Assembly (NCBI GenBank): GCA_902787955.1
Contig: CADAIJ010000002.1
Coordinates: 1 to 64,000, forward strand
Length of the DNA stretch: 64,000 nt
DNA from: an uncultured Erysipelotrichaceae bacterium
GTDB lineage: Bacteria > Bacillota_I > Bacilli_A > RFN20 > CAG-826
Direction of reading: 5' to 3'
Translations under genes and position numbers: made by a program
The notes under the pieces: generated by a model
The model's database searches: none
The model's input: the letters and a program-made list of their open reading frames with translations, nothing else
Told to the model about the DNA's origin: nothing
Shown here: piece by piece, positions 1 through 64,000 of the stretch
Layout: each line of letters begins with the position of its first letter
How positions within the stretch are numbered: position 1 is the first letter of the stretch

Positions 1-1
1 C

Positions 2-1705
2 AATCCTACATATGGCGAAATGTATATCACTGATGGCGTTAAAGACTTATATGTCTATGGCGTTTATTCAAGTGATGGCACAACAAAATATAGCGATCTG
101 ACAACTAAGCCATATTCGAATGATGAAGTATTCTTATATGGATTTGTGAAAACATATAATGGCAATCCAGAGATGGGACAATCTTGGTTAATGAAAATGG
201 TGCCTCATCAAGATGATGTTGATGTTCATGATTATGAGTCAATGAATATTAATAACGCTAGAGGGGCAGCAAATAATAGTAAAGTCCTTGTTCAGGGAGT
301 TGTTGCTACAATTACTTACTCTAACGGCAAAGTTCCTAGTGGTGTTTATCTCGTCGATGATACTTCTTCAATTTATGTCTATAGTCCAGAGATTGCTGGA
401 AGAGTGGAAGTTGGTGAAGAAGTTAAAGTCGCTGGTACTAAAACCGAATACATCCTTGAAAGCGAACTTGGCTACGCTCAAACATTTGGCTATCAAGGTT
501 CTATCCAATTAGATAAGGCAATCTTTGTAAGTTCTTTAGGAAAGAATAAAGATTTCTTAAAGAGTTGGATACAAGAAACAACCATGAAGAACATCATGGA
601 AACTCCATTAACAAATAACATTACAACTTTAATTCATAAAGTTACTGCAATCGTTAATAAAGTTCCTGGAACAGGATTTGTTAACTATTACATTAATGAT
701 TTAGATAATGAAACAGGCTCATATGTTTATACGTTATGTAATGGAAGTGATTTCAATTACTTAGATGCATATGATGGAAAGATTTGCACAGTTTATGTTG
801 CTGTTCATAACGCAAAATCAACAAACTCTGGCATCTTCTATCGTTTAATGCCAATCAAAGTAGAAGAAAATACAACCTTCTCAATGACTGATGAACAAAA
901 AGCACAATTTGCGTTAGATTATTACGCTTCTAAACAATTCTTAGCGGAATATAGTTCTGATCCATCATTAGAGTTACTTACTTCTATTAGTAATGAATAT
1001 ATTCCATTTGGTAATGTTACAGTTGCTTATACCTCTAATAGTGAGTTAGTTACTTTTAATGAAGAAAACGACAAATTAGTTATGCATATCGCTAACGGTG
1101 TTGCTCAAGTTAATGTCACTATGACAGCAACATATAACGGAGTTACTGTTAATAAAGTCATTTCCTTTAAAGTTATTGATTCAGTACTTCCTGAAACAGA
1201 ATCTATCGCTGATGTGATTAACGAAGAAGACGGTACTTCTGTTTGACCACTAAAGAAGAGATGGAAGGAATTGCCATTGGTAATGAAGTAGTAATGGAAG
1301 GTAGTAGAATACATATCGTCAAATCAGGATCTAGTAACGTTGGCCAATCCTGTATTGATAATGCGACATGTGTTGTTAACTTATTTGGCAACCATCCATA
1401 TGATAAATCAACATTTATCACTAATAAGACATTCGATGAAATCGTTACCAGTGAAAAGAATAAACAAGCAACAGAAGACTTAACATGTAATGTTTATGTT
1501 GCTAAATGTCATTTAAGAAAATCAGGTTCTCAATATTCCACAAACTATTATTTGAGTATCAGCGTTTGATGCTTTTAGTGATGACCGTGAAATCACTGTT
1601 GAATTCATGCTTGTTGATTGGAATACAAAAAGTGAATATAGAGCGTGTATTGTTTCTGCTAGTGATGGAACAACCACAATCTTAAATACACTTAATTTTC
1701 AGTAA
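2..1705 (+). pseudogene. Secreted OB-fold/Ig-like protein, frameshifted, 5' end outside window
   Basis: The frame is already open at base 2, so the N-terminus lies upstream. The first part (to the TGA at 1244-1246) contains OB-fold-like modules (VLVQGVVATI..GVYLVDD..VGEEVKVAG) of the kind found in secreted Bacillota proteins. About residues 310-400 form an Ig-like domain of the atrophied-Big type. Reading continues in another frame from 1243 to the TGA at 1567-1569, then returns to the original frame from 1568 to a TAA at 1703-1705. Adding one T at the first GTTTGA and removing one T at the second restores one continuous protein. I therefore call one broken gene, not three. Sequencing error is the alternative. 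Function unknown; probably cell-surface or extracellular. Confidence 0.7.
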
Positions 1706-1796
1706 ACGTTGATAAAATGATTAGATATGGTTTGATAATTGAAGAAAATAAAACATATAGGCACCATGCTCATTGGGAAAGTGACAACTATAGTAG

Positions 1797-1915
1797 GACA
1801 GTCTCGATTTGCCTCAGTTGGCTAAAAATGACTTTCCTCACAAGGCATTAGTCGAAGCATATGAAGAAGTCCTAAGTCTAGGGCTAAAATCAATGTAAAT
1901 TAAGTCGTCCATAAT
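1797..1915 (+). repeat. Diverged intergenic repeat, copy 1 (decayed coding remnant)
   Basis: This stretch is similar to 6288-6405: both contain GACAGTC..ATTTGCCT, TAAAAAYGACTTTCCTC, AAAGCATATG-like and TCAATGTAAATTAAGTCGTCC segments in the same order. Copy 1 reads for 33 codons (1797-1895, containing LAKNDFPHKALVEAYEE) up to TAA at 1896-1898, with no start codon. It looks like the 3' end of a lost gene carried along with the terminator/promoter cassette. No function can be assigned. Confidence 0.5.
1902..1910 (+). terminator. Left arm of a terminator split by the IS element
   Basis: AAGTCGTCC here pairs completely (with G-U pairs) with GGGCGGCTT at 3215-3223, which is followed by a T-run. 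Removing the insertion and one CATAA copy restores a 9-bp hairpin with loop ATAAA. This matches the intact cassette terminators at 4655 and 6392. The terminator should be non-functional while the IS is present. Confidence 0.7.
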
Positions 1916-3208
1916 GGACTAGTCAACAAAAAGTAGACAGTTCAAAAAAGCATCAATACCCCATGTCAGTTTTATGCTGATGTGGGGTTTTGTATTTAAG
2001 ACAATACATTGGACGTTCATGATTATAGTAATAGATATACTCTTTTATCAAAGATAAAACGTCGTCACACTTCTTCAAATTGAAGTCGATAAATAACTCA
2101 TCCTTAATCCAACCATTAAGAGATTCATCTATTGGATTGTCTGTCGGAGTTCCTGCTCGAGACATTGAATGAATAATGTTATTATTAATTAGAAGCTTGT
2201 TATAGGCTTTAGAAGAATAAACCGAGCCTTGATCTGTGTGCAAAATAGATGAGCCAGTTTGTTCTTTTTCTTTTATAAGCTCTATAACCTGTTCTAATCC
2301 TTCAAAATATGGTTTTATATCGCCTTTCCGATCAGTTAATCCAAATCCCACAATTTCACGGTTGAATGTGTCAAAATATAACGTTAATTCGTAATAGATT
2401 CCTTTGGAATAGAATGTTGTCATATCCGACACTATTATTTCTAATGGCTTAGATGCATTCCAATTATTCCATACGAGATTGTCATATATGTAGTTGCTTT
2501 CCCCAGGTTTCTTATATTTATAATGTTTTGATTCACATATAACTCCTGCATATTTCCTACATCGATATATGTATTCTGGAGACATAATTGCACCATATTT
2601 TCTTTGAATGAACGCCGCTAGCCAACGATAACCATGAGCTTTATGGTTATTTGATTCTTCTTTGATAAATTCAACATCTTTCATTCTTTGAAGATATCTC
2701 TTAGATGGATGGGCTTTTCGATATTTCCATTTATAATATCCACTTCGATTTATATCCATTACATTACAAAGTAATGAAACAGAATATTGTTTAGATAATT
2801 CTTCTAAGACTTCATATTCAAGTCTTTGATAGTAACGTATTCCTTTTTTGAACCAACTCCTTTCACTTGGTACCCTTTTTTTTTCTCTGGTTCTGTTTTT
2901 CTTATTTCTCAACCCCACAAGATGATTGTACCCATGAGACGTCTTTCCTGTTTGACTACGCAATCCATCAAGACCGAATTCTTGATATCTCCGACGCCAT
3001 CTGGTCAATACACGTACATTAATATCGTATTTGCTTGCTGTTTTATTACGACCTTCATTAAAACTTTCTAAAACAATCCGCTCCTTCTCTTCGGCAGATC
3101 GCATTGTATTTTTCGATTTTTCCCGCATATAAACCTCCTTTGTAATAGAATAGCAAAGAAAAAAGTGGATGGGGCTTTTTACCCTTGTCCACTTTTATCC
3201 TAGTACTT
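1915..3208. mobile_element. IS3-family insertion sequence (about 1.29 kb)
   Basis: A single transposase gene on the minus strand is flanked by imperfect inverted ends: left ACTAG..AAAAAGTAGACA at about 1918-1939, right complement ACTAG..AAAAGTGGACA at about 3184-3205. The element is bounded by CATAA at 1910-1914 and 3209-3213, a likely 5-bp target duplication. The exact outer ends are my estimate; the duplication is supported because collapsing it rebuilds a terminator hairpin. Confidence 0.75.
1953..3128 (-). CDS. IS3-family DDE transposase, OrfAB in one frame
   Basis: 391 residues. Residues 10-65 are a helix-turn-helix (RSAEEKERIV..NVRVLTRWRRRYQEFG). Residues about 100-390 are the IS3/IS150-type integrase core with catalytic D235 (VSDMTTF), D299 (HTDQGSV) and E335 (PIDESLNGW). 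IS3 elements normally make OrfAB by -1 frameshifting; here OrfA and OrfB are already fused. A run of nine A then GGG (complement of 2873-2884) lies at the junction, residues 82-85. A -1 slip there would meet a stop within about four codons and give an OrfA-sized product of about 88 residues. A strong AAAGGAGG lies 6 nt before the ATG. All key residues are present, so it may be active. Confidence 0.93.
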   Translation of the reverse strand: MREKSKNTMRSAEEKERIVLESFNEGRNKTASKYDINVRVLTRWRRRYQEFGLDGLRSQTGKTSHGYNHLVGLRNKKNRTREKKRVPSERSWFKKGIRYYQRLEYEVLEELSKQYSVSLLCNVMDINRSGYYKWKYRKAHPSKRYLQRMKDVEFIKEESNNHKAHGYRWLAAFIQRKYGAIMSPEYIYRCRKYAGVICESKHYKYKKPGESNYIYDNLVWNNWNASKPLEIIVSDMTTFYSKGIYYELTLYFDTFNREIVGFGLTDRKGDIKPYFEGLEQVIELIKEKEQTGSSILHTDQGSVYSSKAYNKLLINNNIIHSMSRAGTPTDNPIDESLNGWIKDELFIDFNLKKCDDVLSLIKEYIYYYNHERPMYCLKYKTPHQHKTDMGY

Positions 3209-3227
3209 CATAAAGGGCGGCTTTTTT

Positions 3228-3261
3228 TGTGGCACTTTTGTGACAAATAGTGTGCTAATAT
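3228..3261 (+). promoter_or_regulatory. Shared tandem TGTGNCACA-type box plus -10 (copy A)
   Basis: TGTGGCACT (3228-3236) and TGTGACAAA (3239-3247) are two degenerate copies of a TGTGNCACA palindrome spaced 11 bp centre to centre, one helical turn. TGC-TAATAT (3253-3261) is an extended -10 element. The box occupies the -35 position. The same arrangement stands before 4733 and 6477. The identity of the binding protein is unknown. Confidence 0.55.
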
Positions 3262-3284
3262 TTAACTAACGAAGGAGATCAAAT

Positions 3285-4631
3285 ATGAAAAAGAAATTAG
3301 TCTTAATGACGTCTGCTCTTATGGCTATGGGATTTTTAGTTGGCCTTGCAGATGTTCATGAAAATAGTGTTCGTGTGGAAGCAAAAGACGCCATTGATGT
3401 TACAATCGCAAAATCACTTAGCGCGAGTTATTCATATTGGGGATGTTACTATGTTTGTTTTGCAGATGAAACCGGAGATATGGCATTTAGGTTTAAGGTT
3501 GAGAATGATGCTGAAGTAGAACAAAATCACCACTTAACACCAAATAAGACTTATTACTTAGTTAATATGGATGCAAGTAATAGTTATGTAACAATTAGTG
3601 AGGAAAAGTTTGAATATGCCAATGCATCTTTAAAATTATATTCCGATGAAAATGATTACATTGGTTATGAGGCAGAGGTTGAACTAAATAATGGTGTGTA
3701 TTATTCCTTACATGAAGCCGAACCAATGAGTGGGGAAATGGCTATTGACGAATATAAAGATCAATATGGACAGATTACTTTAACTGATACAGAAACTGGT
3801 TCTAGATTTCATTTTGTCATTAGTAATATTGAAGATGGGATGACATATAATCTTTCCAATTTTATTAGTTCCAAGTATTGCTATATTAGAGATAGATATT
3901 GGAATTATAGAGAAGCAACTTTTAAAAGAACAACTGATGCAAATGGATTAATCCATGTTGAAGCCACAGTTTTAACTGAACATGGAGATTATTTATCTTT
4001 AGAGTATAATGATCCAGAGCCTGTTGCTGTTACAGGAGTTACGTTAAACAAAACATCAACTACTTTAAAATTTGGTGGCAGTGAAACTTTAGTGGCCACT
4101 GTTTCTCCGGATGACGCTGAAAATAAGAGTGTAACCTGGTCAAGTAATAATGAAAACGTTGTTACAGTCGATGAAAATGGTGCGTTAACCACTGTTGATG
4201 TCGGTAGTGCAACTATTAAAGTCACCACAGTAGATGGCAATTATGAAGCTACTTGCGACGTAACTGTTACTGAATCAGCGTTAAGTGTTACAAACAAGAT
4301 TAACGCTTTACCAGATTCTAAAGATGTTACTCTTAACGACGAAGCCGCTATTGAAAAGGCTAGAGCTGCGTATGATTCTCTTGACGCTGACGAAAAAGCT
4401 TTAGTTTCACAAGAAAAATTACAAAAGCTAACTAGCGACGAAGATGCTTTAGCAAAACTCAAAGCAAGCGCTCCACAAGGCTTATCTGGTGGTGCTATTG
4501 CAGGTATCGTTATTGGCTCTATCTTAGGATTAGCACTTATTGCTTGTGGTGTTCTCTTCCTTCTTCATAAAAAAGGAATTATTGTTATCCCATTTCTTAA
4601 AAAGAAAGAAAAAAGCAACGAGCAAAAATAA
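3285..4631 (+). CDS. Secreted, membrane-anchored Big2-domain surface protein
   Basis: 448 residues. Signal peptide at residues 1-34 (MKKKLVLMTSALMAMGF..). Residues about 35-245 are a beta-rich region I do not recognise. Residues about 246-330 are a bacterial Ig-like Big2 domain (VTGVTLNKTSTTL..VTVDENG..ATIKVTT). Residues about 335-395 are a charged helical module (NKINALPDSKDVTLND) common in S-layer and adhesin proteins. Residues about 400-425 form a C-terminal transmembrane helix followed by a Lys-rich tail, so the protein stays attached outside the cell. GAAGGAG lies 7 nt before the ATG. It follows the tandem-box promoter and is closed by the hairpin at 4655. Likely a surface or adhesion protein; ligand unknown. 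Confidence 0.8.
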   Translation: MKKKLVLMTSALMAMGFLVGLADVHENSVRVEAKDAIDVTIAKSLSASYSYWGCYYVCFADETGDMAFRFKVENDAEVEQNHHLTPNKTYYLVNMDASNSYVTISEEKFEYANASLKLYSDENDYIGYEAEVELNNGVYYSLHEAEPMSGEMAIDEYKDQYGQITLTDTETGSRFHFVISNIEDGMTYNLSNFISSKYCYIRDRYWNYREATFKRTTDANGLIHVEATVLTEHGDYLSLEYNDPEPVAVTGVTLNKTSTTLKFGGSETLVATVSPDDAENKSVTWSSNNENVVTVDENGALTTVDVGSATIKVTTVDGNYEATCDVTVTESALSVTNKINALPDSKDVTLNDEAAIEKARAAYDSLDADEKALVSQEKLQKLTSDEDALAKLKASAPQGLSGGAIAGIVIGSILGLALIACGVLFLLHKKGIIVIPFLKKKEKSNEQK

Positions 4632-4654
4632 CTAAGCAATTAATATTGTGAATT

Positions 4655-4682
4655 AAGCCGCCTATATCGGGCGGCTTTTTTT
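4655..4682 (+). terminator. Intrinsic terminator of the cassette (intact copy)
   Basis: AAGCCGCC (4655-4662) pairs with GGCGGCTT (4670-4677) and is followed by a T-run. It ends directly at the next tandem-box promoter. Equivalent hairpins lie at 1902/3215 (split) and 6392. Confidence 0.85.
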
Positions 4683-4714
4683 GTGGCACATTTGTGACAC
4701 ATGATGCGTATAAT
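4682..4714 (+). promoter_or_regulatory. Shared tandem TGTGNCACA box plus -10 (copy B)
   Basis: TGTGGCACA (4682-4690) and TGTGACACA (4693-4701) are both perfect 9-bp palindromes, with 11 bp between centres. TATAAT at 4709-4714 is the -10. No sigma-A -35 hexamer is present at normal spacing, so the box probably binds an activator or repressor at the -35 position. Confidence 0.6.
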
Positions 4715-4732
4715 ATGTGTGAGGTAATTAAT

Positions 4733-6175
4733 ATGAAAAAGAATTCTTTATTCGCTCTTACTTCTATTTCTATAGTAACTTTATCAATATGTATCGGCGT
4801 TGTTGCTTTTACGGGAAACAATAATATTATTAGTATTCGAACTCGGGCTGATCAAACATATTCACTCACTATTGATCAAAGCAACTTTTCTAATTTTTCT
4901 CCTGTCGAGGAAGGATTATATAGAGGAACATTCAAAACTGCTCTTGGTAACGATATAACATTTACTACAAATAAAGTAGCAAATATTATTGATAACAAAC
5001 TATACTTTAGCATTAATAATTATTTGAAGAATGACAATGCTTTGTCAGGCTTGAAAAGCATTGAAGTATATGCTGAAGCATCAAAGCCATACGAAGGGGC
5101 TTTTCCAACTGTAAGAACGGAAATGCTTGTTGATCCAAGTCAACCTGAATCGTTTTATTATGTTGATCAACTCACAAATACAGAAAGTCTTGTGACCTAC
5201 ACAATAAACATTCCTGAAGAAAGATCCGGCAATTATGTTAATTTAAAAATAATTGATACAGAAGAAGCCGATGGAACACTTAAGATTTCATCAATAAAAT
5301 TCTATTTTAGTTGTTCAAACACTGTAAACCCTATCGAAGTTTCTTCTAGTAATGATAGTTATGGAACAGTTTCTATCGAAGGTTCTGATAATAAGAGAAC
5401 GGCTGTGAAAAATGGTACCTCAGTTACTGTTCACGCAAATCCAACTCCTGATTTTGAAAATGAGCTATTTTACTCATTTAAAGGTTGGCATTTGAATGGT
5501 AGTGAAGAATGCATTAGCACAAACCCTGATTACACATTCACCACAGTAAAAGATGCTTCCTATTCTCTCGTTGCTGAATTCGTTGAAGAGAGTAAAGAGG
5601 TTTTTACTGAAGGAGTTAGATTGTGTTCGTCAGGAGACCATGGAATACTTTGCGATGAAGAAAAGGACACATTTGTAAAATCATATGATGGAGCATATTA
5701 TGGGTTTGAAAGTGGCTGTGAAGGCTCTAATTATCAGAATTTGGATGAAAGGGGTAATGGCAATTTATGGCGTCAATATGCTAATGGTCAAAAGATGCCC
5801 ACACCTTATCTAATTTTAAATAAAAACCATGATAACTACTATTATAAGGAAGACGAACATAGCATAGCTAATAAGGTAACAGTTAAGGATTTTGATCCAA
5901 GCGTTGTCTCGTGTATTGAACTTGTTTTCGATAAAAATAGCAGCTACGCTAGAGATGACTTATCTATTTCTGATGGCGCCACCTCATTTGGTCACACCAA
6001 AAAAAGCATAACTGATACAGATTCAAAGACAATTTCAAAGTTCTTTATAACAAACTTTGGCACAAGTAATATTAAAATAAGTATTCCAGACAAGATTGAA
6101 AGTCAATACTTCTTCCAGCTCAAACGTGTAGTGGTTCACTATAAAGTCGTTATTCCTGAATTACAAAATGACTAA
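4733..6175 (+). CDS. Secreted protein with InlB/Divergent-repeat-like domain
   Basis: 480 residues. I start at 4733 (MKKNSLFALTSIS) because it gives a signal peptide (residues 1-25) and has GAGG 8-10 nt upstream; an in-frame ATG at 4694 lies inside the promoter box. Residues about 30-195 are a beta-rich domain. Residues about 200-285 match the divergent InlB B-repeat pattern (YGTVSIEGSD..GTSVTVHANP..YSFKGWHLNG..YSLVAEF). The remaining 190 residues are unrecognised. There is no membrane anchor or sorting signal, so it is probably released or non-covalently bound. It shares its promoter element with 3285 and 6477. Confidence 0.7.
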   Translation: MKKNSLFALTSISIVTLSICIGVVAFTGNNNIISIRTRADQTYSLTIDQSNFSNFSPVEEGLYRGTFKTALGNDITFTTNKVANIIDNKLYFSINNYLKNDNALSGLKSIEVYAEASKPYEGAFPTVRTEMLVDPSQPESFYYVDQLTNTESLVTYTINIPEERSGNYVNLKIIDTEEADGTLKISSIKFYFSCSNTVNPIEVSSSNDSYGTVSIEGSDNKRTAVKNGTSVTVHANPTPDFENELFYSFKGWHLNGSEECISTNPDYTFTTVKDASYSLVAEFVEESKEVFTEGVRLCSSGDHGILCDEEKDTFVKSYDGAYYGFESGCEGSNYQNLDERGNGNLWRQYANGQKMPTPYLILNKNHDNYYYKEDEHSIANKVTVKDFDPSVVSCIELVFDKNSSYARDDLSISDGATSFGHTKKSITDTDSKTISKFFITNFGTSNIKISIPDKIESQYFFQLKRVVVHYKVVIPELQND

Positions 6176-6182
6176 ACAACAA

Positions 6183-6221
6183 AGCCTCTTGGCAAAATCG
6201 AACAACTGGCAGAGGCTCTTT
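6183..6221 (+). terminator. Probable terminator after the 4733 gene
   Basis: AGCCTCT (6183-6189) pairs with AGAGGCT (6211-6217), with a 21-nt loop, followed by CTTTT. The loop is long and the U-tract short, so it may be weak. Confidence 0.5.
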
Positions 6222-6287
6222 TCGGGGAAAGCAAAATTTGGACGAATCAGGAAAAACGGGTTTGGACGATTACAGTTTTTGTGGCAG

Positions 6288-6405
6288 GACAGTCGCAATT
6301 TGCCTTGTTTGACTAAAAACGACTTTCCTCGCAAGACAGTTAGTCAAAGCATATGGTAAAGCCCTGAATTTAGGCTAAATCAATGTAAATTAAGTCGTCC
6401 ATTGT
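6288..6405 (+). repeat. Diverged intergenic repeat, copy 2
   Basis: Partner of 1797-1915 (see there). The block 6222-6390 contains an open frame of 63 codons beginning over the stop of the previous gene, but it has no ribosome binding site and its similarity to copy 1 extends past the reading frame. I therefore treat it as a non-coding or decayed segment. Apart from this repeat and the hairpins at both ends I see nothing in 6176-6416. Confidence 0.45.
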
Positions 6406-6417
6406 GGCGGCTTTTTT
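6392..6417 (+). terminator. Intrinsic terminator of the cassette (copy C)
   Basis: AAGTCGTC (6392-6399) pairs with GGCGGCTT (6406-6413) with G-U pairs, then a T-run. It abuts the tandem box at 6417. Confidence 0.75.
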
Positions 6418-6448
6418 GTGGCACATTTGTGACATATAGTGTGATAAC
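6417..6448 (+). promoter_or_regulatory. Shared tandem TGTGNCACA box plus -10 (copy C)
   Basis: TGTGGCACA (6417-6425) and TGTGACATA (6428-6436) repeat the arrangement of copies A and B. A TGATAAC sequence (6442-6448) is in the -10 position. It drives the small zinc-ribbon peptide gene at 6477. Confidence 0.55.
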
Positions 6449-6476
6449 ATCTAATTAACAAAGGAGAACTTTGAAT

Positions 6477-6761
6477 ATGAGAAAAGACTTACTTTTAGGT
6501 TTGAGCGAAGAACAAATCGCTAAAGTCAAAGCGTGCAAAAATCATGAAGAATTACTTGAGCTTGCTAAAAAGGAAGGTGTCACATTAACCGAAGAACAAT
6601 TAGCTGTTGTTAGTGGTGGTGGTGCTTGCAGTGTTGTTTCAGATATCGGAGATTATATTAATCCAAATGATTGTCCAAGATGTGGTAGTAATAATATTAA
6701 AGACAAAGGCACCTATTATATCTGCCAAAGCTGTGGCTACAAAATTGAAAATTACGATTAA
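6477..6761 (+). CDS. Nif11-leader-like peptide with zinc-ribbon core
   Basis: 94 residues. Residues 1-50 resemble a Nif11-type RiPP leader: amphipathic helices (LLLGLSEEQIAKVKACKN, HEELLELAKKEG), then LTEEQLAVVSGGG with the double-glycine cleavage motif. Residues 51-94 contain CPRCG and CQSCG separated by about 15 residues, a rubredoxin/zinc-ribbon arrangement, plus one more Cys (GACS). An ATG at 6477 follows AAGGAG by 10 nt; an in-frame TTG at 6471 would be 4 nt away. The leader suggests processing and export, but no peptidase-ABC transporter or modifying enzyme is in the window. It may be a secreted peptide whose core binds zinc, or a small protein that borrowed a leader-like helix. Confidence 0.75.
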   Translation: MRKDLLLGLSEEQIAKVKACKNHEELLELAKKEGVTLTEEQLAVVSGGGACSVVSDIGDYINPNDCPRCGSNNIKDKGTYYICQSCGYKIENYD

Positions 6762-6774
6762 ACAAACGAGTATA

Positions 6775-6797
6775 ACCGAGCAAAACTCGGTTTTTTT
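6775..6797 (+). terminator. Intrinsic terminator after the zinc-ribbon peptide
   Basis: ACCGAG (6775-6780), loop CAAAA, CTCGGT (6786-6791), then seven T. Confidence 0.9.
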
Positions 6798-6885
6798 CTT
6801 GTTCGCGAAGGATTAGTCGTACGACATAATAGTGAAGTTATTTTGTTATCAAACACGAGAGATAAATAGCAAAAAGACAAAAAGA

Positions 6886-6910
6886 AACCGCAGATCGCGG
6901 TTCTTTTTTG
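6886..6910. terminator. Bidirectional terminator
   Basis: AACCGC (6886-6891) pairs with GCGGTT (6897-6902). A T-run follows on the plus strand and A-rich sequence precedes it, giving a U-tract on the minus strand. It closes the minus-strand pair 6924-11211. Confidence 0.8.
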
Positions 6911-6923
6911 TTGTTTTGATGAA

Positions 6924-9900
6924 TTATTGACCTAGATATTTATCTGGATTATTTAAATATTCATTGGAAAATAAGACATTGTTAATTGAGGTAAATTTGT
7001 TTTGAATGGAACTAGACCAATCTTTAATGCTTGGATCCGTTTCTTCTAATTGAACAGTGAAACCGATACCGATTTTTGTGGATAACGAACCAAGTTTCAT
7101 CGCTTCAATATTTAAGTTACCTGATAATCTAGCAAATGATTCAGAATCGTTGCCATAGATATTGATTTCTAAATCTTTTAAAGCGTTAATACCAGTGAGA
7201 ACATCTAGATTAAGGCCGATTGACCATTTGTTTTCGTTCTCGACATATTTAAAGCCAGTATCAGTAAATGTTTTAGTGAAATCACAAGCTTCTTTTTCTT
7301 CATCGGAATTAAGATTAATTCCACCGATAGTGTCGATAATCCAATCTCTCATATATAAGAAATCGCTTAATAAATATTTAACGAGATTATCAGCTTCTAA
7401 TAAGTTCTTACTAGTTGTTTTATAGTGGTAGATTCTTTCTCCACCCAAACGTCTAGTGTCGGTAATCTTAAAGTGGAAATATCCGCCTATACCATTTTCT
7501 TTATTTGGATCATTATCCGGATATGTTTCAAATGTGAATTCACTCTTAAGTGCTTTAGTGGTGATGTCGTTATATTTTTGTACAGCGAATAAGATTTTTG
7601 AATCTTCAATGGCACCATAGATTTTTACATAAGAATCTTTTACAACGATATAAACATCAATCTTAAATTTGAATAAATCAATAATTGATAAATCTAAATC
7701 AATATTAGCAGTTAAATGATAATAATTATTCTTTGTGGTATTAATACCAAATTTGAGTAATAGTGAAATACTGTTTAAATCCATGAACGAATTCAAATCA
7801 GACTTATCAACAGAAGATTCTTTATTTTCTTCAAAGTTTCTTAAACCTATTCTCAAGTTGAGAGTCTTTCCAGAAATAACTAAATTACTTAATTCTAAAG
7901 TATCGATTTTATCTTCTAATAAGTTAACGCGTATATTAATATCACTTTCTAAACCAAATAAAGCTCCACCGATAATCAAATCTAATTGGTTATTGTTTCT
8001 CTTTGCACTCTTCACCAAATCATTCTTCAATAATCTGAAATAATCTTTAGAATTAATGATTTCGCCTAATTCACCCATGCTCATCATTTCGATAATTGGA
8101 TCAAGGAATTTTGTGAATTTAGGATTATTTTTATTATCATTGACAAATGTTTTAACAATATCAACGATATCTAAAACAGATTGAACAGTGACTTTTCCTT
8201 TGATATTATCGCCAACTTTTTCACCATAGACAAAGTGAGCGTTATTCTTTGAATAATCACCGCTCTTATTGTCGACATCAAGAGCAATTTTATGAGAATA
8301 CCAAATACCTTTATTCTTATATTTATATTGATCAATAGTTAAATTGCCAAAACCATATTTAACACCATAATCAAATTGTCCTTCTCCAGACAAAACAATT
8401 CCTAAATTATTTTCATCTAATAAAGAACCATCAATGACAAAACCGGCTTGTTTGGTATCTAAGATGCTATAGACTTGATCAAAAACTGTTGGAAGGAATG
8501 ACAAGGAGTCATAACTTTCTTCATCACCAATTTCAACCATTTTACATTCACTAGAATTAACTTTAGCATTTAAAACAATTGAACCAACTTCAAAATCACT
8601 GACTTCGAGATTTAAGACCTTGTTATTATCTCCAGTTCTTGAATCTAACATCAAACTAACATTAGCGTTATTGCCAAAACCGAGAGAAGATAAATCTAAA
8701 TCTATAGAAATTGTGTTTTCATCATTTCTAATTGATTTAATTAAATCCAAAATAACTGAATAGTCGCCGTTTTTAATTCCTTCCATAAATGGTGATTCTG
8801 TTAAGAAAGAGAATAAAGAAGAAACTGCGCTATTTGAACAATTCTCTCCGCCTAAATTAGCAAACATGCCTGGCAATTCATCAATAATCCAGTTCATTGT
8901 TTCTGTATCAACTTTTGATTTAATAACAGAAGTGGTGTGACCTTGTTCATCTTCTACTTCATTTAAGTTTAAGTAGCCTTGACCATCGATATAATTGATA
9001 GCTAAGTTACTATATTCTTCTTGAGTTTGTCCAAAAACGCTTAAATCAATACCTAAAGAAGCGGTGTTTTTGATATTATTTAACATTATTTCGCTTCCGT
9101 TATTGCCAGTATATTTACCAAAATCTAAAGTCTTAGAAAAATCAGCGTTAATTGAACCGTCAATTGTTCCGATATCATAGATATCTAAGTCATCCTTTTG
9201 ATCTAAATCTAAAGAGAATTCAATACCGAATTTTTGGTTATCTTCATCAACGAAGTTTGCTAGTTTTTGTAACCAACCTTTATAGTTAATCACTTCAACA
9301 TAATTGTAATTTGCGTTATATCGACGATAGGCTTCTTGATCAGGAGCAATTACTTTATAATCTTTAATTGTTTCGATATTTAAAGCACCTTTGATAACGA
9401 CTTTTCCTAAATCAAGCGTTCCTAAATTCACTCGTTTTAAACGGTAATCTTCATTGACTGTTAAAACAATTTGAGCATCGGTATTTAAACTATCGTTTCT
9501 GATTTGTAAATCAATGAAGAAATTCCAGCCGTTAGTAATATTTTGTTCACTCACTTTTAAGCCAATTCCTTGTTCGCCTTCTTCTAATCCGCCGAGATTT
9601 AAACTTGAGGTGAGATTAGAAAAATCAGCATTAGCAATTAATCCGCCTAATTTGCCATCGATCAATTCGTTAATTGTGTCATCAATAAATGCTTCAATAT
9701 CAAAATTGATTCCTCCATTTTCCTTACTGGCGATGAATATTTGCTTTAATAAGCTATCAACGCCTTTTTCCGAATTGCCAAATAGTTCGTCAATAGTGGT
9801 GGAACCAACTTTCATTCTTAAGTCATATAAGCCAAAATAAGCTGTCTTATCGACATAACCTAATTCTAATGGAACCTTCTTATCGTTATAATTCGCGGTA

Positions 9901-10283
9901 ACATCTAAATTAAATGAAATATCCTTAATTGTTTTGATTGTGACATCAATATCACCCACCAAACCAATATTATTAATCGCGTATTGTTCATCTTTTTTAA
10001 ATGAAATAGAAAAATTATCTAAGCCAATAGCAAAGCCATAATATGTTTCTTCTTCATCAAAACTTTCTTCGCCTATACCAGTGTCTTCACTTAAACGATT
10101 GACGAATTCCACAAAATGGGAAGGCAAGCCGTTTTCTTCAACTGTTTGTGGATCAGAATTATTGAATGCATTTCTTTTAACAGCATTAGGAGTGAGAAAA
10201 TATGCAACCGCTACAGAAGTAGCGAATGTTAATAGTCCCATACCAATTCTTAATGCTAATTTTTTAATTTTCTTTTTATTCAT
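6924..10283 (-). CDS. Large secreted or membrane-anchored beta-rich protein, unknown
   Basis: 1119 residues. One hydrophobic segment near the N-terminus (residues 10-30, LALRIGMGLLTFATSVAVAYFLT) acts as signal or anchor. The rest is hydrophilic with alternating hydrophobic strands and recurring units (LDLDLSIIDLFKF, SIDLDLSSLGF, KINIYGN-type) that suggest repeated curved beta-sheets, perhaps of the LolA/LppX lipid-binding kind; that fold is a guess. Its ATG overlaps the stop of 10276 by 8 bp, with AAAGGAG inside that gene, so translation is coupled and the two products probably work together outside the membrane. No enzyme motif seen. Confidence 0.7.
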   Translation of the reverse strand: MNKKKIKKLALRIGMGLLTFATSVAVAYFLTPNAVKRNAFNNSDPQTVEENGLPSHFVEFVNRLSEDTGIGEESFDEEETYYGFAIGLDNFSISFKKDEQYAINNIGLVGDIDVTIKTIKDISFNLDVTANYNDKKVPLELGYVDKTAYFGLYDLRMKVGSTTIDELFGNSEKGVDSLLKQIFIASKENGGINFDIEAFIDDTINELIDGKLGGLIANADFSNLTSSLNLGGLEEGEQGIGLKVSEQNITNGWNFFIDLQIRNDSLNTDAQIVLTVNEDYRLKRVNLGTLDLGKVVIKGALNIETIKDYKVIAPDQEAYRRYNANYNYVEVINYKGWLQKLANFVDEDNQKFGIEFSLDLDQKDDLDIYDIGTIDGSINADFSKTLDFGKYTGNNGSEIMLNNIKNTASLGIDLSVFGQTQEEYSNLAINYIDGQGYLNLNEVEDEQGHTTSVIKSKVDTETMNWIIDELPGMFANLGGENCSNSAVSSLFSFLTESPFMEGIKNGDYSVILDLIKSIRNDENTISIDLDLSSLGFGNNANVSLMLDSRTGDNNKVLNLEVSDFEVGSIVLNAKVNSSECKMVEIGDEESYDSLSFLPTVFDQVYSILDTKQAGFVIDGSLLDENNLGIVLSGEGQFDYGVKYGFGNLTIDQYKYKNKGIWYSHKIALDVDNKSGDYSKNNAHFVYGEKVGDNIKGKVTVQSVLDIVDIVKTFVNDNKNNPKFTKFLDPIIEMMSMGELGEIINSKDYFRLLKNDLVKSAKRNNNQLDLIIGGALFGLESDINIRVNLLEDKIDTLELSNLVISGKTLNLRIGLRNFEENKESSVDKSDLNSFMDLNSISLLLKFGINTTKNNYYHLTANIDLDLSIIDLFKFKIDVYIVVKDSYVKIYGAIEDSKILFAVQKYNDITTKALKSEFTFETYPDNDPNKENGIGGYFHFKITDTRRLGGERIYHYKTTSKNLLEADNLVKYLLSDFLYMRDWIIDTIGGINLNSDEEKEACDFTKTFTDTGFKYVENENKWSIGLNLDVLTGINALKDLEINIYGNDSESFARLSGNLNIEAMKLGSLSTKIGIGFTVQLEETDPSIKDWSSSIQNKFTSINNVLFSNEYLNNPDKYLGQ

Positions 10284-11211
10284 ATTGAGTTTCTCCTTTC
10301 AAGGAATAATCTATTGATTCATTAAGTTCTGGAATCTTTAAATATTCGTTAGCGTGATAATAGTAATCAATTAAGTTATGTATATTCGCACTCACTCCCG
10401 CCATTGAGGCTTTATATTTTTCATCAACTCGGCAGTGTAATAAGGTCATATTGCTATCAAATGTATATGTTTGTTTGAGGTATTCAAATGTTGGTAAACT
10501 ACTTAAATTTGAAATGGTTTTCATTTGAATTTTGTAATAATAAGAAGCGATATCTGTATCGAGTTCCAAATGAACTCTTATATAATTGCTATCTTTATTA
10601 ATCGAACATTTGTCCGTTAAAACGCTTTTATCGGAAATGATATAGATGAACATTTCTTCTAAGGTCTTCCCCCAATCAGTTTTATAATCGCTTGCCTGAT
10701 ATTTAACCGGTTCATTTTTATATTCCCCAGTATCTGAATCTTTAGCTTTCCCTTTATAAGCGCTTATTTCATCTCCAACTTGATTAACTCTATTGGCTAA
10801 TGAGACCATACTTGAACGAGATATTGATTCTTCAAAATATTGATTCCCATTTTTGGCTTGAGCGTTTCTGATTGTCTGATTGACAATTGTTGATGCTTGC
10901 CCAACGCCGATTGAATATGAATTATCACAAATACGGTATTTCTCTAAACCAATATTCACTAGTTCACTTGGAGTAAAATTTTTATTTGGATTCTTTTCAT
11001 ATTCTTTAAGCAATTTAGATGAATTGGCTTTGAATTCATCCGGATTGAAATTGGAATAATCGGTTTCTACTTGACCATAATTCTTCTTTATCACCACCCC
11101 AGTGGTAATTCCTAACGAAACTGTAGCTAGGACAATTAAGGAATACTGGATGATGTTTTTTTGACGATTTGTCATTGCTTTTCTTTCTTTTGACTTTTTC
11201 ATAGCGGACAT
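10276..11211 (-). CDS. Membrane-anchored extracytoplasmic protein, unknown
   Basis: 311 residues. Residues about 20-42 form one transmembrane segment (IIQYSLIVLATVSLGITTGVVI); the remainder is a soluble mixed alpha/beta domain facing outward. I keep the first ATG (11211), 11 nt after a TACATA -10, but starts at 11202 and 11175 are possible since none has a clear Shine-Dalgarno. It is the first gene of a coupled pair with the 1119-residue protein and is divergent from the XRE regulator at 11350. The family is not recognised. Confidence 0.6.
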   Translation of the reverse strand: MSAMKKSKERKAMTNRQKNIIQYSLIVLATVSLGITTGVVIKKNYGQVETDYSNFNPDEFKANSSKLLKEYEKNPNKNFTPSELVNIGLEKYRICDNSYSIGVGQASTIVNQTIRNAQAKNGNQYFEESISRSSMVSLANRVNQVGDEISAYKGKAKDSDTGEYKNEPVKYQASDYKTDWGKTLEEMFIYIISDKSVLTDKCSINKDSNYIRVHLELDTDIASYYYKIQMKTISNLSSLPTFEYLKQTYTFDSNMTLLHCRVDEKYKASMAGVSANIHNLIDYYYHANEYLKIPELNESIDYSLKGETQYE

Positions 11212-11240
11212 ATTATCTAGCGTATGTATAAATAAATCAC

Positions 11241-11251
11241 TGAACAGTTCA
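11241..11251. promoter_or_regulatory. Palindromic operator candidate TGAACAGTTCA
   Basis: A perfect 11-bp inverted repeat lies over the -35 (TTGAAC on the minus strand, 11252-11247) of the 11211 gene. It is in the divergent region shared with the XRE regulator, which makes that regulator a natural candidate binder. This is inference. Confidence 0.4.
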
Positions 11252-11313
11252 AAACATTCTCAAGAGAGACCAAAAAATAAGCTCTCCTAAAAAGAGAAAA
11301 ATATATTTTTCTA

Positions 11314-11342
11314 TGGACATTTTTATCTTGTCGAATTATCCT
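11314..11342 (+). promoter_or_regulatory. Promoter of the XRE gene, leaderless geometry
   Basis: TGGACA (11314-11319), 17-bp spacer, TATCCT (11337-11342). The ATG is at 11350, so the predicted transcription start is at the start codon. There is no Shine-Dalgarno. Confidence 0.55.
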
Positions 11343-11349
11343 ATCAAGC

Positions 11350-11934
11350 ATGGAAGATTTTAGAAAAATTATTGGTAAAAACTTAACTGAATTACGCAAA
11401 AGACATGGCTTAACACAACTTGATTTAGCCGAAAAATTCAACTATACAGATAGAGCCATTTCCAAATGGGAAAATGGCGACACTCTTCCTGATATTGAAG
11501 TATTATTTAATCTTTGTGAATTTTATGGAGTGACAATTGATTACCTCACTCATGAAGAAAACGCTCAATTTGTTAAACAAGTAGATCCATTAAATACTTG
11601 GAACAAAGTGGCGATTACAGCTTTGGTGTCTTCTGTTGTTTGGATGCTTGCCACCGTTGTATTTGTTTTTTCTATTATTAAAGGTGGGCGTGTTTTATGG
11701 CAATCCTTTATTTGGGCGGTGCCAGTCAATGCGCTTTTATTAGTTTTCTTTAATCATACTTATTTTCATTCTCGATTGATAACATTTATCACTTGGTCAA
11801 TATTCATCTGGTCCACTTTAGTGGGAACATATTTAACCATTCAAGATTATAGTTTGTGGCCGATATTCCTTCTTGGGGTGCCAACTCAAGCAACGATGGT
11901 GATATGGTTAAATCTAAGAATGCCAAAAAAATAA
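11350..11934 (+). CDS. XRE-family regulator fused to a four-helix membrane domain
   Basis: 194 residues. Residues 8-65 are a Cro/CI helix-turn-helix (LTELRKRHGLTQLDLAEKF..RAISKWENGDTLPDI), strongly typical. Residues about 85-190 hold four transmembrane helices. Such fusions place a DNA-binding domain at the inner membrane face and often control the adjacent gene. Here the divergent secreted pair (11211-6924) with the TGAACAGTTCA palindrome is the likely target. No ribosome binding site; the promoter predicts a leaderless mRNA. Confidence 0.85.
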   Translation: MEDFRKIIGKNLTELRKRHGLTQLDLAEKFNYTDRAISKWENGDTLPDIEVLFNLCEFYGVTIDYLTHEENAQFVKQVDPLNTWNKVAITALVSSVVWMLATVVFVFSIIKGGRVLWQSFIWAVPVNALLLVFFNHTYFHSRLITFITWSIFIWSTLVGTYLTIQDYSLWPIFLLGVPTQATMVIWLNLRMPKK

Positions 11935-12109
11935 AGTGAAATAGGTTTTGTGAACTAACAAGGGGTCAGTTCAGGAGAACGTTCTTTTCTATTTTAAATA
12001 GATGTTTTACTCTTTATTATGCGGAAAATAGTAATGTAGTATTTTGCAGCTTATAGATTTTCGTCGAAATTTTAGCCATTTTCTTTACAAAATCATACTA
12101 AATAACGTT

Positions 12110-12115
12110 TATAAT
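12110..12115 (+). promoter_or_regulatory. -10 element of the acyltransferase gene
   Basis: TATAAT lies 15 nt before the ATG at 12131, with TTTACA about 20 bp upstream (12084-12089) as a poorly spaced -35. It decides the start: the open frame extends upstream to a TTG at 12044, which lies before the promoter. Confidence 0.5.
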
Positions 12116-12130
12116 ACCAATAGGTATAAA

Positions 12131-13267
12131 ATGGTGTCTTTAGAAGCTAATAAAAATTTAGAAAATAAAAAAGATAAATATAATCCAGTTCTAGATATAG
12201 TTCGTTTTTTAGCGGCGCTTATAATTGTTTCTATCCATATTTTTCCTGAAGGTTCTACTGAGGCTACTGTTGGGATAAATCAAGATGTAGTAACTTTGAT
12301 AGGTTTATCTTTTGTTTATGCTTTAACTAGCATTGCTGTTCCAATATTTTATGTAATAAGTAGCTATCTTCTATTTAGAAAAATCGAGTTAGATCCAGAA
12401 AATAGATGGAAGTATGTAGGGAAATTTTGTTTAAGACTTCTATATTTTTATCTATTTTGGTTTATAGTTGGGCTTCCAATGACTATTAGAGATATTACCG
12501 GTTTTATTTCTAGTGGAGACACATATAATTTGGTTCGTTATTTTGTTATTTTCTTATGGAAAGGGGCACCGAGAGGTTTCTTCTTTCTTCAGTCTTTAGC
12601 GTTAGGTGTTGTTTTAACTTGTCTTTGTAAAACAAAGAAATCAATGACTTTAATAACAATTATCTCGATTATTATGTATGTTTTTGCCTGCTTTAACTGC
12701 TCATATTTAGGGGTATTTACTTTAAGCGATGATCCAGTTTCGAAAGGTATTTATGATAGCTTAATATATCTTGAAACTAATTTCTCCTTTTTACAGGCAT
12801 TAATCTTTATTGTTTTAGGAAAGATTTTTGTTCTTCATGGAACATTTAAAATTAAAGGAAATATATTTTATATCCCAGTTTTATTTATTTTAATGATTGG
12901 CGAACTATTTATAACAAAATATGTAGGTATAAATGTCTATCCAAACTATTTCTTCCTTTTGCCAGTGTTCACCTTCTTTTTAATGAACTTTATATTTAGT
13001 ATTAACTTAAAGAATGAAAGTGAGAGGCTTATTAATATATCTAAAAGACTTAAGAAGATAGGCAGTTTTTCATTTCTGTTCCATTTTCAATTTTTCTATT
13101 ATTTGCACTGGATTTTTGATTCAATAAATCACAACATTTTCCGTGAATATATTTTCTTACTTATTATCCCTTATCTTGTTTGCATTCTTATTTGTTTTGT
13201 CTTACAGCCATTATGTGAACGACTTTCGAAACATAAATACTTAAGTTTCTTAAAATATTCATATTAG
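12131..13267 (+). CDS. Membrane acyltransferase, acyltransferase-3 family
   Basis: 378 residues. Integral membrane O-acyltransferase that typically transfers acetyl or succinyl groups to extracellular sugars. The N-terminal motif NPVLDIVRFLAALIIVSIHIF carries the family's Arg and His. About ten hydrophobic segments follow through to the C-terminus, and the length is normal for the family. Weak AGG 6-8 nt before the ATG. It stands alone between two regulator loci, so the substrate (surface glycan, teichoic acid or peptidoglycan) cannot be told. Confidence 0.88.
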   Translation: MVSLEANKNLENKKDKYNPVLDIVRFLAALIIVSIHIFPEGSTEATVGINQDVVTLIGLSFVYALTSIAVPIFYVISSYLLFRKIELDPENRWKYVGKFCLRLLYFYLFWFIVGLPMTIRDITGFISSGDTYNLVRYFVIFLWKGAPRGFFFLQSLALGVVLTCLCKTKKSMTLITIISIIMYVFACFNCSYLGVFTLSDDPVSKGIYDSLIYLETNFSFLQALIFIVLGKIFVLHGTFKIKGNIFYIPVLFILMIGELFITKYVGINVYPNYFFLLPVFTFFLMNFIFSINLKNESERLINISKRLKKIGSFSFLFHFQFFYYLHWIFDSINHNIFREYIFLLIIPYLVCILICFVLQPLCERLSKHKYLSFLKYSY

Positions 13268-13323
13268 TAAAATAGAAAAAAACCATCATTATATGTATGA
13301 TTTGTATGCTATAGTTACACAGT

Positions 13324-13487
13324 ATGAACTTTGAATTTATCGATAGTAAAGATTGGCTTAATAGATCCGGACCATACGCATGTCACCTGGTATTATTATC
13401 CATTACTTAGTGTACGGAATTAAATTATTCATCAATAAGAAAAAAGCCATTAACGAAAACGCTGATAAACATGTTGAAGAAAACTAA
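13324..13487 (+). pseudogene. Small membrane-peptide gene broken by a one-base deletion
   Basis: MNFEFIDSKDWLNRSGPYA is encoded from 13324; the frame then runs to TAG at 13408. A one-base shift near 13380 continues as SPGIIIHYLVYGIKLFINKK, ending in TAA at 13485-13487. Adding one G (GCATG-G-TCACC) joins them into a peptide of about 54 residues with one hydrophobic stretch. No clear Shine-Dalgarno. The rest of 13268-13569 holds only the terminator below. Confidence 0.4.
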
Positions 13488-13509
13488 ATAATAAGAAAAG
13501 TATATAAGA

Positions 13510-13550
13510 AATCCCCTGTTTGGGAAAATTAGTCCTAAACAAGGGATTAT
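13510..13550. terminator. Long imperfect hairpin, probable bidirectional terminator
   Basis: AATCCC (13510-13515) pairs with GGGATT (13543-13548), and TGTTT (13517-13521) with AAACA (13537-13541). It lies 20 nt beyond the stop of the minus-strand gene at 13570. Confidence 0.6.
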
Positions 13551-13569
13551 TTAATTGTTTTTATGATTT

Positions 13570-15498
13570 TTATAATTCTAAAGAAGTTTCAATATAGTTA
13601 TCAAAACCGCGCTTATTTAATAAAGTAAATGGAATAAGGATAAGAATAAATGTGTTAGTGCCTAAGCCAAGATAATAGGAGACTGATTGATCTTTTAATA
13701 ATAAATCAACCACTACGATAAGAATGATAATCAATGTCGCTAATACATTAATAGTTAATGTAAATTTATCTCCATTGAAGAAGAAAGATGTATCATTAAG
13801 ACTATATTTCTTTTCATAGAATAATTTAAGGAAGAATAAGCTATAGATAAATAAGACCGAGATAGTGGATAAAACAAGACTGCTATTTGGGAAAAAGACA
13901 AGAAAATAGATGTTTTTCTCAACGCCATAGAATAAATCGTAGGCATGAGAAATTAATATAGTTGCAACAATCATCGCTAATGGAATAATTGAGACTAATC
14001 TCCAAATAATCTTATAGGAAATCGCCTTTTCTTTTAAAAATGACGGAGTAAAGAAGAGGAAATAATAGATTAAATAATTAAGAGCGATTACTAAGAAAAT
14101 ATTACCTGGAACATAATTGTATATTAAGCTATCAAAACTATATCCCCAGGCACTCATGAAAGATAAAAGAATCGTTTCAATTGAGGCAATACCTATATAT
14201 AAGAAGGCGTGTTTAGCTAATTCAAAATAGATTGTTTTAATCCTTCTCGCAGATGAAATCACAATCATTTGTTTAACAATTAGTCCTCCATAGAAGCCCA
14301 TTCTGAAGATATTTAAGAATGTTTCGTTAGTAAATATTGATGGAAGACTAATAACTTGAGCCATAAACCCAAGTAAAAGCATGATAAAGGAGATAAAATA
14401 AATCGCTCTAAGAGCCCAGATAGTTATAAAGTCAGGGATTCCAATTGACATATTGATGTCTTTTGGTAATTCCTCATCTTTAATTTCATAATTTTCCTTA
14501 TTCTTTTTGTTTTTAGTAAGATTTATTAAGGTAAAGATAATTATTGAAAGAGAAACGAATAAAATAGCAAACGCAATAACAAATGTAATTATTCCTGTAA
14601 TTTGAAGATTATAGTTAGTTACTCTTCCTTGTTCCCTATCTCTAAGAAATTCATTATAAAAGCTAATCTCTTCTCCTAACGAGTCATTTAATAAATAATC
14701 GAATGCAGCAAGAGCAACACTAATTCTTGAATTAAATAATGCAACGACGAGATCACTTGTTACTGGAATCTTTCCTTGAGTAATAATATTTATATTCGCG
14801 GCACTTTCTATAGGTTTATTTTCATAAAGGATATCGCCAGAGAAGAACATTCCAATATCGTTATTGCGATAAGAGAAAGTACAAATATAGGAGTTTTTAC
14901 CTAAATTTCCTCCGAATTGATAAGTGTAATAGCCAGAACCTAATTCTGGTCGTTCATCAAGCTCACTAGTCATTGAGAAAGTGGAGTTATTAAAATAAAG
15001 GATACTGTTAGTCTTATAGAAAATGATATTAGCATGACCGTTTATGCCGTATTCATTGATGGCGTAGTATTCAAGGTTAGTTAGTATATCTCGACCAACG
15101 TTACCTTTTTCAAGAACATTTTTATGAACTTTGGTATATGTTTCACCATAATAAGATTCAGTATTTGATGCTGAACTACTAAATATAGCTCCACTTGTGA
15201 TTACGGAAATAAGAGAGAGAAGAGAGATAATTCCTAAAACAATTAATTTAGCCTTTTTAGGTTTATCTTCTTTTTTATTAACGACATATTCTCCTGGATA
15301 TTCTTTATTATTTGAAAAATCAATTTTCCCATAGTAAGCCTCTATTTTTGCAAGGCACTTTTTCGATGGTCTAAAATATCCTCTTTCATAAAAATAAAGT
15401 AAGAAAAAAGGGATACCGATTTGTTTACTAGCGTCTTTTAGACTTAATGAACGTGATATTCTTAATTTCACTAATTGTTGGTTATATGCATCCACCAT
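13570..15498 (-). CDS. XRE-like HTH fused to a large polytopic membrane protein
   Basis: 642 residues. Residues 5-55 are an XRE-like helix-turn-helix (LVKLRISRSLSLKDASKQIGI..YERGYFRPS). A transmembrane helix lies at about 80-102, followed by a roughly 190-residue extracytoplasmic domain (about 103-295), a second helix at about 298-322, and then eight or so helices to the C-terminus. The arrangement suggests a one-component sensor that detects something outside and binds DNA inside. Its ATG is 6 nt after a TACAAT -10, without a Shine-Dalgarno. The divergent neighbour 15530 is the likely target gene. Confidence 0.75.
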   Translation of the reverse strand: MVDAYNQQLVKLRISRSLSLKDASKQIGIPFFLLYFYERGYFRPSKKCLAKIEAYYGKIDFSNNKEYPGEYVVNKKEDKPKKAKLIVLGIISLLSLISVITSGAIFSSSASNTESYYGETYTKVHKNVLEKGNVGRDILTNLEYYAINEYGINGHANIIFYKTNSILYFNNSTFSMTSELDERPELGSGYYTYQFGGNLGKNSYICTFSYRNNDIGMFFSGDILYENKPIESAANINIITQGKIPVTSDLVVALFNSRISVALAAFDYLLNDSLGEEISFYNEFLRDREQGRVTNYNLQITGIITFVIAFAILFVSLSIIIFTLINLTKNKKNKENYEIKDEELPKDINMSIGIPDFITIWALRAIYFISFIMLLLGFMAQVISLPSIFTNETFLNIFRMGFYGGLIVKQMIVISSARRIKTIYFELAKHAFLYIGIASIETILLSFMSAWGYSFDSLIYNYVPGNIFLVIALNYLIYYFLFFTPSFLKEKAISYKIIWRLVSIIPLAMIVATILISHAYDLFYGVEKNIYFLVFFPNSSLVLSTISVLFIYSLFFLKLFYEKKYSLNDTSFFFNGDKFTLTINVLATLIIILIVVVDLLLKDQSVSYYLGLGTNTFILILIPFTLLNKRGFDNYIETSLEL

Positions 15499-15504
15499 AT
15501 ATCT

Positions 15505-15514
15505 ATTGTATAAT
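15505..15514. promoter_or_regulatory. Overlapping divergent -10 elements
   Basis: On the minus strand TACAAT (15510-15505) serves the gene starting at 15498; on the plus strand TATAAT (15509-15514) serves the gene at 15530. They share two base pairs, so polymerase cannot occupy both at once. Confidence 0.55.
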
Positions 15515-15529
15515 AGGGTTTACTGAAAT

Positions 15530-17293
15530 ATGAAAAAAATCATTACTTTATTTTCTGTTCTAGTCCTAGCTTTATCTAGTTGTCAAAGTAATTCAAAACG
15601 TCTTACTTTTTTCGTTACCGATTATGAATACGAAACGATTTATGATGATTCTTATTTCTTACTCGATAATAAAGAATACCACGAAGAAATCGCCTTAATG
15701 AGTTATGCCTCCGCCATGGCCTCAATGAATGGCGGAAAAGACTATGAGATTAGAAGCAAACATCTTGTAGAACTTTGGAAGAAAGAAAAATTTAATGATA
15801 TTTATATCAGTGATTCATATTATGTAAAACCTATGTTAGATTCAGTTGGTTATGGAATAGCCTCTAAAGTCATTGATGATTTTAACTTAGTAACTGTCAC
15901 AATTCGAAGTGGGGGTTATGATGCTGAATGGGGAAGTAACCTTGCCTTAGGAGCAGATGGAAACGCTTCTGGTTTTCAAAATTCAGCTAATATCGTTTTA
16001 GAAGATTTAGCTAAATATATCCAAGAAAAAAATATAACAGGTCACACTAAATTCTGGTTTAATGGCTACTCTAGAGGAGGCTCTATCGCTAATATTATGG
16101 CGGGAACAATCTTAGAAGAAATAGATAAAGGTAGCTTTATTGAAGGATTATCTACAACTGAGAATGATGTTTATGCTTATTGCTTTGAACCTCCTAACGG
16201 TGTCTCTCTTCCATTAGAAAAGGTTAGAAGCGATTTATATAAAGGGATTCATAACCTAGTAAACTTTAACGATTTAGTTCCAATGGTTTATCCATCTAAC
16301 TGGGAACTATATAAATACGGACAAAACCATTATTATTCTGATCGTGTCACAGATATCAACTTTGATATAAAAGAAAGAAGAAAGATGGTTTCTGATTACC
16401 ATTTTTCGAAAAACGCCCATGTTTTACCGGAATATAAAGTTGATGATTGGAAGTTTTTTGATCCAGGAAGTATGGAAGATGAATATATTTATCCAAGAGA
16501 AAGCATTCATCCATCTTTAGGTAGATTTGGGCAGACATTTATTAATCTATTAACTAGCTTCAATTTTGATCGCATGTGGTATTCGTATTTAGAAGAATCA
16601 TTACGAAATATTGTTGCGGCAATTTATGGTTATAATGAAGAGATTGAAGGGATTGAAGTTAGTGATTCTCTCTTCTTTGATATTCTCTTTTCTTATTCGT
16701 TCTTACAAAACTTCTTTGCCAAAGTTTTAGAGGGAGATTATCTCGGCTTTGCCGGAGATATTGAGTCTTTCTTCTATATTTTATTTAAATCTAATGAAGA
16801 TAATGTTGACGCGATTAAAAGCTTATACGAGAACATCTTATATCTTATTATTATGTCTTTTCCTGCTTTATCGTATAGGCCAGATATATCCCATCAGCTA
16901 TTCTCTAGAGATAATATTCTCATGCTTAGTTCCACCCATACAGCGGAACTAAATTATTCATTCTTAAGAAGTTCAGATACAAGAATAAAAGGAAATGATG
17001 CCTGTAAGTTGAACGACGGAAGTTATTATATTCTCCACATAGAGAATCCAACATCTATATCTATTTTTGAAAAGACACTTAATAAAAAGGTGTTTACTTA
17101 TGAAAATGAGAAAATGAGTAGTGATATTTTATCCGCGGAGAAATTCAATAATGGAAATATCGATATTTATATGCCAAAAAATGGTCAATATGAATACGTT
17201 ATTGAAGCGGATTTAATCTCTTTAATTGATGTTAACGAATATAATATGGAAACCGAGATAAACGGATCAATGCCTAAGAGTGGCTTGTTTTAA
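15530..17293 (+). CDS. Lipase-like alpha/beta-hydrolase lipoprotein
   Basis: 587 residues. Signal peptide with lipobox (LVLALSSC, Cys18). Residues about 55-245 are a lipase class 3-like alpha/beta-hydrolase: IRSGGYDAEWGSN near the oxyanion region, the nucleophile elbow GYSRGG (Ser at about 182), then NFNDLVPMVYP where the acidic residue would lie. The C-terminal 200 residues are unrecognised. It belongs to the same family as 26024, whose elbow is GYSRGA. Substrate unknown; lipid or an ester on a polymer. No Shine-Dalgarno; TATAAT lies 15 nt upstream of the ATG. Confidence 0.75.
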   Translation: MKKIITLFSVLVLALSSCQSNSKRLTFFVTDYEYETIYDDSYFLLDNKEYHEEIALMSYASAMASMNGGKDYEIRSKHLVELWKKEKFNDIYISDSYYVKPMLDSVGYGIASKVIDDFNLVTVTIRSGGYDAEWGSNLALGADGNASGFQNSANIVLEDLAKYIQEKNITGHTKFWFNGYSRGGSIANIMAGTILEEIDKGSFIEGLSTTENDVYAYCFEPPNGVSLPLEKVRSDLYKGIHNLVNFNDLVPMVYPSNWELYKYGQNHYYSDRVTDINFDIKERRKMVSDYHFSKNAHVLPEYKVDDWKFFDPGSMEDEYIYPRESIHPSLGRFGQTFINLLTSFNFDRMWYSYLEESLRNIVAAIYGYNEEIEGIEVSDSLFFDILFSYSFLQNFFAKVLEGDYLGFAGDIESFFYILFKSNEDNVDAIKSLYENILYLIIMSFPALSYRPDISHQLFSRDNILMLSSTHTAELNYSFLRSSDTRIKGNDACKLNDGSYYILHIENPTSISIFEKTLNKKVFTYENEKMSSDILSAEKFNNGNIDIYMPKNGQYEYVIEADLISLIDVNEYNMETEINGSMPKSGLF

Positions 17294-17359
17294 TCTTTGA
17301 TGAAAAAAAGTTTTATCTATATAATTTTATTTATAAATTCAATAATCGAGGTAAAAATA

Positions 17360-18430
17360 ATGAAAACTAGAAACTTAATTTTTTATGTAATTCCTTTACT
17401 TTTTAGTGTCACTTCCTGTGGAAATAGTGAAGGACCTGCTAAAAAAGCCTATTTCACTTTATGGAACGAAAATGTTTCAACATCTTTAACTACCTTAAAA
17501 AACTTTGTTAATGATGTTACTGATGAAAAATCTAAAAACTTTATTCCAGTGGAAGATCGTATCGCTACATTTGATATGGATGGTACCTTTGTTGGAGAAT
17601 TATACCCAACCTATTTTGAATATAATCTTTTAGAATATCGTGTCTTTGATGATCCATCTTATAAAGATAAAGCTCCAGCTAGTGTTAAAGAAGCAGCGCA
17701 GACAATTAGAGATTACGCTCGTGGAGTTATCACTGAATTTCCAAAAGGTTTTGATATGACTCACGCAAATGCTGCTGCAGAAGCCTATAGTGGAATGAGC
17801 GTTAAAGATTTCGATAAATTCGTTAAAGACTACGCTAAAAAAGATGCTAATGGATTTAAGAATATGACATATGGTGAATCATTCTATAAACCAATGCTTG
17901 AAGTATTTGATTATTTAAAAGATTATGGTTTCACTAGCTATGTTGTTTCTGGTTCAGATAGATATATCTGCCGCGCCTTAACTGAATCAATCGGTATTGA
18001 ACCAAACCACGTTATCGGAATGGATGTTGAACTTAAATCATCTAAACAAGGTGATGCAGATGGTGTCGATTACACGATGGGTAGCGACGAATATCTTGTT
18101 AGAACTAATAAATTAATTATTAAGAACTTAAAAACAAATAAAGTTAAACAAATCTCTCAAGAAATTGGTAAAGTTCCAGTTCTTTCCTTTGGTAATAGTA
18201 GCGGCGACTCTGCAATGCATAATTACTGTAAGAGTAATGATAAATATCGCTCAGAAGTATTTATGTTAATCGCAGATGACGAAGTTAGAGATCACGCTAA
18301 TTTAGTGGAAACTGCAAAAAGAAAAGCAGCTTGGGAAGAAGCTAAATATAACATCATCTCTATGAAAGATGATTTCAAGACCATCTATGGTGATGGAGTG
18401 GAAAAAACCGACTTCCATTTTGATGATTAA
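17360..18430 (+). CDS. HAD-superfamily phosphatase lipoprotein
   Basis: 356 residues. I start at 17360 (MKTRNLIFY) with GAGG 9 nt upstream; the upstream ATG at 17300 would bury the signal peptide. The lipobox is LLFSVTSC (Cys at about 20). HAD motif I is ATFDMDGTF (DxD nucleophile), motif II VVSGSD, and motif IV FGNSSGDSAM. It resembles phosphoserine-phosphatase-like HAD enzymes, but is exported, so it probably dephosphorylates external substrates. It lies 66 bp after the lipase-like lipoprotein and may be co-transcribed. Confidence 0.85.
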   Translation: MKTRNLIFYVIPLLFSVTSCGNSEGPAKKAYFTLWNENVSTSLTTLKNFVNDVTDEKSKNFIPVEDRIATFDMDGTFVGELYPTYFEYNLLEYRVFDDPSYKDKAPASVKEAAQTIRDYARGVITEFPKGFDMTHANAAAEAYSGMSVKDFDKFVKDYAKKDANGFKNMTYGESFYKPMLEVFDYLKDYGFTSYVVSGSDRYICRALTESIGIEPNHVIGMDVELKSSKQGDADGVDYTMGSDEYLVRTNKLIIKNLKTNKVKQISQEIGKVPVLSFGNSSGDSAMHNYCKSNDKYRSEVFMLIADDEVRDHANLVETAKRKAAWEEAKYNIISMKDDFKTIYGDGVEKTDFHFDD

Positions 18431-18547
18431 TTAAGTCTTTTATTTATATTATTTATATATCTTTATTAACTTATTAAATAATTAGTAAACATTACTAACT
18501 ACTTTTGGACATCAAATTAATAAATAATTAAAATAAAGATAAGAATT

Positions 18548-19762
18548 ATGATTTGGACTATAAAGAAAGTCTATTATCGAACATACCAAAAAGTACTTAA
18601 GCTAGGTATGAATTTTATGAACTGGAAAGAACCAGAACTTTTAGAAGGTGAAGGTTCAGTTTTAAAATTACCTGCTTTTATTAAAGATAAAGGTTTAAAG
18701 AGAGTTTTAGTAGTTACCGATAGTGGTCTAATGAAACTTAAATTATTAGATCCTTTATTTAACGAACTCACAAAAGAAGGCATTTCTTATGTTGTTTTTG
18801 ATAAAGTTGAGCCTAATCCGACTATTCCATGTATCGAAGAATGTAAGGATTTATATATAAAAGAAAATTGTGAAGGAATTATTGCATTTGGTGGTGGTTC
18901 TCCAATGGACTGCGCGAAAGCTGCCGCAGCAAGAGTGGTTAAACCTCGTCAATCAGTTAGAAAGATGAGAGGATACTTAAAGATTCATAAAAAGCTTCCT
19001 CCATTTTTTGCAGTGCCTACTACCGCGGGAACTGGTTCGGAAACAACTTTAGCCGCGGTGGTAACAGATCCAGAAACTCATGAAAAGAACGCAATATGTG
19101 ATTCTTCATTAAGACCTAAATATGCTGTTTTAGATCCAGTATTAACTTTAGGACTTCCTCCACATATAACTTCTACAACTGGAATGGATGCTTTGACTCA
19201 TGCCGTGGAATCCTATATTGGTAAAAGTAATGTTAAATCTACGATTAAATATGCTGAAGATGCAGTTATCTTAATCCATGCTAATTTAGAGAAAGCCTAT
19301 AATAACGGGAAAGATATGGAAGCTAGAAACAATATGCTTAAAGCTTCTTATTACGCTGGCAACGCCTTTACAAGAGCGTTCGTCGGTTATGTTCACGCTA
19401 TTGCGCATAACTTAGGGGGAATGTATAACACTCCTCATGGTTTAGCTAATGCCGTTATTCTTCCTTATGTTCTTGAATGGTATGGAGAAAAAATATATAA
19501 ACATTTAGCAAATTTAGCAGATCTTATTCATCTTTCTAAAGAAGGAATGAGTGATGAAGAAAAAGCTAAAGTCTATATAAATGAAATTAGAAGAATGAAT
19601 AAGGCGATGAATATCCCTGAGAAATTTGATTTTATTAAGGAGGAAGATATTCCTACATTAGTAGCTAGAGCACTTAAAGAAGGTAACCCAGGATATCCAG
19701 TTCCTAAGATAATGAATAAGAAAGACTGCGAACAAGTAATTAGATCATTAATGTTAAAATAG
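18548..19762 (+). CDS. Iron-containing alcohol dehydrogenase
   Basis: 404 residues. Group III (Fe-dependent) NAD(P)-alcohol dehydrogenase. GGGSPMDCAKA binds the cofactor; TTAGTGSETT, MDALTHAVESY and HAIAHNLGGMYNTPHG hold the metal-binding Asp/His residues. The N-terminal 25-residue hydrophobic/basic extension (MIWTIKKVYYRTYQK) is often seen in Firmicute members, so I keep this start although there is no clear Shine-Dalgarno. TTGGAC-18-TAAAAT (18505-18534) is a plausible promoter. Likely role: reducing aldehydes to alcohols to re-oxidise NADH during fermentation. YhhN and C39 genes follow closely. Confidence 0.93.
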   Translation: MIWTIKKVYYRTYQKVLKLGMNFMNWKEPELLEGEGSVLKLPAFIKDKGLKRVLVVTDSGLMKLKLLDPLFNELTKEGISYVVFDKVEPNPTIPCIEECKDLYIKENCEGIIAFGGGSPMDCAKAAAARVVKPRQSVRKMRGYLKIHKKLPPFFAVPTTAGTGSETTLAAVVTDPETHEKNAICDSSLRPKYAVLDPVLTLGLPPHITSTTGMDALTHAVESYIGKSNVKSTIKYAEDAVILIHANLEKAYNNGKDMEARNNMLKASYYAGNAFTRAFVGYVHAIAHNLGGMYNTPHGLANAVILPYVLEWYGEKIYKHLANLADLIHLSKEGMSDEEKAKVYINEIRRMNKAMNIPEKFDFIKEEDIPTLVARALKEGNPGYPVPKIMNKKDCEQVIRSLMLK

Positions 19763-19774
19763 GGGAGAATATAT

Positions 19775-20488
19775 ATGTTATTTTGGCTAATACCATTTAT
19801 TATTGGAATGATTCTATTGGCCATTTTCCTATTCTTTAGAGTTAAAGAAGAAAGAGTGAAAGCAGTAATAATTAAAGGCTTTGTTTCTTTAATGTTTATT
19901 CTTACTGCTTTAGTGGCGTATCTTACATCAAATAACCCAACTAGTTCGTTTGGGATATTTATTCTAATTGGTTTATTCTTTGGCTTACTTGGCGATGTCT
20001 TCTTAGATTTAAAATTTATTGTTTTAAAGAAGGAAACTTTATATACGATTCTAGGTTTTATTTCTTTTGCGATTAATCATTTATTTAATATCTTAGGGCT
20101 ATTCCTTAACTTCTATAACAAGGATTCCAATATTGCTTATTTATTAATCCCAATTGGTATCGCTCTACTTTTAGTAGTGGTCACATTATTAATGGAGAAA
20201 TTCTCTCCTATTAGATATAAGAATATGAAACCATTTGTTATCTTTTATGGCTTATTCTTATTCTTTGTTACCCCAATCTATTGGAGCACCGCAATTCAAA
20301 GCGGATTCCAAAATATCACTGTGATTATTATTTCAGTTAGTTTAATCTTCTTTATGCTTTCTGATCTAATTCTTAATAACACTTATTTCGCTACTGGGTT
20401 TAACACTCCAGCGTTTATTATTTCTAACCACGTACTTTATTATATTGCTCAATTTGGAATTGCTATTTCCTTATTCTTTTTAGTTTAA
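19775..20488 (+). CDS. YhhN-family membrane protein (lysoplasmalogenase-like)
   Basis: 237 residues, about eight transmembrane helices. The GLLGDVFLDL..GFISFAINHLF and MLSDLILNNTYF segments fit the Asp/His pattern of the YhhN/TMEM86 family, whose studied members cleave vinyl-ether lysophospholipids. Activity here is inferred from the family. AGGGGAG lies 8 nt before the ATG. It is 12 bp after the alcohol dehydrogenase and 4 bp before 20493, so probably one operon. Confidence 0.75.
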   Translation: MLFWLIPFIIGMILLAIFLFFRVKEERVKAVIIKGFVSLMFILTALVAYLTSNNPTSSFGIFILIGLFFGLLGDVFLDLKFIVLKKETLYTILGFISFAINHLFNILGLFLNFYNKDSNIAYLLIPIGIALLLVVVTLLMEKFSPIRYKNMKPFVIFYGLFLFFVTPIYWSTAIQSGFQNITVIIISVSLIFFMLSDLILNNTYFATGFNTPAFIISNHVLYYIAQFGIAISLFFLV

Positions 20489-20492
20489 AATA

Positions 20493-21167
20493 GTGGAGTT
20501 CCTATATGAAAAACGTTATATCATTATTCCTTTATGCATTGCTGTTGGTATCGTTTTAGTTGCGGATATCCCTTTAGTTGTTTTGGGTATTAGAACAAAT
20601 AATCTTTATAAGGACTACTCGTATTTAAAAGACGATGAGAATTATTCTTCAAAGGTTGAGGTTAATGGTGTAAACCTAGTTACTCAACATATTTCCTGTG
20701 GATATGCTTCTATTGAGATGTTATCTGAATATTATGGTAATAAAGTAACTGAGGATGATTTGAGCGCTAAAAATAACGGAAACATAACAACATCTTCCAC
20801 CGGCGGATTTTTAAATGAAATAAATGCTTCAATTACTAATAAGAACTTTGTTTTAAAGAGTTATCTTACAAACGATGAATTATTAAAAGAAATTCATGAT
20901 TCTCTTTCTAACTCAAATCCTGTTCCAATTGAGTGGGCGGCTAAATATGATAATCAATGGACATTACATTTTTCCGTTGTTACTGGATTAGATATTAAAA
21001 ACGATTCTGTCACTATCTATAATCCTTATGGCTATATTGAAAACATCAGTGTCAGTAGTTTTGTTGATCGAACAACATTTACTGCTTATGATAGAATGCC
21101 GTTTTATTATGGCTATGGATTTGTTTTTGGAGCCTTCGATAAAAACGCTATATTTGTCGCGAAATAA
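20493..21167 (+). CDS. Membrane-anchored C39-like cysteine protease
   Basis: 224 residues from GTG. Residues about 8-32 are a transmembrane anchor. Residues about 60-210 are a papain-like C39_2 domain: QHISCGYASIEM (catalytic Cys), HFSVVTGLD (His), NPYG (Asn/Asp). The start is doubtful. The GTG has no Shine-Dalgarno, while an ATG at 20506 has GGAG 8 nt upstream but is in another frame and stops after 17 codons (MKNVISLFLYALLLVSF). One extra T in the TTTT run at 20554 would join that signal peptide to the protease. Probably cleaves extracytoplasmic peptides. Confidence 0.75.
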   Translation: MEFLYEKRYIIIPLCIAVGIVLVADIPLVVLGIRTNNLYKDYSYLKDDENYSSKVEVNGVNLVTQHISCGYASIEMLSEYYGNKVTEDDLSAKNNGNITTSSTGGFLNEINASITNKNFVLKSYLTNDELLKEIHDSLSNSNPVPIEWAAKYDNQWTLHFSVVTGLDIKNDSVTIYNPYGYIENISVSSFVDRTTFTAYDRMPFYYGYGFVFGAFDKNAIFVAK

Positions 21168-21282
21168 TAAACATAGTTTAAAAAGCGTACATCATAACAA
21201 AATATGATGTTTTTTAAATGTTAAAAGATGGAATCTATCGAAACAATTTGTTAGCAAATAATAAAACTTGGAATTTTTATTC

Positions 21283-21312
21283 TTGATTAATCGCGTGTGT
21301 ATTATATATAAT
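21283..21312 (+). promoter_or_regulatory. Promoter of the riboswitch transcript
   Basis: TTGATT (21283-21288), 18-bp spacer, TATAAT (21307-21312). The predicted transcription start at about 21319 is at the 5' edge of the aptamer. Confidence 0.6.
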
Positions 21313-21314
21313 AA

Positions 21315-21387
21315 AGCCGACAAAAGCAAAACTACAGTAATGTAGTGACGCAAAGCTATAGGGTCTTAAAAAGATAGCCAGTTGCCA
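21315..21387 (+). ncRNA. Cyclic-di-GMP-I (GEMM) riboswitch aptamer
   Basis: The conserved elements are in order: GCAAAAC; the stem ACTACA-GTAA-TGTAGT with a GNRA tetraloop (21331-21346); the invariant GACGCAAAGC (21347-21356); GCTAT/ATAGC with GGGTCT (21354-21378); and AGCCAGTTGCC (21376-21386). This agrees with the class-I cyclic-di-GMP aptamer. It lies directly upstream of the two secreted genes 21428 and 22282. Confidence 0.9.
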
Positions 21388-21414
21388 ACAAGTATTGGTG
21401 ACTGGTTTTTGTTT
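21378..21414 (+). terminator. Riboswitch expression platform: terminator competing with the aptamer
   Basis: CCAGTTGCCAA (21378-21388) pairs over all 11 positions with TTGGTGACTGG (21395-21405), loop CAAGTA, followed by TTTTTGTTT. The 5' arm contains the 3' strand of the aptamer's P1. Ligand binding should therefore block the terminator, giving an ON switch. Confidence 0.85.
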
Positions 21415-21427
21415 AAGGAGAAAAGAA

Positions 21428-22279
21428 GTGAAGAAGTTAAGAAAACAAAAGAATCTTAAATTAATCGCTGCCACAGGTGTGACAATCTTTTCCTTATTCG
21501 CTGCAGTTACTGGTGCTTTTGCGTGGTTTACATCTTTACTTGATTTTAAAAACTCGGTTGATGGCTTTAATGTTTTTCATGATGATAGTCAAGTTACCAC
21601 TGTTAGTTGTTATGCAATTAAATATGACGGTATCTATGGTGGTAGAGCTGTTGAGATTACCGATGGTTCTCAACGCGTGAAGATGTCTGAATATGACAAT
21701 ATTTTCCGTGATAAAAACATCAACACCCCATTATTCTTAAGAATTGAGATTGGCGGTTTTGATTCTTCCAAAGACTTACAAATTAACATTCCATGCACCG
21801 GTTCTTATTATGTTGAAAATCAATCTTATATTGCTAATAAGCTATCTAATGTTGCCTGCGCTAAATTCGCTTATGGACTTAAAATTAATGGCTCTGACGT
21901 TCCAGATACATACACTTTAAGTGGCGATGAAGTTGTTGGTGGTAACGCAAAAACTATTTATGAAGGTATGAGAGATCACGCTAGTGAACTTTCAGGTACT
22001 CCATTTGTTAAGAATGCTCCTATTAAAGACTCTGCTATTCAATTAAAGCTAGATCATGAAGATGTTTATGATCCAGACTATCTTATTCAACGTGATTATG
22101 ATGAAGATGGAGACTTAGACGATGTAGCAGTTATCTATGTTGTTTTTGACTATTACGATATTGGTACAACAAATTTAGTTCAAGATTACATCGATTCTTA
22201 TGAAGCTTTAGGCTTAGAATTTAGCTTAAACTTTGAATCTGATATTGGCACCATGACCTTAAAGGATATCGAGGCGTAA
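21428..22279 (+). CDS. Secreted protein under cyclic-di-GMP control, TasA/SipW-type signal
   Basis: 283 residues from a GTG with AAGGAG 6 nt upstream. The signal segment (LKLIAATGVTIFSLFAAVTGAFAWF) followed by FxS resembles signal peptides cleaved by SipW-type peptidases, as in TasA/CalY fibre proteins. The mature part is beta-rich and acidic, with no membrane anchor. It is the first gene of a two-gene unit with 22282 (2-bp gap) behind a cyclic-di-GMP ON riboswitch, which fits a matrix or adhesion role. Fibre-forming ability is inference, and no sipW gene is in the window. Confidence 0.7.
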   Translation: MKKLRKQKNLKLIAATGVTIFSLFAAVTGAFAWFTSLLDFKNSVDGFNVFHDDSQVTTVSCYAIKYDGIYGGRAVEITDGSQRVKMSEYDNIFRDKNINTPLFLRIEIGGFDSSKDLQINIPCTGSYYVENQSYIANKLSNVACAKFAYGLKINGSDVPDTYTLSGDEVVGGNAKTIYEGMRDHASELSGTPFVKNAPIKDSAIQLKLDHEDVYDPDYLIQRDYDEDGDLDDVAVIYVVFDYYDIGTTNLVQDYIDSYEALGLEFSLNFESDIGTMTLKDIEA

Positions 22280-22281
22280 TT

Positions 22282-25233
22282 ATGGATAAGAGGCGTAAAA
22301 TTGCATTATCTATCCTAACTCTCGGTTTATTAGGTTCAGGAGTTATCGCTTCAATTGCTTGGTTCCAAAAAGGCACCAACTCTTTTGGCGCGGATATTTC
22401 TGGGAGTATCGTTGAAGAATATTTCCACTGCGGCAATGGAACACAAAGCGATCCTTTTGTTATTACTCGTCCAGTTCACTATTACCACTTAACTGAATTT
22501 TTCCAAAGAAAAACAGTTCTTACTGTTGGTGGCGTTACTAGTCATTTTGGTACTGATTATTTATATTTCAAGGTTGGTTATCCTCTTGTTGAAAATGATA
22601 GTTCTTTATACGTTTATGAATACGATAACACTGGCACCTATACTGGCACACCTAGTTCCCCTAGATACTCAAAAACACTTAATATGTCCTACTTCTCAGG
22701 AAGTAATGCATTAATGCCAATTGGCACTAACGAAGTTCCTTTCTTCGGTTCCTTTAATGGTGGTGCTAGTAGTAATGCTGCTAATGGCATTACAATTGCA
22801 AACTTAAACATTAAAACTTCAGATACTGTATTAGTTAATGATGTTCCTACTAACAGATCCACCTCAGATGCAGGGGTTTTTGGTTACGTTGCAGATCAAA
22901 AAGATGCTCAAAATCCAACTGTTATTAAGGATGCTTATTTTGATAATTTAACTATTGATTTAAGTGGTGTTTCTAATTCAACAAGCGATGCTGGGCACAT
23001 CTCTTCTCACACCGACAACAAGATTTATGTTGGTTACATCGTTGGTCATATGCATACATATACTCGTTATGATAGCGCCGGTCCAACAAAGTCCTCTCCA
23101 ATCCGCGATGTTTATGTCAATAACGCGACAATTGAAGGTGGAGCAGGCGCAACATGTAATTTTGGTTATGTTGGTCACGCTGACACGATTAATGGGGTTT
23201 CTGGCGATGAAATTGATTTAACTGAGATTATTAATGAATTAGCAGAAGCTGCTGGAGGTGGCGGTGGACACGAAGATGATTGGGGTGGTTCTTTTAACTC
23301 TCAAGACTATACTGACTGGGCATTTGATCTTTTTGGTTATACAGGCGGAACCGCTGGTTCTCCTAATGAAAAAACAGTTACTAACGAATATAAATTATCT
23401 TTAACAAATTCCGAAGTTATGAATCCTAATGGTTCAATAATGTTATACAACGGGTCAACAATTTATTACTTGTTTAACCATGATGGAACAGGTGTTTATA
23501 ATAGAAGTGGCGTTAATTATAATTTCACTTGGTCTTTTGATCCAAATGCAAGATATCATCCTTACATTGATGGTTTTAAAGTCAATCTATCTCAATCTAT
23601 CTCATTTACTGGCGGAACTACTTCTACTATTTATTTGCACGCAGAAAATGGTAGTGCCACTTCTTTACGTCAATATTCTTCATCAAATGGCTATGGCAAT
23701 AAAGCTGGAGTTAATAGCCTTCTTGAAACAAGAACGTTTGCTTTGAGGAACAGCATTTATCGTTTAAGAAATACATCGTATATTCCACTTCGCTTTACTG
23801 ATGATAGTAAAACAGCTACTCATCTTAAAAATACTGGATATGTTGTAGGAACTAATATTGCAACCGCAGACAACGCTTCACCGAAAATTGCTTCTTATGG
23901 TATAAACCATATTAACCAATCAATAAGCGATACAAACCTTGCGTATAATGATATTGCAAAAGGAAAAGGCAAATATGAGTATGTTGATAGTAATTTAGAA
24001 GTTTTAACATACCATAATGGAAGCTGGGTTTGCATAAAAGATTCTCATAATGCCGGTCACACTAAATCTAATGCTGCGCTTGATAGCTATACAAAAAGCG
24101 ACGCTACAACACCTGCATCTTTAGGCTTTTTAAAGTATGATACTTCAAGGACAACCATTGGCAATATTTTTGAAAACAACCATAGACTTCACGGGATTCA
24201 CTTTGATACTGAATTTAGTGGAACAACCCCGTTAAATGTTATTGGTAATTACAATACTGCTGATACTAGGAATGCAACAAAAGGACTTGGTGTTGCTTCT
24301 GGTATTAAGATTAATGGAACTGCATATAATCAAACCTATTATTTGCCAAAAGGTTCAATCGATTTTAATCTTAAAAAGACAGGTATTATTAATTTCTTTG
24401 CTGGCACATTTTCTACTACAAGCGATGTCACATTTAATTTCTTTTCACTTTATCAAGTATTTAGAACTTTAAGCAATAATGAATACACTTACACAGTTAA
24501 AGAATTAGATTCGGTTTATAGGAATAAATATTGGGATAGTTCGGTTTTATCTGATGCTACTACAAATCCTAAATATTTTTATAAGTATAAAGATGGAAGT
24601 TTTTCTAACATTGTTGTTGAAAATGTTACAAGAGCCGCGACATTAAGCGATAGAGATACAACAGTTGGCAACGATGGTCTTGAGTTTGACGCATCTATTC
24701 TTAGAGCAACTGCCCCAGTTAAAAATGCGCTATATTATTTCGAAATTCCTGTAAATGATGGCGAATTTGCTATGGGCTATGTTTCAACTACAACTGCAAA
24801 CTCATTACAAGGTGCTTATTTACTTTACCTTGATATTGGTGCTAATGCTGACGTTATTGCTCAGGACTATGATACCGAAAATAAGATTAGCCAATCTGCT
24901 ATTTTTACGCAGATCGAATACTTATCCTCAGGGTATGTTATTAATTCATGCTTTAATATTGCTTATGTAATACCAGAGGGCGCCACAAAAGTAACATTTT
25001 CTATCAAAGTTTCTAGGGCAGGCACGGTATTTAATGTTGAAGTAGTCAATACTACAGCAAATATATTTAGGCTACATATCTTGCTGGTTGATAACGATAG
25101 CGATCCAGATAACGATTACCCGTACACGTATACACTGAAATACAATAATGGAACCACTTCTTCTCCTTATGGTTATAGTGCAAGTTTCCAAGGTGCCGCA
25201 AGCGGAACTCAACTGGCTCCATTATTAACCTAA
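22282..25233 (+). CDS. Large secreted GLUG-like adhesin under cyclic-di-GMP control
   Basis: 983 residues. N-terminal signal (RKIALSILTLGLLGSGVIASIAWF) ends in AWF like its upstream neighbour. Residues about 50-310 show a right-handed beta-helix/GLUG-style pattern (CGNGTQSDPFVITRPVHYYHL, FFGSFNGG..ANLNIKTSD, DAGVFGYVADQ, VGYIVGHMH). A GGGGG patch lies at about 325. The rest is Ser/Thr/Asn-rich and probably beta-sandwich repeats. No sortase motif or C-terminal anchor. It likely acts with the 283-residue protein as extracellular matrix or adhesin. Confidence 0.75.
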   Translation: MDKRRKIALSILTLGLLGSGVIASIAWFQKGTNSFGADISGSIVEEYFHCGNGTQSDPFVITRPVHYYHLTEFFQRKTVLTVGGVTSHFGTDYLYFKVGYPLVENDSSLYVYEYDNTGTYTGTPSSPRYSKTLNMSYFSGSNALMPIGTNEVPFFGSFNGGASSNAANGITIANLNIKTSDTVLVNDVPTNRSTSDAGVFGYVADQKDAQNPTVIKDAYFDNLTIDLSGVSNSTSDAGHISSHTDNKIYVGYIVGHMHTYTRYDSAGPTKSSPIRDVYVNNATIEGGAGATCNFGYVGHADTINGVSGDEIDLTEIINELAEAAGGGGGHEDDWGGSFNSQDYTDWAFDLFGYTGGTAGSPNEKTVTNEYKLSLTNSEVMNPNGSIMLYNGSTIYYLFNHDGTGVYNRSGVNYNFTWSFDPNARYHPYIDGFKVNLSQSISFTGGTTSTIYLHAENGSATSLRQYSSSNGYGNKAGVNSLLETRTFALRNSIYRLRNTSYIPLRFTDDSKTATHLKNTGYVVGTNIATADNASPKIASYGINHINQSISDTNLAYNDIAKGKGKYEYVDSNLEVLTYHNGSWVCIKDSHNAGHTKSNAALDSYTKSDATTPASLGFLKYDTSRTTIGNIFENNHRLHGIHFDTEFSGTTPLNVIGNYNTADTRNATKGLGVASGIKINGTAYNQTYYLPKGSIDFNLKKTGIINFFAGTFSTTSDVTFNFFSLYQVFRTLSNNEYTYTVKELDSVYRNKYWDSSVLSDATTNPKYFYKYKDGSFSNIVVENVTRAATLSDRDTTVGNDGLEFDASILRATAPVKNALYYFEIPVNDGEFAMGYVSTTTANSLQGAYLLYLDIGANADVIAQDYDTENKISQSAIFTQIEYLSSGYVINSCFNIAYVIPEGATKVTFSIKVSRAGTVFNVEVVNTTANIFRLHILLVDNDSDPDNDYPYTYTLKYNNGTTSSPYGYSASFQGAASGTQLAPLLT

Positions 25234-25235
25234 AT

Positions 25236-25262
25236 AACGTCACTCGAAAGGGTGGCGTTTTA
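25236..25262 (+). terminator. Intrinsic terminator of the cyclic-di-GMP operon
   Basis: AACGTCAC (25236-25243) pairs with GTGGCGTT (25252-25259), then TTT. The next promoter (TATAAT 25266-25271) follows at once. Confidence 0.75.
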
Positions 25263-25283
25263 TGTTATAATACAATCAATCAT

Positions 25284-25961
25284 ATGACCAAAATAGTGGA
25301 CTTCTTATTAGAAAATAGAGATGAAGGATACCGTAATTTTACTCTACCTTTAATTCCTAATATTGATGAAAAGACCTTTATAGGAGTTAGACTACCAGTT
25401 CTTAAAAAATATGCGAAAGAATTAGATAAAGAAAGTAGAGATATATTTTTAAAAGATCTTCCTCATAAATATCACGAAGAGAATATCTTACACGCTTTTA
25501 TACTTTCAAATATTAAAGACTATGATGAATTTATTAGACTAGTTGATAACTTTTTACCATATGTTACTAACTGGTCTACATCAGACGCTATATGCAATAA
25601 ATACTTAAATAAATATAAAGATAAATTAATTAATAAAATATATGAATGGCTTAAAAGCGATGAACTATATAGAGTTAGATATGCGGTTAAATGCTTAATG
25701 AATTATTATCTCGATGAAGACTTTAGATATGAACATATTGAAAAAGTAAGCGAAGTAAAGCTAGATGATTATTATGTTAAAATGATGATCGCGTGGTATT
25801 TAGCTACTGGATTAGCAAAACAATATGATTCATTTATAAAACCTATAGAAGAGAAGAAGTTTGATACTTTTATTAATAATAAAACTATCCAAAAAGCCGT
25901 GGAATCATTTAGGGTGAGTGCAGAACACAAAGCTTATCTTAAAACTCTCAAGATTAAATAG
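25284..25961 (+). CDS. AlkD-like DNA alkylation repair protein
   Basis: 225 residues, all-helical HEAT-like repeat protein of the DNA alkylation repair (AlkD/PF08713) family: GVRLPVLKKYAKEL, YHEENILHAFIL, NWSTSDAICNKYL, RYAVKCLMNYYL, YYVKMMIAWYLA. AlkD glycosylases excise 3-methyl and 7-methyl purines. The length is typical. TATAAT ends 12 nt before the ATG and there is no Shine-Dalgarno, so the mRNA has almost no leader. Monocistronic. Confidence 0.88.
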   Translation: MTKIVDFLLENRDEGYRNFTLPLIPNIDEKTFIGVRLPVLKKYAKELDKESRDIFLKDLPHKYHEENILHAFILSNIKDYDEFIRLVDNFLPYVTNWSTSDAICNKYLNKYKDKLINKIYEWLKSDELYRVRYAVKCLMNYYLDEDFRYEHIEKVSEVKLDDYYVKMMIAWYLATGLAKQYDSFIKPIEEKKFDTFINNKTIQKAVESFRVSAEHKAYLKTLKIK

Positions 25962-25976
25962 AAGTAGATATATAAA

Positions 25977-26006
25977 AGCATCGCCCGTTATGAGCGATGC
26001 TTTTTT
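25977..26006. terminator. Bidirectional terminator
   Basis: AGCATCGC (25977-25984) pairs with GCGATGCT (25994-26001), followed by a T-run on the plus strand. It lies between the convergent genes 25284 and 26024. Confidence 0.85.
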
Positions 26007-26023
26007 GAATATCATTTAGCTAA

Positions 26024-28417
26024 TTAGTTCTTTCTCCAAGAAACCTTTGTTTTAAGATAACAAATATACATTTCGTGGTTATGAACTGGATATAAGAACT
26101 CCACTCCTGTAATAAAGGTAACAGCGTTTTCAAGCTCTTTCGCTAAACTATATGTTTCACCTGGATTAAGTAAGATAGCAACGATAATCTTTCTAATTCC
26201 AGCTGGGTTTTCAACTAAGTTATCAACGAATTTTCCGTTAGTGTTAGTTCTACCTTTAAGTAATAATTCCTTAACAGCCTCATCCGCGGCTTCATCAAGA
26301 GATAGACGTTTTCCTTCTTCGTCTTTTGGCATAGCTAAAGTAAGGATATCTTCTACAACCAAGCTTAATGGAGCAGGTTCATGTAATATTTGAGCTTTAT
26401 CTTCGCCTGTGCCATTCCAAATACCATTTGTAAGAAGATTGAATAAGTTTGTGCATTCAGAAGGCATTGACATACCTAAGCCAAATGTTATCACAAGTGC
26501 TCTAAAATTATCACCATCAGCTGTTTGCTCACCTTCATCGTTATAAACGCCATTAACCAACGCGTCGATTAAATCTAGCATGACAAGACGTTTTCTTTCA
26601 CCGATATCTGGATAATCCTCTTCAGTATAAGTCTTATTAGTAAGCATCATAATCAAACTAAGCTTATCATCTGGAAGGTATGTGGATAATAAGGCGATAA
26701 GAAGGGCAACAGGTAAGCTGGACTTATTATCGTTAAGATAAGAGGCGAGAAGTAGAACAAGGTCATCAAAGGTCTTTAATGTCATTTCATGATCTTTTGC
26801 ATAATCAAAGACACCAGTAACGATTGGTCTATATGCTTCAGGAATAAAGCTAGCGATAAGTTCAACACGCTTTTTACCTGCTTCAGTTTTTGAATAATCA
26901 TTGAATAAATAATCAAGAAGATCTGCTAAGAATTGTTGATCGGTATAAACTTCTTCTTCATGTGTTTTACCTGCTAAAGCCATAAGTTCTTCAGCAAATT
27001 TAGCAACAGCTTCATTTTCTTCTAATCCTGTTGCTTCTACAACATGAGCTAAATAAGTAAGAACACCAGCTTTAATCATGGCACCTGTATCGGCCATAAT
27101 ACCATTGATAAAGCCACTCCAGTCTGTACCAAATATAGCGGTGAAGTTACCTAAGATTTCATTGTATTTATTTTCAACTAAACCTTCACGGCTACCCGCT
27201 AAATTGAATAAGGAAGCAAATCTTTCTTCGATTAATTCATCTGCACTAATCTTTTCGTTAGTATCCACTACTTCTAAGGTAGTAAGATCAAATGTCTTTT
27301 TAGATACTTCTGTGCGGTAGTTTTTATCTTTAAACATATCCGCGGTTTCTGGTGATAATTCTCTAAGGAAATTAAGCATGTTTTCATCACCATATTCCAC
27401 CATGTTAGTATCACCAAAACGGGTGAATCCCCAGTCTTTAGATGGAAGTTTAGTAACGAAATCACCATAAGCAGTGAAGTTATGGATGTAATTATATTTT
27501 TCGTTAGTTACAGTGATATTTCCTTCACCTTCATAAGTATAGGCAAGAACATCTGTATCAAAATATCCTTCTCCTCTTGGACCACTGACACTTAATAAAT
27601 CTTTTTTAGAAATGGTTTCTACGGTAGTACGTGGAGTACCAATGGAATAAGAATAGATATCTTTTGGATTTAAAGAAACGGTATTACCAAAGTAATCATT
27701 TTCTTCACCTAAGAATCCACCTAATAAGTTAATAGCAGCAGCGCCTCTAGAATATCCAGCAAGCCAGACTTTAAGGTTACCTGCGATATTTTGTTCAGTG
27801 ATGTAGTGCTTCATAAAGCGGAGTACTTCGTCGCGGCATAATAAGAATCCTTCGTGCATTCCGGATTCACCAACGTTAAAGTTGCCAACCCATTCTGCTT
27901 CATAACCCGCACTTCGTGGGAAGACCGCTAAAAGGGTAAATTCTTTATTGTTATCATCAACAATCTTCTTTTGTCCGATAGTAACACCCATAGAGTCTTC
28001 AAGCATAATACCTTTATTGTAGTATTCGTTAGCGGAGACATTGGTGTAACCCATTTGACCTAAGAGATTTTTGATTCTATTAGGAGTTCTATCTTTGTAA
28101 TAAGAGTAAGAAGTACCACCAACCATGGCAGACATCGCGGCTAAATCATAGTTAAGTTCATACGAATCTTTATAGAACCAGGTGTCATCATAGTAGCAAG
28201 TATCCTTATATGTGGATTGAAATTGATTTTCACCAAAGTGGGATACCATTTCTGCTTCAACATATTTTTTAACTGGAGCACCTTTTTCTTCACTTGTTGA
28301 TTCGGAAGTAGTGCTAGATGTAGTTGAAGGATCACTACTACTACTTGCAGGAGTGTTTCCACAGCCTGCTAAAAGAAGTGGTAATGTAAGGAGTAATAAA
28401 TATTTTTTATTTTTCAT
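26024..28417 (-). CDS. Large lipase-like alpha/beta-hydrolase lipoprotein
   Basis: 797 residues. I start at 28417 (MKNKKYLLLL) with GAGG upstream; the frame extends 7 codons further to a TTG downstream of the -10. Lipobox LLLAGC (Cys at about 18), then a Ser/Thr linker. Residues about 70-330 are the hydrolase: FPRSAGYEAEWVGNF, nucleophile elbow GYSRGAA, then a FVTKLP region. The C-terminal 450 residues are mostly helical and unrecognised. Paralogue of 15530. Probably hydrolyses an external ester; the substrate is unknown. TATAAT on the minus strand at 28443-28438. Confidence 0.78.
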   Translation of the reverse strand: MKNKKYLLLLTLPLLLAGCGNTPASSSSDPSTTSSTTSESTSEEKGAPVKKYVEAEMVSHFGENQFQSTYKDTCYYDDTWFYKDSYELNYDLAAMSAMVGGTSYSYYKDRTPNRIKNLLGQMGYTNVSANEYYNKGIMLEDSMGVTIGQKKIVDDNNKEFTLLAVFPRSAGYEAEWVGNFNVGESGMHEGFLLCRDEVLRFMKHYITEQNIAGNLKVWLAGYSRGAAAINLLGGFLGEENDYFGNTVSLNPKDIYSYSIGTPRTTVETISKKDLLSVSGPRGEGYFDTDVLAYTYEGEGNITVTNEKYNYIHNFTAYGDFVTKLPSKDWGFTRFGDTNMVEYGDENMLNFLRELSPETADMFKDKNYRTEVSKKTFDLTTLEVVDTNEKISADELIEERFASLFNLAGSREGLVENKYNEILGNFTAIFGTDWSGFINGIMADTGAMIKAGVLTYLAHVVEATGLEENEAVAKFAEELMALAGKTHEEEVYTDQQFLADLLDYLFNDYSKTEAGKKRVELIASFIPEAYRPIVTGVFDYAKDHEMTLKTFDDLVLLLASYLNDNKSSLPVALLIALLSTYLPDDKLSLIMMLTNKTYTEEDYPDIGERKRLVMLDLIDALVNGVYNDEGEQTADGDNFRALVITFGLGMSMPSECTNLFNLLTNGIWNGTGEDKAQILHEPAPLSLVVEDILTLAMPKDEEGKRLSLDEAADEAVKELLLKGRTNTNGKFVDNLVENPAGIRKIIVAILLNPGETYSLAKELENAVTFITGVEFLYPVHNHEMYICYLKTKVSWRKN

Positions 28418-28541
28418 ATCTTTTTTACCTCGGCTCAATTATAGCAAAAATAAATTTGTAACAAACTAAATTTATTCAATCATATATGATGCAATCGGAT
28501 TAATTTGTTTACTAGATTTTCCAATATATAGTCTAATAAAG

Positions 28542-28571
28542 TTTCATTTTATCGAGGTATAAGAGTATAAT
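28542..28571 (+). promoter_or_regulatory. Promoter of the YwaF-like gene
   Basis: TTTCAT (28542-28547), 18-bp spacer, TATAAT (28566-28571). A leader of about 37 nt follows, ending in TAGGGGG 9 nt before the ATG. Confidence 0.5.
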
Positions 28572-28614
28572 TCATATCGCTACTTTAATTTAATAAGTAG
28601 GGGGAAAATAGATA

Positions 28615-29400
28615 ATGGAAGATTTTTTCTTAGGTCCTGCAAGTTTATTCTCTGCGCCTCATTTAGTTAGTGTTACTGTTACACTTGCTATTTTTATTAC
28701 TGTTGCAGTATTGCTTGGTAAGAAATTTAAAGGTGACACTAAAAAACAAAATATTGTAATGATTATTTCTGCAATATTAATCGTTGGTTTTCAAGTGGCT
28801 AAGATGATCTATCTATTAGCTAGAACCGATAATATTGGTGACTGTTTAATTGGAAACGCCCCATTATATTTTTGTGACATAATGATATATATCATTCCTA
28901 TTACTGTTTTTGTAAGAGGAAGAGCAAAAGATTGCTGTTATGACTTTATAGCAATATGTGGTCTATTAATGGGCTTTATGGGCAACTATTTTGCTGGGAA
29001 TATTTATAATGGAACCGATTCTGCTTTCTCTTTCTTAGCAATCAATAGTTTAATTAACCATTCCATATCCGCGTTTGTTTCAATGTTTGTTTTTGTTAGC
29101 GGATTAAACAAAATGGAAAAGAGAAATATTCCATTTGTTGTTGGTATTTTATTTGTCTATATGACCTTCGCATTAATAATGGCGTATATCACTGGTAAGA
29201 ACTATATGTTCTATTTCCGTGGAGATGGCACTCCATTTACTATCTTCTTTGATCTTGTTGGAGGCAATCTTGCCCCATATCAAATCATCATTTATGTTCT
29301 TCAATGTGGCTATATTGGCTTATTCTATCTCGTGTATTATTACACGATTAAACTTGTTAAGTACGTTAAAGAAAAACACGCCTTATCCGAAGCAAAATAA
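28615..29400 (+). CDS. YwaF/TIGR02206-type integral membrane protein
   Basis: 261 residues with about seven transmembrane helices. The segment NAPLYFCDIMIYIIP resembles the conserved LPLHLCD region of the YwaF family, and INHSISAF the later conserved His. The biochemical role of that family is not established to my knowledge. Strong GGGGG 9 nt before the ATG. Monocistronic; flanked by terminators. Confidence 0.7.
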   Translation: MEDFFLGPASLFSAPHLVSVTVTLAIFITVAVLLGKKFKGDTKKQNIVMIISAILIVGFQVAKMIYLLARTDNIGDCLIGNAPLYFCDIMIYIIPITVFVRGRAKDCCYDFIAICGLLMGFMGNYFAGNIYNGTDSAFSFLAINSLINHSISAFVSMFVFVSGLNKMEKRNIPFVVGILFVYMTFALIMAYITGKNYMFYFRGDGTPFTIFFDLVGGNLAPYQIIIYVLQCGYIGLFYLVYYYTIKLVKYVKEKHALSEAK

Positions 29401-29445
29401 AACGATAAATATATAAGAAATCCCTTCTTTGGGAATAATTGTCTC

Positions 29446-29479
29446 AAAAAAATAAACCATGCGAGATGGTTTATTTTTG
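29446..29479. terminator. Bidirectional terminator
   Basis: AATAAACCAT (29451-29460) pairs perfectly with ATGGTTTATT (29466-29475), loop GCGAG, with A- and T-runs outside. It separates the convergent genes 28615 and 29495. Confidence 0.9.
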
Positions 29480-29494
29480 TTTAATAACAAGTAA

Positions 29495-30424
29495 TTAATC
29501 AAGCTTTGTTAAGAATGGTTCGAAGGCTTCAGCGAATAGATTTCCTAATTTAACTTCTGAGTCCGAATCGTAGTGGGCACTTCCGTCACCATTTTCTTCT
29601 CTATCGGTATGTAAACCTGCGCCAATGGTGTCGATATAGATATTCTTTTCACTTTCAGTGGCAAATTGTGCTTTAGCTTCGTTAACTTCTTTCCAATATT
29701 CCCATTCTTTTGAATTATTAATTCCAGCGTCAATAAATGGAAGAGTGTTCTCACCACCCGCTAGATCCTTTAAGTCTTCTCTAAGATTAGAAACAAACTT
29801 ACGAGTGTTTTCTAAATATTTATCGTAATAGTTTGGATAAGAATCACCTTCACCTTGCATCCAACAGAACGCTTTAATTGTTGGAGTGTAGCCCTTATTC
29901 TTTAAATTATTCATTTGATATTTAACATAATTTATTAGACGTGGGTACATTTCCGAATTTCTATCCGTCCAATCATCTTTTAAGTTAGATGCGCCACACG
30001 CGTATTTAATAAGGAATAATTTATTAGCTCTTGTTTCGTTTAATTTTTCCGCAATACCTATTTCAGGACCAAAAGTTGCTTGGCTATTTCCTTGGCCTAA
30101 CATTACTTTAACAAAATCATTGTTCTTAGAAGTGTTCTGGGAATAGAAATATACTTTGCCTGGTTCAGTCCAACTATCTTTTGTCCATGAATCAAAAGCA
30201 ATAGGAATACCAGCGTATCCTCTCATATATTCATAGTATTTATCAGTACCTAGAGTATTTTTAATGAATGTTTGGTTAGTACATCCCACAGCATTAGATT
30301 GACCTGAGATAACAACGACATCGACAGGTTCATTCATTTTGCCACCAGTTGGCTCTTGTGATCCGCATCCGACTGTAGCCAAAACAGTCGTGGAGAAAAG
30401 GAATAATTTAGATATAGTTTTCAT
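29495..30424 (-). CDS. Carbohydrate acetyl-esterase lipoprotein (SASA/CE6-like)
   Basis: 309 residues. I start at 30424 (MKTISKLFLF), giving lipobox LATVGC (Cys at about 20). Motifs of the sialate O-acetylesterase/CE6 SGNH-type family are present: VVISGQSNAVG (GQSN nucleophile block), FGPEIGIAEKL, CWMQGEGD, and HYDSDSEVKLG for the His block. Predicted to remove acetyl groups from glycans outside the cell. It is divergent from the glycan operon at 30918 across a shared GTAAAC-box region, so probably co-regulated. TATCAT lies 6 nt before the ATG and there is no Shine-Dalgarno. Confidence 0.85.
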   Translation of the reverse strand: MKTISKLFLFSTTVLATVGCGSQEPTGGKMNEPVDVVVISGQSNAVGCTNQTFIKNTLGTDKYYEYMRGYAGIPIAFDSWTKDSWTEPGKVYFYSQNTSKNNDFVKVMLGQGNSQATFGPEIGIAEKLNETRANKLFLIKYACGASNLKDDWTDRNSEMYPRLINYVKYQMNNLKNKGYTPTIKAFCWMQGEGDSYPNYYDKYLENTRKFVSNLREDLKDLAGGENTLPFIDAGINNSKEWEYWKEVNEAKAQFATESEKNIYIDTIGAGLHTDREENGDGSAHYDSDSEVKLGNLFAEAFEPFLTKLD

Positions 30425-30449
30425 ACTTGTATGATATACCCCAAAATAA

Positions 30450-30840
30450 GTAAACTTCCATATATTTTTGTAAACAATCAAAGAATTGTAACGAAAACAA
30501 CGATGTTTTGTGAAGTAAACTTAAAGGAAAACCTCGATAATTTCGTTACTTATCGCCACCTATTTCTAGTCGTAATGTAGAGATAGATTTAATATATTAG
30601 ACTTTTTAACTCATCAGCAATTATTTACCGAGATAAACATGTTTTTGTTAAATTTTGTAAATATTTGCTATTGTGCAGAATGTTTACTACTTTTGTAAAC
30701 GAGATTTACGCGTATATATTTATAAAATAAATAAAATTAATAAGAAGAACGCGCATAAAGAATTTTTAAAACTCTGCTTTTCGTAAACATCTTAAAAAGT
30801 TTACAAAATTCACTAAAAAGTTTATTAGTAAACGCTTTCA
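30450..30840. promoter_or_regulatory. Cluster of GTAAAC/GTTTAC operator boxes
   Basis: GTAAAC occurs at 30450, 30470, 30515, 30695, 30783 and 30828, and GTTTAC at 30682 and 30799. Two are arranged as inverted pairs: GTTTAC-N7-GTAAAC (30682-30700) and GTTTATTAGTAAAC (30820-30833). The last continues as AGTAAACGCTTTCA (30827-30840), similar to LacI/CcpA (cre) operators and touching the -35 of the 30918 operon. This gene-free stretch (30425-30917) otherwise is AT-rich with nothing else recognisable. Confidence 0.65.
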
Positions 30841-30865
30841 TAAATAATAAAACGCGCGTTATAAT
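30836..30865 (+). promoter_or_regulatory. Promoter of the glycan-utilisation operon
   Basis: TTTCAT (30836-30841), 18-bp spacer, TATAAT (30860-30865), overlapping the operator-like AGTAAACGCTTTCA. The leader has a small hairpin GGAGT/ACTCC (30877-30892) that could mask an upstream AAGGAG; the working GAAAGGAAGGAA is just before the ATG at 30918. Confidence 0.6.
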
Positions 30866-30917
30866 GCAATTATCAAGGAGTATACAAAACTCCAATTTTA
30901 TGAAAGGAAGGAACCTT

Positions 30918-33900
30918 ATGAAAGATAAGAAAAAAATTGCTTTTCTATCTTTAGCTTTAACAGCTCTTCTTGCTCTTAGTGGATGCGGTGGTAATAATCC
31001 ATCAACCGATCCAAGTAAGAACACAGAACCAACCTCGGCGGATCCTGGTACCTCTGCTACAGAATCAACCGAAACTACAACGAGCGAAGAAACTACTTCT
31101 GAAGAAACAACATCAGAAGAGACTACTTCCGAAGAAACAACATCTGAAGAAACTACTTCTGAAGAAACAACATCAGAAGAAACAACTTCCGAAGATCCTG
31201 TTGTTTACCACACTGTAAGATTCTTATTAGATGGTGACGTCTTAAAATCTTACCAAGTTAAAGAAGGCGAAACCGTTACTTATGACGGCGAAGAACCTGC
31301 TAAACAACCTACTGCAGAAATCTGTAAGTTCGTTTTCAAAGGTTGGGATAAAGATGTTAAACAACCTATTACAGCAGACGTTGACTTTAACGCAGTATTC
31401 CGTGAATACGTTCTCGAACAAGAAATCGATGACTTCGAAAAATATGAAGGCAATACTGATTTAGCTGATGCTGGCTGGGTCGCACAAACTTATAAAGATA
31501 GTGCATGGACAGATCAGACTAGTGCGTCAGTTACAATGAGTACAAACGCTACTCATGGCGAAAAAGCCGTTAGATTAAATGCCTGGGATAATGGCATGGA
31601 CTTCAAGATTGTTAACCATGGTTTAAAAGAAAAATTCTCTAAAGCCGCTAACGCTCTTAAGTTTAGCTTTATGGCCCCAAGCTTTATGGCAACCAAGGTT
31701 CTTGTTTACACTGTTCCAGTTGAGATTCAAGGACAAACCAAAGAACCAAAATTTGAATATACTCTTAATAGATCCAAGACCGGTGATTATGTAGACTACA
31801 CAATTCCTCTTGCATCTGCTGGATGGAGATTATGGGGTGAAGAAGGAAAATCAATCGCAGAAACCGCTTCTTGGTTAGGTATGGATGTTGATGATTTCCC
31901 AACTTACATCACCAAGATTGAATTCTATTTGAAGGGTAACAAAACAAGTAATACTGACATGATCGCTTTCTTAGATAATGTTAGATTTGTTACTGAAGAA
32001 AACCCTAGCGATTTAGAAGAATCCGTTACTATTCTTTACGATAGATATACTGCTGTTCTTAATGATGGAACAACACTCAGAATTGATATCGACGCTGAAA
32101 AGAACGCTGTCGCAAAAGTAATCGACATTGAAACTCCACAAGAAGTTCCAGGTAAGATTACATACGAAGGTGATAACGTTGTATTTACATCCGCTGATAG
32201 TGGTGCAACCTTAGTTTATAAAGGCACAATGACTAATGGCGGTCAATTAATTAACTTTGCTTCTGCTACCGGTGTATTCGCTCCAGCAGTTGATAAAGTA
32301 AAACTCAACGCTGTTCAAGTAGTTGATAACTATGAAGGATATGCATCTGATGGTAAAGCCTATTATGATGGCAACCAAGATATGTCACAAAGAAGTGGCG
32401 CTCGTGGTGCTTACTATTCTGAATTCTATAATACTACTGCTACACAAGCACAAGCTCCATGGGGTGGCAAAGACTGGCACTTAATGGGTGGCGATGGTAG
32501 TCAACTTAAACTTAAACAAGATAAAGCTGGCGCGCACTCTGGTAATAACTATCTCTGCATGAAGAACTCCCAATACAATGCTATGAGATACATGCAATGG
32601 GGATTATTTGATGGAACATCTGAAAAGAACGCTTTCCGTGGTTCAACATTTAGCTTCTGGGCTAAGACAAACGGTAGAGTTCCAGCAATGAAAGTTCGTG
32701 TTTTCTCTCAAACTCAACCAACATTACAAACTCAAGATAATCAAAGAAGAGTTGGCGAATTTACTGAAGCCGCAGCAGTTGGTGAATGGAAACATTACAC
32801 AATCGAACTTAATCCAAACCTTGTTTATTATGGATTCCAAGTCTTCTTAGAAAAGAACCAAATCGCTGATTCTTTCCTCTATATTGATGATGTTGAAGTT
32901 TATACAGCTGATCCATATGCAACATTTATTCCAGAACCTGAAGATTTAGCTCTTGAAGCTGGTAGAGTCTATGCTGCTAAATACAATGGTATTGTTAATG
33001 TTCAACTCACAGTCAAGCCTGATAATAATGTTAAATTAGTAGCTCCTGGATTAAATATGGACGTTGAAGGTTCATATGTAATTAGTCAAGACGAAGTTAC
33101 CATCACTTTAACAGGCGGAACAGTTTACGTTGGTACAATTGCTCAAGACCTTTCTGGTATTACATTCAAATCTGTTACTGGTAACGATTTAATCGCAGCC
33201 GCTCTTAATAATATGAGCTTTGGTGATTCTTTAGTTGTTGAAAACGCTGAAGGATATACTGAACCTGGTACAATGTATTACCAAGGCAGCTCAGCTGATA
33301 AACGTAGTGGTGCTCGTGGTGCATTCTATTGTGATTATTATAGTGGCCAAGAGTCACAATCTTCCCCAGTAGGCGGCACTAAATGGTCCTTAATGGGCGG
33401 TAATGGTGATCAATTATCACTTAATAAGAATGATGCTTTTGAAGGATCTCAATCTCTCGATATCAAAGTTAGCACAAACGGTGCTATGAGATATATGCAA
33501 TGGGGTTTATATGATGGCAGCTCTAAAGCAGTTACTGGCGTTAATAAATTCTCAGTTAGAGTTAAAAACCCATTGAGTAAAGCCGCAACAGTAAATGTTA
33601 TGGTTTATCGTATTCCAAAGGTTGAACCTTCTACACAAGGCGATGGTTATAGAGCTCAAACAGGTGAAAAGACTATTGCTGCTCAAACTGATTGGACAGA
33701 ATTTGAAGTTACATTAGATCCAACTAAGACATATTACGGATTCTGCATCGTCTTAAAGGCTCAAGGTGGAAGCGGAATGCTTCAATTCGATTATGCTCAC
33801 TATGAATCTGCTGATTACAATCCAGAACTCAGCTTCTTTGCTCCAAAAGATTTAGTCTTAAGTGGCAAAACCACTGATACAAAAGCAGCATCCTTGAAGT

Positions 33901-34139
33901 TTGGAACTGGTGGTAAGATTTATCTTACAAGCGAAACCCTTGGTGTCACTGAGCTTGAAGGTACATACAAGATGTCTATGAGCCTCGGAAAACAAATTAT
34001 GGAAATTTCCGTTGGTGGAAATACCATTAAAGGTTCCTATGCGTTTAACGCAGCTACTGGTAAGGTAACATTTGTTGTAACTGAAGTTGAAGGAGAAATT
34101 TCTGCACTTCTCCCAGCAGATACCACATTTACTAGCTAA
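30918..34139 (+). CDS. Carbohydrate-binding lipoprotein with InlB repeat and tandem CBM-like domains
   Basis: 1073 residues; start after GAAGGAA. Lipobox LLALSGC (Cys at about 23). Residues about 55-94 are a TTSEE repeat linker. Residues about 95-155 are an InlB-type B-repeat (VRFLLDGDVL..FKGWDKDV..ADVDFNAVF). A CBM-like jelly roll follows (about 160-370), then two long homologous modules, each with RSGARGA(Y/F)Y, LMGG(D/N)G(S/D)QL and AMRYMQWGL(F/Y)DG, at about 470-670 and 770-960. No catalytic residues seen. As the first gene of the GH130/ABC locus it likely holds the polysaccharide at the cell surface. Confidence 0.8.
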   Translation: MKDKKKIAFLSLALTALLALSGCGGNNPSTDPSKNTEPTSADPGTSATESTETTTSEETTSEETTSEETTSEETTSEETTSEETTSEETTSEDPVVYHTVRFLLDGDVLKSYQVKEGETVTYDGEEPAKQPTAEICKFVFKGWDKDVKQPITADVDFNAVFREYVLEQEIDDFEKYEGNTDLADAGWVAQTYKDSAWTDQTSASVTMSTNATHGEKAVRLNAWDNGMDFKIVNHGLKEKFSKAANALKFSFMAPSFMATKVLVYTVPVEIQGQTKEPKFEYTLNRSKTGDYVDYTIPLASAGWRLWGEEGKSIAETASWLGMDVDDFPTYITKIEFYLKGNKTSNTDMIAFLDNVRFVTEENPSDLEESVTILYDRYTAVLNDGTTLRIDIDAEKNAVAKVIDIETPQEVPGKITYEGDNVVFTSADSGATLVYKGTMTNGGQLINFASATGVFAPAVDKVKLNAVQVVDNYEGYASDGKAYYDGNQDMSQRSGARGAYYSEFYNTTATQAQAPWGGKDWHLMGGDGSQLKLKQDKAGAHSGNNYLCMKNSQYNAMRYMQWGLFDGTSEKNAFRGSTFSFWAKTNGRVPAMKVRVFSQTQPTLQTQDNQRRVGEFTEAAAVGEWKHYTIELNPNLVYYGFQVFLEKNQIADSFLYIDDVEVYTADPYATFIPEPEDLALEAGRVYAAKYNGIVNVQLTVKPDNNVKLVAPGLNMDVEGSYVISQDEVTITLTGGTVYVGTIAQDLSGITFKSVTGNDLIAAALNNMSFGDSLVVENAEGYTEPGTMYYQGSSADKRSGARGAFYCDYYSGQESQSSPVGGTKWSLMGGNGDQLSLNKNDAFEGSQSLDIKVSTNGAMRYMQWGLYDGSSKAVTGVNKFSVRVKNPLSKAATVNVMVYRIPKVEPSTQGDGYRAQTGEKTIAAQTDWTEFEVTLDPTKTYYGFCIVLKAQGGSGMLQFDYAHYESADYNPELSFFAPKDLVLSGKTTDTKAASLKFGTGGKIYLTSETLGVTELEGTYKMSMSLGKQIMEISVGGNTIKGSYAFNAATGKVTFVVTEVEGEISALLPADTTFTS
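31077..31196 (+). repeat. Eight 15-bp tandem units encoding TTSEE
   Basis: Eight consecutive 15-bp units encode TTSEE (the last TTSED). Synonymous differences (TCT/TCA/TCC, ACT/ACA) alternate between units. The repeat is in frame, so copy-number changes would lengthen or shorten the lipoprotein stalk without breaking the gene. Confidence 0.95.
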
Positions 34140-34151
34140 TTCATTTCACAC

Positions 34152-34196
34152 ATAGCGTGTTATGGAGGGGTATTTATTTACCCCTCCTATACGCTT
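34152..34196 (+). terminator. Strong hairpin between lipoprotein and LacI genes, partial terminator
   Basis: GGAGGGGTA (34164-34172) pairs with TACCCCTCC (34179-34187), loop TTTATT, extended by AGCGT/ACGCT outside. There is no long U-tract right after it, so it may only reduce read-through or stabilise the upstream mRNA. Confidence 0.55.
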
Positions 34197-34222
34197 ATAA
34201 ATTTTTAAGAAAGTTATTATTT

Positions 34223-35233
34223 ATGAAAAAACCAACACTAGATCAAATAGCGTTAGAATGCGGAGTAACTAAAGGTTTAGTTTCTCGTGCTTTAGGTGGA
34301 AAAAATAATGTCTCTGAAGTTACTAGAGAAAAGATTATTCGTAAAGCAGCAGAACTTGGCTATGACACTTCCAAATTGAAAGCGTATAAGGTTACATCTA
34401 ACCGTGTTTTGCTTATTGGTTCTAGCCGTATTTTATTTAAGGAAGATTTCTGGCAACCAATTATTACTTCAATATCTTCAATGCTTTCTAGATATAACTT
34501 AATCATGGAATACTTTGTATTTGATGAAGATCATATCGATGATAACTTACTTAAAAAACTAAAAGAGACAACTTGTAGTGCGTATATTGTTATTCATGTT
34601 ACTCCAACTCCAATCATGAATATCTTAATTAGTAAAAATAAACCAACTGTTGTCGTGGATCCTAAAACTTTCTATAGTGAGGCCACCCAATTTAAGTTCT
34701 CTAATTATGATTCAACATATTTAGCTACAAAAAGATTAATCGAACAAGGTCACACCGATATCTTATTCTACGGAAGTGATTCCCATAGTACTTCCTTTAG
34801 AGAAAGACACGAAGGCTTTATGGCGTGTATGGAAACATATAAACCTAGAGTTAGACCTTATTCTGTTATTTTTAATAACGAACAAAAGAATTATGCGGAT
34901 GAAAAGTTACTTGAACACGTTTTAACTAATTACCCAGTATCCGCGATTGTCTGTGCAAACGATATCATCGCGATTAATGCGATTAAAACTTTATATCGTT
35001 TGAATAGAAGAGTTCCAGAAGATGTCTCTATTATCGGTTTCGATAACATTAAAGCAGGAGAATATATGTCTCCTCAATTATCCACGTTTAATATTCCTCG
35101 CCAAGAGATAGGAGAGGAAGTAGCAAAATACGTTGCTAACTCAATAAAATCACACCAAATCCCATATTCTCAGATAATCATTAGATGTAATTTCATCGAA
35201 CGAGAATCAAATAGAGAAAAAGGAAGAGAGTAG
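34223..35233 (+). CDS. LacI-family transcriptional regulator of the glycan locus
   Basis: 336 residues from 34223 (MKKPTLDQIALECG). Residues 3-55 are the LacI helix-turn-helix and hinge (TLDQIALECGVTKGLVSRALGGKNNVSEVTR, split here as a motif range). Residues about 60-335 are the periplasmic-binding-like effector domain ending in DVSIIGFDNIKAGEYMSPQL, typical of the family. The frame reaches upstream to 34157 but that part lies in the hairpin. Effector is probably an imported oligosaccharide. The GTAAAC boxes before 30918 are its natural targets; CcpA-like control is the alternative. Confidence 0.92.
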   Translation: MKKPTLDQIALECGVTKGLVSRALGGKNNVSEVTREKIIRKAAELGYDTSKLKAYKVTSNRVLLIGSSRILFKEDFWQPIITSISSMLSRYNLIMEYFVFDEDHIDDNLLKKLKETTCSAYIVIHVTPTPIMNILISKNKPTVVVDPKTFYSEATQFKFSNYDSTYLATKRLIEQGHTDILFYGSDSHSTSFRERHEGFMACMETYKPRVRPYSVIFNNEQKNYADEKLLEHVLTNYPVSAIVCANDIIAINAIKTLYRLNRRVPEDVSIIGFDNIKAGEYMSPQLSTFNIPRQEIGEEVAKYVANSIKSHQIPYSQIIIRCNFIERESNREKGRE

Positions 35234-35242
35234 GTAAAGATT

Positions 35243-36226
35243 ATGAAACACAAAATTTACGGAAATGAATTACCAAATATCCCATTTGAACCAAAACCAG
35301 CCGGAATTGATTCTCCACTTTGGCGATATAGTAAAAACCCAATTATTAATATCAATCCTTTCCCAAACGCTTCCAGGGTATTTAATAGTGCTGTTATGGC
35401 CTATAAAGGTGAATTTATTGGCGTCTTTAGAGCGGACACTAAAACCGGTGTCCCATATTTATTCTTAGGCCGCTCTAAAGATGGACTAAAATTCTCATTC
35501 GAGCCAGAACCTATCGTTTTTCATGATAAAAATGGTGATGTTGTGAAGTTTGAATATGCTTATGATCCTCGTTTAGTGGAACTAGAAGGAACATATTATA
35601 TTATCTTCTGTACATCGCTTCATGGACCAACCTTAGGTATTGGTAAAACTAAAGATTTTAAGTACTTTGAATTAATTGATAATCCATTCCTTCCATTTAA
35701 CCGTAATGGTGTTTTATTCCCAAAGAAAATTAATGGAGAATACGCTTTATATTCTAGACCTTCTGATTCAGGTCACACGATGTTTGGTGATATCTTCCTT
35801 TCTTATTCTAAAGATATGGAATATTGGGGACATCATCGACATGTTATGGAAAAAGGTTATGAATGGTGGTGCGGAACTAAAATCGGCGCAGGACCTACTC
35901 CAATTGAAACTGATTTAGGTTGGTTAGTGTTCTTCCACGGAGCAAATTTAACTTGTTCTGGATTAGTTTATTCAATTGGCGCATTTATCGTTGATAAAAA
36001 TGATCCAAGCAAAGTTTTACATAGATGTTCTAATTTCCTTCTTGCGCCAGAAGAACCATATGAAACTGTTGGTTATGTCGCGAATGTTTTATTCCCAGTT
36101 TCTTGTTTAACTGATTCAAAAACTGGTCGAATTGCGATTTATGCTGGTGGAGCAGACACTATTACCGAACTCTTATTTACTGATATAGATACAGTCATTG
36201 ATTACATTCTTAAATACGAAAGATAA
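35243..36226 (+). CDS. GH130 glycoside phosphorylase (mannan type), copy 1
   Basis: 327 residues, five-bladed propeller enzyme of family GH130. It phosphorolyses beta-1,4- or beta-1,2-mannosidic bonds, releasing mannose 1-phosphate. Visible motifs: FNSAVMAYKGEFIGVFRAD, YAYDPRLVELEGTYYI (catalytic Asp in DPR), KIGAGPTPIETDLGWLVFFHG and the ending CLTDSKTGRIAIYAGGAD. No signal peptide, so cytoplasmic. It follows LacI by 9 bp and precedes the permeases by 5 bp. Linkage and acceptor cannot be told from sequence alone. Confidence 0.92.
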   Translation: MKHKIYGNELPNIPFEPKPAGIDSPLWRYSKNPIININPFPNASRVFNSAVMAYKGEFIGVFRADTKTGVPYLFLGRSKDGLKFSFEPEPIVFHDKNGDVVKFEYAYDPRLVELEGTYYIIFCTSLHGPTLGIGKTKDFKYFELIDNPFLPFNRNGVLFPKKINGEYALYSRPSDSGHTMFGDIFLSYSKDMEYWGHHRHVMEKGYEWWCGTKIGAGPTPIETDLGWLVFFHGANLTCSGLVYSIGAFIVDKNDPSKVLHRCSNFLLAPEEPYETVGYVANVLFPVSCLTDSKTGRIAIYAGGADTITELLFTDIDTVIDYILKYER

Positions 36227-36231
36227 TAATT

Positions 36232-37173
36232 ATGGAACTTGTTACTATTGCGAAAAGGAATAGCCGAATAAGAAAATTTGGCACTAAGCTAGGGAGAAGT
36301 AAGTATCTTATCTTCATGATTATCCCAGCGATAGTTTTCTATATCGTTTTTAACTATATTCCAATGTATGGTATCACAATGGCGTTTAAGGAATTTAATC
36401 CACGTCTTGGTATTTTAGGTTCACCATGGAACGGTATTGAAAACTTTATCGCTGTCTTTGAAGAACCAAAGTTCTGGGCAGCCTTTAAAAATACCTTAAT
36501 TATTGGTTCAGTTAAGATTGTTATCTCCTTTTTAGGGGCAGTTCTTGTGGCTTTATTACTTAATGAACTAAGAATGAGAAGAACGAAAAAGACTATTCAA
36601 ACTATCGTTACTTTCCCTCACTTCTTATCTTGGGTTGTTGTAGCAGGCTTTGTTATATCTATCTTCGCCTATCATGGTGCGATTAACTCCATCATTGAGA
36701 TCTTTGGTGGGACAAGAATTAACTTTATGAAAGATACGAGCTTCTATTTTGGAGCCTATTTCCTATCTGATATTTGGAAAGAAGCTGGTTGGGGTTCAAT
36801 TATTTATCTCGCGACAATGGCGGGTATTCCTCAAGACCAATATGAAGCCGCGGATATTGATGGGGCTAACCGTTTACAAAAAATTTGGCATATCACTCTT
36901 CCAGGTATTAAACCTACCGCCATCTTACTTTTAATCATGTCAGTTGGTGGGGTTTTATCCGCAGGATTTGATCAAATCTTAAACTTAACCCCAGAAATGT
37001 ATATGGATAAAGTTGGTATTATCGATACTTATATCTTCTTCCATTCGATTAGAGGTACTGATGGTGCAGGTGTTGGAACTGCGATTGGTTTATTTAAATC
37101 TGTCATTAGCTTCATCCTTGTTATCACCGTCGATAGAATTGCAAAACTTTGTGGCGAAAGGGGAATTATCTAA
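36232..37173 (+). CDS. ABC sugar importer permease, LplB-like
   Basis: 313 residues, six transmembrane helices, MalF/LplB type. The cytoplasmic EAA loop is EAADIDGANRLQKIWHITLPGI, which docks on the ATPase (here probably 48255). PMYGITMAFKEFNP near the N-terminus is characteristic of the LplB branch. It pairs with 37176 (2-bp gap) and the binding lipoprotein 38103 to import oligosaccharides released outside. Confidence 0.93.
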   Translation: MELVTIAKRNSRIRKFGTKLGRSKYLIFMIIPAIVFYIVFNYIPMYGITMAFKEFNPRLGILGSPWNGIENFIAVFEEPKFWAAFKNTLIIGSVKIVISFLGAVLVALLLNELRMRRTKKTIQTIVTFPHFLSWVVVAGFVISIFAYHGAINSIIEIFGGTRINFMKDTSFYFGAYFLSDIWKEAGWGSIIYLATMAGIPQDQYEAADIDGANRLQKIWHITLPGIKPTAILLLIMSVGGVLSAGFDQILNLTPEMYMDKVGIIDTYIFFHSIRGTDGAGVGTAIGLFKSVISFILVITVDRIAKLCGERGII

Positions 37174-37175
37174 TT

Positions 37176-38084
37176 ATGAAAAAAGATTTAATTGATAGAC
37201 TTCCACTTCGTAACAAAAGAAGTTCTAGAGAAAATAGAATCCAAGGATTAGATATTGTTATCTGTGTCATCCTTGTTATCTATGCTTTCTTAATCATCTT
37301 CCCATTCTGGAATGCTTTTGTTATTTCTATTTCTTCAGAAGATGCTTATTTAACTTCAAATCTTCTCCTTTGGCCAACTGAATTAGATTTATCTGCATAT
37401 AAAGAAGTCTTCTCTAATGACCAACTCTGGGGTGGCTTTGGAATTACGATGATTTTATTAATTGGTGGCACTACCTATCAATTATTCTTCACAGTTATTA
37501 CTGGTTATGCTTTATCAAGAAGTAATTGGACTGGTAAGAATTTAGTGATGAATATGATTTTAGTCACCATGTTCTTTGGTGGCGGACTTCTCCCATACTA
37601 CCACTTAATTAAAACCCTCGGAATGATGGATACAATTTGGGTTATGATCATTCCAGGTGCAATTGATACATTCAATATGTTACTCATGCGTAACTACTTT
37701 GCGTCCTTACCAAAAGAGATGGAAGAAAGTGCCAAGATTGATGGGGCTAACGATATTATTATCTTCGTTAAAATCTTCCTTCCGCTTTCTCTTCCAATGC
37801 TTGCCACAATCGGTTTATTCTTCGCCGTTGGTAACTGGAACTCTTGGTATAACGCATATGTCTTTATTACTAATAGACATGATTTATGGCCACTTCAAAT
37901 GGTTTTAAGAACGATGATTTCTAAGATTTCATCTAATATTGAAAAACCTGAGGCGGCTGATGCGTTCTCGCAGGGTCTTACAATGGCGTCTATTTTCTTC
38001 ACCATTGTTCCAATGATGTGTTTCTATCCATTCTTACAACGTTACTTTGTAAAAGGGATAGTTGTTGGTGCTATTAAAGGATAA
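37176..38084 (+). CDS. ABC sugar importer permease, YtcP/CarB-like
   Basis: 302 residues from 37176, 2 bp after the previous stop; the frame extends to 37149 inside that gene but the GGGGA site suits 37176. Six transmembrane helices. The EAA loop is EMEESAKIDGANDIIIFVKIFLPLSLP. Partner of 36232; the MalG-type half of the importer. Confidence 0.93.
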   Translation: MKKDLIDRLPLRNKRSSRENRIQGLDIVICVILVIYAFLIIFPFWNAFVISISSEDAYLTSNLLLWPTELDLSAYKEVFSNDQLWGGFGITMILLIGGTTYQLFFTVITGYALSRSNWTGKNLVMNMILVTMFFGGGLLPYYHLIKTLGMMDTIWVMIIPGAIDTFNMLLMRNYFASLPKEMEESAKIDGANDIIIFVKIFLPLSLPMLATIGLFFAVGNWNSWYNAYVFITNRHDLWPLQMVLRTMISKISSNIEKPEAADAFSQGLTMASIFFTIVPMMCFYPFLQRYFVKGIVVGAIKG

Positions 38085-38102
38085 ATAGGAGGTATTTACT
38101 TT

Positions 38103-39770
38103 ATGAAAAACAAAAAATTATTTATTCTCTCATCTCTCGCTTTACTTTCACTAGGAGCTTTATCTAGCTGCGGTGGCGGTGGAGGAGGAGGTAATGACGA
38201 ATATGATAAAGATGGTCGTCTTATCTTAAAACTCAAAAACGTCTATTTCGATACTTTTGATGGAACAGACACTTATAGTGAGATTTTAAGTGAGAAATTT
38301 AAAGTTCATCTTGAGCCATCAAATTACTCCTATGACACATGGGATGAAGAAGTTAACACCGCGGTTAATGGTGACTCTTTACCAGATGTTTTCCAATATA
38401 ACTTAAAAGCGTATAACTTTGGTTCAACCTATGAACAATGGATTAAATATGGAATGCTTAAGGCTTTACCAGATGATTTATCTAAATGGCCTAATATTAA
38501 GAGCTTAATCAATAATACTTCTAATATTGATGCGTTAAAGATAGGCGGTAAGTTATATGGTTTACCAATCGCTAATGATATTTCAAATCCTACTAAAGAT
38601 TTCTCTAACTTTACTTATGTTTATCGTCGTGACTGGGCAAAAGCAATTGATGAAAAACATAAAGATCAAGCCGGATACACTCCAATATATAAAGAAGGAG
38701 ATGTTTATACTTGGGAAGAATTTAACCGTTTAGTTAAAGGTTTTAAAACCGACTTAGAATATGCTTCAGGCACTAAACAAGCCTCCGTTTTAGTGGATGA
38801 AGAGTGGGGTTTCCCATCAATAACTAACTTCTATAAAGATGTACCACATTGCTACACCAAAGACGCAACTGGACACGCGATTAATGCCTTTACTAGCGAT
38901 AAATATATTTCGGGTTTACGTAAAGCAAAAGAATTTGTCGGTGATGTTATTTATTCACAAGACCAATACTTATATAAACCAAATCAAGCTAAAGAAGTTT
39001 ATTTAGGCGGTCAAGCTGGTATCTTCTATGATAACTTCTCGTTTGCTAACTATATTTCATTTAGAAAATCATTCAAACGTTTAAGAAAAGAAGCGGATCT
39101 TGATGATGGTACAGCTTTACTTAAGATTATGGGTGAAGATGGTAAGTTTGCTCTTGAAGGTACAGAAAACTGGTTCTCTACGACCATGTTTAGTTATCAA
39201 GTTTCTGATAGTAAGATGGAGAAAGTTTTAGATATCTTAGACTATTTACTTACACCAGAAGGCACTAGATTAGCTATCTTTGGTAAGGAAGATTATGACT
39301 TTATTATTGTGAGTGATTCTGATGAATATGATTACGATGTTAACGGAGTCAAAATCAAATTAACCGAACAAGGTTGGGAACGTGGTGATGATGGAAACTA
39401 CGGACCAAAGATTAATGGCGCTAAATATCTTAGATATATGGCTACTTTAGGTAACGACACTAAAGCGTATGACCCATATACTGATCAAGCTACATTCGAA
39501 CTCTTAGATGATTGGATTAAGGATATGAAGAAAGCTAAATCCGAGAATAAGTTAAGAGTCGTTAAAGAACCAGCGGATATCGATTGGATGTCCACGAAAA
39601 CAAAGAACTCTAAGACTGAAGGTTTATTAACTGATGCCAATAACCACGTTAAAAACTACTGCTTTGACTCTCAAGGTTATAAGACTATTGAAGAATACAA
39701 AGCTAAATTTGATGAAGACGCTAACTGGGCTAAAGTCTTAGAAGAAATCAATCAAGGATTAGGATTCTAG
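38103..39770 (+). CDS. Extracellular solute-binding lipoprotein of the sugar importer
   Basis: 555 residues. Signal peptide and lipobox LGALSSC (Cys at about 22), then a poly-Gly linker (seven Gly). Large LplA-like cluster-D binding protein: YDTWDEEVNTAVNGDSLPDVF, LYGLPIANDI, YVYRRDWAKA, TWEEFNRLVKGF. It captures oligosaccharides for the permeases 36232/37176. Good AGGAGG 10 nt before the ATG. Confidence 0.92.
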   Translation: MKNKKLFILSSLALLSLGALSSCGGGGGGGNDEYDKDGRLILKLKNVYFDTFDGTDTYSEILSEKFKVHLEPSNYSYDTWDEEVNTAVNGDSLPDVFQYNLKAYNFGSTYEQWIKYGMLKALPDDLSKWPNIKSLINNTSNIDALKIGGKLYGLPIANDISNPTKDFSNFTYVYRRDWAKAIDEKHKDQAGYTPIYKEGDVYTWEEFNRLVKGFKTDLEYASGTKQASVLVDEEWGFPSITNFYKDVPHCYTKDATGHAINAFTSDKYISGLRKAKEFVGDVIYSQDQYLYKPNQAKEVYLGGQAGIFYDNFSFANYISFRKSFKRLRKEADLDDGTALLKIMGEDGKFALEGTENWFSTTMFSYQVSDSKMEKVLDILDYLLTPEGTRLAIFGKEDYDFIIVSDSDEYDYDVNGVKIKLTEQGWERGDDGNYGPKINGAKYLRYMATLGNDTKAYDPYTDQATFELLDDWIKDMKKAKSENKLRVVKEPADIDWMSTKTKNSKTEGLLTDANNHVKNYCFDSQGYKTIEEYKAKFDEDANWAKVLEEINQGLGF

Positions 39771-39774
39771 ATTT

Positions 39775-41319
39775 ATGAACAAGGCAAGGAAAATTTTAGC
39801 ATTATCATTATTACCATCTTGTCTTGTCGTTATGGCGGGTTGTAATGGTAAAATTGACCCTCAAAATATGGATAAAGATAACATTGTTTTCCGTAAAGCA
39901 AACACTGTCATATCAAATTATGAGGGTTTAGGCGTTGAATGGGGCACATATGAAGACCCTGATAAACTTTCTAGTGATTCTTGGGAAAGATCTTTAAGAA
40001 TAATGGATCGACTTAATCCTCAAGTCGTTAGATGCATGCTTAACTATGACTGGTTTATCACTAATTATGATGATAAGAAGGATCAAGATAAGACTAACGA
40101 TACTTGGGAATATAACTTCTCTAATAAATTAATGAATAACACTGTCAATGTTCTTCGTTATTGTACCGATCATAATATCGACGTTGCTTTTGGCTGCTGG
40201 AACGTTCCAGGCCATGTCGCAATCGATGAATATAAGATGATGGAAGAAGTTACAAGTGATGTTCGTTGGGCCAAGATGACCGCGGATATCCTTGAATACT
40301 TAATTAAATTCCAAGGTATTAGATGCATTAAATACTTTGTTAACTCTAATGAACCTAACTATAAAGGTGCAAAGGGTACTTCCAAAAACTATAACAACAC
40401 CTTCGAAATATGGGCTCAAGGGGTTAAAAATGTCCGTAAAGCACTAGACGAACGTGGTTTTACTGATATCGGTATTATTGGGGGAGACACAACTGGATTT
40501 GAAGGCACTAATGAATACTTTATGGGTATTTCAAAAGATGCTGAACTAAGAGAAAAAGTTGGAGATTATGGTTTCCACGTTTATTGTCCAAATATGATCA
40601 TTGATACTGGTGATTTAGCTACTAGAATCAAAGATATGTATAAAAAGACCAAAGACAATGACGCTGGTCTTGGTGAAGTAAGATTCCCACATATTTGGGA
40701 AGCTGGTTTATTCGATGGTAAAAACCAAGAAACCGATAGTAACGCTTTTATCGCTAATTTCTCTTATGGTTTAAGAATGGCGGATTACACTTTACAAAGT
40801 GCCATCTCTGGAGTTTCTTCTGTTGTTTATTGGGACTTTGATGATGGCATGCACTTTATGTATTTACCTGATGGTTCAGTCACTTCTAAAGGCTGGGGAA
40901 TGTTCTCTTCTTTAGGTAGTGATAGCGCCGCTAAACAAAGACTTAGACCATGGTATCACTCCTCTGTTTTGCTCACTAACTTAATGAGACGTGGTGGAAA
41001 GATTATCGATTCTGGTGTCAATATTCCTGAACTTGATAAGAGCTTTAGAAGTATGGGCGTTATTGGTCCAAATAATGAATTCGCTGGAGTTGTTGCGATT
41101 AATCGTGATGTTAGAGCAGCGGAAAAGACCTTTAGAATTGATGAAGATTTCACTGATTCAAATAAGATTTATGTCTATATCTATAACGAGAATCAATTAG
41201 TCATCGGTGATGATGGCTTTGTTAAACCTAATAGTGTCGTGGAAGGTAGCTTAAAGAATATTATTAAAATCAATGTTCCTGCTAACTCCATGGTTATCTT
41301 ATCTTCTAAGGAGCTTTAA
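39775..41319 (+). CDS. Clan GH-A glycoside hydrolase lipoprotein
   Basis: 514 residues. Lipobox VVMAGC (Cys23). (beta/alpha)8 enzyme: general acid/base E193 in FVNSNEPNY and probable nucleophile E309 in PHIWEAGLF; PQVVRCMLNYDW and GVEWGTYEDP near the N-terminus; C-terminal beta-sandwich (about 430-514). This arrangement fits GH39/GH30/GH5-like families; I cannot fix the family. Probably the surface endo-enzyme (for example a mannanase) that cuts the polymer before import. Confidence 0.75.
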   Translation: MNKARKILALSLLPSCLVVMAGCNGKIDPQNMDKDNIVFRKANTVISNYEGLGVEWGTYEDPDKLSSDSWERSLRIMDRLNPQVVRCMLNYDWFITNYDDKKDQDKTNDTWEYNFSNKLMNNTVNVLRYCTDHNIDVAFGCWNVPGHVAIDEYKMMEEVTSDVRWAKMTADILEYLIKFQGIRCIKYFVNSNEPNYKGAKGTSKNYNNTFEIWAQGVKNVRKALDERGFTDIGIIGGDTTGFEGTNEYFMGISKDAELREKVGDYGFHVYCPNMIIDTGDLATRIKDMYKKTKDNDAGLGEVRFPHIWEAGLFDGKNQETDSNAFIANFSYGLRMADYTLQSAISGVSSVVYWDFDDGMHFMYLPDGSVTSKGWGMFSSLGSDSAAKQRLRPWYHSSVLLTNLMRRGGKIIDSGVNIPELDKSFRSMGVIGPNNEFAGVVAINRDVRAAEKTFRIDEDFTDSNKIYVYIYNENQLVIGDDGFVKPNSVVEGSLKNIIKINVPANSMVILSSKEL

Positions 41320-41321
41320 TT

Positions 41322-44000
41322 ATGAAACATAGACATTTATATTTATTGCTTCTTCCATTACTTCTTTCTTCTTGTACAACTACTCCTATTCCAACTAGTA
41401 GTGATGAAGGAAGTTATGATTCTCAAACAATTGATGTTACAAGAAAATCTGGTGAAATTGCTAGCTTTAAACTTTTAAGTCCAGGCAACGATTTTGTTAC
41501 TGATACTGGATTTACCTTTACTTGGGAAGCCTCTAGTAATGCTGACTTCTATCAAATTGAAATCGCTACTACAAAGAGCTTTATCAATGATGATCCTGAT
41601 GAAGTTTACGTTAAAGAAAGTAACTTATTTAATCCAAAATATGAATTAACTTTCTCTCTTCCTAAAAAAGATAAATATTACTTTTGGAGAGTAACCGCGA
41701 TTAATAAAGATCATAAAAAGAAAGCGGACTCTGATGGGAAATTCTATTATAAAGCTCCAGTTGTTGGAGAACTTCAAATCGAAATTGAAGACGAACAAGA
41801 TTGGGCCGTCCATAAAGAAGGTAGCCAAGCTGAAGTAAGAATTGATCGTTCCAATTTCTTTAATAACAATAAAAACTCTTTAGCGATTGTTTTCGATAAA
41901 GAACATACATCTGTTGGACCTGTTAGCCAAATCGGTTGGATCGTTATTACTAAGTCCGAAGACCGCGAATTATACGGCACAGATGCCTTCTATTTCAATT
42001 TCTATTATTCTGGACATGATTCCACAGTCTTAATTCGTGTCCTTGATGATGATGGGGAATATTGGCATAAACAAGTCCAAATTTCGAATAACGCGAAACA
42101 AACAATTTTAATGAAATATGATGAGTTTACTTTAAGAACTCAAGGTACAAACATTTTTAACCGTCAGTTTGACTGGCAACATATTCGTTACTTTGAAATC
42201 GTCTTTGAAAGAACATTTGGTGATGGCGTTTGTATGTTAAGCGACATTAAAGCCGTCCAATACGAAAACTATAAATACATGTTCATGGATAAGATGGACT
42301 TTAGAAGTGATGACATGGATAGTTGGTCCTATGAAACTTATAACTTCCTTAAAGAAGTTTCTGAAGATGGTTCCGCACTTACTTTAACTTATCTAAATAC
42401 ACCTACCGAACTTATGGAAAAAGGTTTCAATAGTTTTGGCTATGGTTTCCAAAATGTCCCAGTTAATAAATATTTTGCAAGTGGTGACGCAATTAGAATG
42501 AAGGTTAAATATACCGGAACTGGACCGAACGCTGTATTCTACTTTAGAATTCTTGAAGAAGATAATGATAGGTGGCAGTTTAAAACACCATTCACTGATT
42601 TAATTCTAGACGAATTTAAAGAGATCGTTATTCCTCTTAAAGCTTTCCAAAGAATGGAATATATGAATGGTGACGGCGCTAAACAATTCTATTTCGTCCA
42701 AAGATTTAATATTGGTTTAGCTCAAAACTATTCTGAAGGTAGCTTAACTATTAAAGATTTAGAAATCGTTAAAATTGATGACATTGTCGAAGATAGAACT
42801 AGACATGTTGGATTAGATGGAAAGATCGAAGACTTTAACGATTATGATATGTATACCGAACTTTATTACTTCTGGGATCAAAGCGTTGAAAATAAAGACG
42901 AAGCGATGAAACTTGATGACATTCATAAAGCTATCGCCCCAGGAAATACTTATTGTGCGGAATTTGACTATAAAGCCGATATGGAAATGGCGGTCTATCA
43001 ACTTTATATGGACACCAAATTAGTAAATGAAAACTATAATTCATTCCAAATCTGGCTTAAAGACGCTACACCTAAGTCACAAGATCCAGCAGTCGAATAT
43101 CTTGATTCTAATGATGTCGCTGCAGAAATGACTATTCAATTAACCATGGATAGCGGCGAATGGTATCGCTACGTCATTGATAAAGTTGAAAAAGAATGGA
43201 ATGTTTACACCATTAAGTTTGAAGACTTCACTTTAGTTAACGAAAGAGATTTAATCGATAAACCAAATCCACTAAGCGCAAATCACATAATCCATATGGC
43301 GTTTGGCTTTAAGTATCTTTATTACGATCAAAAAGGTAATCACCATCCAACATATGCGATTGCTAACCCTGTTTATCTTGATGAAATCTATTTTGTAAAC
43401 GCAACTGAATCTTCAGTCGTAGAATTAGATACCACAATTAAACCTGATCCAGAAGATTCAAATATCACTACTGTTGAAACAATGGAAAGTTACGCTAATA
43501 GTGAAGCAATGTTTGATTACTGGACTTATATGACAAGCCGTGATTATAACTTAATGGAATTATCTAGTGATGTTTCATCTGAAGGCGGTAAGAACTCTAT
43601 TAAGATGCAATATAAGGGTTATGATTCAGTATCTTATGGACGTAATACTCAGTTTGCTAAGAGTGTGACTGCTAAAGGTATCACGCTTGATATTAAAGGT
43701 GATGGTAAAGCCACTGTTTACCTTAACCTTAACTGGAGAGAAGGAAGCACTACCTTTAAACATCGTTATACCATTTCAAATATCCCAACTGAATGGACTC
43801 GTTTCGTCATTGGATTTGAATTATTCAAAGATGTTAATGGTAGCAGTAAAGCTCTCTCTAAAGATAAAGCTAATTTAATCGAATCAATCTCCTTTGGTAT
43901 CGTTAATAGCGATTACACCACAAGCAACATTTATGTCGATAATATTAGATTACGTCTTGATGTTGGCTATAGCACAAACACCAGAACTCAAATTGGTTAA
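41322..44000 (+). CDS. Multi-domain carbohydrate-binding lipoprotein
   Basis: 892 residues. Lipobox LLLSSC (Cys at about 17). Residues about 45-145 are a fibronectin-III-like domain (FTFTWEASSNADFYQIEIAT..YYFWRVTAIN). Then four or so beta-sandwich modules of the CBM11/CIA30-like sort (about 150-310, 320-480, 500-690, 705-890), each containing W/Y-rich strands and endings such as LSDIKAV, IKDLEIVK and IYVDNIRLRL. No catalytic motif. AAGGAG overlaps the previous gene's end. Likely a surface glycan-binding partner of the glycosidase 39775. Confidence 0.78.
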   Translation: MKHRHLYLLLLPLLLSSCTTTPIPTSSDEGSYDSQTIDVTRKSGEIASFKLLSPGNDFVTDTGFTFTWEASSNADFYQIEIATTKSFINDDPDEVYVKESNLFNPKYELTFSLPKKDKYYFWRVTAINKDHKKKADSDGKFYYKAPVVGELQIEIEDEQDWAVHKEGSQAEVRIDRSNFFNNNKNSLAIVFDKEHTSVGPVSQIGWIVITKSEDRELYGTDAFYFNFYYSGHDSTVLIRVLDDDGEYWHKQVQISNNAKQTILMKYDEFTLRTQGTNIFNRQFDWQHIRYFEIVFERTFGDGVCMLSDIKAVQYENYKYMFMDKMDFRSDDMDSWSYETYNFLKEVSEDGSALTLTYLNTPTELMEKGFNSFGYGFQNVPVNKYFASGDAIRMKVKYTGTGPNAVFYFRILEEDNDRWQFKTPFTDLILDEFKEIVIPLKAFQRMEYMNGDGAKQFYFVQRFNIGLAQNYSEGSLTIKDLEIVKIDDIVEDRTRHVGLDGKIEDFNDYDMYTELYYFWDQSVENKDEAMKLDDIHKAIAPGNTYCAEFDYKADMEMAVYQLYMDTKLVNENYNSFQIWLKDATPKSQDPAVEYLDSNDVAAEMTIQLTMDSGEWYRYVIDKVEKEWNVYTIKFEDFTLVNERDLIDKPNPLSANHIIHMAFGFKYLYYDQKGNHHPTYAIANPVYLDEIYFVNATESSVVELDTTIKPDPEDSNITTVETMESYANSEAMFDYWTYMTSRDYNLMELSSDVSSEGGKNSIKMQYKGYDSVSYGRNTQFAKSVTAKGITLDIKGDGKATVYLNLNWREGSTTFKHRYTISNIPTEWTRFVIGFELFKDVNGSSKALSKDKANLIESISFGIVNSDYTTSNIYVDNIRLRLDVGYSTNTRTQIG

Positions 44001-44017
44001 AAGAAAGGAGTATTTAT

Positions 44018-45037
44018 ATGAAATTTGTTAAATATGAAAAGAATCCAATCTTAAAACCAAACCCAAAAAATCAATGGGAAGAGTTATGCGTTTTAAATCC
44101 TGCCGCTATATATAATAAGGAAGATAATACCTTCTACATGATTTACCGCGCTGCAGGTAACGATAAAACTCATATCATCCATTTAGGTTTAGCTACTTCT
44201 AAAGATGGAATCAACTTTGTTAGAGAAAGTGATAAGCCATTATTAAGTGGTGATCCTAATGGTTTAGACGCTGGGGGTTGCGAAGATCCACGTTTAGTTA
44301 AGATGGGTGATTATTTCTATCTTACTTATGCCTCTCGTCCATTCCCACCTGGCCAATATTGGAGAGAAGATAAAGAATATTTTGGTTTCCAGCCTCAATA
44401 TGGTCCAAAAGTTCTTGTCTATAATAACACGTTAACACACCTTGCTATTTCAAAAGATTTAAGACATTGGAAGAAACTTGGTCCGATGACTGATTCTCAT
44501 TTTGATGACCGTGATGTCTTTATTTTTCCAGAAACAATAAATGGCAAATTCTATATGCTTTCAAGAGCAATGGAAAGATGTGGGGAAGGTTATCCAAACA
44601 AAAATCCTGCCATTTGGTTATCATCTTCTGATGACTTATTACATTGGGATAATTACACCTTGCTTATGGAAGGTAGAACCGATTGGGAAGATAAGAAAAT
44701 CGGCGCAGGAACCCCACCAATTAAGACTAAAGATGGTTGGTTAGTCCTTTATCATGGTGTCTCTAAAAAAGATGATGCCTATCGAGTGGGCGCTATCCTT
44801 CTAGATTTGAATAATCCTTATAAGATTATTGCTAGAACCAAAGATTTCTTAATGGAACCAGAAGAAGAATACGAAACTAATGGCTATTATAATGGCTGCG
44901 TATTCCCAACTGCTGTTGTTCCTAAAGATGGCATTTTATACATCTATTATGGTGCAGGAGATAAAGTTATCTGCTTAGCCACGATAGAAGAAGACAAACT
45001 TCTTAAGTATTTAAAGGAGGAATGTTATGAAAAGTAA
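44018..45037 (+). CDS. GH130 glycoside phosphorylase (mannan type), copy 2
   Basis: 339 residues, cytoplasmic. GH130 motifs: LNPAAIYNKEDNTFYMIYRA, GGCEDPRLVKMGDYFYLTYAS (EDPR with catalytic Asp), HFDDRDVFIFPE, KIGAGTPPIKTKDGWLVLYHG, NGYYNGCVFPTA. It is clearly a different subgroup from 35243: it has the longer CEDPR/GPK loops seen in mannosylglucose- or mannooligosaccharide-phosphorylases. Two subgroups together suggest stepwise breakdown of imported manno-oligosaccharides. AAGGAG 7 nt before the ATG. Its end overlaps 45027 by 11 bp. Confidence 0.92.
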   Translation: MKFVKYEKNPILKPNPKNQWEELCVLNPAAIYNKEDNTFYMIYRAAGNDKTHIIHLGLATSKDGINFVRESDKPLLSGDPNGLDAGGCEDPRLVKMGDYFYLTYASRPFPPGQYWREDKEYFGFQPQYGPKVLVYNNTLTHLAISKDLRHWKKLGPMTDSHFDDRDVFIFPETINGKFYMLSRAMERCGEGYPNKNPAIWLSSSDDLLHWDNYTLLMEGRTDWEDKKIGAGTPPIKTKDGWLVLYHGVSKKDDAYRVGAILLDLNNPYKIIARTKDFLMEPEEEYETNGYYNGCVFPTAVVPKDGILYIYYGAGDKVICLATIEEDKLLKYLKEECYEK

Positions 45038-46307
45038 AAAACTAATTTCTCTTGGAATTATGTTATCCGCGAGTGTTGTTTTCGCTAGTGGATGTGGCTC
45101 TATGGCAGCTCATGGCTTAAAAGAAAACCAATTTTATGTTGATTTCTATTCCAACTACTTAAGAGAAGACTTTGTTCTTTCTAATGGCACAATTGCTAAA
45201 GGTAATAACATTATCTATAAGACAATTGAAGTTGATAAAGATTCATTGATTTCTAAGCCTGAAGATCCATCCCGTAAAAACTATGATTTTATAGGTTGGT
45301 TTACCGAAGAGGAAGGGGTTAATGAATGGAACTTTGCCACTCAAAGAGTTATCAAAAACACAAGGTTATTCGCTAAATGGGAATACACTCATGAGGAAGT
45401 TGAACCTGAACCAGAATACACCCCACCTTCAACATTATTAGATGAAAGTGAGGAACTTGATTACATTATCGATTCAGTTATGTATTTCAAGGTTAACTAC
45501 AATATTGTAAATCTTCCAACTGCAGCGATTAGTAAACTTGAAGCTTTTAAAGAAGATGTTCTTCCATATATGGAATATCGTGTCAAAGCCACAAAAACAA
45601 TCAGTGCAACATATGATAACAATAAGATTACAGTTAAATGTGGTGATAAAGAACAAGTTATTACTGTTAAAGATGCTTCATTAGATTATGTTTTAGGTAA
45701 CTCTACCTATGAAGCTAAAGCTAAAAACTATGAAAAGAACGCTGTAATTGAAGAAAACTATCATGTTATGTTAGCAGGTTCTTCCTCTATTGAATTCTGG
45801 ACTACTTCTAAAGAAGATATGGATCCAATTGTTTCTTATAACCACGGTATTGGTGGCACCACAATTGAAGAATGGGATGAATGTTTAAATCAAAGATTAG
45901 TACTCCCATATAAACCTAAAATGGTTGCCTACTATGTTGGTATTAATAACGTTATTAACTCTAAAGAAAGTGCCGATGTTATTTATAATAAACTTGAGAA
46001 ATTTATGAATGACACTCATGAAACTCTTCCAGATACCAAGGTTCAATACATTATGATGAACTTAATTCCTGGTTATCCAGCATATTATGATGTCATTAAT
46101 AGTGTTAACGATAGAATCACTACTTATCAAAAATCTCATTCCTCTTGGTTAACTTTAATTAATCCAGGTGTGGCGTTACTTAAAGAAAATGGCGAACCAA
46201 ATGCAGCTTACTTTAGAACTGATGGTTTACACCTTTCATTCTATGGTTACACCGTTTGGGGAGGAATTATTAAAGAATCCATCCTTCGTGGATTAGAAGC
46301 AATGTAA
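45027..46307 (+). CDS. SGNH-hydrolase (esterase) lipoprotein with InlB repeat
   Basis: 426 residues. Lipobox FASGC (Cys23). Residues about 60-120 are an InlB-type B-repeat (FIGWFTEEEGVNEWNFAT..TRLFAKWEY). Residues about 245-420 are an SGNH/GDSL hydrolase: block I LAGSSSIEFW (Ser nucleophile near 253), GGTTIEEW, VGINNV (Asn block), DGLHLSFYGY (Asp/His block). Predicted extracellular acetyl-esterase acting on the polysaccharide. AAGGAGG before the ATG; starts inside the preceding GH130 gene, so translation is coupled. Confidence 0.85.
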   Translation: MKSKKLISLGIMLSASVVFASGCGSMAAHGLKENQFYVDFYSNYLREDFVLSNGTIAKGNNIIYKTIEVDKDSLISKPEDPSRKNYDFIGWFTEEEGVNEWNFATQRVIKNTRLFAKWEYTHEEVEPEPEYTPPSTLLDESEELDYIIDSVMYFKVNYNIVNLPTAAISKLEAFKEDVLPYMEYRVKATKTISATYDNNKITVKCGDKEQVITVKDASLDYVLGNSTYEAKAKNYEKNAVIEENYHVMLAGSSSIEFWTTSKEDMDPIVSYNHGIGGTTIEEWDECLNQRLVLPYKPKMVAYYVGINNVINSKESADVIYNKLEKFMNDTHETLPDTKVQYIMMNLIPGYPAYYDVINSVNDRITTYQKSHSSWLTLINPGVALLKENGEPNAAYFRTDGLHLSFYGYTVWGGIIKESILRGLEAM

Positions 46308-46308
46308 T

Positions 46309-46794
46309 ATGGATTATAGGGTTGATATTGAGAATGAATACAAAAAGGCTAAATCTACTTTCCTTAGACAGTCTTTATTATTCTCACTTATATTAACCCT
46401 AGTCCTTATAGGGGATGTTTTATTAGTTACATTATCAGGTGAAAACTATGTAGCTAATCTAATTATCGCCGCGGTTATTACAACATTATTTAGTTGGTAC
46501 GCGATATTCTTCTTCACAAATATATATGGCGAGATCAATTCTAGATATCGTTTCTATAAAGGTTATGATAGCGGGCTAAAACCAGTTGAAGAAGTGGAGT
46601 TTTTGTCCCAAAGAGGTGAGATCCTATATGTTAATGGACTTTATGTCTATGAATTGTCAGTTCGTTATTTTGAGGGAATTACCCATCAAGATAAAATCAT
46701 TTATTGCTTTGATAAAACTAATTTCGAAGCAGGAGATAAGTTAACCATTGAAACTTATCAACGCATCATCATTAAGGCGGAAAAACATTCATGA
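46309..46794 (+). CDS. Small two-helix membrane protein, unknown
   Basis: 161 residues; transmembrane helices at about 20-42 and 48-70, then a cytoplasmic or external beta-rich domain (about 85-160). It starts 1 bp after 45027 and overlaps 46791 by 4 bp (ATGA), so it belongs to the glycan operon. No family recognised. It could assist assembly of the importer; this is a guess from position. Confidence 0.65.
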   Translation: MDYRVDIENEYKKAKSTFLRQSLLFSLILTLVLIGDVLLVTLSGENYVANLIIAAVITTLFSWYAIFFFTNIYGEINSRYRFYKGYDSGLKPVEEVEFLSQRGEILYVNGLYVYELSVRYFEGITHQDKIIYCFDKTNFEAGDKLTIETYQRIIIKAEKHS

Positions 46795-47390
46795 ATGAAC
46801 TTAGAAAGCATCGAATTAAATCCGTCTTTAGATACACCTGGCCGTTTTATATCATTTCAGGTGTTGCTATCAGCTTGACGCTTGTATTCATCTTTGGGGC
46901 AACTCACCGTATACCAGAATACAAAACTCTAACTGTATTTGTTTCAGGTGAAGTAACTGATTACAAAAAACTTGAGAAAGATGTTCTTACTAGATTTAAA
47001 GATAACGAATTAAAAACCTTTGGTACGATTGACGCTAATCCTAATGAACAAACTTATTACAACAGGTTAAGCATTCAAGGCTATAGTAGTGCAGACATCT
47101 TAATTCTTCCTAATTCAGTTATTGAAAACTTAAATCTTGCTTACTTTGCCTTAAGTTTACCAAATGAGTTAGTTAATGATTATTATTCTGGATACTCTAT
47201 TTATAATAGAGATGAAGTAAAATATGGAGTTAAGTTAGATAAAGCAAAAGTGAATAGTTATATGAATCTTCCAAATGAAGATTGCTATATGGTATTAAAC
47301 GCGAAAAGTCAAAATTTAGGGGAATATGGAGGTATTGCGATTAAGGAACACGATAACGCACTTAATTTAGTGAAAGACTGGGGATTATGA
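46791..47390 (+). CDS. Membrane-anchored protein with binding-protein-like domain, unknown
   Basis: 199 residues; one transmembrane helix (about 14-36, YTWPFYIISGVAISLTLVFIFG), then an external domain whose pattern (LTVFVSGEVTDYKKLEKDVLTRF..SADILILPNSV) is like the first lobe of ABC solute-binding proteins but too short to be complete. Overlaps both neighbours by 4 bp, so tightly coupled in translation. Perhaps an accessory to the importer. Confidence 0.6.
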   Translation: MNELRKHRIKSVFRYTWPFYIISGVAISLTLVFIFGATHRIPEYKTLTVFVSGEVTDYKKLEKDVLTRFKDNELKTFGTIDANPNEQTYYNRLSIQGYSSADILILPNSVIENLNLAYFALSLPNELVNDYYSGYSIYNRDEVKYGVKLDKAKVNSYMNLPNEDCYMVLNAKSQNLGEYGGIAIKEHDNALNLVKDWGL

Positions 47391-48232
47391 TGTTTAAAGG
47401 AAAAGAGAAAACTATCAGCGATAACGAAGCAATGAAGTTTCTTCCACATACTAGGAAGGAAGTTTTCTTTGATTTTATTAAACACCGCAAAATGACATTA
47501 TTTGCCCTTTCTTCATTTGTATTTATGTTCTTTATTCCTCTTGCGATTGATTTACTTTATTTTAACTTTTTAGAAGCTAGTGTTTCTCAAGATAAACCTG
47601 AATATTTATTCTCCTTAATCTTCTATTCGATGCTAATTATGCTTCCATGCATGATTTTAGGTTTTATAGGTTTATATGGTGGTTTTTACGTTGCTAAAAA
47701 GTTAGTGTGGCAAGAAGGAATTAGTCTTGCTCAAGATTTCTTTAAAGGAGTCAAAGAAAACTGGCTCCATGGTTTAGTTAATGGACTAATATTTGGAATT
47801 ATTCTCTTTGGATTTGTAGTTGGAGGATATTATTTAATTATTTACGCTCCTCTAGCTCCTATTTGGAGTGGAATCGGTATTGGTGCGTTAACTTTACTTG
47901 TTTTATTCTTTGGCATGTCAATTTCGCTTGTATATACCCAAGATGTTTATTATTCAAATCCATACTTAGTAACCCTTAAAAATGGCTTCCGTTTCTTAGC
48001 CTTATTAAATTGGAAAATTTTGGTACTATTTGTCCTATCCACGGGAGTTGTTATAGGGTTATGTTACGTAAATAACTTAATTATGATAGTGGTAGGACTA
48101 TTCTTATTTGCTATTTTAAACAGCGTTGTTATCGTTCTTTATACCCTAATTTCTCACGCTGGATTTGATAGATTTATTAATTTTGAACATTACCCTGACA
48201 TGGTTGGCAAGGGTTTGTATAAAAAGGAGTAA
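47387..48232 (+). CDS. Polytopic membrane protein, YesL/DUF624-like
   Basis: 281 residues with about six transmembrane helices. The cytoplasmic loop around FFKGVKENWLHGLVNGLIFG and the general plan resemble YesL/DUF624 proteins found in many Firmicute sugar ABC loci; the match is by pattern only. Start at 47387 or 47390 (two consecutive ATG). It precedes the ATPase gene by 22 bp. Confidence 0.55.
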   Translation: MMFKGKEKTISDNEAMKFLPHTRKEVFFDFIKHRKMTLFALSSFVFMFFIPLAIDLLYFNFLEASVSQDKPEYLFSLIFYSMLIMLPCMILGFIGLYGGFYVAKKLVWQEGISLAQDFFKGVKENWLHGLVNGLIFGIILFGFVVGGYYLIIYAPLAPIWSGIGIGALTLLVLFFGMSISLVYTQDVYYSNPYLVTLKNGFRFLALLNWKILVLFVLSTGVVIGLCYVNNLIMIVVGLFLFAILNSVVIVLYTLISHAGFDRFINFEHYPDMVGKGLYKKE

Positions 48233-48254
48233 TATAGAAAAGGAGTCTTATATT

Positions 48255-50138
48255 ATGGCAGATGTTACACTTAGACACGTTTACAAAGTTTATGATGGGA
48301 GCGTTCGAGCGGTTAATGACTTTGATCTAGAGATTAAAGACAAAGAGTTCGTCGTTTTCGTTGGTCCTTCTGGATGTGGTAAATCAACAACCTTAAGAAT
48401 GATCGCAGGCTTAGAAGAAATTACCGCTGGTCAACTCTATATTGATGGGGAACTTATGAACGAAGTTGAACCAAAGAATAGAGATATTGCAATGGTTTTC
48501 CAAAGCTATGCTCTTTATCCACACATGACCGTATACGATAATATGGCCTTTGGTTTAAAACTTAGACACACTCCTAAAGATGAAATTGATCGTCGTGTTA
48601 AAAAAGCTGCTGAAATTCTAGAAATTTCTGAACTTTTATCTCGTAAACCTAAAGCTCTTTCTGGTGGTCAAAGACAACGTGTTGCCTTAGGAAGAACTAT
48701 TGTTCGTGATCCAAAAGTCTTCTTACTCGATGAACCTTTATCAAACCTTGATGCTAAGTTGCGTGTTTCCATGAGAAGTGAAATCACTAAATTACACGAA
48801 AGACTCCAAACTACCTTTATTTATGTTACTCATGACCAAACCGAAGCTATGACAATGGGTAATAGAATCGTTGTTATGAAAGATGGCTATATTCAACAAG
48901 CTGACACTCCTATCACCTTATTTGAAAACCCATCTAACTTATTTGTAGCGACTTTCTTAGGCTCTCCTCAAATGAATATTATTGAAGCAGAGTTATTTAT
49001 GGAAGGTAAAACCTTAAAAGCTAAACTTAATGGCTCTACTGATGTTGTTACATTCCCAGATATTAAAGCTAAGCAATTAGCGAATAAGAAATATATTGGC
49101 CAAAAAGTCCTTCTTGGTATTCGTCCAGAACACGTTATTCCAGGAAAAGGCGATATTGAAGTGGATGTTGATGTTGTAGAACATTTAGGAGATGAAACAA
49201 TTCTTTACACTAAGATGAAAAATAGAAAAGAACAATTCATCCTTAAACTTCCATTTAATTCAAAATTACATGCGAATGAAAAAACAAACGTCGAGTTTAA
49301 CATGGAATTTGTCTATATGTTTGATAAAGATACCCAAAAAGCTATCATGGGTATTCCTTATGAAGACGAAATCCCAGTTCGTATTGAAGGAGATAAACTC
49401 ACGATTGGTAAGCAAGTTAAAACTCTTGATCCTGATTTCAAGAGCCACTTACTTGATAATGCCTTCAATAATGATGTTAGATTAGGAATTAAACCTGATT
49501 ATATTTCTAGAGAAAGTATTCCAGATAGCTTAGAAATCGAAGCTAAATTAGAATTCATTGAACAAAAGACTGATTACCAAGCTGTCTTCTTCTCAATTGA
49601 GGGGGTAGATGGATATTTTGCGATGAAAGTTAGAAATGATGAAAAGGTTACTTTAGATCAAATCACTCATCTATATCTCCCATATCAAAGAATATTTATC
49701 TATGATAAGGACAACAATAAAGTTAAATCTAGAGAAGTTGTCCATCCAAATGTTACCACCGCGGAAGTTAAGAATATTAACGGCATGATGAAGGTTAAAG
49801 TTGCCGGAACAACATTATCTTATCCATCAGAAGAAAATGTCCCAGATGGCGTTTATAACTTAACATTTAAACAAGATAAGTTAGTTCCAATCTTTACTAA
49901 GAAAATGGTTAAGAAAGGATTTGAAAACCCAGTTTTCGATAATCCTAATAATAAGATTTTTGTTTCCGCTTATGATGAAGATATCTTAGGAAGTAAATTA
50001 TTAACCTATGTTGAAGTAGCAGGTCTTGAATACTATGCTTCCTTCATCGTAGATAATAAGTTCTCTGTTTATAAAATGCCTAAGTTTGAACTTTATGTTC
50101 CACGTGATGGCTTTGAATTAACACCAAAAGGTGAATGA
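48255..50138 (+). CDS. ABC sugar importer ATPase (MsmK/UgpC-like) with extended C-terminus
   Basis: 627 residues from 48255 (AAAAGGAG upstream); the family is usually about 360-380. Residues 1-235: Walker A GPSGCGKST, Q-loop MVFQSYALYPHMTV, signature LSGGQRQR, Walker B KVFLLDEPLSNLDAK, H-loop VTHDQ. Residues 240-370: the usual TOBE/MOP domain with GIRPEHV. Residues about 375-625: an extra 250 residues containing LGIKPDYI, which copies the GIRPEHV element, so the regulatory domain seems duplicated. It energises permeases 36232/37176. Confidence 0.93.
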   Translation: MADVTLRHVYKVYDGSVRAVNDFDLEIKDKEFVVFVGPSGCGKSTTLRMIAGLEEITAGQLYIDGELMNEVEPKNRDIAMVFQSYALYPHMTVYDNMAFGLKLRHTPKDEIDRRVKKAAEILEISELLSRKPKALSGGQRQRVALGRTIVRDPKVFLLDEPLSNLDAKLRVSMRSEITKLHERLQTTFIYVTHDQTEAMTMGNRIVVMKDGYIQQADTPITLFENPSNLFVATFLGSPQMNIIEAELFMEGKTLKAKLNGSTDVVTFPDIKAKQLANKKYIGQKVLLGIRPEHVIPGKGDIEVDVDVVEHLGDETILYTKMKNRKEQFILKLPFNSKLHANEKTNVEFNMEFVYMFDKDTQKAIMGIPYEDEIPVRIEGDKLTIGKQVKTLDPDFKSHLLDNAFNNDVRLGIKPDYISRESIPDSLEIEAKLEFIEQKTDYQAVFFSIEGVDGYFAMKVRNDEKVTLDQITHLYLPYQRIFIYDKDNNKVKSREVVHPNVTTAEVKNINGMMKVKVAGTTLSYPSEENVPDGVYNLTFKQDKLVPIFTKKMVKKGFENPVFDNPNNKIFVSAYDEDILGSKLLTYVEVAGLEYYASFIVDNKFSVYKMPKFELYVPRDGFELTPKGE

Positions 50139-50150
50139 TAGTTATATAAA

Positions 50151-50885
50151 ATGAGATCTTTTCAGAATATTAATTTCTATAAAGATTTGTATCTAGATTT
50201 GTTTTTACCTGAAAAGGATGAATTTTACACGATCATCCATTTTCATGGTGGTGGTTTAGTGGAAGGTGATAAAGGTGATACATATAAGTTTGTAGAACAT
50301 TTAGTTAATCTTGGCTTTGCTGTTGCCACTGCAAACTATTCCTTATTACCTAAAGTTAAATACCAAGAAATCTTAAATGATGCCGGTGAAGCCGTTCGAT
50401 TTATTAATGTAAATATAAGTAAATATGGTAAGTCAAAAGGCCTATTTATTTCAGGACAATCCGCAGGAGCTTGGATTACTTTAATGCTTTGCTTTAATAA
50501 ATCGATTTTAGAGTCTAAAAATATCAAAAACGAACAGGTTCTTGGCTGGATCAGTGATTCCGCTCAACCAACAAGCCATTTTAATATTCTTAAAATAGAG
50601 CAAGGTTTAGATCCTTTAACCCAAAGAATTGATGAATGCGCTCCATTATTTTATGTTAATGAAAACACTACTTTCTCAAAGATTTTATTAATGTCTTATG
50701 AAGATGATTTAGCGAATAGATTAGAGCAAAATAAATTACTCTATTCGACATTGAAAAGCTTCAATAAAGACGCTGATATTGAGTTCAAATTATTGAAGAA
50801 GTGGCACTGCCATGGTTCATGTGAATTAGATGATGATGGAGAGTTCGAAGTAATTAAATCGATAAAACATTGGTTAAATATCTAA
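50151..50885 (+). CDS. Alpha/beta-hydrolase, carbohydrate-esterase-like
   Basis: 244 residues, cytoplasmic (no signal peptide). Oxyanion motif HFHGGGLVEGDK, nucleophile elbow GQSAGAW (Ser at about 105), likely acid in MSYEDDLANR, and His in KKWHCHGSC. HGGG plus GxSxG is the hormone-sensitive-lipase/BD-FAE-type esterase pattern. As the last gene of the glycan operon (12 bp after the ATPase) it probably deacetylates imported oligosaccharides. Confidence 0.82.
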   Translation: MRSFQNINFYKDLYLDLFLPEKDEFYTIIHFHGGGLVEGDKGDTYKFVEHLVNLGFAVATANYSLLPKVKYQEILNDAGEAVRFINVNISKYGKSKGLFISGQSAGAWITLMLCFNKSILESKNIKNEQVLGWISDSAQPTSHFNILKIEQGLDPLTQRIDECAPLFYVNENTTFSKILLMSYEDDLANRLEQNKLLYSTLKSFNKDADIEFKLLKKWHCHGSCELDDDGEFEVIKSIKHWLNI

Positions 50886-50908
50886 AATAATAGTTACAAT
50901 ATAAATTA

Positions 50909-51041
50909 GAAAAGGGAGATACCATTTGGTGTCTGTAAGGGGCCTAGTATGAATTATTTAATAGCTTTGCAGACAGCTTATTCATATATGGTCTAGTCAT
51001 TTATTATTACATAATAAATTCAAATTCCTTCTCCCTTTTTC
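50909..51041 (+). ncRNA. Pseudoknotted structured RNA preceding the reverse transcriptase
   Basis: Closing stem: GAAAAGGGAGA (50909-50919) with TCTCCCTTTT (51030-51039). Inside: TGTCTGT (50930-50936) with GCAGACA (50969-50975); TATGAAT (50948-50954) with ATTCATA (50980-50986), extended by CTAG (50944-50947) with CTAG (50993-50996). The last two cross the first, making a pseudoknot. A further hairpin is ATTTATTAT (50999-51007), loop TAC, ATAATAAAT (51011-51019). A U-rich tract (51036-51048) follows, so the RNA may end by intrinsic termination just before the RT start. TACAAT (50895-50900) is a possible -10. Structure was found by eye; transcription is inferred. Confidence 0.7.
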
Positions 51042-51049
51042 TTTTTTAT

Positions 51050-52249
51050 ATGTTAGAGAAACTTTTAGACACTAAATCCTGGAACGAGTTTATTAAAAGT
51101 AAGTTAGATAATAATTACTCTTCTATTTTTACCAAGCGAAAAGTAAATAAGATTTTAGCTAATAATACTTATAAAGACATATCAAAATCAATTGTTGATG
51201 GTGAGTATCAATTTTCAATACCAATCAAACATATTATTTCGAAGAATTCTAGTTCAAAAAGAAGAGTAGTTTATCTTTTAACTTTAGAGGAATCATTCGT
51301 CTTAAAACATATATCCTATCTTTTATATCAATACGATGATTTATTCGCTCCAAATTTATATTCTTTTAGAAAGAAAACCGGAGTTAAATCAGCAATCAAT
51401 GAAATTAGGAAAAAACACAATTTGAGCGGACTATATGGGTATAAATTAGATATTTCAAACTATTTTAATAGCATTAATATCGATCTATTTTTAGATGAAT
51501 TAAAGGATAATGTCGATGATGATGTTTTTAATCTATTCTCTAAATTATATAGTGATAAAAGAGTTAGTTATCGTGGACAAATAATTGAGGAAAATAAAGG
51601 CGCAATGGCAGGTGTACCTTTATCTGCTTTTGCGGCGAACTTTTATATAAGAAATATTGATGAATTCTTCTATAAAGAAAAAGTATTTTATTTAAGATAT
51701 GCAGATGACATTATCTTCTTTGCTAAATCTAAGGATGATAGGGATAAATATATCATTGCTCTTAAGTCTTTATTAAACGAAAAACATCTTTCTATTAACG
51801 AAGATAAAGTTTCATATATTGAGCCAGGAGAATATTTTGAATTTCTTGGGTTTGGTTTTGATGGAAAAACAATTGATATTTCTAAACATTCTAAGCAGAA
51901 AATTAAAAGTAAGATCAAACGACAAGCGAGAAGACTTTTAATGTGGAAAGACAAAAAGAATCTACCACCAGAGAAAGCTTTAATTGCGTTAAATAAGAAA
52001 TTCAACAAAAAGTTCTATGGAAAAGTCGATAATGAAACATCTTGGTCTTATTGGTATTTTCCTATTATAAATACTAGTAAATCTCTAAAAGAGGTTGATA
52101 CTTATTTTCAAGATGAGCAAAGATATCTTTATACTGGACGTCATAATAAAATGAATTATAACAAGTGCCCGTATGAAACTTTAAAAGCGTGTGGGTACAA
52201 ACCTCTTGTTCATGAATATTTCGAATTTAGGAAAAATAAGGATAAATAA
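51050..52249 (+). CDS. Stand-alone reverse transcriptase, defence (DRT/unknown-group) type
   Basis: 399 residues. RT motifs: LYSFRKKTGVKSAI (fingers), YKLDISNYFNSI (motif A, D134), NKGAMAGVPLSAFAANFYI (motif B), YLRYADDIIFF (motif C, D219 D220), LSINEDKVSY (D) and FEFLGFGF (E). Residues about 280-399 are a basic then Trp/Tyr-rich C-terminal domain (SWSYWYFPIIN, RYLYTGRHNKMNYN). There is no maturase or endonuclease domain and no retron VTG motif. The ATG follows the U-tract of the upstream RNA without a Shine-Dalgarno. Single gene between the glycan operon and the gdpP operon, which fits a small defence insertion. Exact class needs a phylogeny. Confidence 0.88.
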   Translation: MLEKLLDTKSWNEFIKSKLDNNYSSIFTKRKVNKILANNTYKDISKSIVDGEYQFSIPIKHIISKNSSSKRRVVYLLTLEESFVLKHISYLLYQYDDLFAPNLYSFRKKTGVKSAINEIRKKHNLSGLYGYKLDISNYFNSINIDLFLDELKDNVDDDVFNLFSKLYSDKRVSYRGQIIEENKGAMAGVPLSAFAANFYIRNIDEFFYKEKVFYLRYADDIIFFAKSKDDRDKYIIALKSLLNEKHLSINEDKVSYIEPGEYFEFLGFGFDGKTIDISKHSKQKIKSKIKRQARRLLMWKDKKNLPPEKALIALNKKFNKKFYGKVDNETSWSYWYFPIINTSKSLKEVDTYFQDEQRYLYTGRHNKMNYNKCPYETLKACGYKPLVHEYFEFRKNKDK

Positions 52250-52293
52250 CTAATTTTTATATAGGAAATCGGTTCTTTTTAGATTTCTTATCG

Positions 52294-52314
52294 AAAAAGA
52301 AAATTATCTTTTTT
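52294..52314 (+). terminator. AT-only hairpin after the RT gene
   Basis: AAAAAGA pairs with TCTTTTT around AAATTA, followed by T. A second hairpin AGGAAATC/GATTTCTT (52263-52289) precedes it. Weak as terminators, but nothing else ends the RT transcript. Confidence 0.35.
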
Positions 52315-52330
52315 AACTTTTCTCACTTTA

Positions 52331-52361
52331 TTGTTTAATACTTTTCTTAAATTGTTATAAT
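52331..52361 (+). promoter_or_regulatory. Promoter of the gdpP operon, near-leaderless
   Basis: TTGTTT (52331-52336), 19-bp spacer, TATAAT (52356-52361). The ATG at 52371 is 9 nt after the -10 and has no Shine-Dalgarno. Confidence 0.55.
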
Positions 52362-52370
52362 TTAATAACT

Positions 52371-54404
52371 ATGAAAAAGTATATTAAGCGTTTCAAATTT
52401 ATTATCCTCATCTTTTTCATTATCGAAGTCATTCTCTATGCAGGCTTCTCTGTTTTCTATTATTTAGATCTTTTCGGCGCTAAAGCAATCTTAGAGAGCT
52501 ATGTTGATGTTATCTTCTATGGCGTGGCTGGTACTGCCATCATAAATTTACTTTTAACTTGGATTACATTACTTATCGTTTCTAGATCCAGAAGAGAAAC
52601 TGATTTAACTGCAGCTTCTTTACTTGGCGATGATATTCAAGAAGCATACAACTTTGGTGTTATTGGTTTAGTCATTGTTGATGAACATAATACAGTTTTA
52701 TGGACTAGTGAATTATTTAGAGACCGTAAAGTCGATATCTTAGACCATAACATTATTGAATGGCTCCCAGCTTTAGCGGAACTCCAAGACGCTTCTAGTG
52801 ATTCAGTTGTTACAGTTGAATTTAGTGATCGTAACTATGACGTTAAGTTTTTAAGTGACGCTGGATTATATATTTTTAAAGATACGACTGAATATCAATC
52901 CTTATCGACATTTGCGAAAAATGAAGCTGTTGTTTTAGGCTTTATCATGATTGATAACTTCTCAAATATTAACGAGAACGCTGATGACGCTAGTGACGTT
53001 ATTTCTAAAGTTAGAAATGCTATCTTTGAATATACTCAAGATTATAACGTCTTAATCCGTCGTTATAAAACCGATACTTATTTCATGGTTTGTAACTATG
53101 ACTCATTAAGAAAAATGATGGATGATAAATTCTCCATCTTAGATAAGATTCATGAAATTGGCGAAAAAGAACCAATTTGCCCAACTTTATCTATTGGTAT
53201 TGCTCATGACTTCCCAGGTGTTAATAAGTTAAATGAAATGGCTAGTAACGCTCTTGAAATATGTATGTCTCGTGGTGGTGACCAAGTCGTTGTTTCAAAA
53301 TACGGCGAGGATCTCCAGTATTTTGGTGGCAAATCTAAAGCAGTTGAAACTAGAAACAAAGTTAAAGTTAGAGTTATTTCTGACTCTGCTATGTCACTTA
53401 TTAAGAGTAGTGGCACCATCATTATTATGGGTCACACTGCAACCGATATGGACGCGATTGGTTCATGTTTAGGTATGAAAGCTATCTGTGAATACTGTAA
53501 TAAACCATCCTGGGTTGTATATGATCCACATAAAACTGAAAGTAAGACTAGAGGTGCTATGACTAGTGCCTTCTCTAGAGAAGAATTAGCAAAGATTACT
53601 TTGTCTCCATCCGATGCGATTGAAAAAGCTAAATCTAAATCTAATACCCTTCTTATTGTTTGTGACGTTCATAATCCAGATATGGTTTTATGTCCTCAAC
53701 TCCTTGATGAAGTCGATAAGATTATGATTATTGACCATCACCGTCGTACTGATAACTTTATTGAAAATAATATCTTCTGTCAGATTGACCCAGCGGCATC
53801 ATCTGCTTCTGAAATGGTTACAGAATATATTTTCTATTCTTCCGCTAACCCAAGAATCATTATTCCAACATCGTACGCTACAATTATGCTTTCTGGTATT
53901 TTCCTTGATTCTAACTATTTCAAATCTAAATCAACTTCTTCAAATACTTTTGAAGCATCCATGGTTCTTAAAGAATATGGTGCAGATAACTTTAAGGCTG
54001 ATGATTACCTTAAAGATGAATACGAAGAATACGCTCTTATCACTAAGATTACTTCTTCCTTAACTTCTCCATACTATGGAATTGTTTATTGTAAGGCTGA
54101 TGAAACAGATATTATTGAAAGAGCGACAATTGCTAAAGTTGCTAACCAATGTATGCAAATGAAGGGTGTTAATGCCGCGTTTGTTATTGGTCGAATCTCA
54201 GAAAAAGAAGTCAATGTTTCCTGCCGTAGTGATGGTACTATTAGCGTTCAACTTTTAGCAGAAAAGATGAATGGTGGTGGACATCAACATAGTGCGGCGG
54301 CTACATTTAAAAACTTAACTATCGACGAAGTCGAAAGTAGACTCCTCGATGTACTCAAAGAATACTTGAATGACGCTAGAGCCGTTCCAGTAGAAAGGAA
54401 GTAA
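52371..54404 (+). CDS. gdpP: Cyclic-di-AMP phosphodiesterase GdpP (DHH family)
   Basis: 677 residues. Two transmembrane helices (about 10-30, 45-70), a PAS-like domain (about 85-170), a degenerate GGDEF domain (about 175-310, with SRGGDQVVV in place of GGDEF), and DHH/DHHA1 phosphodiesterase domains (about 335-670). Metal-binding motifs: [27 protein letters not shown], and [12 protein letters not shown] at the end. It hydrolyses c-di-AMP to pApA and so tunes osmolyte and wall homeostasis. First gene of a conserved operon with rplI (4-bp gap), dnaB and walJ. Confidence 0.96.
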
Positions 54405-54408
54405 TTAT

Positions 54409-54858
54409 ATGAAGGTTATCCTTTTAAAAGATGTTAAAGGCATCGGTAAAAAAGATGCTACAGTAGAAGTTAAAGATGGCTATGCATCTAATTATCTTAT
54501 TCCTCGCGGATTAGCAGTTAAATTAACTGAAGGTTCTAAAAATGTTTTAAATAAACAGCAAGAAGATCGCAAACTTAAAGACGCTGAAGATAAAGCTTTA
54601 GCGGAACAAGTTGCGGTTAAACTTGAATCTATTACTCTTGAATTTAAAGCTAATACCGGTGCTGATGAAAAAATGTTTGGTACAATTTCCTTTAAACAAA
54701 TTGAAGAAGAACTCAAAGCCAAACATAATATTGTTATTGATAAACGTAAATTTATCGATAAAACTCCTGTTGACCGTTTAGGTTATACAAAACTTAGAAT
54801 TGAATTATATAAAGGTGTGGTGGGAACTGTTACTGTACACGTTTCATCCAGTAAATAA
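54409..54858 (+). CDS. rplI: 50S ribosomal protein bL9
   Basis: 149 residues, full length. The N-terminal domain [36 protein letters not shown] carries the bL9 signature in its first 40 residues; a central helix and C-terminal domain follow ([26 protein letters not shown]). Binds 23S rRNA at the L1-stalk base. AAGGAAG precedes the ATG; 2 bp before dnaB. Confidence 0.98.
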
Positions 54859-54860
54859 TT

Positions 54861-56351
54861 ATGGCAGAGATTAAGAAATCACAATTACCACATAACTACG
54901 AAGCTGAAAAAGCTGTTTTAGGTGCGATGTTACGTTCATCCACTATTTTAAATGACGCCGCTTCTAGATTAGCAGTGGATGATTTCTTTGATGAAAAACC
55001 TGCTCATAGAATCATCTTTGGAGCGATGCAAAAACTCTATAAAGAGTCTGTTCCTGTTGATGTTCAAACCGTTGTTCAAGAACTTATCAATATCAAAGAA
55101 TTTGATAATGTTGGTGGCATTGAATATCTAAGCGAATTAGCGGATTCTATTATTACTTTTGCTAACGTCCCAACTTATATTAAGAATATCCGTGATTGTT
55201 CAATTATGCGTAAGTTTTTACTTACTTTAGATGAAATTGAACTCGATTATTTAAAGAATCCACTTGAAGATCCTAACAATTTCTTAAACATTGCTGAATC
55301 TAAAATTAACCGCGCAACTGAGATGAGAAATATCGCTGATTTTAGACCTGCTAAAGAAATTGCTAACTCTCTTGCTAACCAATTAGCGAACTTAAAAGTT
55401 ACTGATACTGATGATACAGTTACCGGAGTTCCTACTGGTTATTCTAAACTTAATAAGATTACCCATGGTTTCCAAAAAGATAACTTCATCGTTTTAGCCG
55501 CTCGTACTGGTGTTGGTAAAACTGCTTTATCTTTAAATTTAGCATTTAACGCTGCAGTTCGTGGTTATCCAGTTGCCTATTTCTCACTTGAAATGAGCGC
55601 AGAGGATTTATTTAAACGTTTAGTTTCTGGTGATTCTAACGTTCAATATAATACCCTTTTAACTGGTTACCATTTAGGTAGAGATGAAAGACTTAAATTA
55701 CAACAAAGTTGTAACCGTATTGGTGCGTTAAAATTCTATGTTGAAGAAACAACCGGTATTAACTTAATTGAACTTGTTGCAAAAGTTAAAAAACTTAAAG
55801 CGAATGAACCAGATTTAGCCTTAGTATTTGTGGACTATATTGGTTTAGTTAAAGTTACTGGTTTAAAGAATAATGCGTCTCGTCAACTTGAGATTCAAGA
55901 AATCTCTACGACCTTAAAGAAACTCGCTCTTGAATTACATATTACTATCGTTTGTGTTGCTCAACTTAACCGTAACGTTGAACAACGTGGTGGTGAACCA
56001 ATGCTAAGTGACCTTCGTGAATCTGGTTCCTTAGAGCAAGATGCTGATATTGTTATGTTACTTGCGGAAGCTAAAGCTCAAAGTCCAAAAGCTTTTGGTA
56101 GAGGTAATAAAGAACAAGAAGATAACATTAATCAAATTAACTCCGCGATTGAAACTGTTGCGATTAAAGAAGGTGGTAGCAGTGCTAAAATCATTAACGT
56201 TATCATTGCGAAAAACCGTGCTGGTCAACAAGGTAGAGTTCCTCTTTTATTCCGTAAAGACTACGTTAAATTTGATACACCTTCACCTGAGAGTGAATCC
56301 GCTCTTGAATCAATTGAATCCGCTAGACTTGATTATTTAGCTGGCGAATAA
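54861..56351 (+). CDS. dnaB: Replicative DNA helicase DnaB
   Basis: 496 residues. N-terminal helical domain (about 1-155, LPHNYEAEKAVLGAML), linker, then the RecA-like hexameric helicase: Walker A AARTGVGKTAL (about 213-222), VAYFSLEMSAEDL, Walker B LALVFVDYIGLV, VAQLNRNVEQR, LRESGSLEQDAD, IIAKNRAGQQG. Unwinds DNA at the replication fork. About 40 residues longer than usual because of a polar insert (RGNKEQEDNINQINSA) between the DAD motif and the final motif. No own Shine-Dalgarno; coupled to rplI. Confidence 0.97.
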   Translation: MAEIKKSQLPHNYEAEKAVLGAMLRSSTILNDAASRLAVDDFFDEKPAHRIIFGAMQKLYKESVPVDVQTVVQELINIKEFDNVGGIEYLSELADSIITFANVPTYIKNIRDCSIMRKFLLTLDEIELDYLKNPLEDPNNFLNIAESKINRATEMRNIADFRPAKEIANSLANQLANLKVTDTDDTVTGVPTGYSKLNKITHGFQKDNFIVLAARTGVGKTALSLNLAFNAAVRGYPVAYFSLEMSAEDLFKRLVSGDSNVQYNTLLTGYHLGRDERLKLQQSCNRIGALKFYVEETTGINLIELVAKVKKLKANEPDLALVFVDYIGLVKVTGLKNNASRQLEIQEISTTLKKLALELHITIVCVAQLNRNVEQRGGEPMLSDLRESGSLEQDADIVMLLAEAKAQSPKAFGRGNKEQEDNINQINSAIETVAIKEGGSSAKIINVIIAKNRAGQQGRVPLLFRKDYVKFDTPSPESESALESIESARLDYLAGE

Positions 56352-56352
56352 T

Positions 56353-57105
56353 ATGAAATTTTATATTTTAGGCTCCGGATCAGGAGGGAACTGCACCATT
56401 TTTGAAGATGATGGTGTCCTTCTCCTCATTGATATGGGCCTTTCTTTTAAAAGACTTAAAGAAGGACTTAAGTTAATTAATAAAAATGTCATTGATTTAG
56501 ACTGTGTTCTTTTAACTCATGAACATAGTGATCACACCTTAGGATTAAAATACGTTTATCCTCTTCCTATTTATTGCACAAAAGGTACTTATGATAACGA
56601 TTCAGTTGAGAATATAGTTCCTTATCAAGAATTTAAGATTAAAGATTTAAGAGTAATTCCGGTCTCTACTTCTCATGATGTAATTGATCCAGTTGGCTTT
56701 GTTTTGATTAATAAAAAGAATGAAAAACTAGTCTATATTACTGATAGTGGATATATTCCTGATGAAACAATCCCTTATCTTATTGGAGCGGATTACTACA
56801 TCTTTGAATCTAACCATGATATCGAGATGGAATTAAACGCGAAACGAAGTATGAGAACGAAGAAAAGGATTATGTCTGATTTTGGGCACTTATCTAATGA
56901 AGATTCCGCGAATTATTTAGCAGACTTAATTAGAGAAAACACAAAAGAAATAGTCTTAGCGCATATATCTCGCGAAGCTAACACTCATGAACTAGCCTTA
57001 GAGACTCATCTAAGGATATATAAAGAAAGAAATATTGATATATCTAATATAAAAATCCACTGCGCTGATCAATTTGAAATAGTAAGTGGGGGGAATAAAA
57101 AATAG
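56353..57105 (+). CDS. walJ: WalJ/YycJ-type metallo-beta-lactamase-fold hydrolase
   Basis: 250 residues. Metal-binding motif LTHEHSDHTLG, then VSTSHD, ITDSGY and LAHISREAN; GSGSGGNCTIF at the N-terminus. YycJ/WalJ proteins are Firmicute exonuclease-like enzymes linked to DNA replication/cell-wall coordination. One base separates it from dnaB. No walRK genes are near; here it sits with the replication genes. Confidence 0.9.
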   Translation: MKFYILGSGSGGNCTIFEDDGVLLLIDMGLSFKRLKEGLKLINKNVIDLDCVLLTHEHSDHTLGLKYVYPLPIYCTKGTYDNDSVENIVPYQEFKIKDLRVIPVSTSHDVIDPVGFVLINKKNEKLVYITDSGYIPDETIPYLIGADYYIFESNHDIEMELNAKRSMRTKKRIMSDFGHLSNEDSANYLADLIRENTKEIVLAHISREANTHELALETHLRIYKERNIDISNIKIHCADQFEIVSGGNKK

Positions 57106-57136
57106 TCGACTTCTTATATGGAAATTGACTATTTTT
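57099..57136. terminator. Bidirectional terminator between convergent genes
   Basis: AAAATAGTC (57099-57107, holding the walJ stop codon) pairs with GACTATTTT (57127-57135), with T-rich sequence after it. The minus-strand gene's stop overlaps the right arm. Confidence 0.65.
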
Positions 57137-57929
57137 ATTTAATTAATCCGAAGTGTCTCATCGCGTTTGCCCAACCGTCATTATCAATATCGGTTGTAAC
57201 ATAATCTGCGACCGCCTTTACTTGAGCAATTCCGTTTCCCATTGCTACTGAAGTTCCAGTGAATTGGAGCATTTCAATATCGTTAGGATTATCACCAATT
57301 GACATCGCATTTTCTGGAGTGTAACCATAATACTCTAAAACTGCTAAGATACCTTTCGCTTTATCGCTATCTTTCAGCATAATATCAACAGCGAATTCGT
57401 CCCATCTTGCGGATTTACAAGATTGAAGGTGAGGTAGGAATAAACTTTCATCAAGTTCATCGCAGAAGGCAATCATTTGATAAACTGTTCTATCGTAATG
57501 ATCTGGGAATGAACGTGGTTGAGGGAATCTAGTGTTATATTTTTCGTGAGCGGATATAACCCTATCATCAACATAGTTGATATGACCTTCACTTTCTTCA
57601 ATAAGAGTTAAACCGAATTTAAGTCTTTTGGAGAATTTAATCATAACATCAACGACATTCTCAGGTATTGGGTAACGATAGATGATTTTATCATCGATAA
57701 TTGCACATGAACCATTCATAACGATAAGACCGTCCGGAGTAACTATATCGAGAATTCCAGTTTTTCGAACTAAATAATAGTTTCGACCAGAACATAGAAA
57801 GACTTTAATGCCGTTAGCTTGCATTTCTTTGATTGCTTTAATCGCGCTTTCAGGAACACATTTAGTCTTATGTGAATAAAGTGTTTGATCAATATCAGTA
57901 AAGACAATCTTAATATCTTTTTTATCCAT
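57135..57929 (-). CDS. Cof-type HAD phosphatase
   Basis: 264 residues, HAD subfamily IIB. Motif I VFTDIDQTL (DxD), motif II FLCSGRN, conserved Lys in KDSDKAKGI, motif IV SIGDNPNDIEML, and MGNGIAQVKAVADYVT. Cytoplasmic; such enzymes dephosphorylate sugar phosphates, flavin or pyridoxal phosphate. Strong AAAGGAGG 8 nt before the ATG. Divergent from 57996. Confidence 0.93.
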   Translation of the reverse strand: MDKKDIKIVFTDIDQTLYSHKTKCVPESAIKAIKEMQANGIKVFLCSGRNYYLVRKTGILDIVTPDGLIVMNGSCAIIDDKIIYRYPIPENVVDVMIKFSKRLKFGLTLIEESEGHINYVDDRVISAHEKYNTRFPQPRSFPDHYDRTVYQMIAFCDELDESLFLPHLQSCKSARWDEFAVDIMLKDSDKAKGILAVLEYYGYTPENAMSIGDNPNDIEMLQFTGTSVAMGNGIAQVKAVADYVTTDIDNDGWANAMRHFGLIK

Positions 57930-57959
57930 CTATAACTTCCTCCTTTCCTTATCTAGTTA

Positions 57960-57988
57960 TTGAATATAACTAATTTTTCTTTTACACT
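57960..57988 (+). promoter_or_regulatory. Promoter with leaderless geometry
   Basis: TTGAAT (57960-57965), 17-bp spacer, TACACT (57983-57988). The ATG at 57996 is 7 nt downstream, without a Shine-Dalgarno. Confidence 0.5.
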
Positions 57989-57995
57989 TATTTCT

Positions 57996-58334
57996 ATGAA
58001 ATACGATGAATGGTCTAACCTAGAAACTAAGAAGGATAAAGATAACCCTCTTACAGATTATTATATTTACCCATCAGGCGAAATGTTTTTCGTAGAACCT
58101 GCATTTTATACCCAATTAAATTTTTTAAAGGTTCTTTACCCTGATAAGTTACCCGAAATTATAGATGAAATGGAAAGAATAGTAAAGCGCGCGAAGAAAG
58201 TTATCTTTTGCCACGATTACGAACACCCTCTTATTCAAAAAGAAGGATTCATCTATATTGAGATAAATGATGTCACTGACCCCCTCCAAATTTACGTCGA
58301 AGATAAGTCTAGAGGCTCAGATTATGGCGACTAA
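57996..58334 (+). CDS. Small cytoplasmic protein, unknown
   Basis: 112 residues from 57996 (MKYDEWSNLE); the frame extends to a TTG at 57960 that lies in the promoter. Acidic, mixed alpha/beta, no signal peptide or cysteines clusters. Contains FCHDYEHPLIQKEG and a C-terminal acidic tail. I do not recognise the family. It has its own promoter with leaderless geometry. Confidence 0.6.
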   Translation: MKYDEWSNLETKKDKDNPLTDYYIYPSGEMFFVEPAFYTQLNFLKVLYPDKLPEIIDEMERIVKRAKKVIFCHDYEHPLIQKEGFIYIEINDVTDPLQIYVEDKSRGSDYGD

Positions 58335-58410
58335 TTAAATTCGTAATTATCTAATTTGAAAATAACTCGATTTTATCGCATAATATCCTTGCAGTAGGGA
58401 GTGTCGATAT

Positions 58411-59718
58411 ATGAACATGACGTTTGTAGGGATGGGATACGTTGGCCTAGTCAACAGTGTCATTTTAGCGTCCTATAATCACAATATTATCGGCTTTGAC
58501 ATTGATAAAGAAAAAATCTCTTTATTAAAGCAAGGCGTATCGACAATTGAAGAACCAAATCTTCAAACTCTTTTAACTGAAGCTCAACATAATCTTAGAT
58601 TCACTTCTAACGCGAAAGATGCGATTAGAGGTAGCAATGTTATCGTTATCTGTGTGGACACTCCTCAAGGTAAAGATGGAGAACCAGATTTAACTCATTT
58701 CTATGAAGTTTTAGATGAGATTGCGGATAATGCTACTCAAAACTGCTGCATTATCATTCGTTCTACAGTTCCTGTAGGCACTAATAGATTAACTAAGAAG
58801 TATTTAGAATCGAAATGCAATTATAGATTCCAAGTTATTTCTATGCCGGAATTTTTATCTCAAGGTAACGCGGTTAAAGACACAATTAATCCAAGTCGTT
58901 TAGTTATTGGTGTTACTTCTCCAGAAGCGGAAATTTTTGCTAAATCTTTAGCTGGTATTTTTGTTAATAAGAAAGTTCCGTTATTAGTTACAACACCTGA
59001 AACTGCTGAATTAATTAAATACGCTTCTAATTCATTCTTAGCAATGAAGATTTCATATATTAATTCAATCTCTCGTTTATGCGATAAAGTAGACGCTGAT
59101 ATTGATAAAGTAGCGTTAGGAATGTCATTAGATCCACGTATTGGCCCTTCTTTCTTAAAAGCAGGTGTTGGTTATGGTGGTTCATGCTTCCCAAAAGACA
59201 CGAACGGATTATATTGGATTAGTGATGATAACGCTGTTCCTCTTGATTTAGTAAAAGCCACTATCACTGAAAACGATGCCCAAATTAAATATTTCTTAGA
59301 TAAAATAACTAAACGCTTTAAATCACTTAACAATCTAAAGATCGCTGTTTTTGGAGTGGGCTTTAAAGGCGGAACTGAAGACGTTCGTAATTCTCCTGCT
59401 ATTCCAATTGTTAAATATTTACTTGAAAAAGGTGCCTATATTAATCTTTATGATCCATTAGCAGAAGAAAACTTCCATAAAGTATTCTCTCGTCACACTC
59501 ATATTGCGTATTTAGATTATCCACAAGACGCATTAAAGAATTCTGATTTTGTTATTATCCTTAATGATAGTGATGAATTTAAAAAATTAACTGCTGATTT
59601 CTATATTGAAAATATGAAACGTCCAATTATCTTTGATGGTCGTAACTTATATAAAGTTGAAGATATGAAAGGCACTGAATATTATTCAATAGGCCGTCCA
59701 TCCTTAAAGAAAAAATAA
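58411..59718 (+). CDS. UDP-glucose 6-dehydrogenase-type nucleotide-sugar dehydrogenase
   Basis: 435 residues. NAD-binding MTFVGMGYVGLVNSVILA, IVICVDTPQ, IIRSTVPVGT, MPEFLSQGNAV, ELIKYASNSFLAMKISYIN, and the catalytic cysteine in GYGGSCFPKD. The C-terminal UDP-binding domain has GVGFKGGTEDVRNSP. It oxidises UDP-glucose to UDP-glucuronate (GDP-mannose or UDP-ManNAc are alternatives), feeding surface polysaccharide. TAGGGAG lies 11 nt before the ATG; a second ATG at 58417 is possible. Monocistronic. Confidence 0.93.
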   Translation: MNMTFVGMGYVGLVNSVILASYNHNIIGFDIDKEKISLLKQGVSTIEEPNLQTLLTEAQHNLRFTSNAKDAIRGSNVIVICVDTPQGKDGEPDLTHFYEVLDEIADNATQNCCIIIRSTVPVGTNRLTKKYLESKCNYRFQVISMPEFLSQGNAVKDTINPSRLVIGVTSPEAEIFAKSLAGIFVNKKVPLLVTTPETAELIKYASNSFLAMKISYINSISRLCDKVDADIDKVALGMSLDPRIGPSFLKAGVGYGGSCFPKDTNGLYWISDDNAVPLDLVKATITENDAQIKYFLDKITKRFKSLNNLKIAVFGVGFKGGTEDVRNSPAIPIVKYLLEKGAYINLYDPLAEENFHKVFSRHTHIAYLDYPQDALKNSDFVIILNDSDEFKKLTADFYIENMKRPIIFDGRNLYKVEDMKGTEYYSIGRPSLKKK

Positions 59719-59742
59719 AAGGTAGATAATAAAAAAAGAAAC

Positions 59743-59762
59743 GTATCCAAATGGATACTTTT
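59743..59762. terminator. Bidirectional terminator
   Basis: GTATCC (59743-59748) pairs with GGATAC (59753-59758), loop AAAT, T-rich after and A-run before. Lies between convergent genes 58411 and 59792. Confidence 0.75.
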
Positions 59763-59791
59763 CTTTACGAAAGGAGCACAAGACCAGCTAA

Positions 59792-60904
59792 TTATTTTTT
59801 AACTGGTTTTGCATTAACAGTAACAACATCTTTGTTACGGTAGTCAGCGGTTGTAACATCGTTCGCGTTTTCTGGACGAAGTGTTCTCATTGATAACCAC
59901 ATGACACGGAGACCCATAACGAGTGGGAAGGTAACTTGAGAGAAGCTTGCAAGTAAGAAGCCCATAGCCATACCGATAACGGATGGAGCAGGTGCTGCCC
60001 AGTAAGCAATCTTTTGAGTTTCCCAGAATGTATAAATGCGATATGGGTTGTTTTTACCTCTAGTTAAGATAAATAACATGATACCCATAAAGACTGTTAA
60101 AGCGATGTTAACACCAAACATTAATAAGGTTGTTTGCCATAATGCGGTGTATTTATTTTGGGTGTATCCAACATTAAATGAATCTTTCCAGTTCTTTAAA
60201 ACACCATCAGTATAGGTTCTTAGAGTAGCAGGAGTGAAGGTTGAATTTGGATTTAAATCACCAACAACAGCGAGGTTTTTGAAGTTATAACCAACTTCGA
60301 ATGTTTTATAGTCACCATAGAAGGCACCTTTAGAAGTATTGGAACTACTAATAAAGATAGAACCTTGATATGTATAACGAGAGAAGACTAAGAATGAAGT
60401 CTTACGATATTCAGTAACTTCTTTTTCATCAACAGTATGCTTATATTGAGTAATCATATCTAAGTATTGTTGAGTGATTGTACCATCAAGATAATAGACT
60501 TCTAAGGCTGTTAATTCTTTCTTTTCATTATTGACGATGACTTCATAAGTAGATCTATAGCAGTGGAGACCGTTTTCGTTAGTAGTGGTGAACTTATTGT
60601 CCCAAGTTTCTTGAGCAATTGTTAAATAATGACCACTTTCGGAATCACTAACAACAATATCGAAATTAGATTTATAGATTTCTTCAGAGAATCTTTGTAA
60701 ACCTAAATCGTAGTTATAGATGGTTTGAGTGTTAATAAAATCTGCACCATTACGGTTAATGGTAAAGACAAATGTTGGAAGGATAGAAATGATCATGCTA
60801 AAGAAGAACATGATTATAGCAAAATACCAAGGTTTGCTTCTTCCACCTTCAACGCAAGCCTGGTTATTGATTAAGCTTCTTAAGATTAGTTTAAAATTTT
60901 TCAT
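59792..60904 (-). CDS. Membrane protein with large external domain, DUF1189-like plan
   Basis: 370 residues. Transmembrane helix at about 27-50, an external domain of about 200 residues, then three helices (about 255-280, 295-320, 320-340) and a cytoplasmic tail. This resembles the plan of DUF1189 proteins of Firmicutes; the resemblance is topological only. GAGG just 2 nt before the ATG, with TATAAT 11 nt upstream. Function unknown. Confidence 0.6.
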   Translation of the reverse strand: MKNFKLILRSLINNQACVEGGRSKPWYFAIIMFFFSMIISILPTFVFTINRNGADFINTQTIYNYDLGLQRFSEEIYKSNFDIVVSDSESGHYLTIAQETWDNKFTTTNENGLHCYRSTYEVIVNNEKKELTALEVYYLDGTITQQYLDMITQYKHTVDEKEVTEYRKTSFLVFSRYTYQGSIFISSSNTSKGAFYGDYKTFEVGYNFKNLAVVGDLNPNSTFTPATLRTYTDGVLKNWKDSFNVGYTQNKYTALWQTTLLMFGVNIALTVFMGIMLFILTRGKNNPYRIYTFWETQKIAYWAAPAPSVIGMAMGFLLASFSQVTFPLVMGLRVMWLSMRTLRPENANDVTTADYRNKDVVTVNAKPVKK

Positions 60905-61043
60905 AGCCTCAATATATTATATTAATAAAATTAACATTTCAAATAATAACAGTCGATTTTTCCCAAATAGTAGACTTCCTATGTGTTTTTTTAAAAATTT
61001 TTTGTTTTTCTTTTTGTTAAATTGATTAAGTAACGAAATATTA

Positions 61044-61072
61044 TTGAAATTATTCAAAATATTTTTTATCAT
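61044..61072 (+). promoter_or_regulatory. Promoter of the tmRNA gene
   Basis: TTGAAA (61044-61049), 17-bp spacer, TATCAT (61067-61072); predicted start at about 61079, a few bases before the mature 5' end. The rest of 60905-61043 is AT-rich with nothing recognisable. Confidence 0.6.
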
Positions 61073-61084
61073 TATTGCACCAAT

Positions 61085-61481
61085 GGGGTCGAACAAGTTT
61101 CGACAGGGATGTAGTTTGGCTTTAACTGCAGCAGAGTGATGACTTAATCATCGAAAAAACAATAACTGACAATAGTTATATGAGAGCACCACGTGCTCAA
61201 TTCGCTTCCTGCGCTGCTTAATTAGCTCCGACATAGGATCCGACGCATAGCGTTGGGCAGGACGTGCTTCAAGGTTTTCTTCCTTCACGCTTGAATGTCA
61301 TGTCATACCAAAGGAATAGGCGCTAAAAGTTGATGAGTTAGTTAGCGATGAAAACTCGTTCATCTAGTGATTGACGGTTTGATGATATCATGTCAGTCAT
61401 GAATACCGAATATCGTCTAAGCTGTAGACGTTATTGTGGGACCATCTCTGGACACGGGTGCAACTCCCGCCGGCTCCACCA
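61085..61481 (+). ncRNA. ssrA: Transfer-messenger RNA (tmRNA)
   Basis: The 5' end GGGGTCG..TTTCGACAGGGA pairs with the 3' CGGCTCC, and CCA is encoded (61479-61481). The T-arm is GGGTGCAACTCCC (61456-61468). The tag frame ends GCT CAA TTC GCT TCC TGC GCT GCT TAA (stop about 61220), giving a peptide ending AQFASCAA; read back to a GAC it is DNSYMRAPRAQFASCAA, but the resume codon is uncertain. tmRNA rescues ribosomes stalled on broken mRNAs and tags the products for proteolysis. About 397 nt, the usual size. Confidence 0.96.
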
Positions 61482-61493
61482 ATTGATGATATT

Positions 61494-61518
61494 AGTGCTG
61501 AAAAACTCGGCACTTTTT
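61494..61518 (+). terminator. Intrinsic terminator of the tmRNA gene
   Basis: AGTGCTGA (61494-61501) pairs with TCGGCACT (61507-61514), loop AAAAC, then T-run. Confidence 0.88.
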
Positions 61519-61577
61519 ATTTATTTTATTTTCTTAATTAAGTAAACTAGTATTAACAACTCAAAGGGGGTAAACAT

Positions 61578-62081
61578 ATGGCAGAATATGCTGGTTTAGA
61601 GTACTTGTATCAAGCTAAAAAGAGAAAAGCTCTATTTTTCAAGAGATACTATACTCGTTTTGAAGTCATCTATTATGATGAAAAGTTTTACAAGAAGAAA
61701 AAATGGCCTGGTCATTTAGGCAAAATGGGATTTAAGTTCCTTGGTAAAGGTCATTTCGGTGATTCACCAACTCGCTTAACATTCGAATTAGGTAAAGAAC
61801 CAAGTGCATTAGAACCAAAAGTACATTACAGCCCTTCTAAAGAAGAAGCTGCAAAATTTGTAAATGGTATCGGTGGACAATTTGAAATTCTTGATGCTGC
61901 TAAATATGCAGACAAGAAATATAAAACCATGTTCACTGTTTATAATGTCTTTGATAACGAAAACAAGAGATATGTCGTCTTTGTTATCGGCATGTGGGAA
62001 GGAAAAGGCAAATTTGATAAAGCAGTTAAATTTGCGGAAAATGATTTACGTAAAGCTTTCCACGACAAATCTAATTTCTAA
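61578..62081 (+). CDS. Basic cytoplasmic protein, unknown
   Basis: 167 residues, Lys- and aromatic-rich, no signal peptide or membrane helix. The first 60 residues (YQAKKRKALFFKRYYTRFEVIYYDEKFYKKKKW) are strongly basic, the rest mixed alpha/beta. AAAGGGGG 8 nt before the ATG indicates strong translation. Stands between tmRNA and rlmH. Not recognised; the basic surface could bind nucleic acid, but that is a guess. Confidence 0.7.
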   Translation: MAEYAGLEYLYQAKKRKALFFKRYYTRFEVIYYDEKFYKKKKWPGHLGKMGFKFLGKGHFGDSPTRLTFELGKEPSALEPKVHYSPSKEEAAKFVNGIGGQFEILDAAKYADKKYKTMFTVYNVFDNENKRYVVFVIGMWEGKGKFDKAVKFAENDLRKAFHDKSNF

Positions 62082-62137
62082 TCTAAATTTTTGGTAAATA
62101 GAATATTATTCTAAGCATTCTTAGGTAGATTATTTTA

Positions 62138-62177
62138 AAATAGCGATTTTTCTTGTTGCGAAATCTCGCTATTTTTT
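62138..62177 (+). terminator. Terminator overlapping the rlmH promoter
   Basis: AAATAGCGA (62138-62146) pairs perfectly with TCGCTATTT (62166-62174), followed by T. The loop and 3' arm hold the -35 of the next gene. Confidence 0.75.
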
Positions 62178-62184
62178 ATATATT
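62156..62184 (+). promoter_or_regulatory. Promoter of rlmH, leaderless geometry
   Basis: TTGCGA (62156-62161), 17-bp spacer, TATATT (62179-62184). The ATG at 62192 is 7 nt downstream and no Shine-Dalgarno exists. Confidence 0.55.
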
Positions 62185-62191
62185 CTCATAT

Positions 62192-62671
62192 ATGAGAATC
62201 AATATATACGCTATTGGAAAGGTTAAAGACAAGTTCTTACAAGAGGGAATTTCCTTTTATATTATTAAATTAAAGAATTACGCGGACGTGCGCATTATTG
62301 AAGTTCCAGATTCTCCTGTAAGAGATAATCCAAATAGCTTTGATATTGAAAAAGCAAAGAATACTGAAGGTGAAAAAGTCCTCAAACAATTAAAGCCATC
62401 TGACTTTGTAATTAATCTTGATCTAAATAAGAAAGAGATGACTAGTGAAGAGTTTTCTAGCTTTATGATTGATTCCCTGGTTAAAGGTGGATCACAAATA
62501 TCCTTTGTTATTGGTGGTTCATATGGCTTATCTGATGATTTAAAAAAGCGTGCAAATGCATCAATTTCCTTATCAAAAATGACTTTTTTGCATCAAATGA
62601 CAAGACTCATCCTTTTAGAACAAATTTATCGCGGTTTTAAGATATACTCGCACGAAACGTATCATAAGTAG
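62192..62671 (+). CDS. rlmH: 23S rRNA pseudouridine-1915 N3-methyltransferase RlmH
   Basis: 159 residues from 62192 (MRINIYAIGKVKDKFL); the frame extends to 62153 inside the terminator. SPOUT knot motifs: NLDLNKKEMTSEEFS, ISFVIGGSYGLSDDL, LSLSKMTFLHQMTRLILLEQIYRGFKIYSHETYHK (conserved C-terminal block, residues about 128-159). Full length. It methylates the pseudouridine of helix 69 in the assembled 70S ribosome using S-adenosylmethionine. Confidence 0.97.
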   Translation: MRINIYAIGKVKDKFLQEGISFYIIKLKNYADVRIIEVPDSPVRDNPNSFDIEKAKNTEGEKVLKQLKPSDFVINLDLNKKEMTSEEFSSFMIDSLVKGGSQISFVIGGSYGLSDDLKKRANASISLSKMTFLHQMTRLILLEQIYRGFKIYSHETYHK

Positions 62672-62693
62672 GCGCAATATATGCCTATGTTTT
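62669..62693 (+). terminator. Terminator after rlmH
   Basis: TAGGC (62669-62673, overlapping the stop codon) pairs with GCCTA (62683-62687), then GTTTT. Short stem. The following 62694-62895 is AT-rich; I could not place a convincing promoter or NrdR box in it. Confidence 0.5.
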
Positions 62694-62895
62694 AAAAATA
62701 CCTTTATTTTCAAGAAAATATCGACACTTTTTAACAAGATTTCATACAGTGTATTAAAATAATAAGTATTTATATTGAATACGTGCGCACACTAATATAA
62801 AATAACTCTACACGTTTGACCAAATGTCGAAACTGTTCCCATTAAAATACTCATAATTTCATAATTTTTATATACTAAACTAGGAGGATGAAATC

Positions 62896-64000
62896 ATGTT
62901 TAGAATTAAAAAACGCGATGGCTCAATTGTTGATTTTGATTTAAAGAAAATTGAAAGAGCTATTGAAAAAGCTTTTATCGCCGAACACAAGGAATTTACC
63001 CAAGAAATTATTGAATTATTAGCATTAAAAACAACTGCCAATTTTAACTCTAAAATCAAAGACAACATCGTTTCCGTTGAAGAAATTCAGGACGCTGTTG
63101 AAATTGCTTTAGTTCAATCTGGCTATGTTGATGTTGCTAAATCCTACATTCTCTACCGTAAACAACACGAATCACTCCGCCAAATGAAGTCAACTGAACT
63201 CGACTATAAAGATACAGTTGATAAATACTTAAAGTTAAATGACTGGAGAGTTAAAGAAAACTCCACAGTTACTTATTCTGTTGGTGGCTTAATTCTTTCT
63301 AATAGTGGTGCGATTACTGCTAACTATTGGTTAAGTGAAGTTTATGATCCAGAAATCGAACAAGCACATCGTAATGCCGATATTCATATTCATGATCTTT
63401 CTATGCTTACAGGTTACTGTGCAGGTTGGTCCTTAAAACAACTCATTAAAGAAGGTTTAGGTGGTGTTACTGGCAAGATTACATCTGCTCCAGCTTCTCA
63501 CTTATCTACTTTATGTAACCAAATGGTTAACTTCTTAGGTATCATGCAAAATGAATGGGCTGGCGCTCAAGCCTTCTCTTCCTTTGATACTTATTTAGCA
63601 CCATTTGTTAGAACAGATCATTTAAGCTATAAAGAAGTCAAACAATGCATCCAATCCTTCATTTATGGTGTTAATACACCATCTAGATGGGGTACTCAAG
63701 CACCATTTACTAACATTACTTTAGACTGGACCGTTCCAAATGATATGGCGGAACTTAACGCTATCGTCGGTGGTAAGGAAATGGACTTCAAGTACAAAGA
63801 TTGTGTTGAAGAAATGAGAATGGTTAACAAAGCCTTCATCGAAATCATGATCGAAGGTGATGCTAATGGCCGTGGATTCCAATATCCAATCCCAACCTAT
63901 TCTATTACTAGAGACTTCGACTGGTCTGAAACTGAAAATAACAAATTATTATTCGAAATGACCGCTAAATACGGTACACCATATTTCTCTAACTACATCA
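62896..64000 (+). CDS. nrdD: Anaerobic ribonucleoside-triphosphate reductase, N-terminal part
   Basis: The frame is open from the ATG (AGGAGG 8 nt upstream) to the window end, so at least 368 residues of a protein usually about 700. Residues 1-90 form an ATP-cone regulatory domain (FRIKKRDGSIVDFDLKKIERAI). The catalytic domain begins with NADIHIHDLSMLTGYCAGW (substrate-site Cys), followed by GAQAFSSFDTYLAPF and GRGFQYPIPTYSITRDF. The glycyl-radical C-terminus is outside the window. It makes deoxynucleotides without oxygen, which supports an anaerobic host. Confidence 0.96.
   Translation, partial: MFRIKKRDGSIVDFDLKKIERAIEKAFIAEHKEFTQEIIELLALKTTANFNSKIKDNIVSVEEIQDAVEIALVQSGYVDVAKSYILYRKQHESLRQMKSTELDYKDTVDKYLKLNDWRVKENSTVTYSVGGLILSNSGAITANYWLSEVYDPEIEQAHRNADIHIHDLSMLTGYCAGWSLKQLIKEGLGGVTGKITSAPASHLSTLCNQMVNFLGIMQNEWAGAQAFSSFDTYLAPFVRTDHLSYKEVKQCIQSFIYGVNTPSRWGTQAPFTNITLDWTVPNDMAELNAIVGGKEMDFKYKDCVEEMRMVNKAFIEIMIEGDANGRGFQYPIPTYSITRDFDWSETENNKLLFEMTAKYGTPYFSNYI

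What the first reader, a model, noticed from the sequence alone, without database searches (positions are those of the whole stretch)
6477..6761. Nif11-like leader attached to a zinc-ribbon core
The first half is a double-glycine RiPP-type leader (LTEEQLAVVSGGG); the second half is CPRCG..CQSCG, normally a cytoplasmic metal site. A secreted peptide that folds around zinc, or one whose cysteines are modified, would be unusual. It is under the same box as the secreted proteins.
Basis: partly seen in the sequence, partly recalled or inferred. Interest (0 to 1): 0.65.

Follow-up and report, generated by a model that had tools for sequence, protein, structure and literature searches.

The report
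Exported zinc-ribbon peptides with double-glycine leaders
A gut bacterium carries eighteen small proteins that join the export tag of peptide antibiotics and signals to a small zinc-binding fold normally found inside cells, and genomic evidence suggests they are cut and secreted by one shared transporter.

Summary
The 94-aa ORF at window 6477-6761 has a Nif11-type double-glycine leader (residues 1-48) and a zinc-ribbon core (CPRCG...CQSCG). It is one of 18 ribbon-cored paralogues in this 1.5-Mb genome. A 19th peptide with the same leader but a short core lies beside a radical SAM enzyme, an NHLP-type C39 peptidase/ABC exporter (closest solved relative: LahT, a Nif11-leader protease) and a response regulator. 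A direct-repeat promoter box precedes 16 of the 18 ribbon genes, the short-core gene and the exporter genes (23 exact sites, 0 in the reversed-pattern control). In 224 family genomes, full-length C39 exporters occur in 32 of 45 ribbon-positive and 3 of 179 ribbon-negative genomes. Six of six ribbon-bearing Lachnospiraceae genomes carry the same exporter lineage. All 269 ribbon peptides have an extra cysteine just after GG. Cores and leaders recombine at the GG. Best explanation: leader-guided export of small zinc-ribbon proteins, as secreted effectors or signals of unknown target. Export, cleavage and zinc binding are inferred, not shown. No LanC was found and no immunity gene recurs. Full-text searches found no paper that mentions both Nif11 and zinc ribbon. 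New variant of a known kind.

The parts
6417..6434 (+). Direct-repeat box TGTGGCA-CATT-TGTGACA (two heptamers, 4-nt spacer, 11-nt period); predicted activator site overlapping the -35 region
   Evidence: 23 exact genome sites vs 0 for the reversed pattern; aligned with an extended -10 in 163 distinct boxes
6442..6450 (+). Extended -10 element TGATAACAT
   Evidence: TGnTAnnAT conserved at fixed distance from the box in 163 boxes
6460..6466 (+). Ribosome-binding site AAAGGAG
   Evidence: sequence
6477..6620 (+). Nif11-like double-glycine leader, residues 1-48
6621..6758 (+). Core: predicted mature zinc-ribbon peptide, residues 49-94
6627..6629 (+). Cys51, the extra (fifth) cysteine between GG and the ribbon
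   Evidence: an equivalent Cys occurs in 269 of 269 ribbon peptides
6672..6734 (+). Zinc-ribbon knuckles C66-P-R-C69-G ... C83-Q-S-C86
   Evidence: the four Cys are invariant in 72 aligned homologues, which were chosen to have CxxC...CxxC
6774..6797 (+). Intrinsic terminator: the gene is a single-gene unit
3228..3245 (+). Same box before the secreted/surface protein gene 3285-4631 (regulon member, not cargo)
4682..4699 (+). Same box before the secreted protein gene 4730-6175 (regulon member, not cargo)

Best explanation
The gene encodes a precursor of a small secreted zinc-ribbon protein. The 48-residue Nif11-like leader docks on the C39 peptidase domain of a dedicated NHLP-type ABC exporter (encoded at contig C2:123 kb, outside the window), is cut off after Gly47-Gly48 and leaves a 46-residue core, which folds outside the cell around one zinc ion held by C66/C69/C83/C86. 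The same exporter serves all 18 ribbon precursors plus a short-core peptide made beside a radical SAM enzyme. All are switched on together by a direct-repeat promoter box, probably through the response regulator encoded next to the exporter. The ribbons are probably extracellular effectors or signals: core types recur nearly unchanged between species, and cores are exchanged between leaders like cassettes. Shown by computation: leader, core, paralogues, box, co-occurrence, linkage, mosaic. Inferred: cleavage, export, zinc, regulator, function.
For: Eighteen ribbon paralogues plus one short-core peptide share the leader. The short-core gene is followed by a radical SAM/SPASM gene, a HlyD-like gene, a C39 ABC exporter (TIGR03796, 855.3 bits, cut-off 853.3) and a second ABC gene. 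The C39 domain matches LahT150 (6MPZ) at E 1.2e-59; the LahT paper (PMC6363468, passages read) reports promiscuous cleavage of Nif11 leaders and docking of V-4, L-7 and L-12, positions kept together here in 262 of 269. The box precedes 16 of 18 ribbon genes, the short-core gene and the HlyD/exporter genes. Co-occurrence: full-length C39 ABC in 32 of 45 ribbon-positive and 3 of 179 ribbon-negative genomes (Fisher p 6e-25); 17 of 18 vs 0 of 101 at >=90% completeness. Ribbon genes lie inside or abutting the exporter operon in L169, L190, L175, L180 and L200. Six of 6 ribbon-positive Lachnospiraceae genomes examined carry the same lineage (exporter 72-73%, radical SAM 66-69% identity). AF2: helical leader, low-confidence linker, ribbon at pLDDT about 80-90; the best fold matches are zinc ribbons, though weak.
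Against: No experiment. The window peptide fails the TIGR03798 Nif11-leader cut-off (15.5 vs 32.3 bits). Twelve of 45 ribbon-positive genomes show no such exporter (G161, not scored as full-length, has a split copy), including the 94%-complete G167 with 17 matches. The box also occurs in 21 of 179 ribbon-negative genomes and in none of 42 Lachnospiraceae ribbon genes with enough upstream sequence. Foldseek gives no match at E<=0.001; VIA best Z is 3.3. Zinc ribbons are usually cytoplasmic (general knowledge).
Confidence: 0.75

Rival explanations
1. The core cysteines are not a zinc site but are modified (for example thioether cross-links) by the radical SAM/SPASM enzyme of the exporter cluster, making a family of radical SAM RiPPs with many substrates for one enzyme.
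For: A radical SAM gene lies beside the exporter and orthologues occur in 30 of 45 ribbon-positive genomes. An extra Cys after GG is found in 269 of 269 ribbon peptides and near the start of all 34 other cores, so ribbon and short peptides may share a modified residue.
Against: P after the first knuckle Cys in 243, G after C2 in 212 and G after C4 in 204 of 269 is the zinc-knuckle signature (that this is the signature is recalled). Profiles and folds match zinc ribbons. G035 has the exporter and 12 family matches but no radical SAM orthologue (89% complete). LanC: 0 of 224 family genomes. Modifying only the extra Cys is compatible with a zinc ribbon.
Confidence: 0.15
2. A cytoplasmic zinc-ribbon regulator or nucleic-acid-binding protein that kept a Nif11 helical domain; the GG is never cut.
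For: Zinc ribbons are mostly intracellular (general knowledge). The best profile and fold matches are transcription and ribosomal ribbons. Twelve ribbon-positive genomes lack a detectable exporter of this lineage.
Against: C39-specific positions conserved in 262 of 269; co-occurrence, shared box and operon linkage with the exporter; AF2 gives a low-confidence linker right after GG.
Confidence: 0.1
3. A sub-case of the best explanation: the exported ribbons are class II-type bacteriocins with a zinc-stabilised fold.
For: GG leader, C39 exporter and a co-regulated multi-gene family; the box arrangement resembles regulated bacteriocin loci (recalled).
Against: No recurring partner gene: of 254 ribbon genes tested, 106 are followed within 200 nt by another family member, 118 by nothing found and 30 by other ORFs, the largest recurring group having 4. 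Many core types are conserved between species rather than diversifying.
Confidence: 0.25

Closest known systems
Nif11-derived RiPP precursors N11P (TIGR03798/PF07862; Haft 2010, PMC2887384) including prochlorosins
   Same: Nif11 leader ending ELTDEQLxAVSGG (N11P motif there: ELSDEELEAVAGG), large paralogous families, NHLP-type exporter, one exporter for many cargoes
   Different: The core is a 35-56-residue zinc-ribbon domain (2 of 269 longer) instead of a short Cys/Gly/Ser-rich stretch; no LanC found in 224 family genomes; core types conserved between species; the window peptide is below the TIGR03798 cut-off
LahA/LahT of Lachnospiraceae C6A11 (PMC6363468; PDB 6MPZ)
   Same: C39 domain matches LahT150 at 1.2e-59; Nif11 leaders with diverse cores served by one C39 ABC exporter
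   Different: LahA peptides belong to a lanthipeptide operon; the ones here carry zinc ribbons
Small CPxCG zinc-ribbon proteins (e.g. PDB 8q5b, listed)
   Same: Four-Cys CPxCG/CxxCG ribbon of similar size
   Different: Those are cytoplasmic and leaderless (recalled); these have a GG leader and an extra Cys
SARP-type activator sites of Streptomyces (PMC10972967)
   Same: Heptameric direct repeats with 4-nt spacer overlapping -35
   Different: Different sequence; the response regulator's C-terminal domain gave no Pfam match; binding untested

Membership tests
Nif11 domain (PF07862) | Score over Pfam gathering cut-off 23.8 | tested here: met
   23.9 bits, borderline; 63 of 72 homologues match at E<=0.01
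Nif11-like leader RiPP precursor (TIGR03798) | Score over curated cut-off 32.3 | tested here: not met
   15.5 bits
Double-glycine leader substrate of C39 peptidases | L-12, L-7, V/I-4, G-2 G-1 | tested here: met
   Present in the window peptide; 262 of 269 homologues (GG required for entry)
Double-glycine leader substrate of C39 peptidases | Cut after GG and exported | not testable with these tools
   needs protein work
NHLP exporter (TIGR03796/TIGR03797/TIGR03794) | Exporter subunits over curated cut-offs | tested here: inconclusive
   TIGR03796 met (855.3 vs 853.3); TIGR03797 not met (654.2 vs 709.4); TIGR03794 not met (21.4 vs 156.2)
Zinc ribbon | Two CxxC knuckles on a beta ribbon, zinc ribbon fold | tested here: inconclusive
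   Sequence and AF2 model fit; Pfam 25.9 vs 29; Foldseek best E 0.012, top hits zinc ribbons; VIA best Z 3.3
Zinc ribbon | Binds zinc | not testable with these tools
   needs purified peptide
RiPP | Post-translational modification of the core | not testable with these tools
   Radical SAM gene in the exporter cluster; action on ribbon cores unknown
Class II bacteriocin | Dedicated immunity gene next to the structural gene | tested here: not met
   No recurring downstream partner in 254 ribbon genes; upstream and opposite-strand genes were not tested
SARP regulon | SARP (winged helix + BTAD) regulator | tested here: inconclusive
   Receiver domain clear; C-terminal 134 aa no Pfam match; one OmpR-type structure (1p2f) aligns past the receiver

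The most novel reading that the evidence does not exclude
Rumen Bacilli and Lachnospiraceae secrete whole libraries of folded zinc-ribbon mini-proteins (up to about 23 per genome) through one Nif11-leader/C39 exporter. Core cassettes are shuffled onto leaders by recombination at the GG, and each carries one extra N-terminal cysteine as an attachment or modification site shared with a radical SAM-linked short peptide. This would be a class of secreted, metal-folded bacterial effectors or signals, in which zinc instead of disulfides holds the fold in an anoxic habitat.
Probability: 0.5. Interest if true: 0.85.

Novelty: new variant of a known kind. Interest (0 to 1): 0.74.

Why it matters
It would show that RiPP-type leaders export small folded metal domains, not only unstructured or cross-linked peptides, and that a fold regarded as intracellular has been recruited many times over as an extracellular agent by gut anaerobes. 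It gives a ready set of more than 250 natural cores, a cognate C39 protease closely related to a characterised one, and a defined promoter box, so processing, metal binding and function are directly testable. The exchange of cores at the GG is a natural example of leader-core modularity.

Tried and rejected
Lanthionine origin: LanC absent from 224 of 224 family genomes. Phage carriage: one partial match in viral contigs. Immunity partner: none recurs downstream. The regulator's DNA-binding domain could not be assigned. Box as a ribbon-only signal: rejected, since 21 of 179 ribbon-negative genomes have it and it also precedes secreted-protein genes. Positive selection on cores: not seen; pooled dN/dS 0.08-0.22 for cores and 0.11-0.13 for leaders, but the pairs were chosen by core identity, which biases the core values. 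Within-genome leader homogenisation: only slight (0.733 same genome vs 0.709 different). Structure libraries: weak scores only. Paper searches: no paper held both 'Nif11' and 'zinc ribbon'; the library holds open-licence PMC papers only.

Papers: PMC2887384 passages read; PMC6363468 passages; PMC10972967 passages; PMC12715784 passages; all others listing and start of abstract only.

Full report
What is there. The window is G000:C2:1-64000 of an unnamed 1.50-Mb assembly in 14 contigs, 94.3% complete. The ORF at 6477-6761 encodes 94 residues: MRKDLLLGLSEEQIAKVKACKNHEELLELAKKEGVTLTEEQLAVVSGG, then GACSVVSDIGDYINPNDCPRCGSNNIKDKGTYYICQSCGYKIENYD. It has a ribosome site, a box and extended -10 upstream, and a terminator at 6774-6797 downstream, so it reads as a single-gene unit. 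Pfam gives Nif11 (borderline, 23.9 bits vs 23.8) and a TFIIB-type zinc ribbon (E 7.1e-6, below that family's cut-off). The NCBIfam Nif11-leader model is not met (15.5 vs 32.3).

Paralogues. The genome holds 19 places matching the protein and a 20th broken leader fragment. Eighteen carry CxxC...CxxC cores: 12 in an array on C5, one each on C8, C9, C1 and C13, and two on C2. The nineteenth, C2:121584, has the same leader and a short core, ACTTEDEDHKKRKIDS.

Exporter. That short gene is followed on the same strand by a radical SAM/SPASM gene, a short HlyD-like gene, a C39-peptidase/ABC gene and a second ABC gene, with STAS genes after them and a response regulator before. The C39 ABC protein passes TIGR03796 (855.3 vs 853.3); the companion models TIGR03797 and TIGR03794 are not passed (654.2 vs 709.4; 21.4 vs 156.2). 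Its C39 domain is closest to LahT150, 6MPZ (E 1.2e-59), a protease reported to cut many Nif11 leaders, docking V-4, L-7 and L-12 (PMC6363468, passages).

Box. TGTGRCANNNNTGTGRCA occurs exactly 23 times in the genome; the pattern read backwards occurs 0 times. By my assignment of those places to the ORFs: 16 precede ribbon genes, 2 (overlapping, three heptamers) the short-core gene, 1 the HlyD/exporter genes, 3 genes for secreted proteins (3285 and 4730 in the window; L012:3555), and 1 points off a contig end. The two ribbon genes without their own box (C5:6657, C5:6323) follow C5:6980 in the same direction. Aligning 163 distinct boxes from all loci held then shows TGnTAnnAT at a fixed distance and no separate -35 hexamer; box end to ATG is 39-43 nt in 106 of the 111 ribbon genes that have a strict box within 120 nt, of 265 tested; 85 of the 154 without one follow another family member closely. 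This resembles SARP sites, heptameric direct repeats overlapping -35 (PMC10972967, passages). That the neighbouring response regulator binds it is inference: its C-terminal domain gave no Pfam match, and one OmpR-type structure aligns past the receiver.

Other genomes. In 224 genomes of the family, 45 have the ribbon/leader family, in 9 of 35 genera. C39 hits with an ABC-length frame (35 genomes; a contig-edge hit in G018 with a 147-aa frame is included) fall in 32 of 45 positives and 3 of 179 negatives, p 6e-25; at >=90% completeness 17 of 18 and 0 of 101. I read the C39 classes from the open-frame column. G161 has a copy split by a contig edge that was not among the ABC-length hits, making 33 of 45. 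Of the three negatives, G150 and G085 are diverged (47-48% identity) and G020 is a near orthologue (84%) on a short contig. Negative evidence: G167 (94% complete, 17 matches) has no orthologue. Boxes occur in 38 of 45 positives and 21 of 179 negatives; across positives outside genus g3 the counts of ribbons and boxes correlate (rho 0.88), across all 45 less so (0.54), genus g3 having few boxes. A phylum-wide draw found the family in 5 of 392 genomes, all of this family. A genome-contig scan gave 77 loci from MAGs labelled Erysipelotrichaceae, Bacilli, Bacillales, one Saccharibacteria, and Lachnospiraceae/Pseudobutyrivibrio, several named for rumen, omasum or abomasum samples. Six of 6 Lachnospiraceae genomes examined have an exporter of the same lineage (72-73% identical) with the radical SAM enzyme (66-69%), but 0 of their 42 testable ribbon genes has the box.

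Linkage. Of 33 exporter loci mapped (L013 and those fetched; L172/L173 counted once; the diverged L186 included), 12 hold ribbon genes within the stretch fetched. In L169 a ribbon gene sits between the radical SAM and HlyD genes, in L190 between the box and the short-core gene, and in L175, L180 and L200 directly after the last exporter-operon gene found. Sixteen of 33 have the short-core gene directly before the radical SAM gene. G035 (L180) has exporter and ribbons but no radical SAM orthologue found in an 89%-complete assembly.

The peptides. A leader-only profile found 325 distinct peptides in all loci held then. After requiring a full leader with GG near residue 48 and no X (303 left, 22 dropped), 269 have CxxC...CxxC and 34 do not; some of the 34 are contig-edge fragments. 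The loci were gathered by similarity to ribbon peptides, so the ratio is not a census. Among the 269: L-12 in 267, Q-8 in 267, L/I/M-7 in 267, V/I-4 in 262; P after the first knuckle Cys in 243, G after C2 in 212, G after C4 in 204; C2-C3 spacing 13-28; core length 35-56 with two longer. Every one also has a cysteine between GG and the ribbon, at core position 1-5, and the 34 others all have a Cys in the first three core residues. Ribbon and short peptides thus share a cysteine that the selection did not impose.

Structure. AlphaFold2 of the whole precursor (72 sequences): mean pLDDT 62, three helices in the leader, residues 46-62 mostly under 50, core blocks at about 80. The core alone (69 sequences): mean pLDDT 75, about 87-90 over residues 21-40. 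Foldseek's best PDB matches are zinc ribbons (L37Ae, TFS4, PhnA-like) at rmsd about 1 A over 28-29 residues in the better-superposed rows, but none at E<=0.001; VIA best Z is 3.3. For a 46-residue model this is weak support, added to the sequence signature.

Evolution. The window's core differs from one in another genus (L136, contig CADCDA, linked to G169) by 7 of 138 nt, while the leaders differ by 45 of 144; the similarity runs on into the terminator. Among 193 pairs from different genomes with cores >=90% identical, 20 have core DNA identity more than 0.15 above leader identity and 0 the reverse; the pairs were chosen by core identity. The plain reading is that cores move between leaders, with a break at the GG.

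How it probably works. Induction through the box, synthesis of leader-core precursors, docking of the leader on the C39 domain, cutting after GG, export, and folding around zinc outside; the extra Cys may be a site for the radical SAM enzyme, a disulfide or an attachment. Which cells it acts on is unknown. Classical bacteriocin pairs are unlikely: of 254 ribbon genes tested (15 dropped at contig edges), 106 are followed by another family member (73 plus 33 found by clustering), 118 by no ORF that met the criteria, and no other partner recurs more than four times.

Verdict. Ordinary parts (Nif11 leader, C39 exporter, zinc ribbon) in a combination for which I found no paper in ten searches of an open-licence library. 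New variant of a known kind, well supported by genomics, untested at the bench.

Noticed in passing
window 3285-4631 and 4730-6175: Two secreted or surface protein genes (Big_2 domain; weak InlB-like repeat) under the same box; a homologue (by eye) of the second follows a ribbon gene in another genus (L091).
   Followed up: partly
L013:4528-6303 and L188:14018-15895: Beside the exporter: a MATE transporter fused to a HATPase_c_2 (anti-sigma-kinase-like) domain, STAS proteins and a SpoIIE-HATPase protein, suggesting a partner-switching signal system.
   Followed up: partly
L013:233-4531: A single-module NRPS (condensation, adenylation, carrier, thioester reductase) precedes the exporter locus, and a gene resembling a phosphopantetheinyl transferase (by eye) lies at L012:13716-14306.
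   Followed up: no
L013:7579-7779 and similar short-core genes in other exporter loci: Short hydrophilic cores, many ending RKIDS/RKIES, beside the radical SAM gene: candidate inducing peptide of the regulon.
   Followed up: partly
window 20685-21062: A second, weak C39-like domain (29 bits, 227-aa frame, too short for an ABC part).
   Followed up: no
window 6392-6434: The upstream terminator-like stem ends in a T-run that abuts the box; T-runs precede many boxes.
   Followed up: no
window 1953-3128, minus strand: Transposase with integrase core next to the regulon genes.
   Followed up: no
C5:5459-5650 (L009): A broken leader fragment in the array, a decayed paralogue.
   Followed up: no

Follow-up and report, generated by a model that had tools for sequence, protein, structure and literature searches.

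Organization of the locus

In the window, i.e., the whole stretch of 64,000 nucleotides that was analyzed, the gene of a reverse transcriptase (RT) assigned to the UG26 family is encoded on the (+) strand at 51050..52249. It is immediately preceded by a complete structured RNA of the RT-5 type with a length of approximately 140 nucleotides (50905..51044, (+) strand), which was delimited with the Rfam family RF03026 and with an own covariance model. The place just 5' of the RNA is taken by a gene for an alpha/beta hydrolase (50151-50885), while gdpP is found downstream of the RT. The preliminary description of this DNA regarded RT and RNA as an insertion between two conserved operons. This holds true for the downstream side, since gdpP is conserved in the genus, but not for the upstream side, since only 5 of the 24 genus genomes encode the hydrolase. 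Moreover, the upstream neighbor of gdpP varies among the genus genomes examined. The hydrolase was considered as a partner of the RT and rejected: three of the five genomes encoding it have no UG26 RT, the protein is unrelated to the accessory protein encoded at most related loci (see below), and among the other UG26 loci it lies beside the RT nowhere except in the sibling of the window's locus. Elsewhere in the window, a c-di-GMP-I riboswitch is located at 21315-21389 (62.9 bits).

The reverse transcriptase

The open reading frame encodes a protein of 399 amino acids composed of an RT palm carrying the motif RYADD and a thumb, confirming the intact YADD motif described before; an endonuclease or any other fused domain was sought in this protein and none was found. 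Against the PADLOC profile RT_UG26 (PDLC03764) the protein scores 450 bits over residues 1-395 of 399, followed by the profiles for UG27 (137 bits), UG4 (111 bits) and UG17 (DRT10; 108 bits). By this best full-length profile match the RT is a member of the UG26 family, from which it does not differ in kind. In Pfam it is matched by RVT_1 alone. The preliminary assignment as a non-maturase RT is upheld by family scores, as the NCBIfam equivalog for group II maturases reaches 110.7 bits, which is well under its cut-off of 300, compared to the 450 bits for UG26. The catalytic residues D134, D219 and D220 are invariant in 20 of 20 relatives. The AlphaFold2 model has a mean pLDDT of 91, and its nearest match in the PDB is the RT of the group II intron GsI-IIC (TM 0.77), with DRT9 at a TM of about 0.64. 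No reported study on the function of UG26 was found in the literature searched.

Further UG26-related RTs scoring 214-242 bits are encoded in genomes of the window's own family (L006:421-2637 (+), L008:1468-3684 (-), L007 and L009). They carry a GDD motif, a PLD-like domain (Pfam PLDc_2; PADLOC ZacB) precedes the RT in the same protein, and no RT-5 RNA was found near them.

The RNA upstream of the reverse transcriptase and its fold

An Rfam scan of the whole window returned RF03026 (RT-5 RNA) at 50927-51032 with 71.9 bits (cut-off 45.7), and the own covariance model, which covers the full length of the RNA, scores 104 bits with an E-value of 6e-20. The window RNA has the same core stems as RF03026; the Rfam match of 104 nucleotides does not contain the outer stem P1, and the base pairs of P2 and of the pseudoknot are not drawn in it.

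The outer stem P1 comprises 11 base pairs including one G-U pair (50909-50919 with 51030-51040). Across 41 RNAs it is paired in 97.8% and shows two-sided changes in 9 of 11 pairs, lying outside the Rfam match. Its 3' strand leads into a U-rich tract starting at 51036. P1 encloses P2, a small hairpin of three base pairs with the sequence ACC-AUUU-GGU (50921..50930; 91.9% paired, all three pairs with two-sided changes), followed by the 5' strand of a pseudoknot stem of 7 base pairs (50930-50936 with 50969-50975; 99.2% paired, two-sided changes in 6 of 6 counted pairs). The pseudoknot is crossed by P4, which likewise has 7 base pairs (50948-50954 with 50980-50986; 97.2% paired), and its 3' strand is located within the loop of P4 and P4a. 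P4a is a short stem around the pseudoknot loop (91.5% paired) and lies, like P4, inside P3 (50940-50944 with 50990-50994; 88.8% paired); all pairs of P3, P4 and P4a show two-sided changes. The last stem, P5, is a perfect hairpin of 9 base pairs (50999-51007 with 51011-51019; 98.4% paired, 6 of 6 counted pairs with two-sided changes). The outer stem, the two crossing stems, the perfect hairpin and the U-tract had all been described before from the window alone and are confirmed here; P2, P3 and the short stem in the pseudoknot loop are additions.

Overall, standard pairs occupy 95.9% of the pair cells in the alignment of the 41 RNAs, compared to 41-47% in slid controls, in which the partners were shifted by 1-3 columns. 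Two-sided changes were observed in 40 of 42 pairs, and none of 500 shuffles reached the observed values. Because the nested stems formed the model to which the alignment was fitted, the percentages given for these stems lean upward. The pseudoknot is not part of the alignment model, and its 99.2% pairing is therefore the cleaner test. As every stem including the pseudoknot covaries, the compensatory changes that had been proposed as a check on the stems are present, and we conclude from the aligned sequences that the fold is real, pseudoknot included. Moreover, the window RNA is more stable than 200 of 200 dinucleotide shuffles (z = -3.83). Its minimum-energy fold has a different arrangement of the core, calculated with a method that cannot hold a pseudoknot. 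Between 51036 and 51052 no clear ribosome-binding site is recognizable, as the U-rich tract reaches up to the ATG; most relatives are alike in this respect.

Coupling of RNA and reverse transcriptase

For the comparison, 46 loci with an RT start and flanking sequence were used, the window's own included; a 47th consists of an RT fragment only. An alignment of their upstream sequences placed the RNA a short distance ahead of the RT start at almost all loci, and with the own covariance model, which was built from this alignment, the RNA was found just upstream of the RT in 43 of the 46 UG26-type loci. Of the three exceptions, one has no detectable RNA (L077), in one the RT is located at the end of the contig (L102), and in one a weak match is placed farther upstream (L103). 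The reverse approach, starting from the RNA, resulted in RT-5 matches in 14 of 146, 1 of 90 and 1 of 11 genomes, and each of these genomes encodes a UG26 RT. Relatives thus keep the upstream RNA, as the preliminary description had asked to be checked, and its view of RT and RNA as one unit is supported from both directions: judged from these co-occurrences, the RNA is inherited together with the RT.

The exceptional loci have features of their own. At L077 the RT (L077:3143-4390 (-)) scores 498 bits as UG26, and neither an RT-5 RNA nor an accessory gene was found. At L103 a divergent UG26-type RT (L103:5941-9021 (-)) is encoded behind two SpoU-methylase-like genes, and the weak RT-5-like RNA (21.6 bits), in which the outer stem and the pseudoknot are well formed by eye, heads this group of genes. 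Another UG26 RT contains an in-frame stop (L071:2237-3046 (+)); it belongs to the genome G966, in which three UG26-type RTs are encoded.

The distribution of the family is patchy. In the order of the window, full-scoring UG26 RTs are present in three of 279 genomes (G000, G120 and G271), and few were found in the class; in one other family, 40 of 273 genomes encode them. A single-sequence scan of genome contigs found only one near-identical relative. Searches for viral carriage yielded no relative in two RT-based scans and chance matches only in two pattern scans with the RNA.

An accessory gene at most related loci and the clade without it

At 37 of the 46 loci a co-directional gene is located 5' of the RNA and ends approximately 150 nucleotides ahead of the RT. 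In a profile search of the 273 genomes of the one family, this accessory gene was detected in 35 of the 40 genomes encoding a UG26 RT and in none of the 233 others, and the matches listed for that family sit at the RT loci. The Fisher test for this co-occurrence yields p = 4e-39, which is not an independent-sample probability because the genomes are related to each other.

Pfam and NCBIfam gave no name above cut-off for the accessory protein. In PADLOC, 18 of 25 accessory proteins show weak matches to RTasCOG2852 (PDLC03793; best E-value 4e-9), so that an association of such proteins with RTs is already on record; a literature search linking COG2852 with RTs found no such report. RTasCOG2852 is absent from the window and from the window's genome. 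In the predicted structure of the accessory protein (mean pLDDT 85) the N-terminal part is helical, and the C-terminal domain finds its best PDB match in a VRR_NUC domain, with a probability of 0.99 but an E-value of 0.017. This match points to a degenerate PD-(D/E)XK-like fold. Two positions ahead of the lysine, 25 of 25 proteins have I, V or L, i.e., the acidic residue of the (D/E)xK motif is absent, and the aspartate position is occupied by D or N, with N in 9 of 25. With these substitutions, catalysis by the accessory protein looks lost.

In the tree of the RTs, the window's locus (L110), its sibling L105, and L106, L076 and L080 form one clade (support 97/94) in which the accessory gene is lacking; it was also sought across the whole genome of the window (94% complete) and was not found. 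Divergent accessory genes are present at L086 and L104 on branches neighboring this clade, making a loss of the gene in the window's clade the simpler reading in a tree with long branches.

A candidate template within the RNA

The conserved unpaired stretch J5/1 (UCAAAUUCCU; 51020..51029, (+) strand) emerged from the RNA alignment as the candidate template. Within it UUCAAA is nearly invariant although it is unpaired. For DRT10 it was shown that the template is located 3' of a stable stem-loop and contains an A-B-A' repeat (PMC12632851). J5/1, being placed between P5 and P1, has the position of the DRT10 template, and we propose with moderate confidence that 51020-51029 serves as template. P5 is proposed as the boundary at the template's 5' end. 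The preliminary description had instead suggested P5 itself (50999-51019) as template. The conserved feature of P5 is the hairpin, while its sequence changes and covaries, so that J5/1 is the better candidate.

Together with 51016-51019, the last bases of P5, J5/1 of the window forms the repeat AAAUUC AAAUUC (AAAUUCAAAUUC), with p = 0.018 compared to shuffles. In the other RNAs the test for an A-B-A' repeat was not significant (p 0.07 to 1). As the repeat is significant in the window RNA only, a repetitive product is kept as a hint.

Relation to known systems and proposed mechanism

Those Class 2 UG RTs that have been studied to date take their template from an ncRNA encoded in cis (PMC13174585). 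A cis-encoded structured ncRNA is also a feature of the UG26 loci (43 of 46), and the likeness of UG26 to Class 2 is based on profile scores and fold matches. Among the known systems DRT10 (UG17) is similar in being a Class 2 UG RT with an ncRNA and in the position of its template. It differs in its RT, as the window RT scores 450 bits for UG26 versus 108 bits for UG17, and in needing a SLATT protein, which was not recognized in the genes adjoining the window RT; furthermore, no general A-B-A' repeat reached significance across the UG26-associated RNAs. DRT9 and DRT2 likewise combine an RT with an ncRNA encoded close by. Outside of group II, the fold of DRT9 is one of the closest to that of the window RT, and the DRT2 ncRNA is described as pseudoknotted, too (PMC12039810). 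However, both belong to other RT families (76 and 56 bits, respectively, on the window RT), and J5/1 is neither a poly-U stretch as in the DRT9 template nor a template of gene length as in DRT2.

The reading that we prefer, with a probability of roughly 0.6, is that RT and RNA form a two-part UG26 ribonucleoprotein of the Class 2 DRT type, which would reverse-transcribe a short segment of the RNA it contains and block phage. The RT-5 RNA of about 140 nucleotides would be produced directly in front of the RT gene and would fold into a closed pseudoknotted core to be bound by the RT. The RT would then copy a short unpaired stretch, most likely the 10 nucleotides between P5 and the outer stem, resulting in a cDNA that may be repetitive, and either this product or the changed complex would block phage growth. 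The binding of the RNA, its use as template, the nature of the product and the antiphage role are all steps that we infer. Points against this reading are the housekeeping-like genes around the relatives, the significance of the A-B-A' repeat in the window RNA alone and the scans that revealed no viral carriage. A more specific version appears doubtful: UG26 might be a further Class 2 DRT type in which a very compact pseudoknotted RNA, with a 10-nt template set between a boundary hairpin and a closing stem, gives rise to a short tandem-repeat cDNA (GAATTT for the window), with a dead PD-(D/E)XK-like protein acting on or sensing this product in most members, and the window's clade working without it.

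The preliminary claim of a new system is not supported, as UG26 is a catalogued RT family and RT-5 (RF03026) a catalogued RNA; PADLOC likewise already contains a relative of the partner gene. Added here are the full RNA fold with covariation of the pseudoknot, the tight three-way linkage and the clade without the partner. No literature naming RF03026 or the RT-5 RNA was found; the original descriptions of RT-5 and of the UG families may already state the linkage. The comparison provides UG26 with a full RNA, a tightly linked partner gene, a partner-less clade and one candidate template stretch. If J5/1 is indeed copied, UG26 would be an ncRNA-templated defence RT of very small size, offering a compact system in which to study how an RT reuses a short internal template.

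Alternative explanations

The RNA could act as a structural cofactor or allosteric switch instead of as template, the RT making untemplated or protein-templated DNA as the Class 1 DRTs and DRT3b do. The RNA is indeed nearly completely paired, leaving free only the approximately 10 nucleotides of J5/1 and a variable loop, and the tests for template repeats gave no significance over the set of RNAs. However, with 399 amino acids the RT is too small to contain the fused alpha-repeat domain typical for Class 1, and the sole conserved unpaired stretch occupies the position of the DRT10 template. We regard this explanation as unlikely.

The RT might also be domesticated for a housekeeping role rather than for defence. 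The genes flanking the relatives look housekeeping rather than like a defence island, which is an impression from the gene tables, and some related loci have both flanks in common. On the other hand, the patchy spread (3 of 279 genomes of the order, 40 of 273 of the one family) and the differing flanks agree better with a defence gene that is repeatedly acquired and lost, and we regard a housekeeping role as quite unlikely.

It is improbable that the RNA is a cis-acting leader that controls how the RT mRNA is translated or terminated while taking no part in the reaction of the enzyme. Its position immediately ahead of the RT start codon and on the same strand, the U-rich tract at its end and the lack of a clear ribosome-binding site before the RT in most members would fit such a leader, but a terminator scan found nothing, the size and conservation of the RNA resemble those of RT-bound ncRNAs, and at the divergent locus L103 the weak RNA match is located ahead of two other genes, approximately 1.7 kb away from the RT.

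Finally, the idea that the RT is a degenerate enzyme of a group II intron and the RNA what is left of the intron, to which the nearest PDB fold could point, was rejected as extremely improbable on the basis of the profile scores and of the absence of group II RNA from the window and from the UG26 loci scanned, all of which have the RT-5 RNA, while five lower-scoring RTs of the same first search are group II intron RTs with an adjoining group II-D1D4-3 RNA. Near a lower-scoring RT, CRISPR repeats are present at L015:2457-2979.
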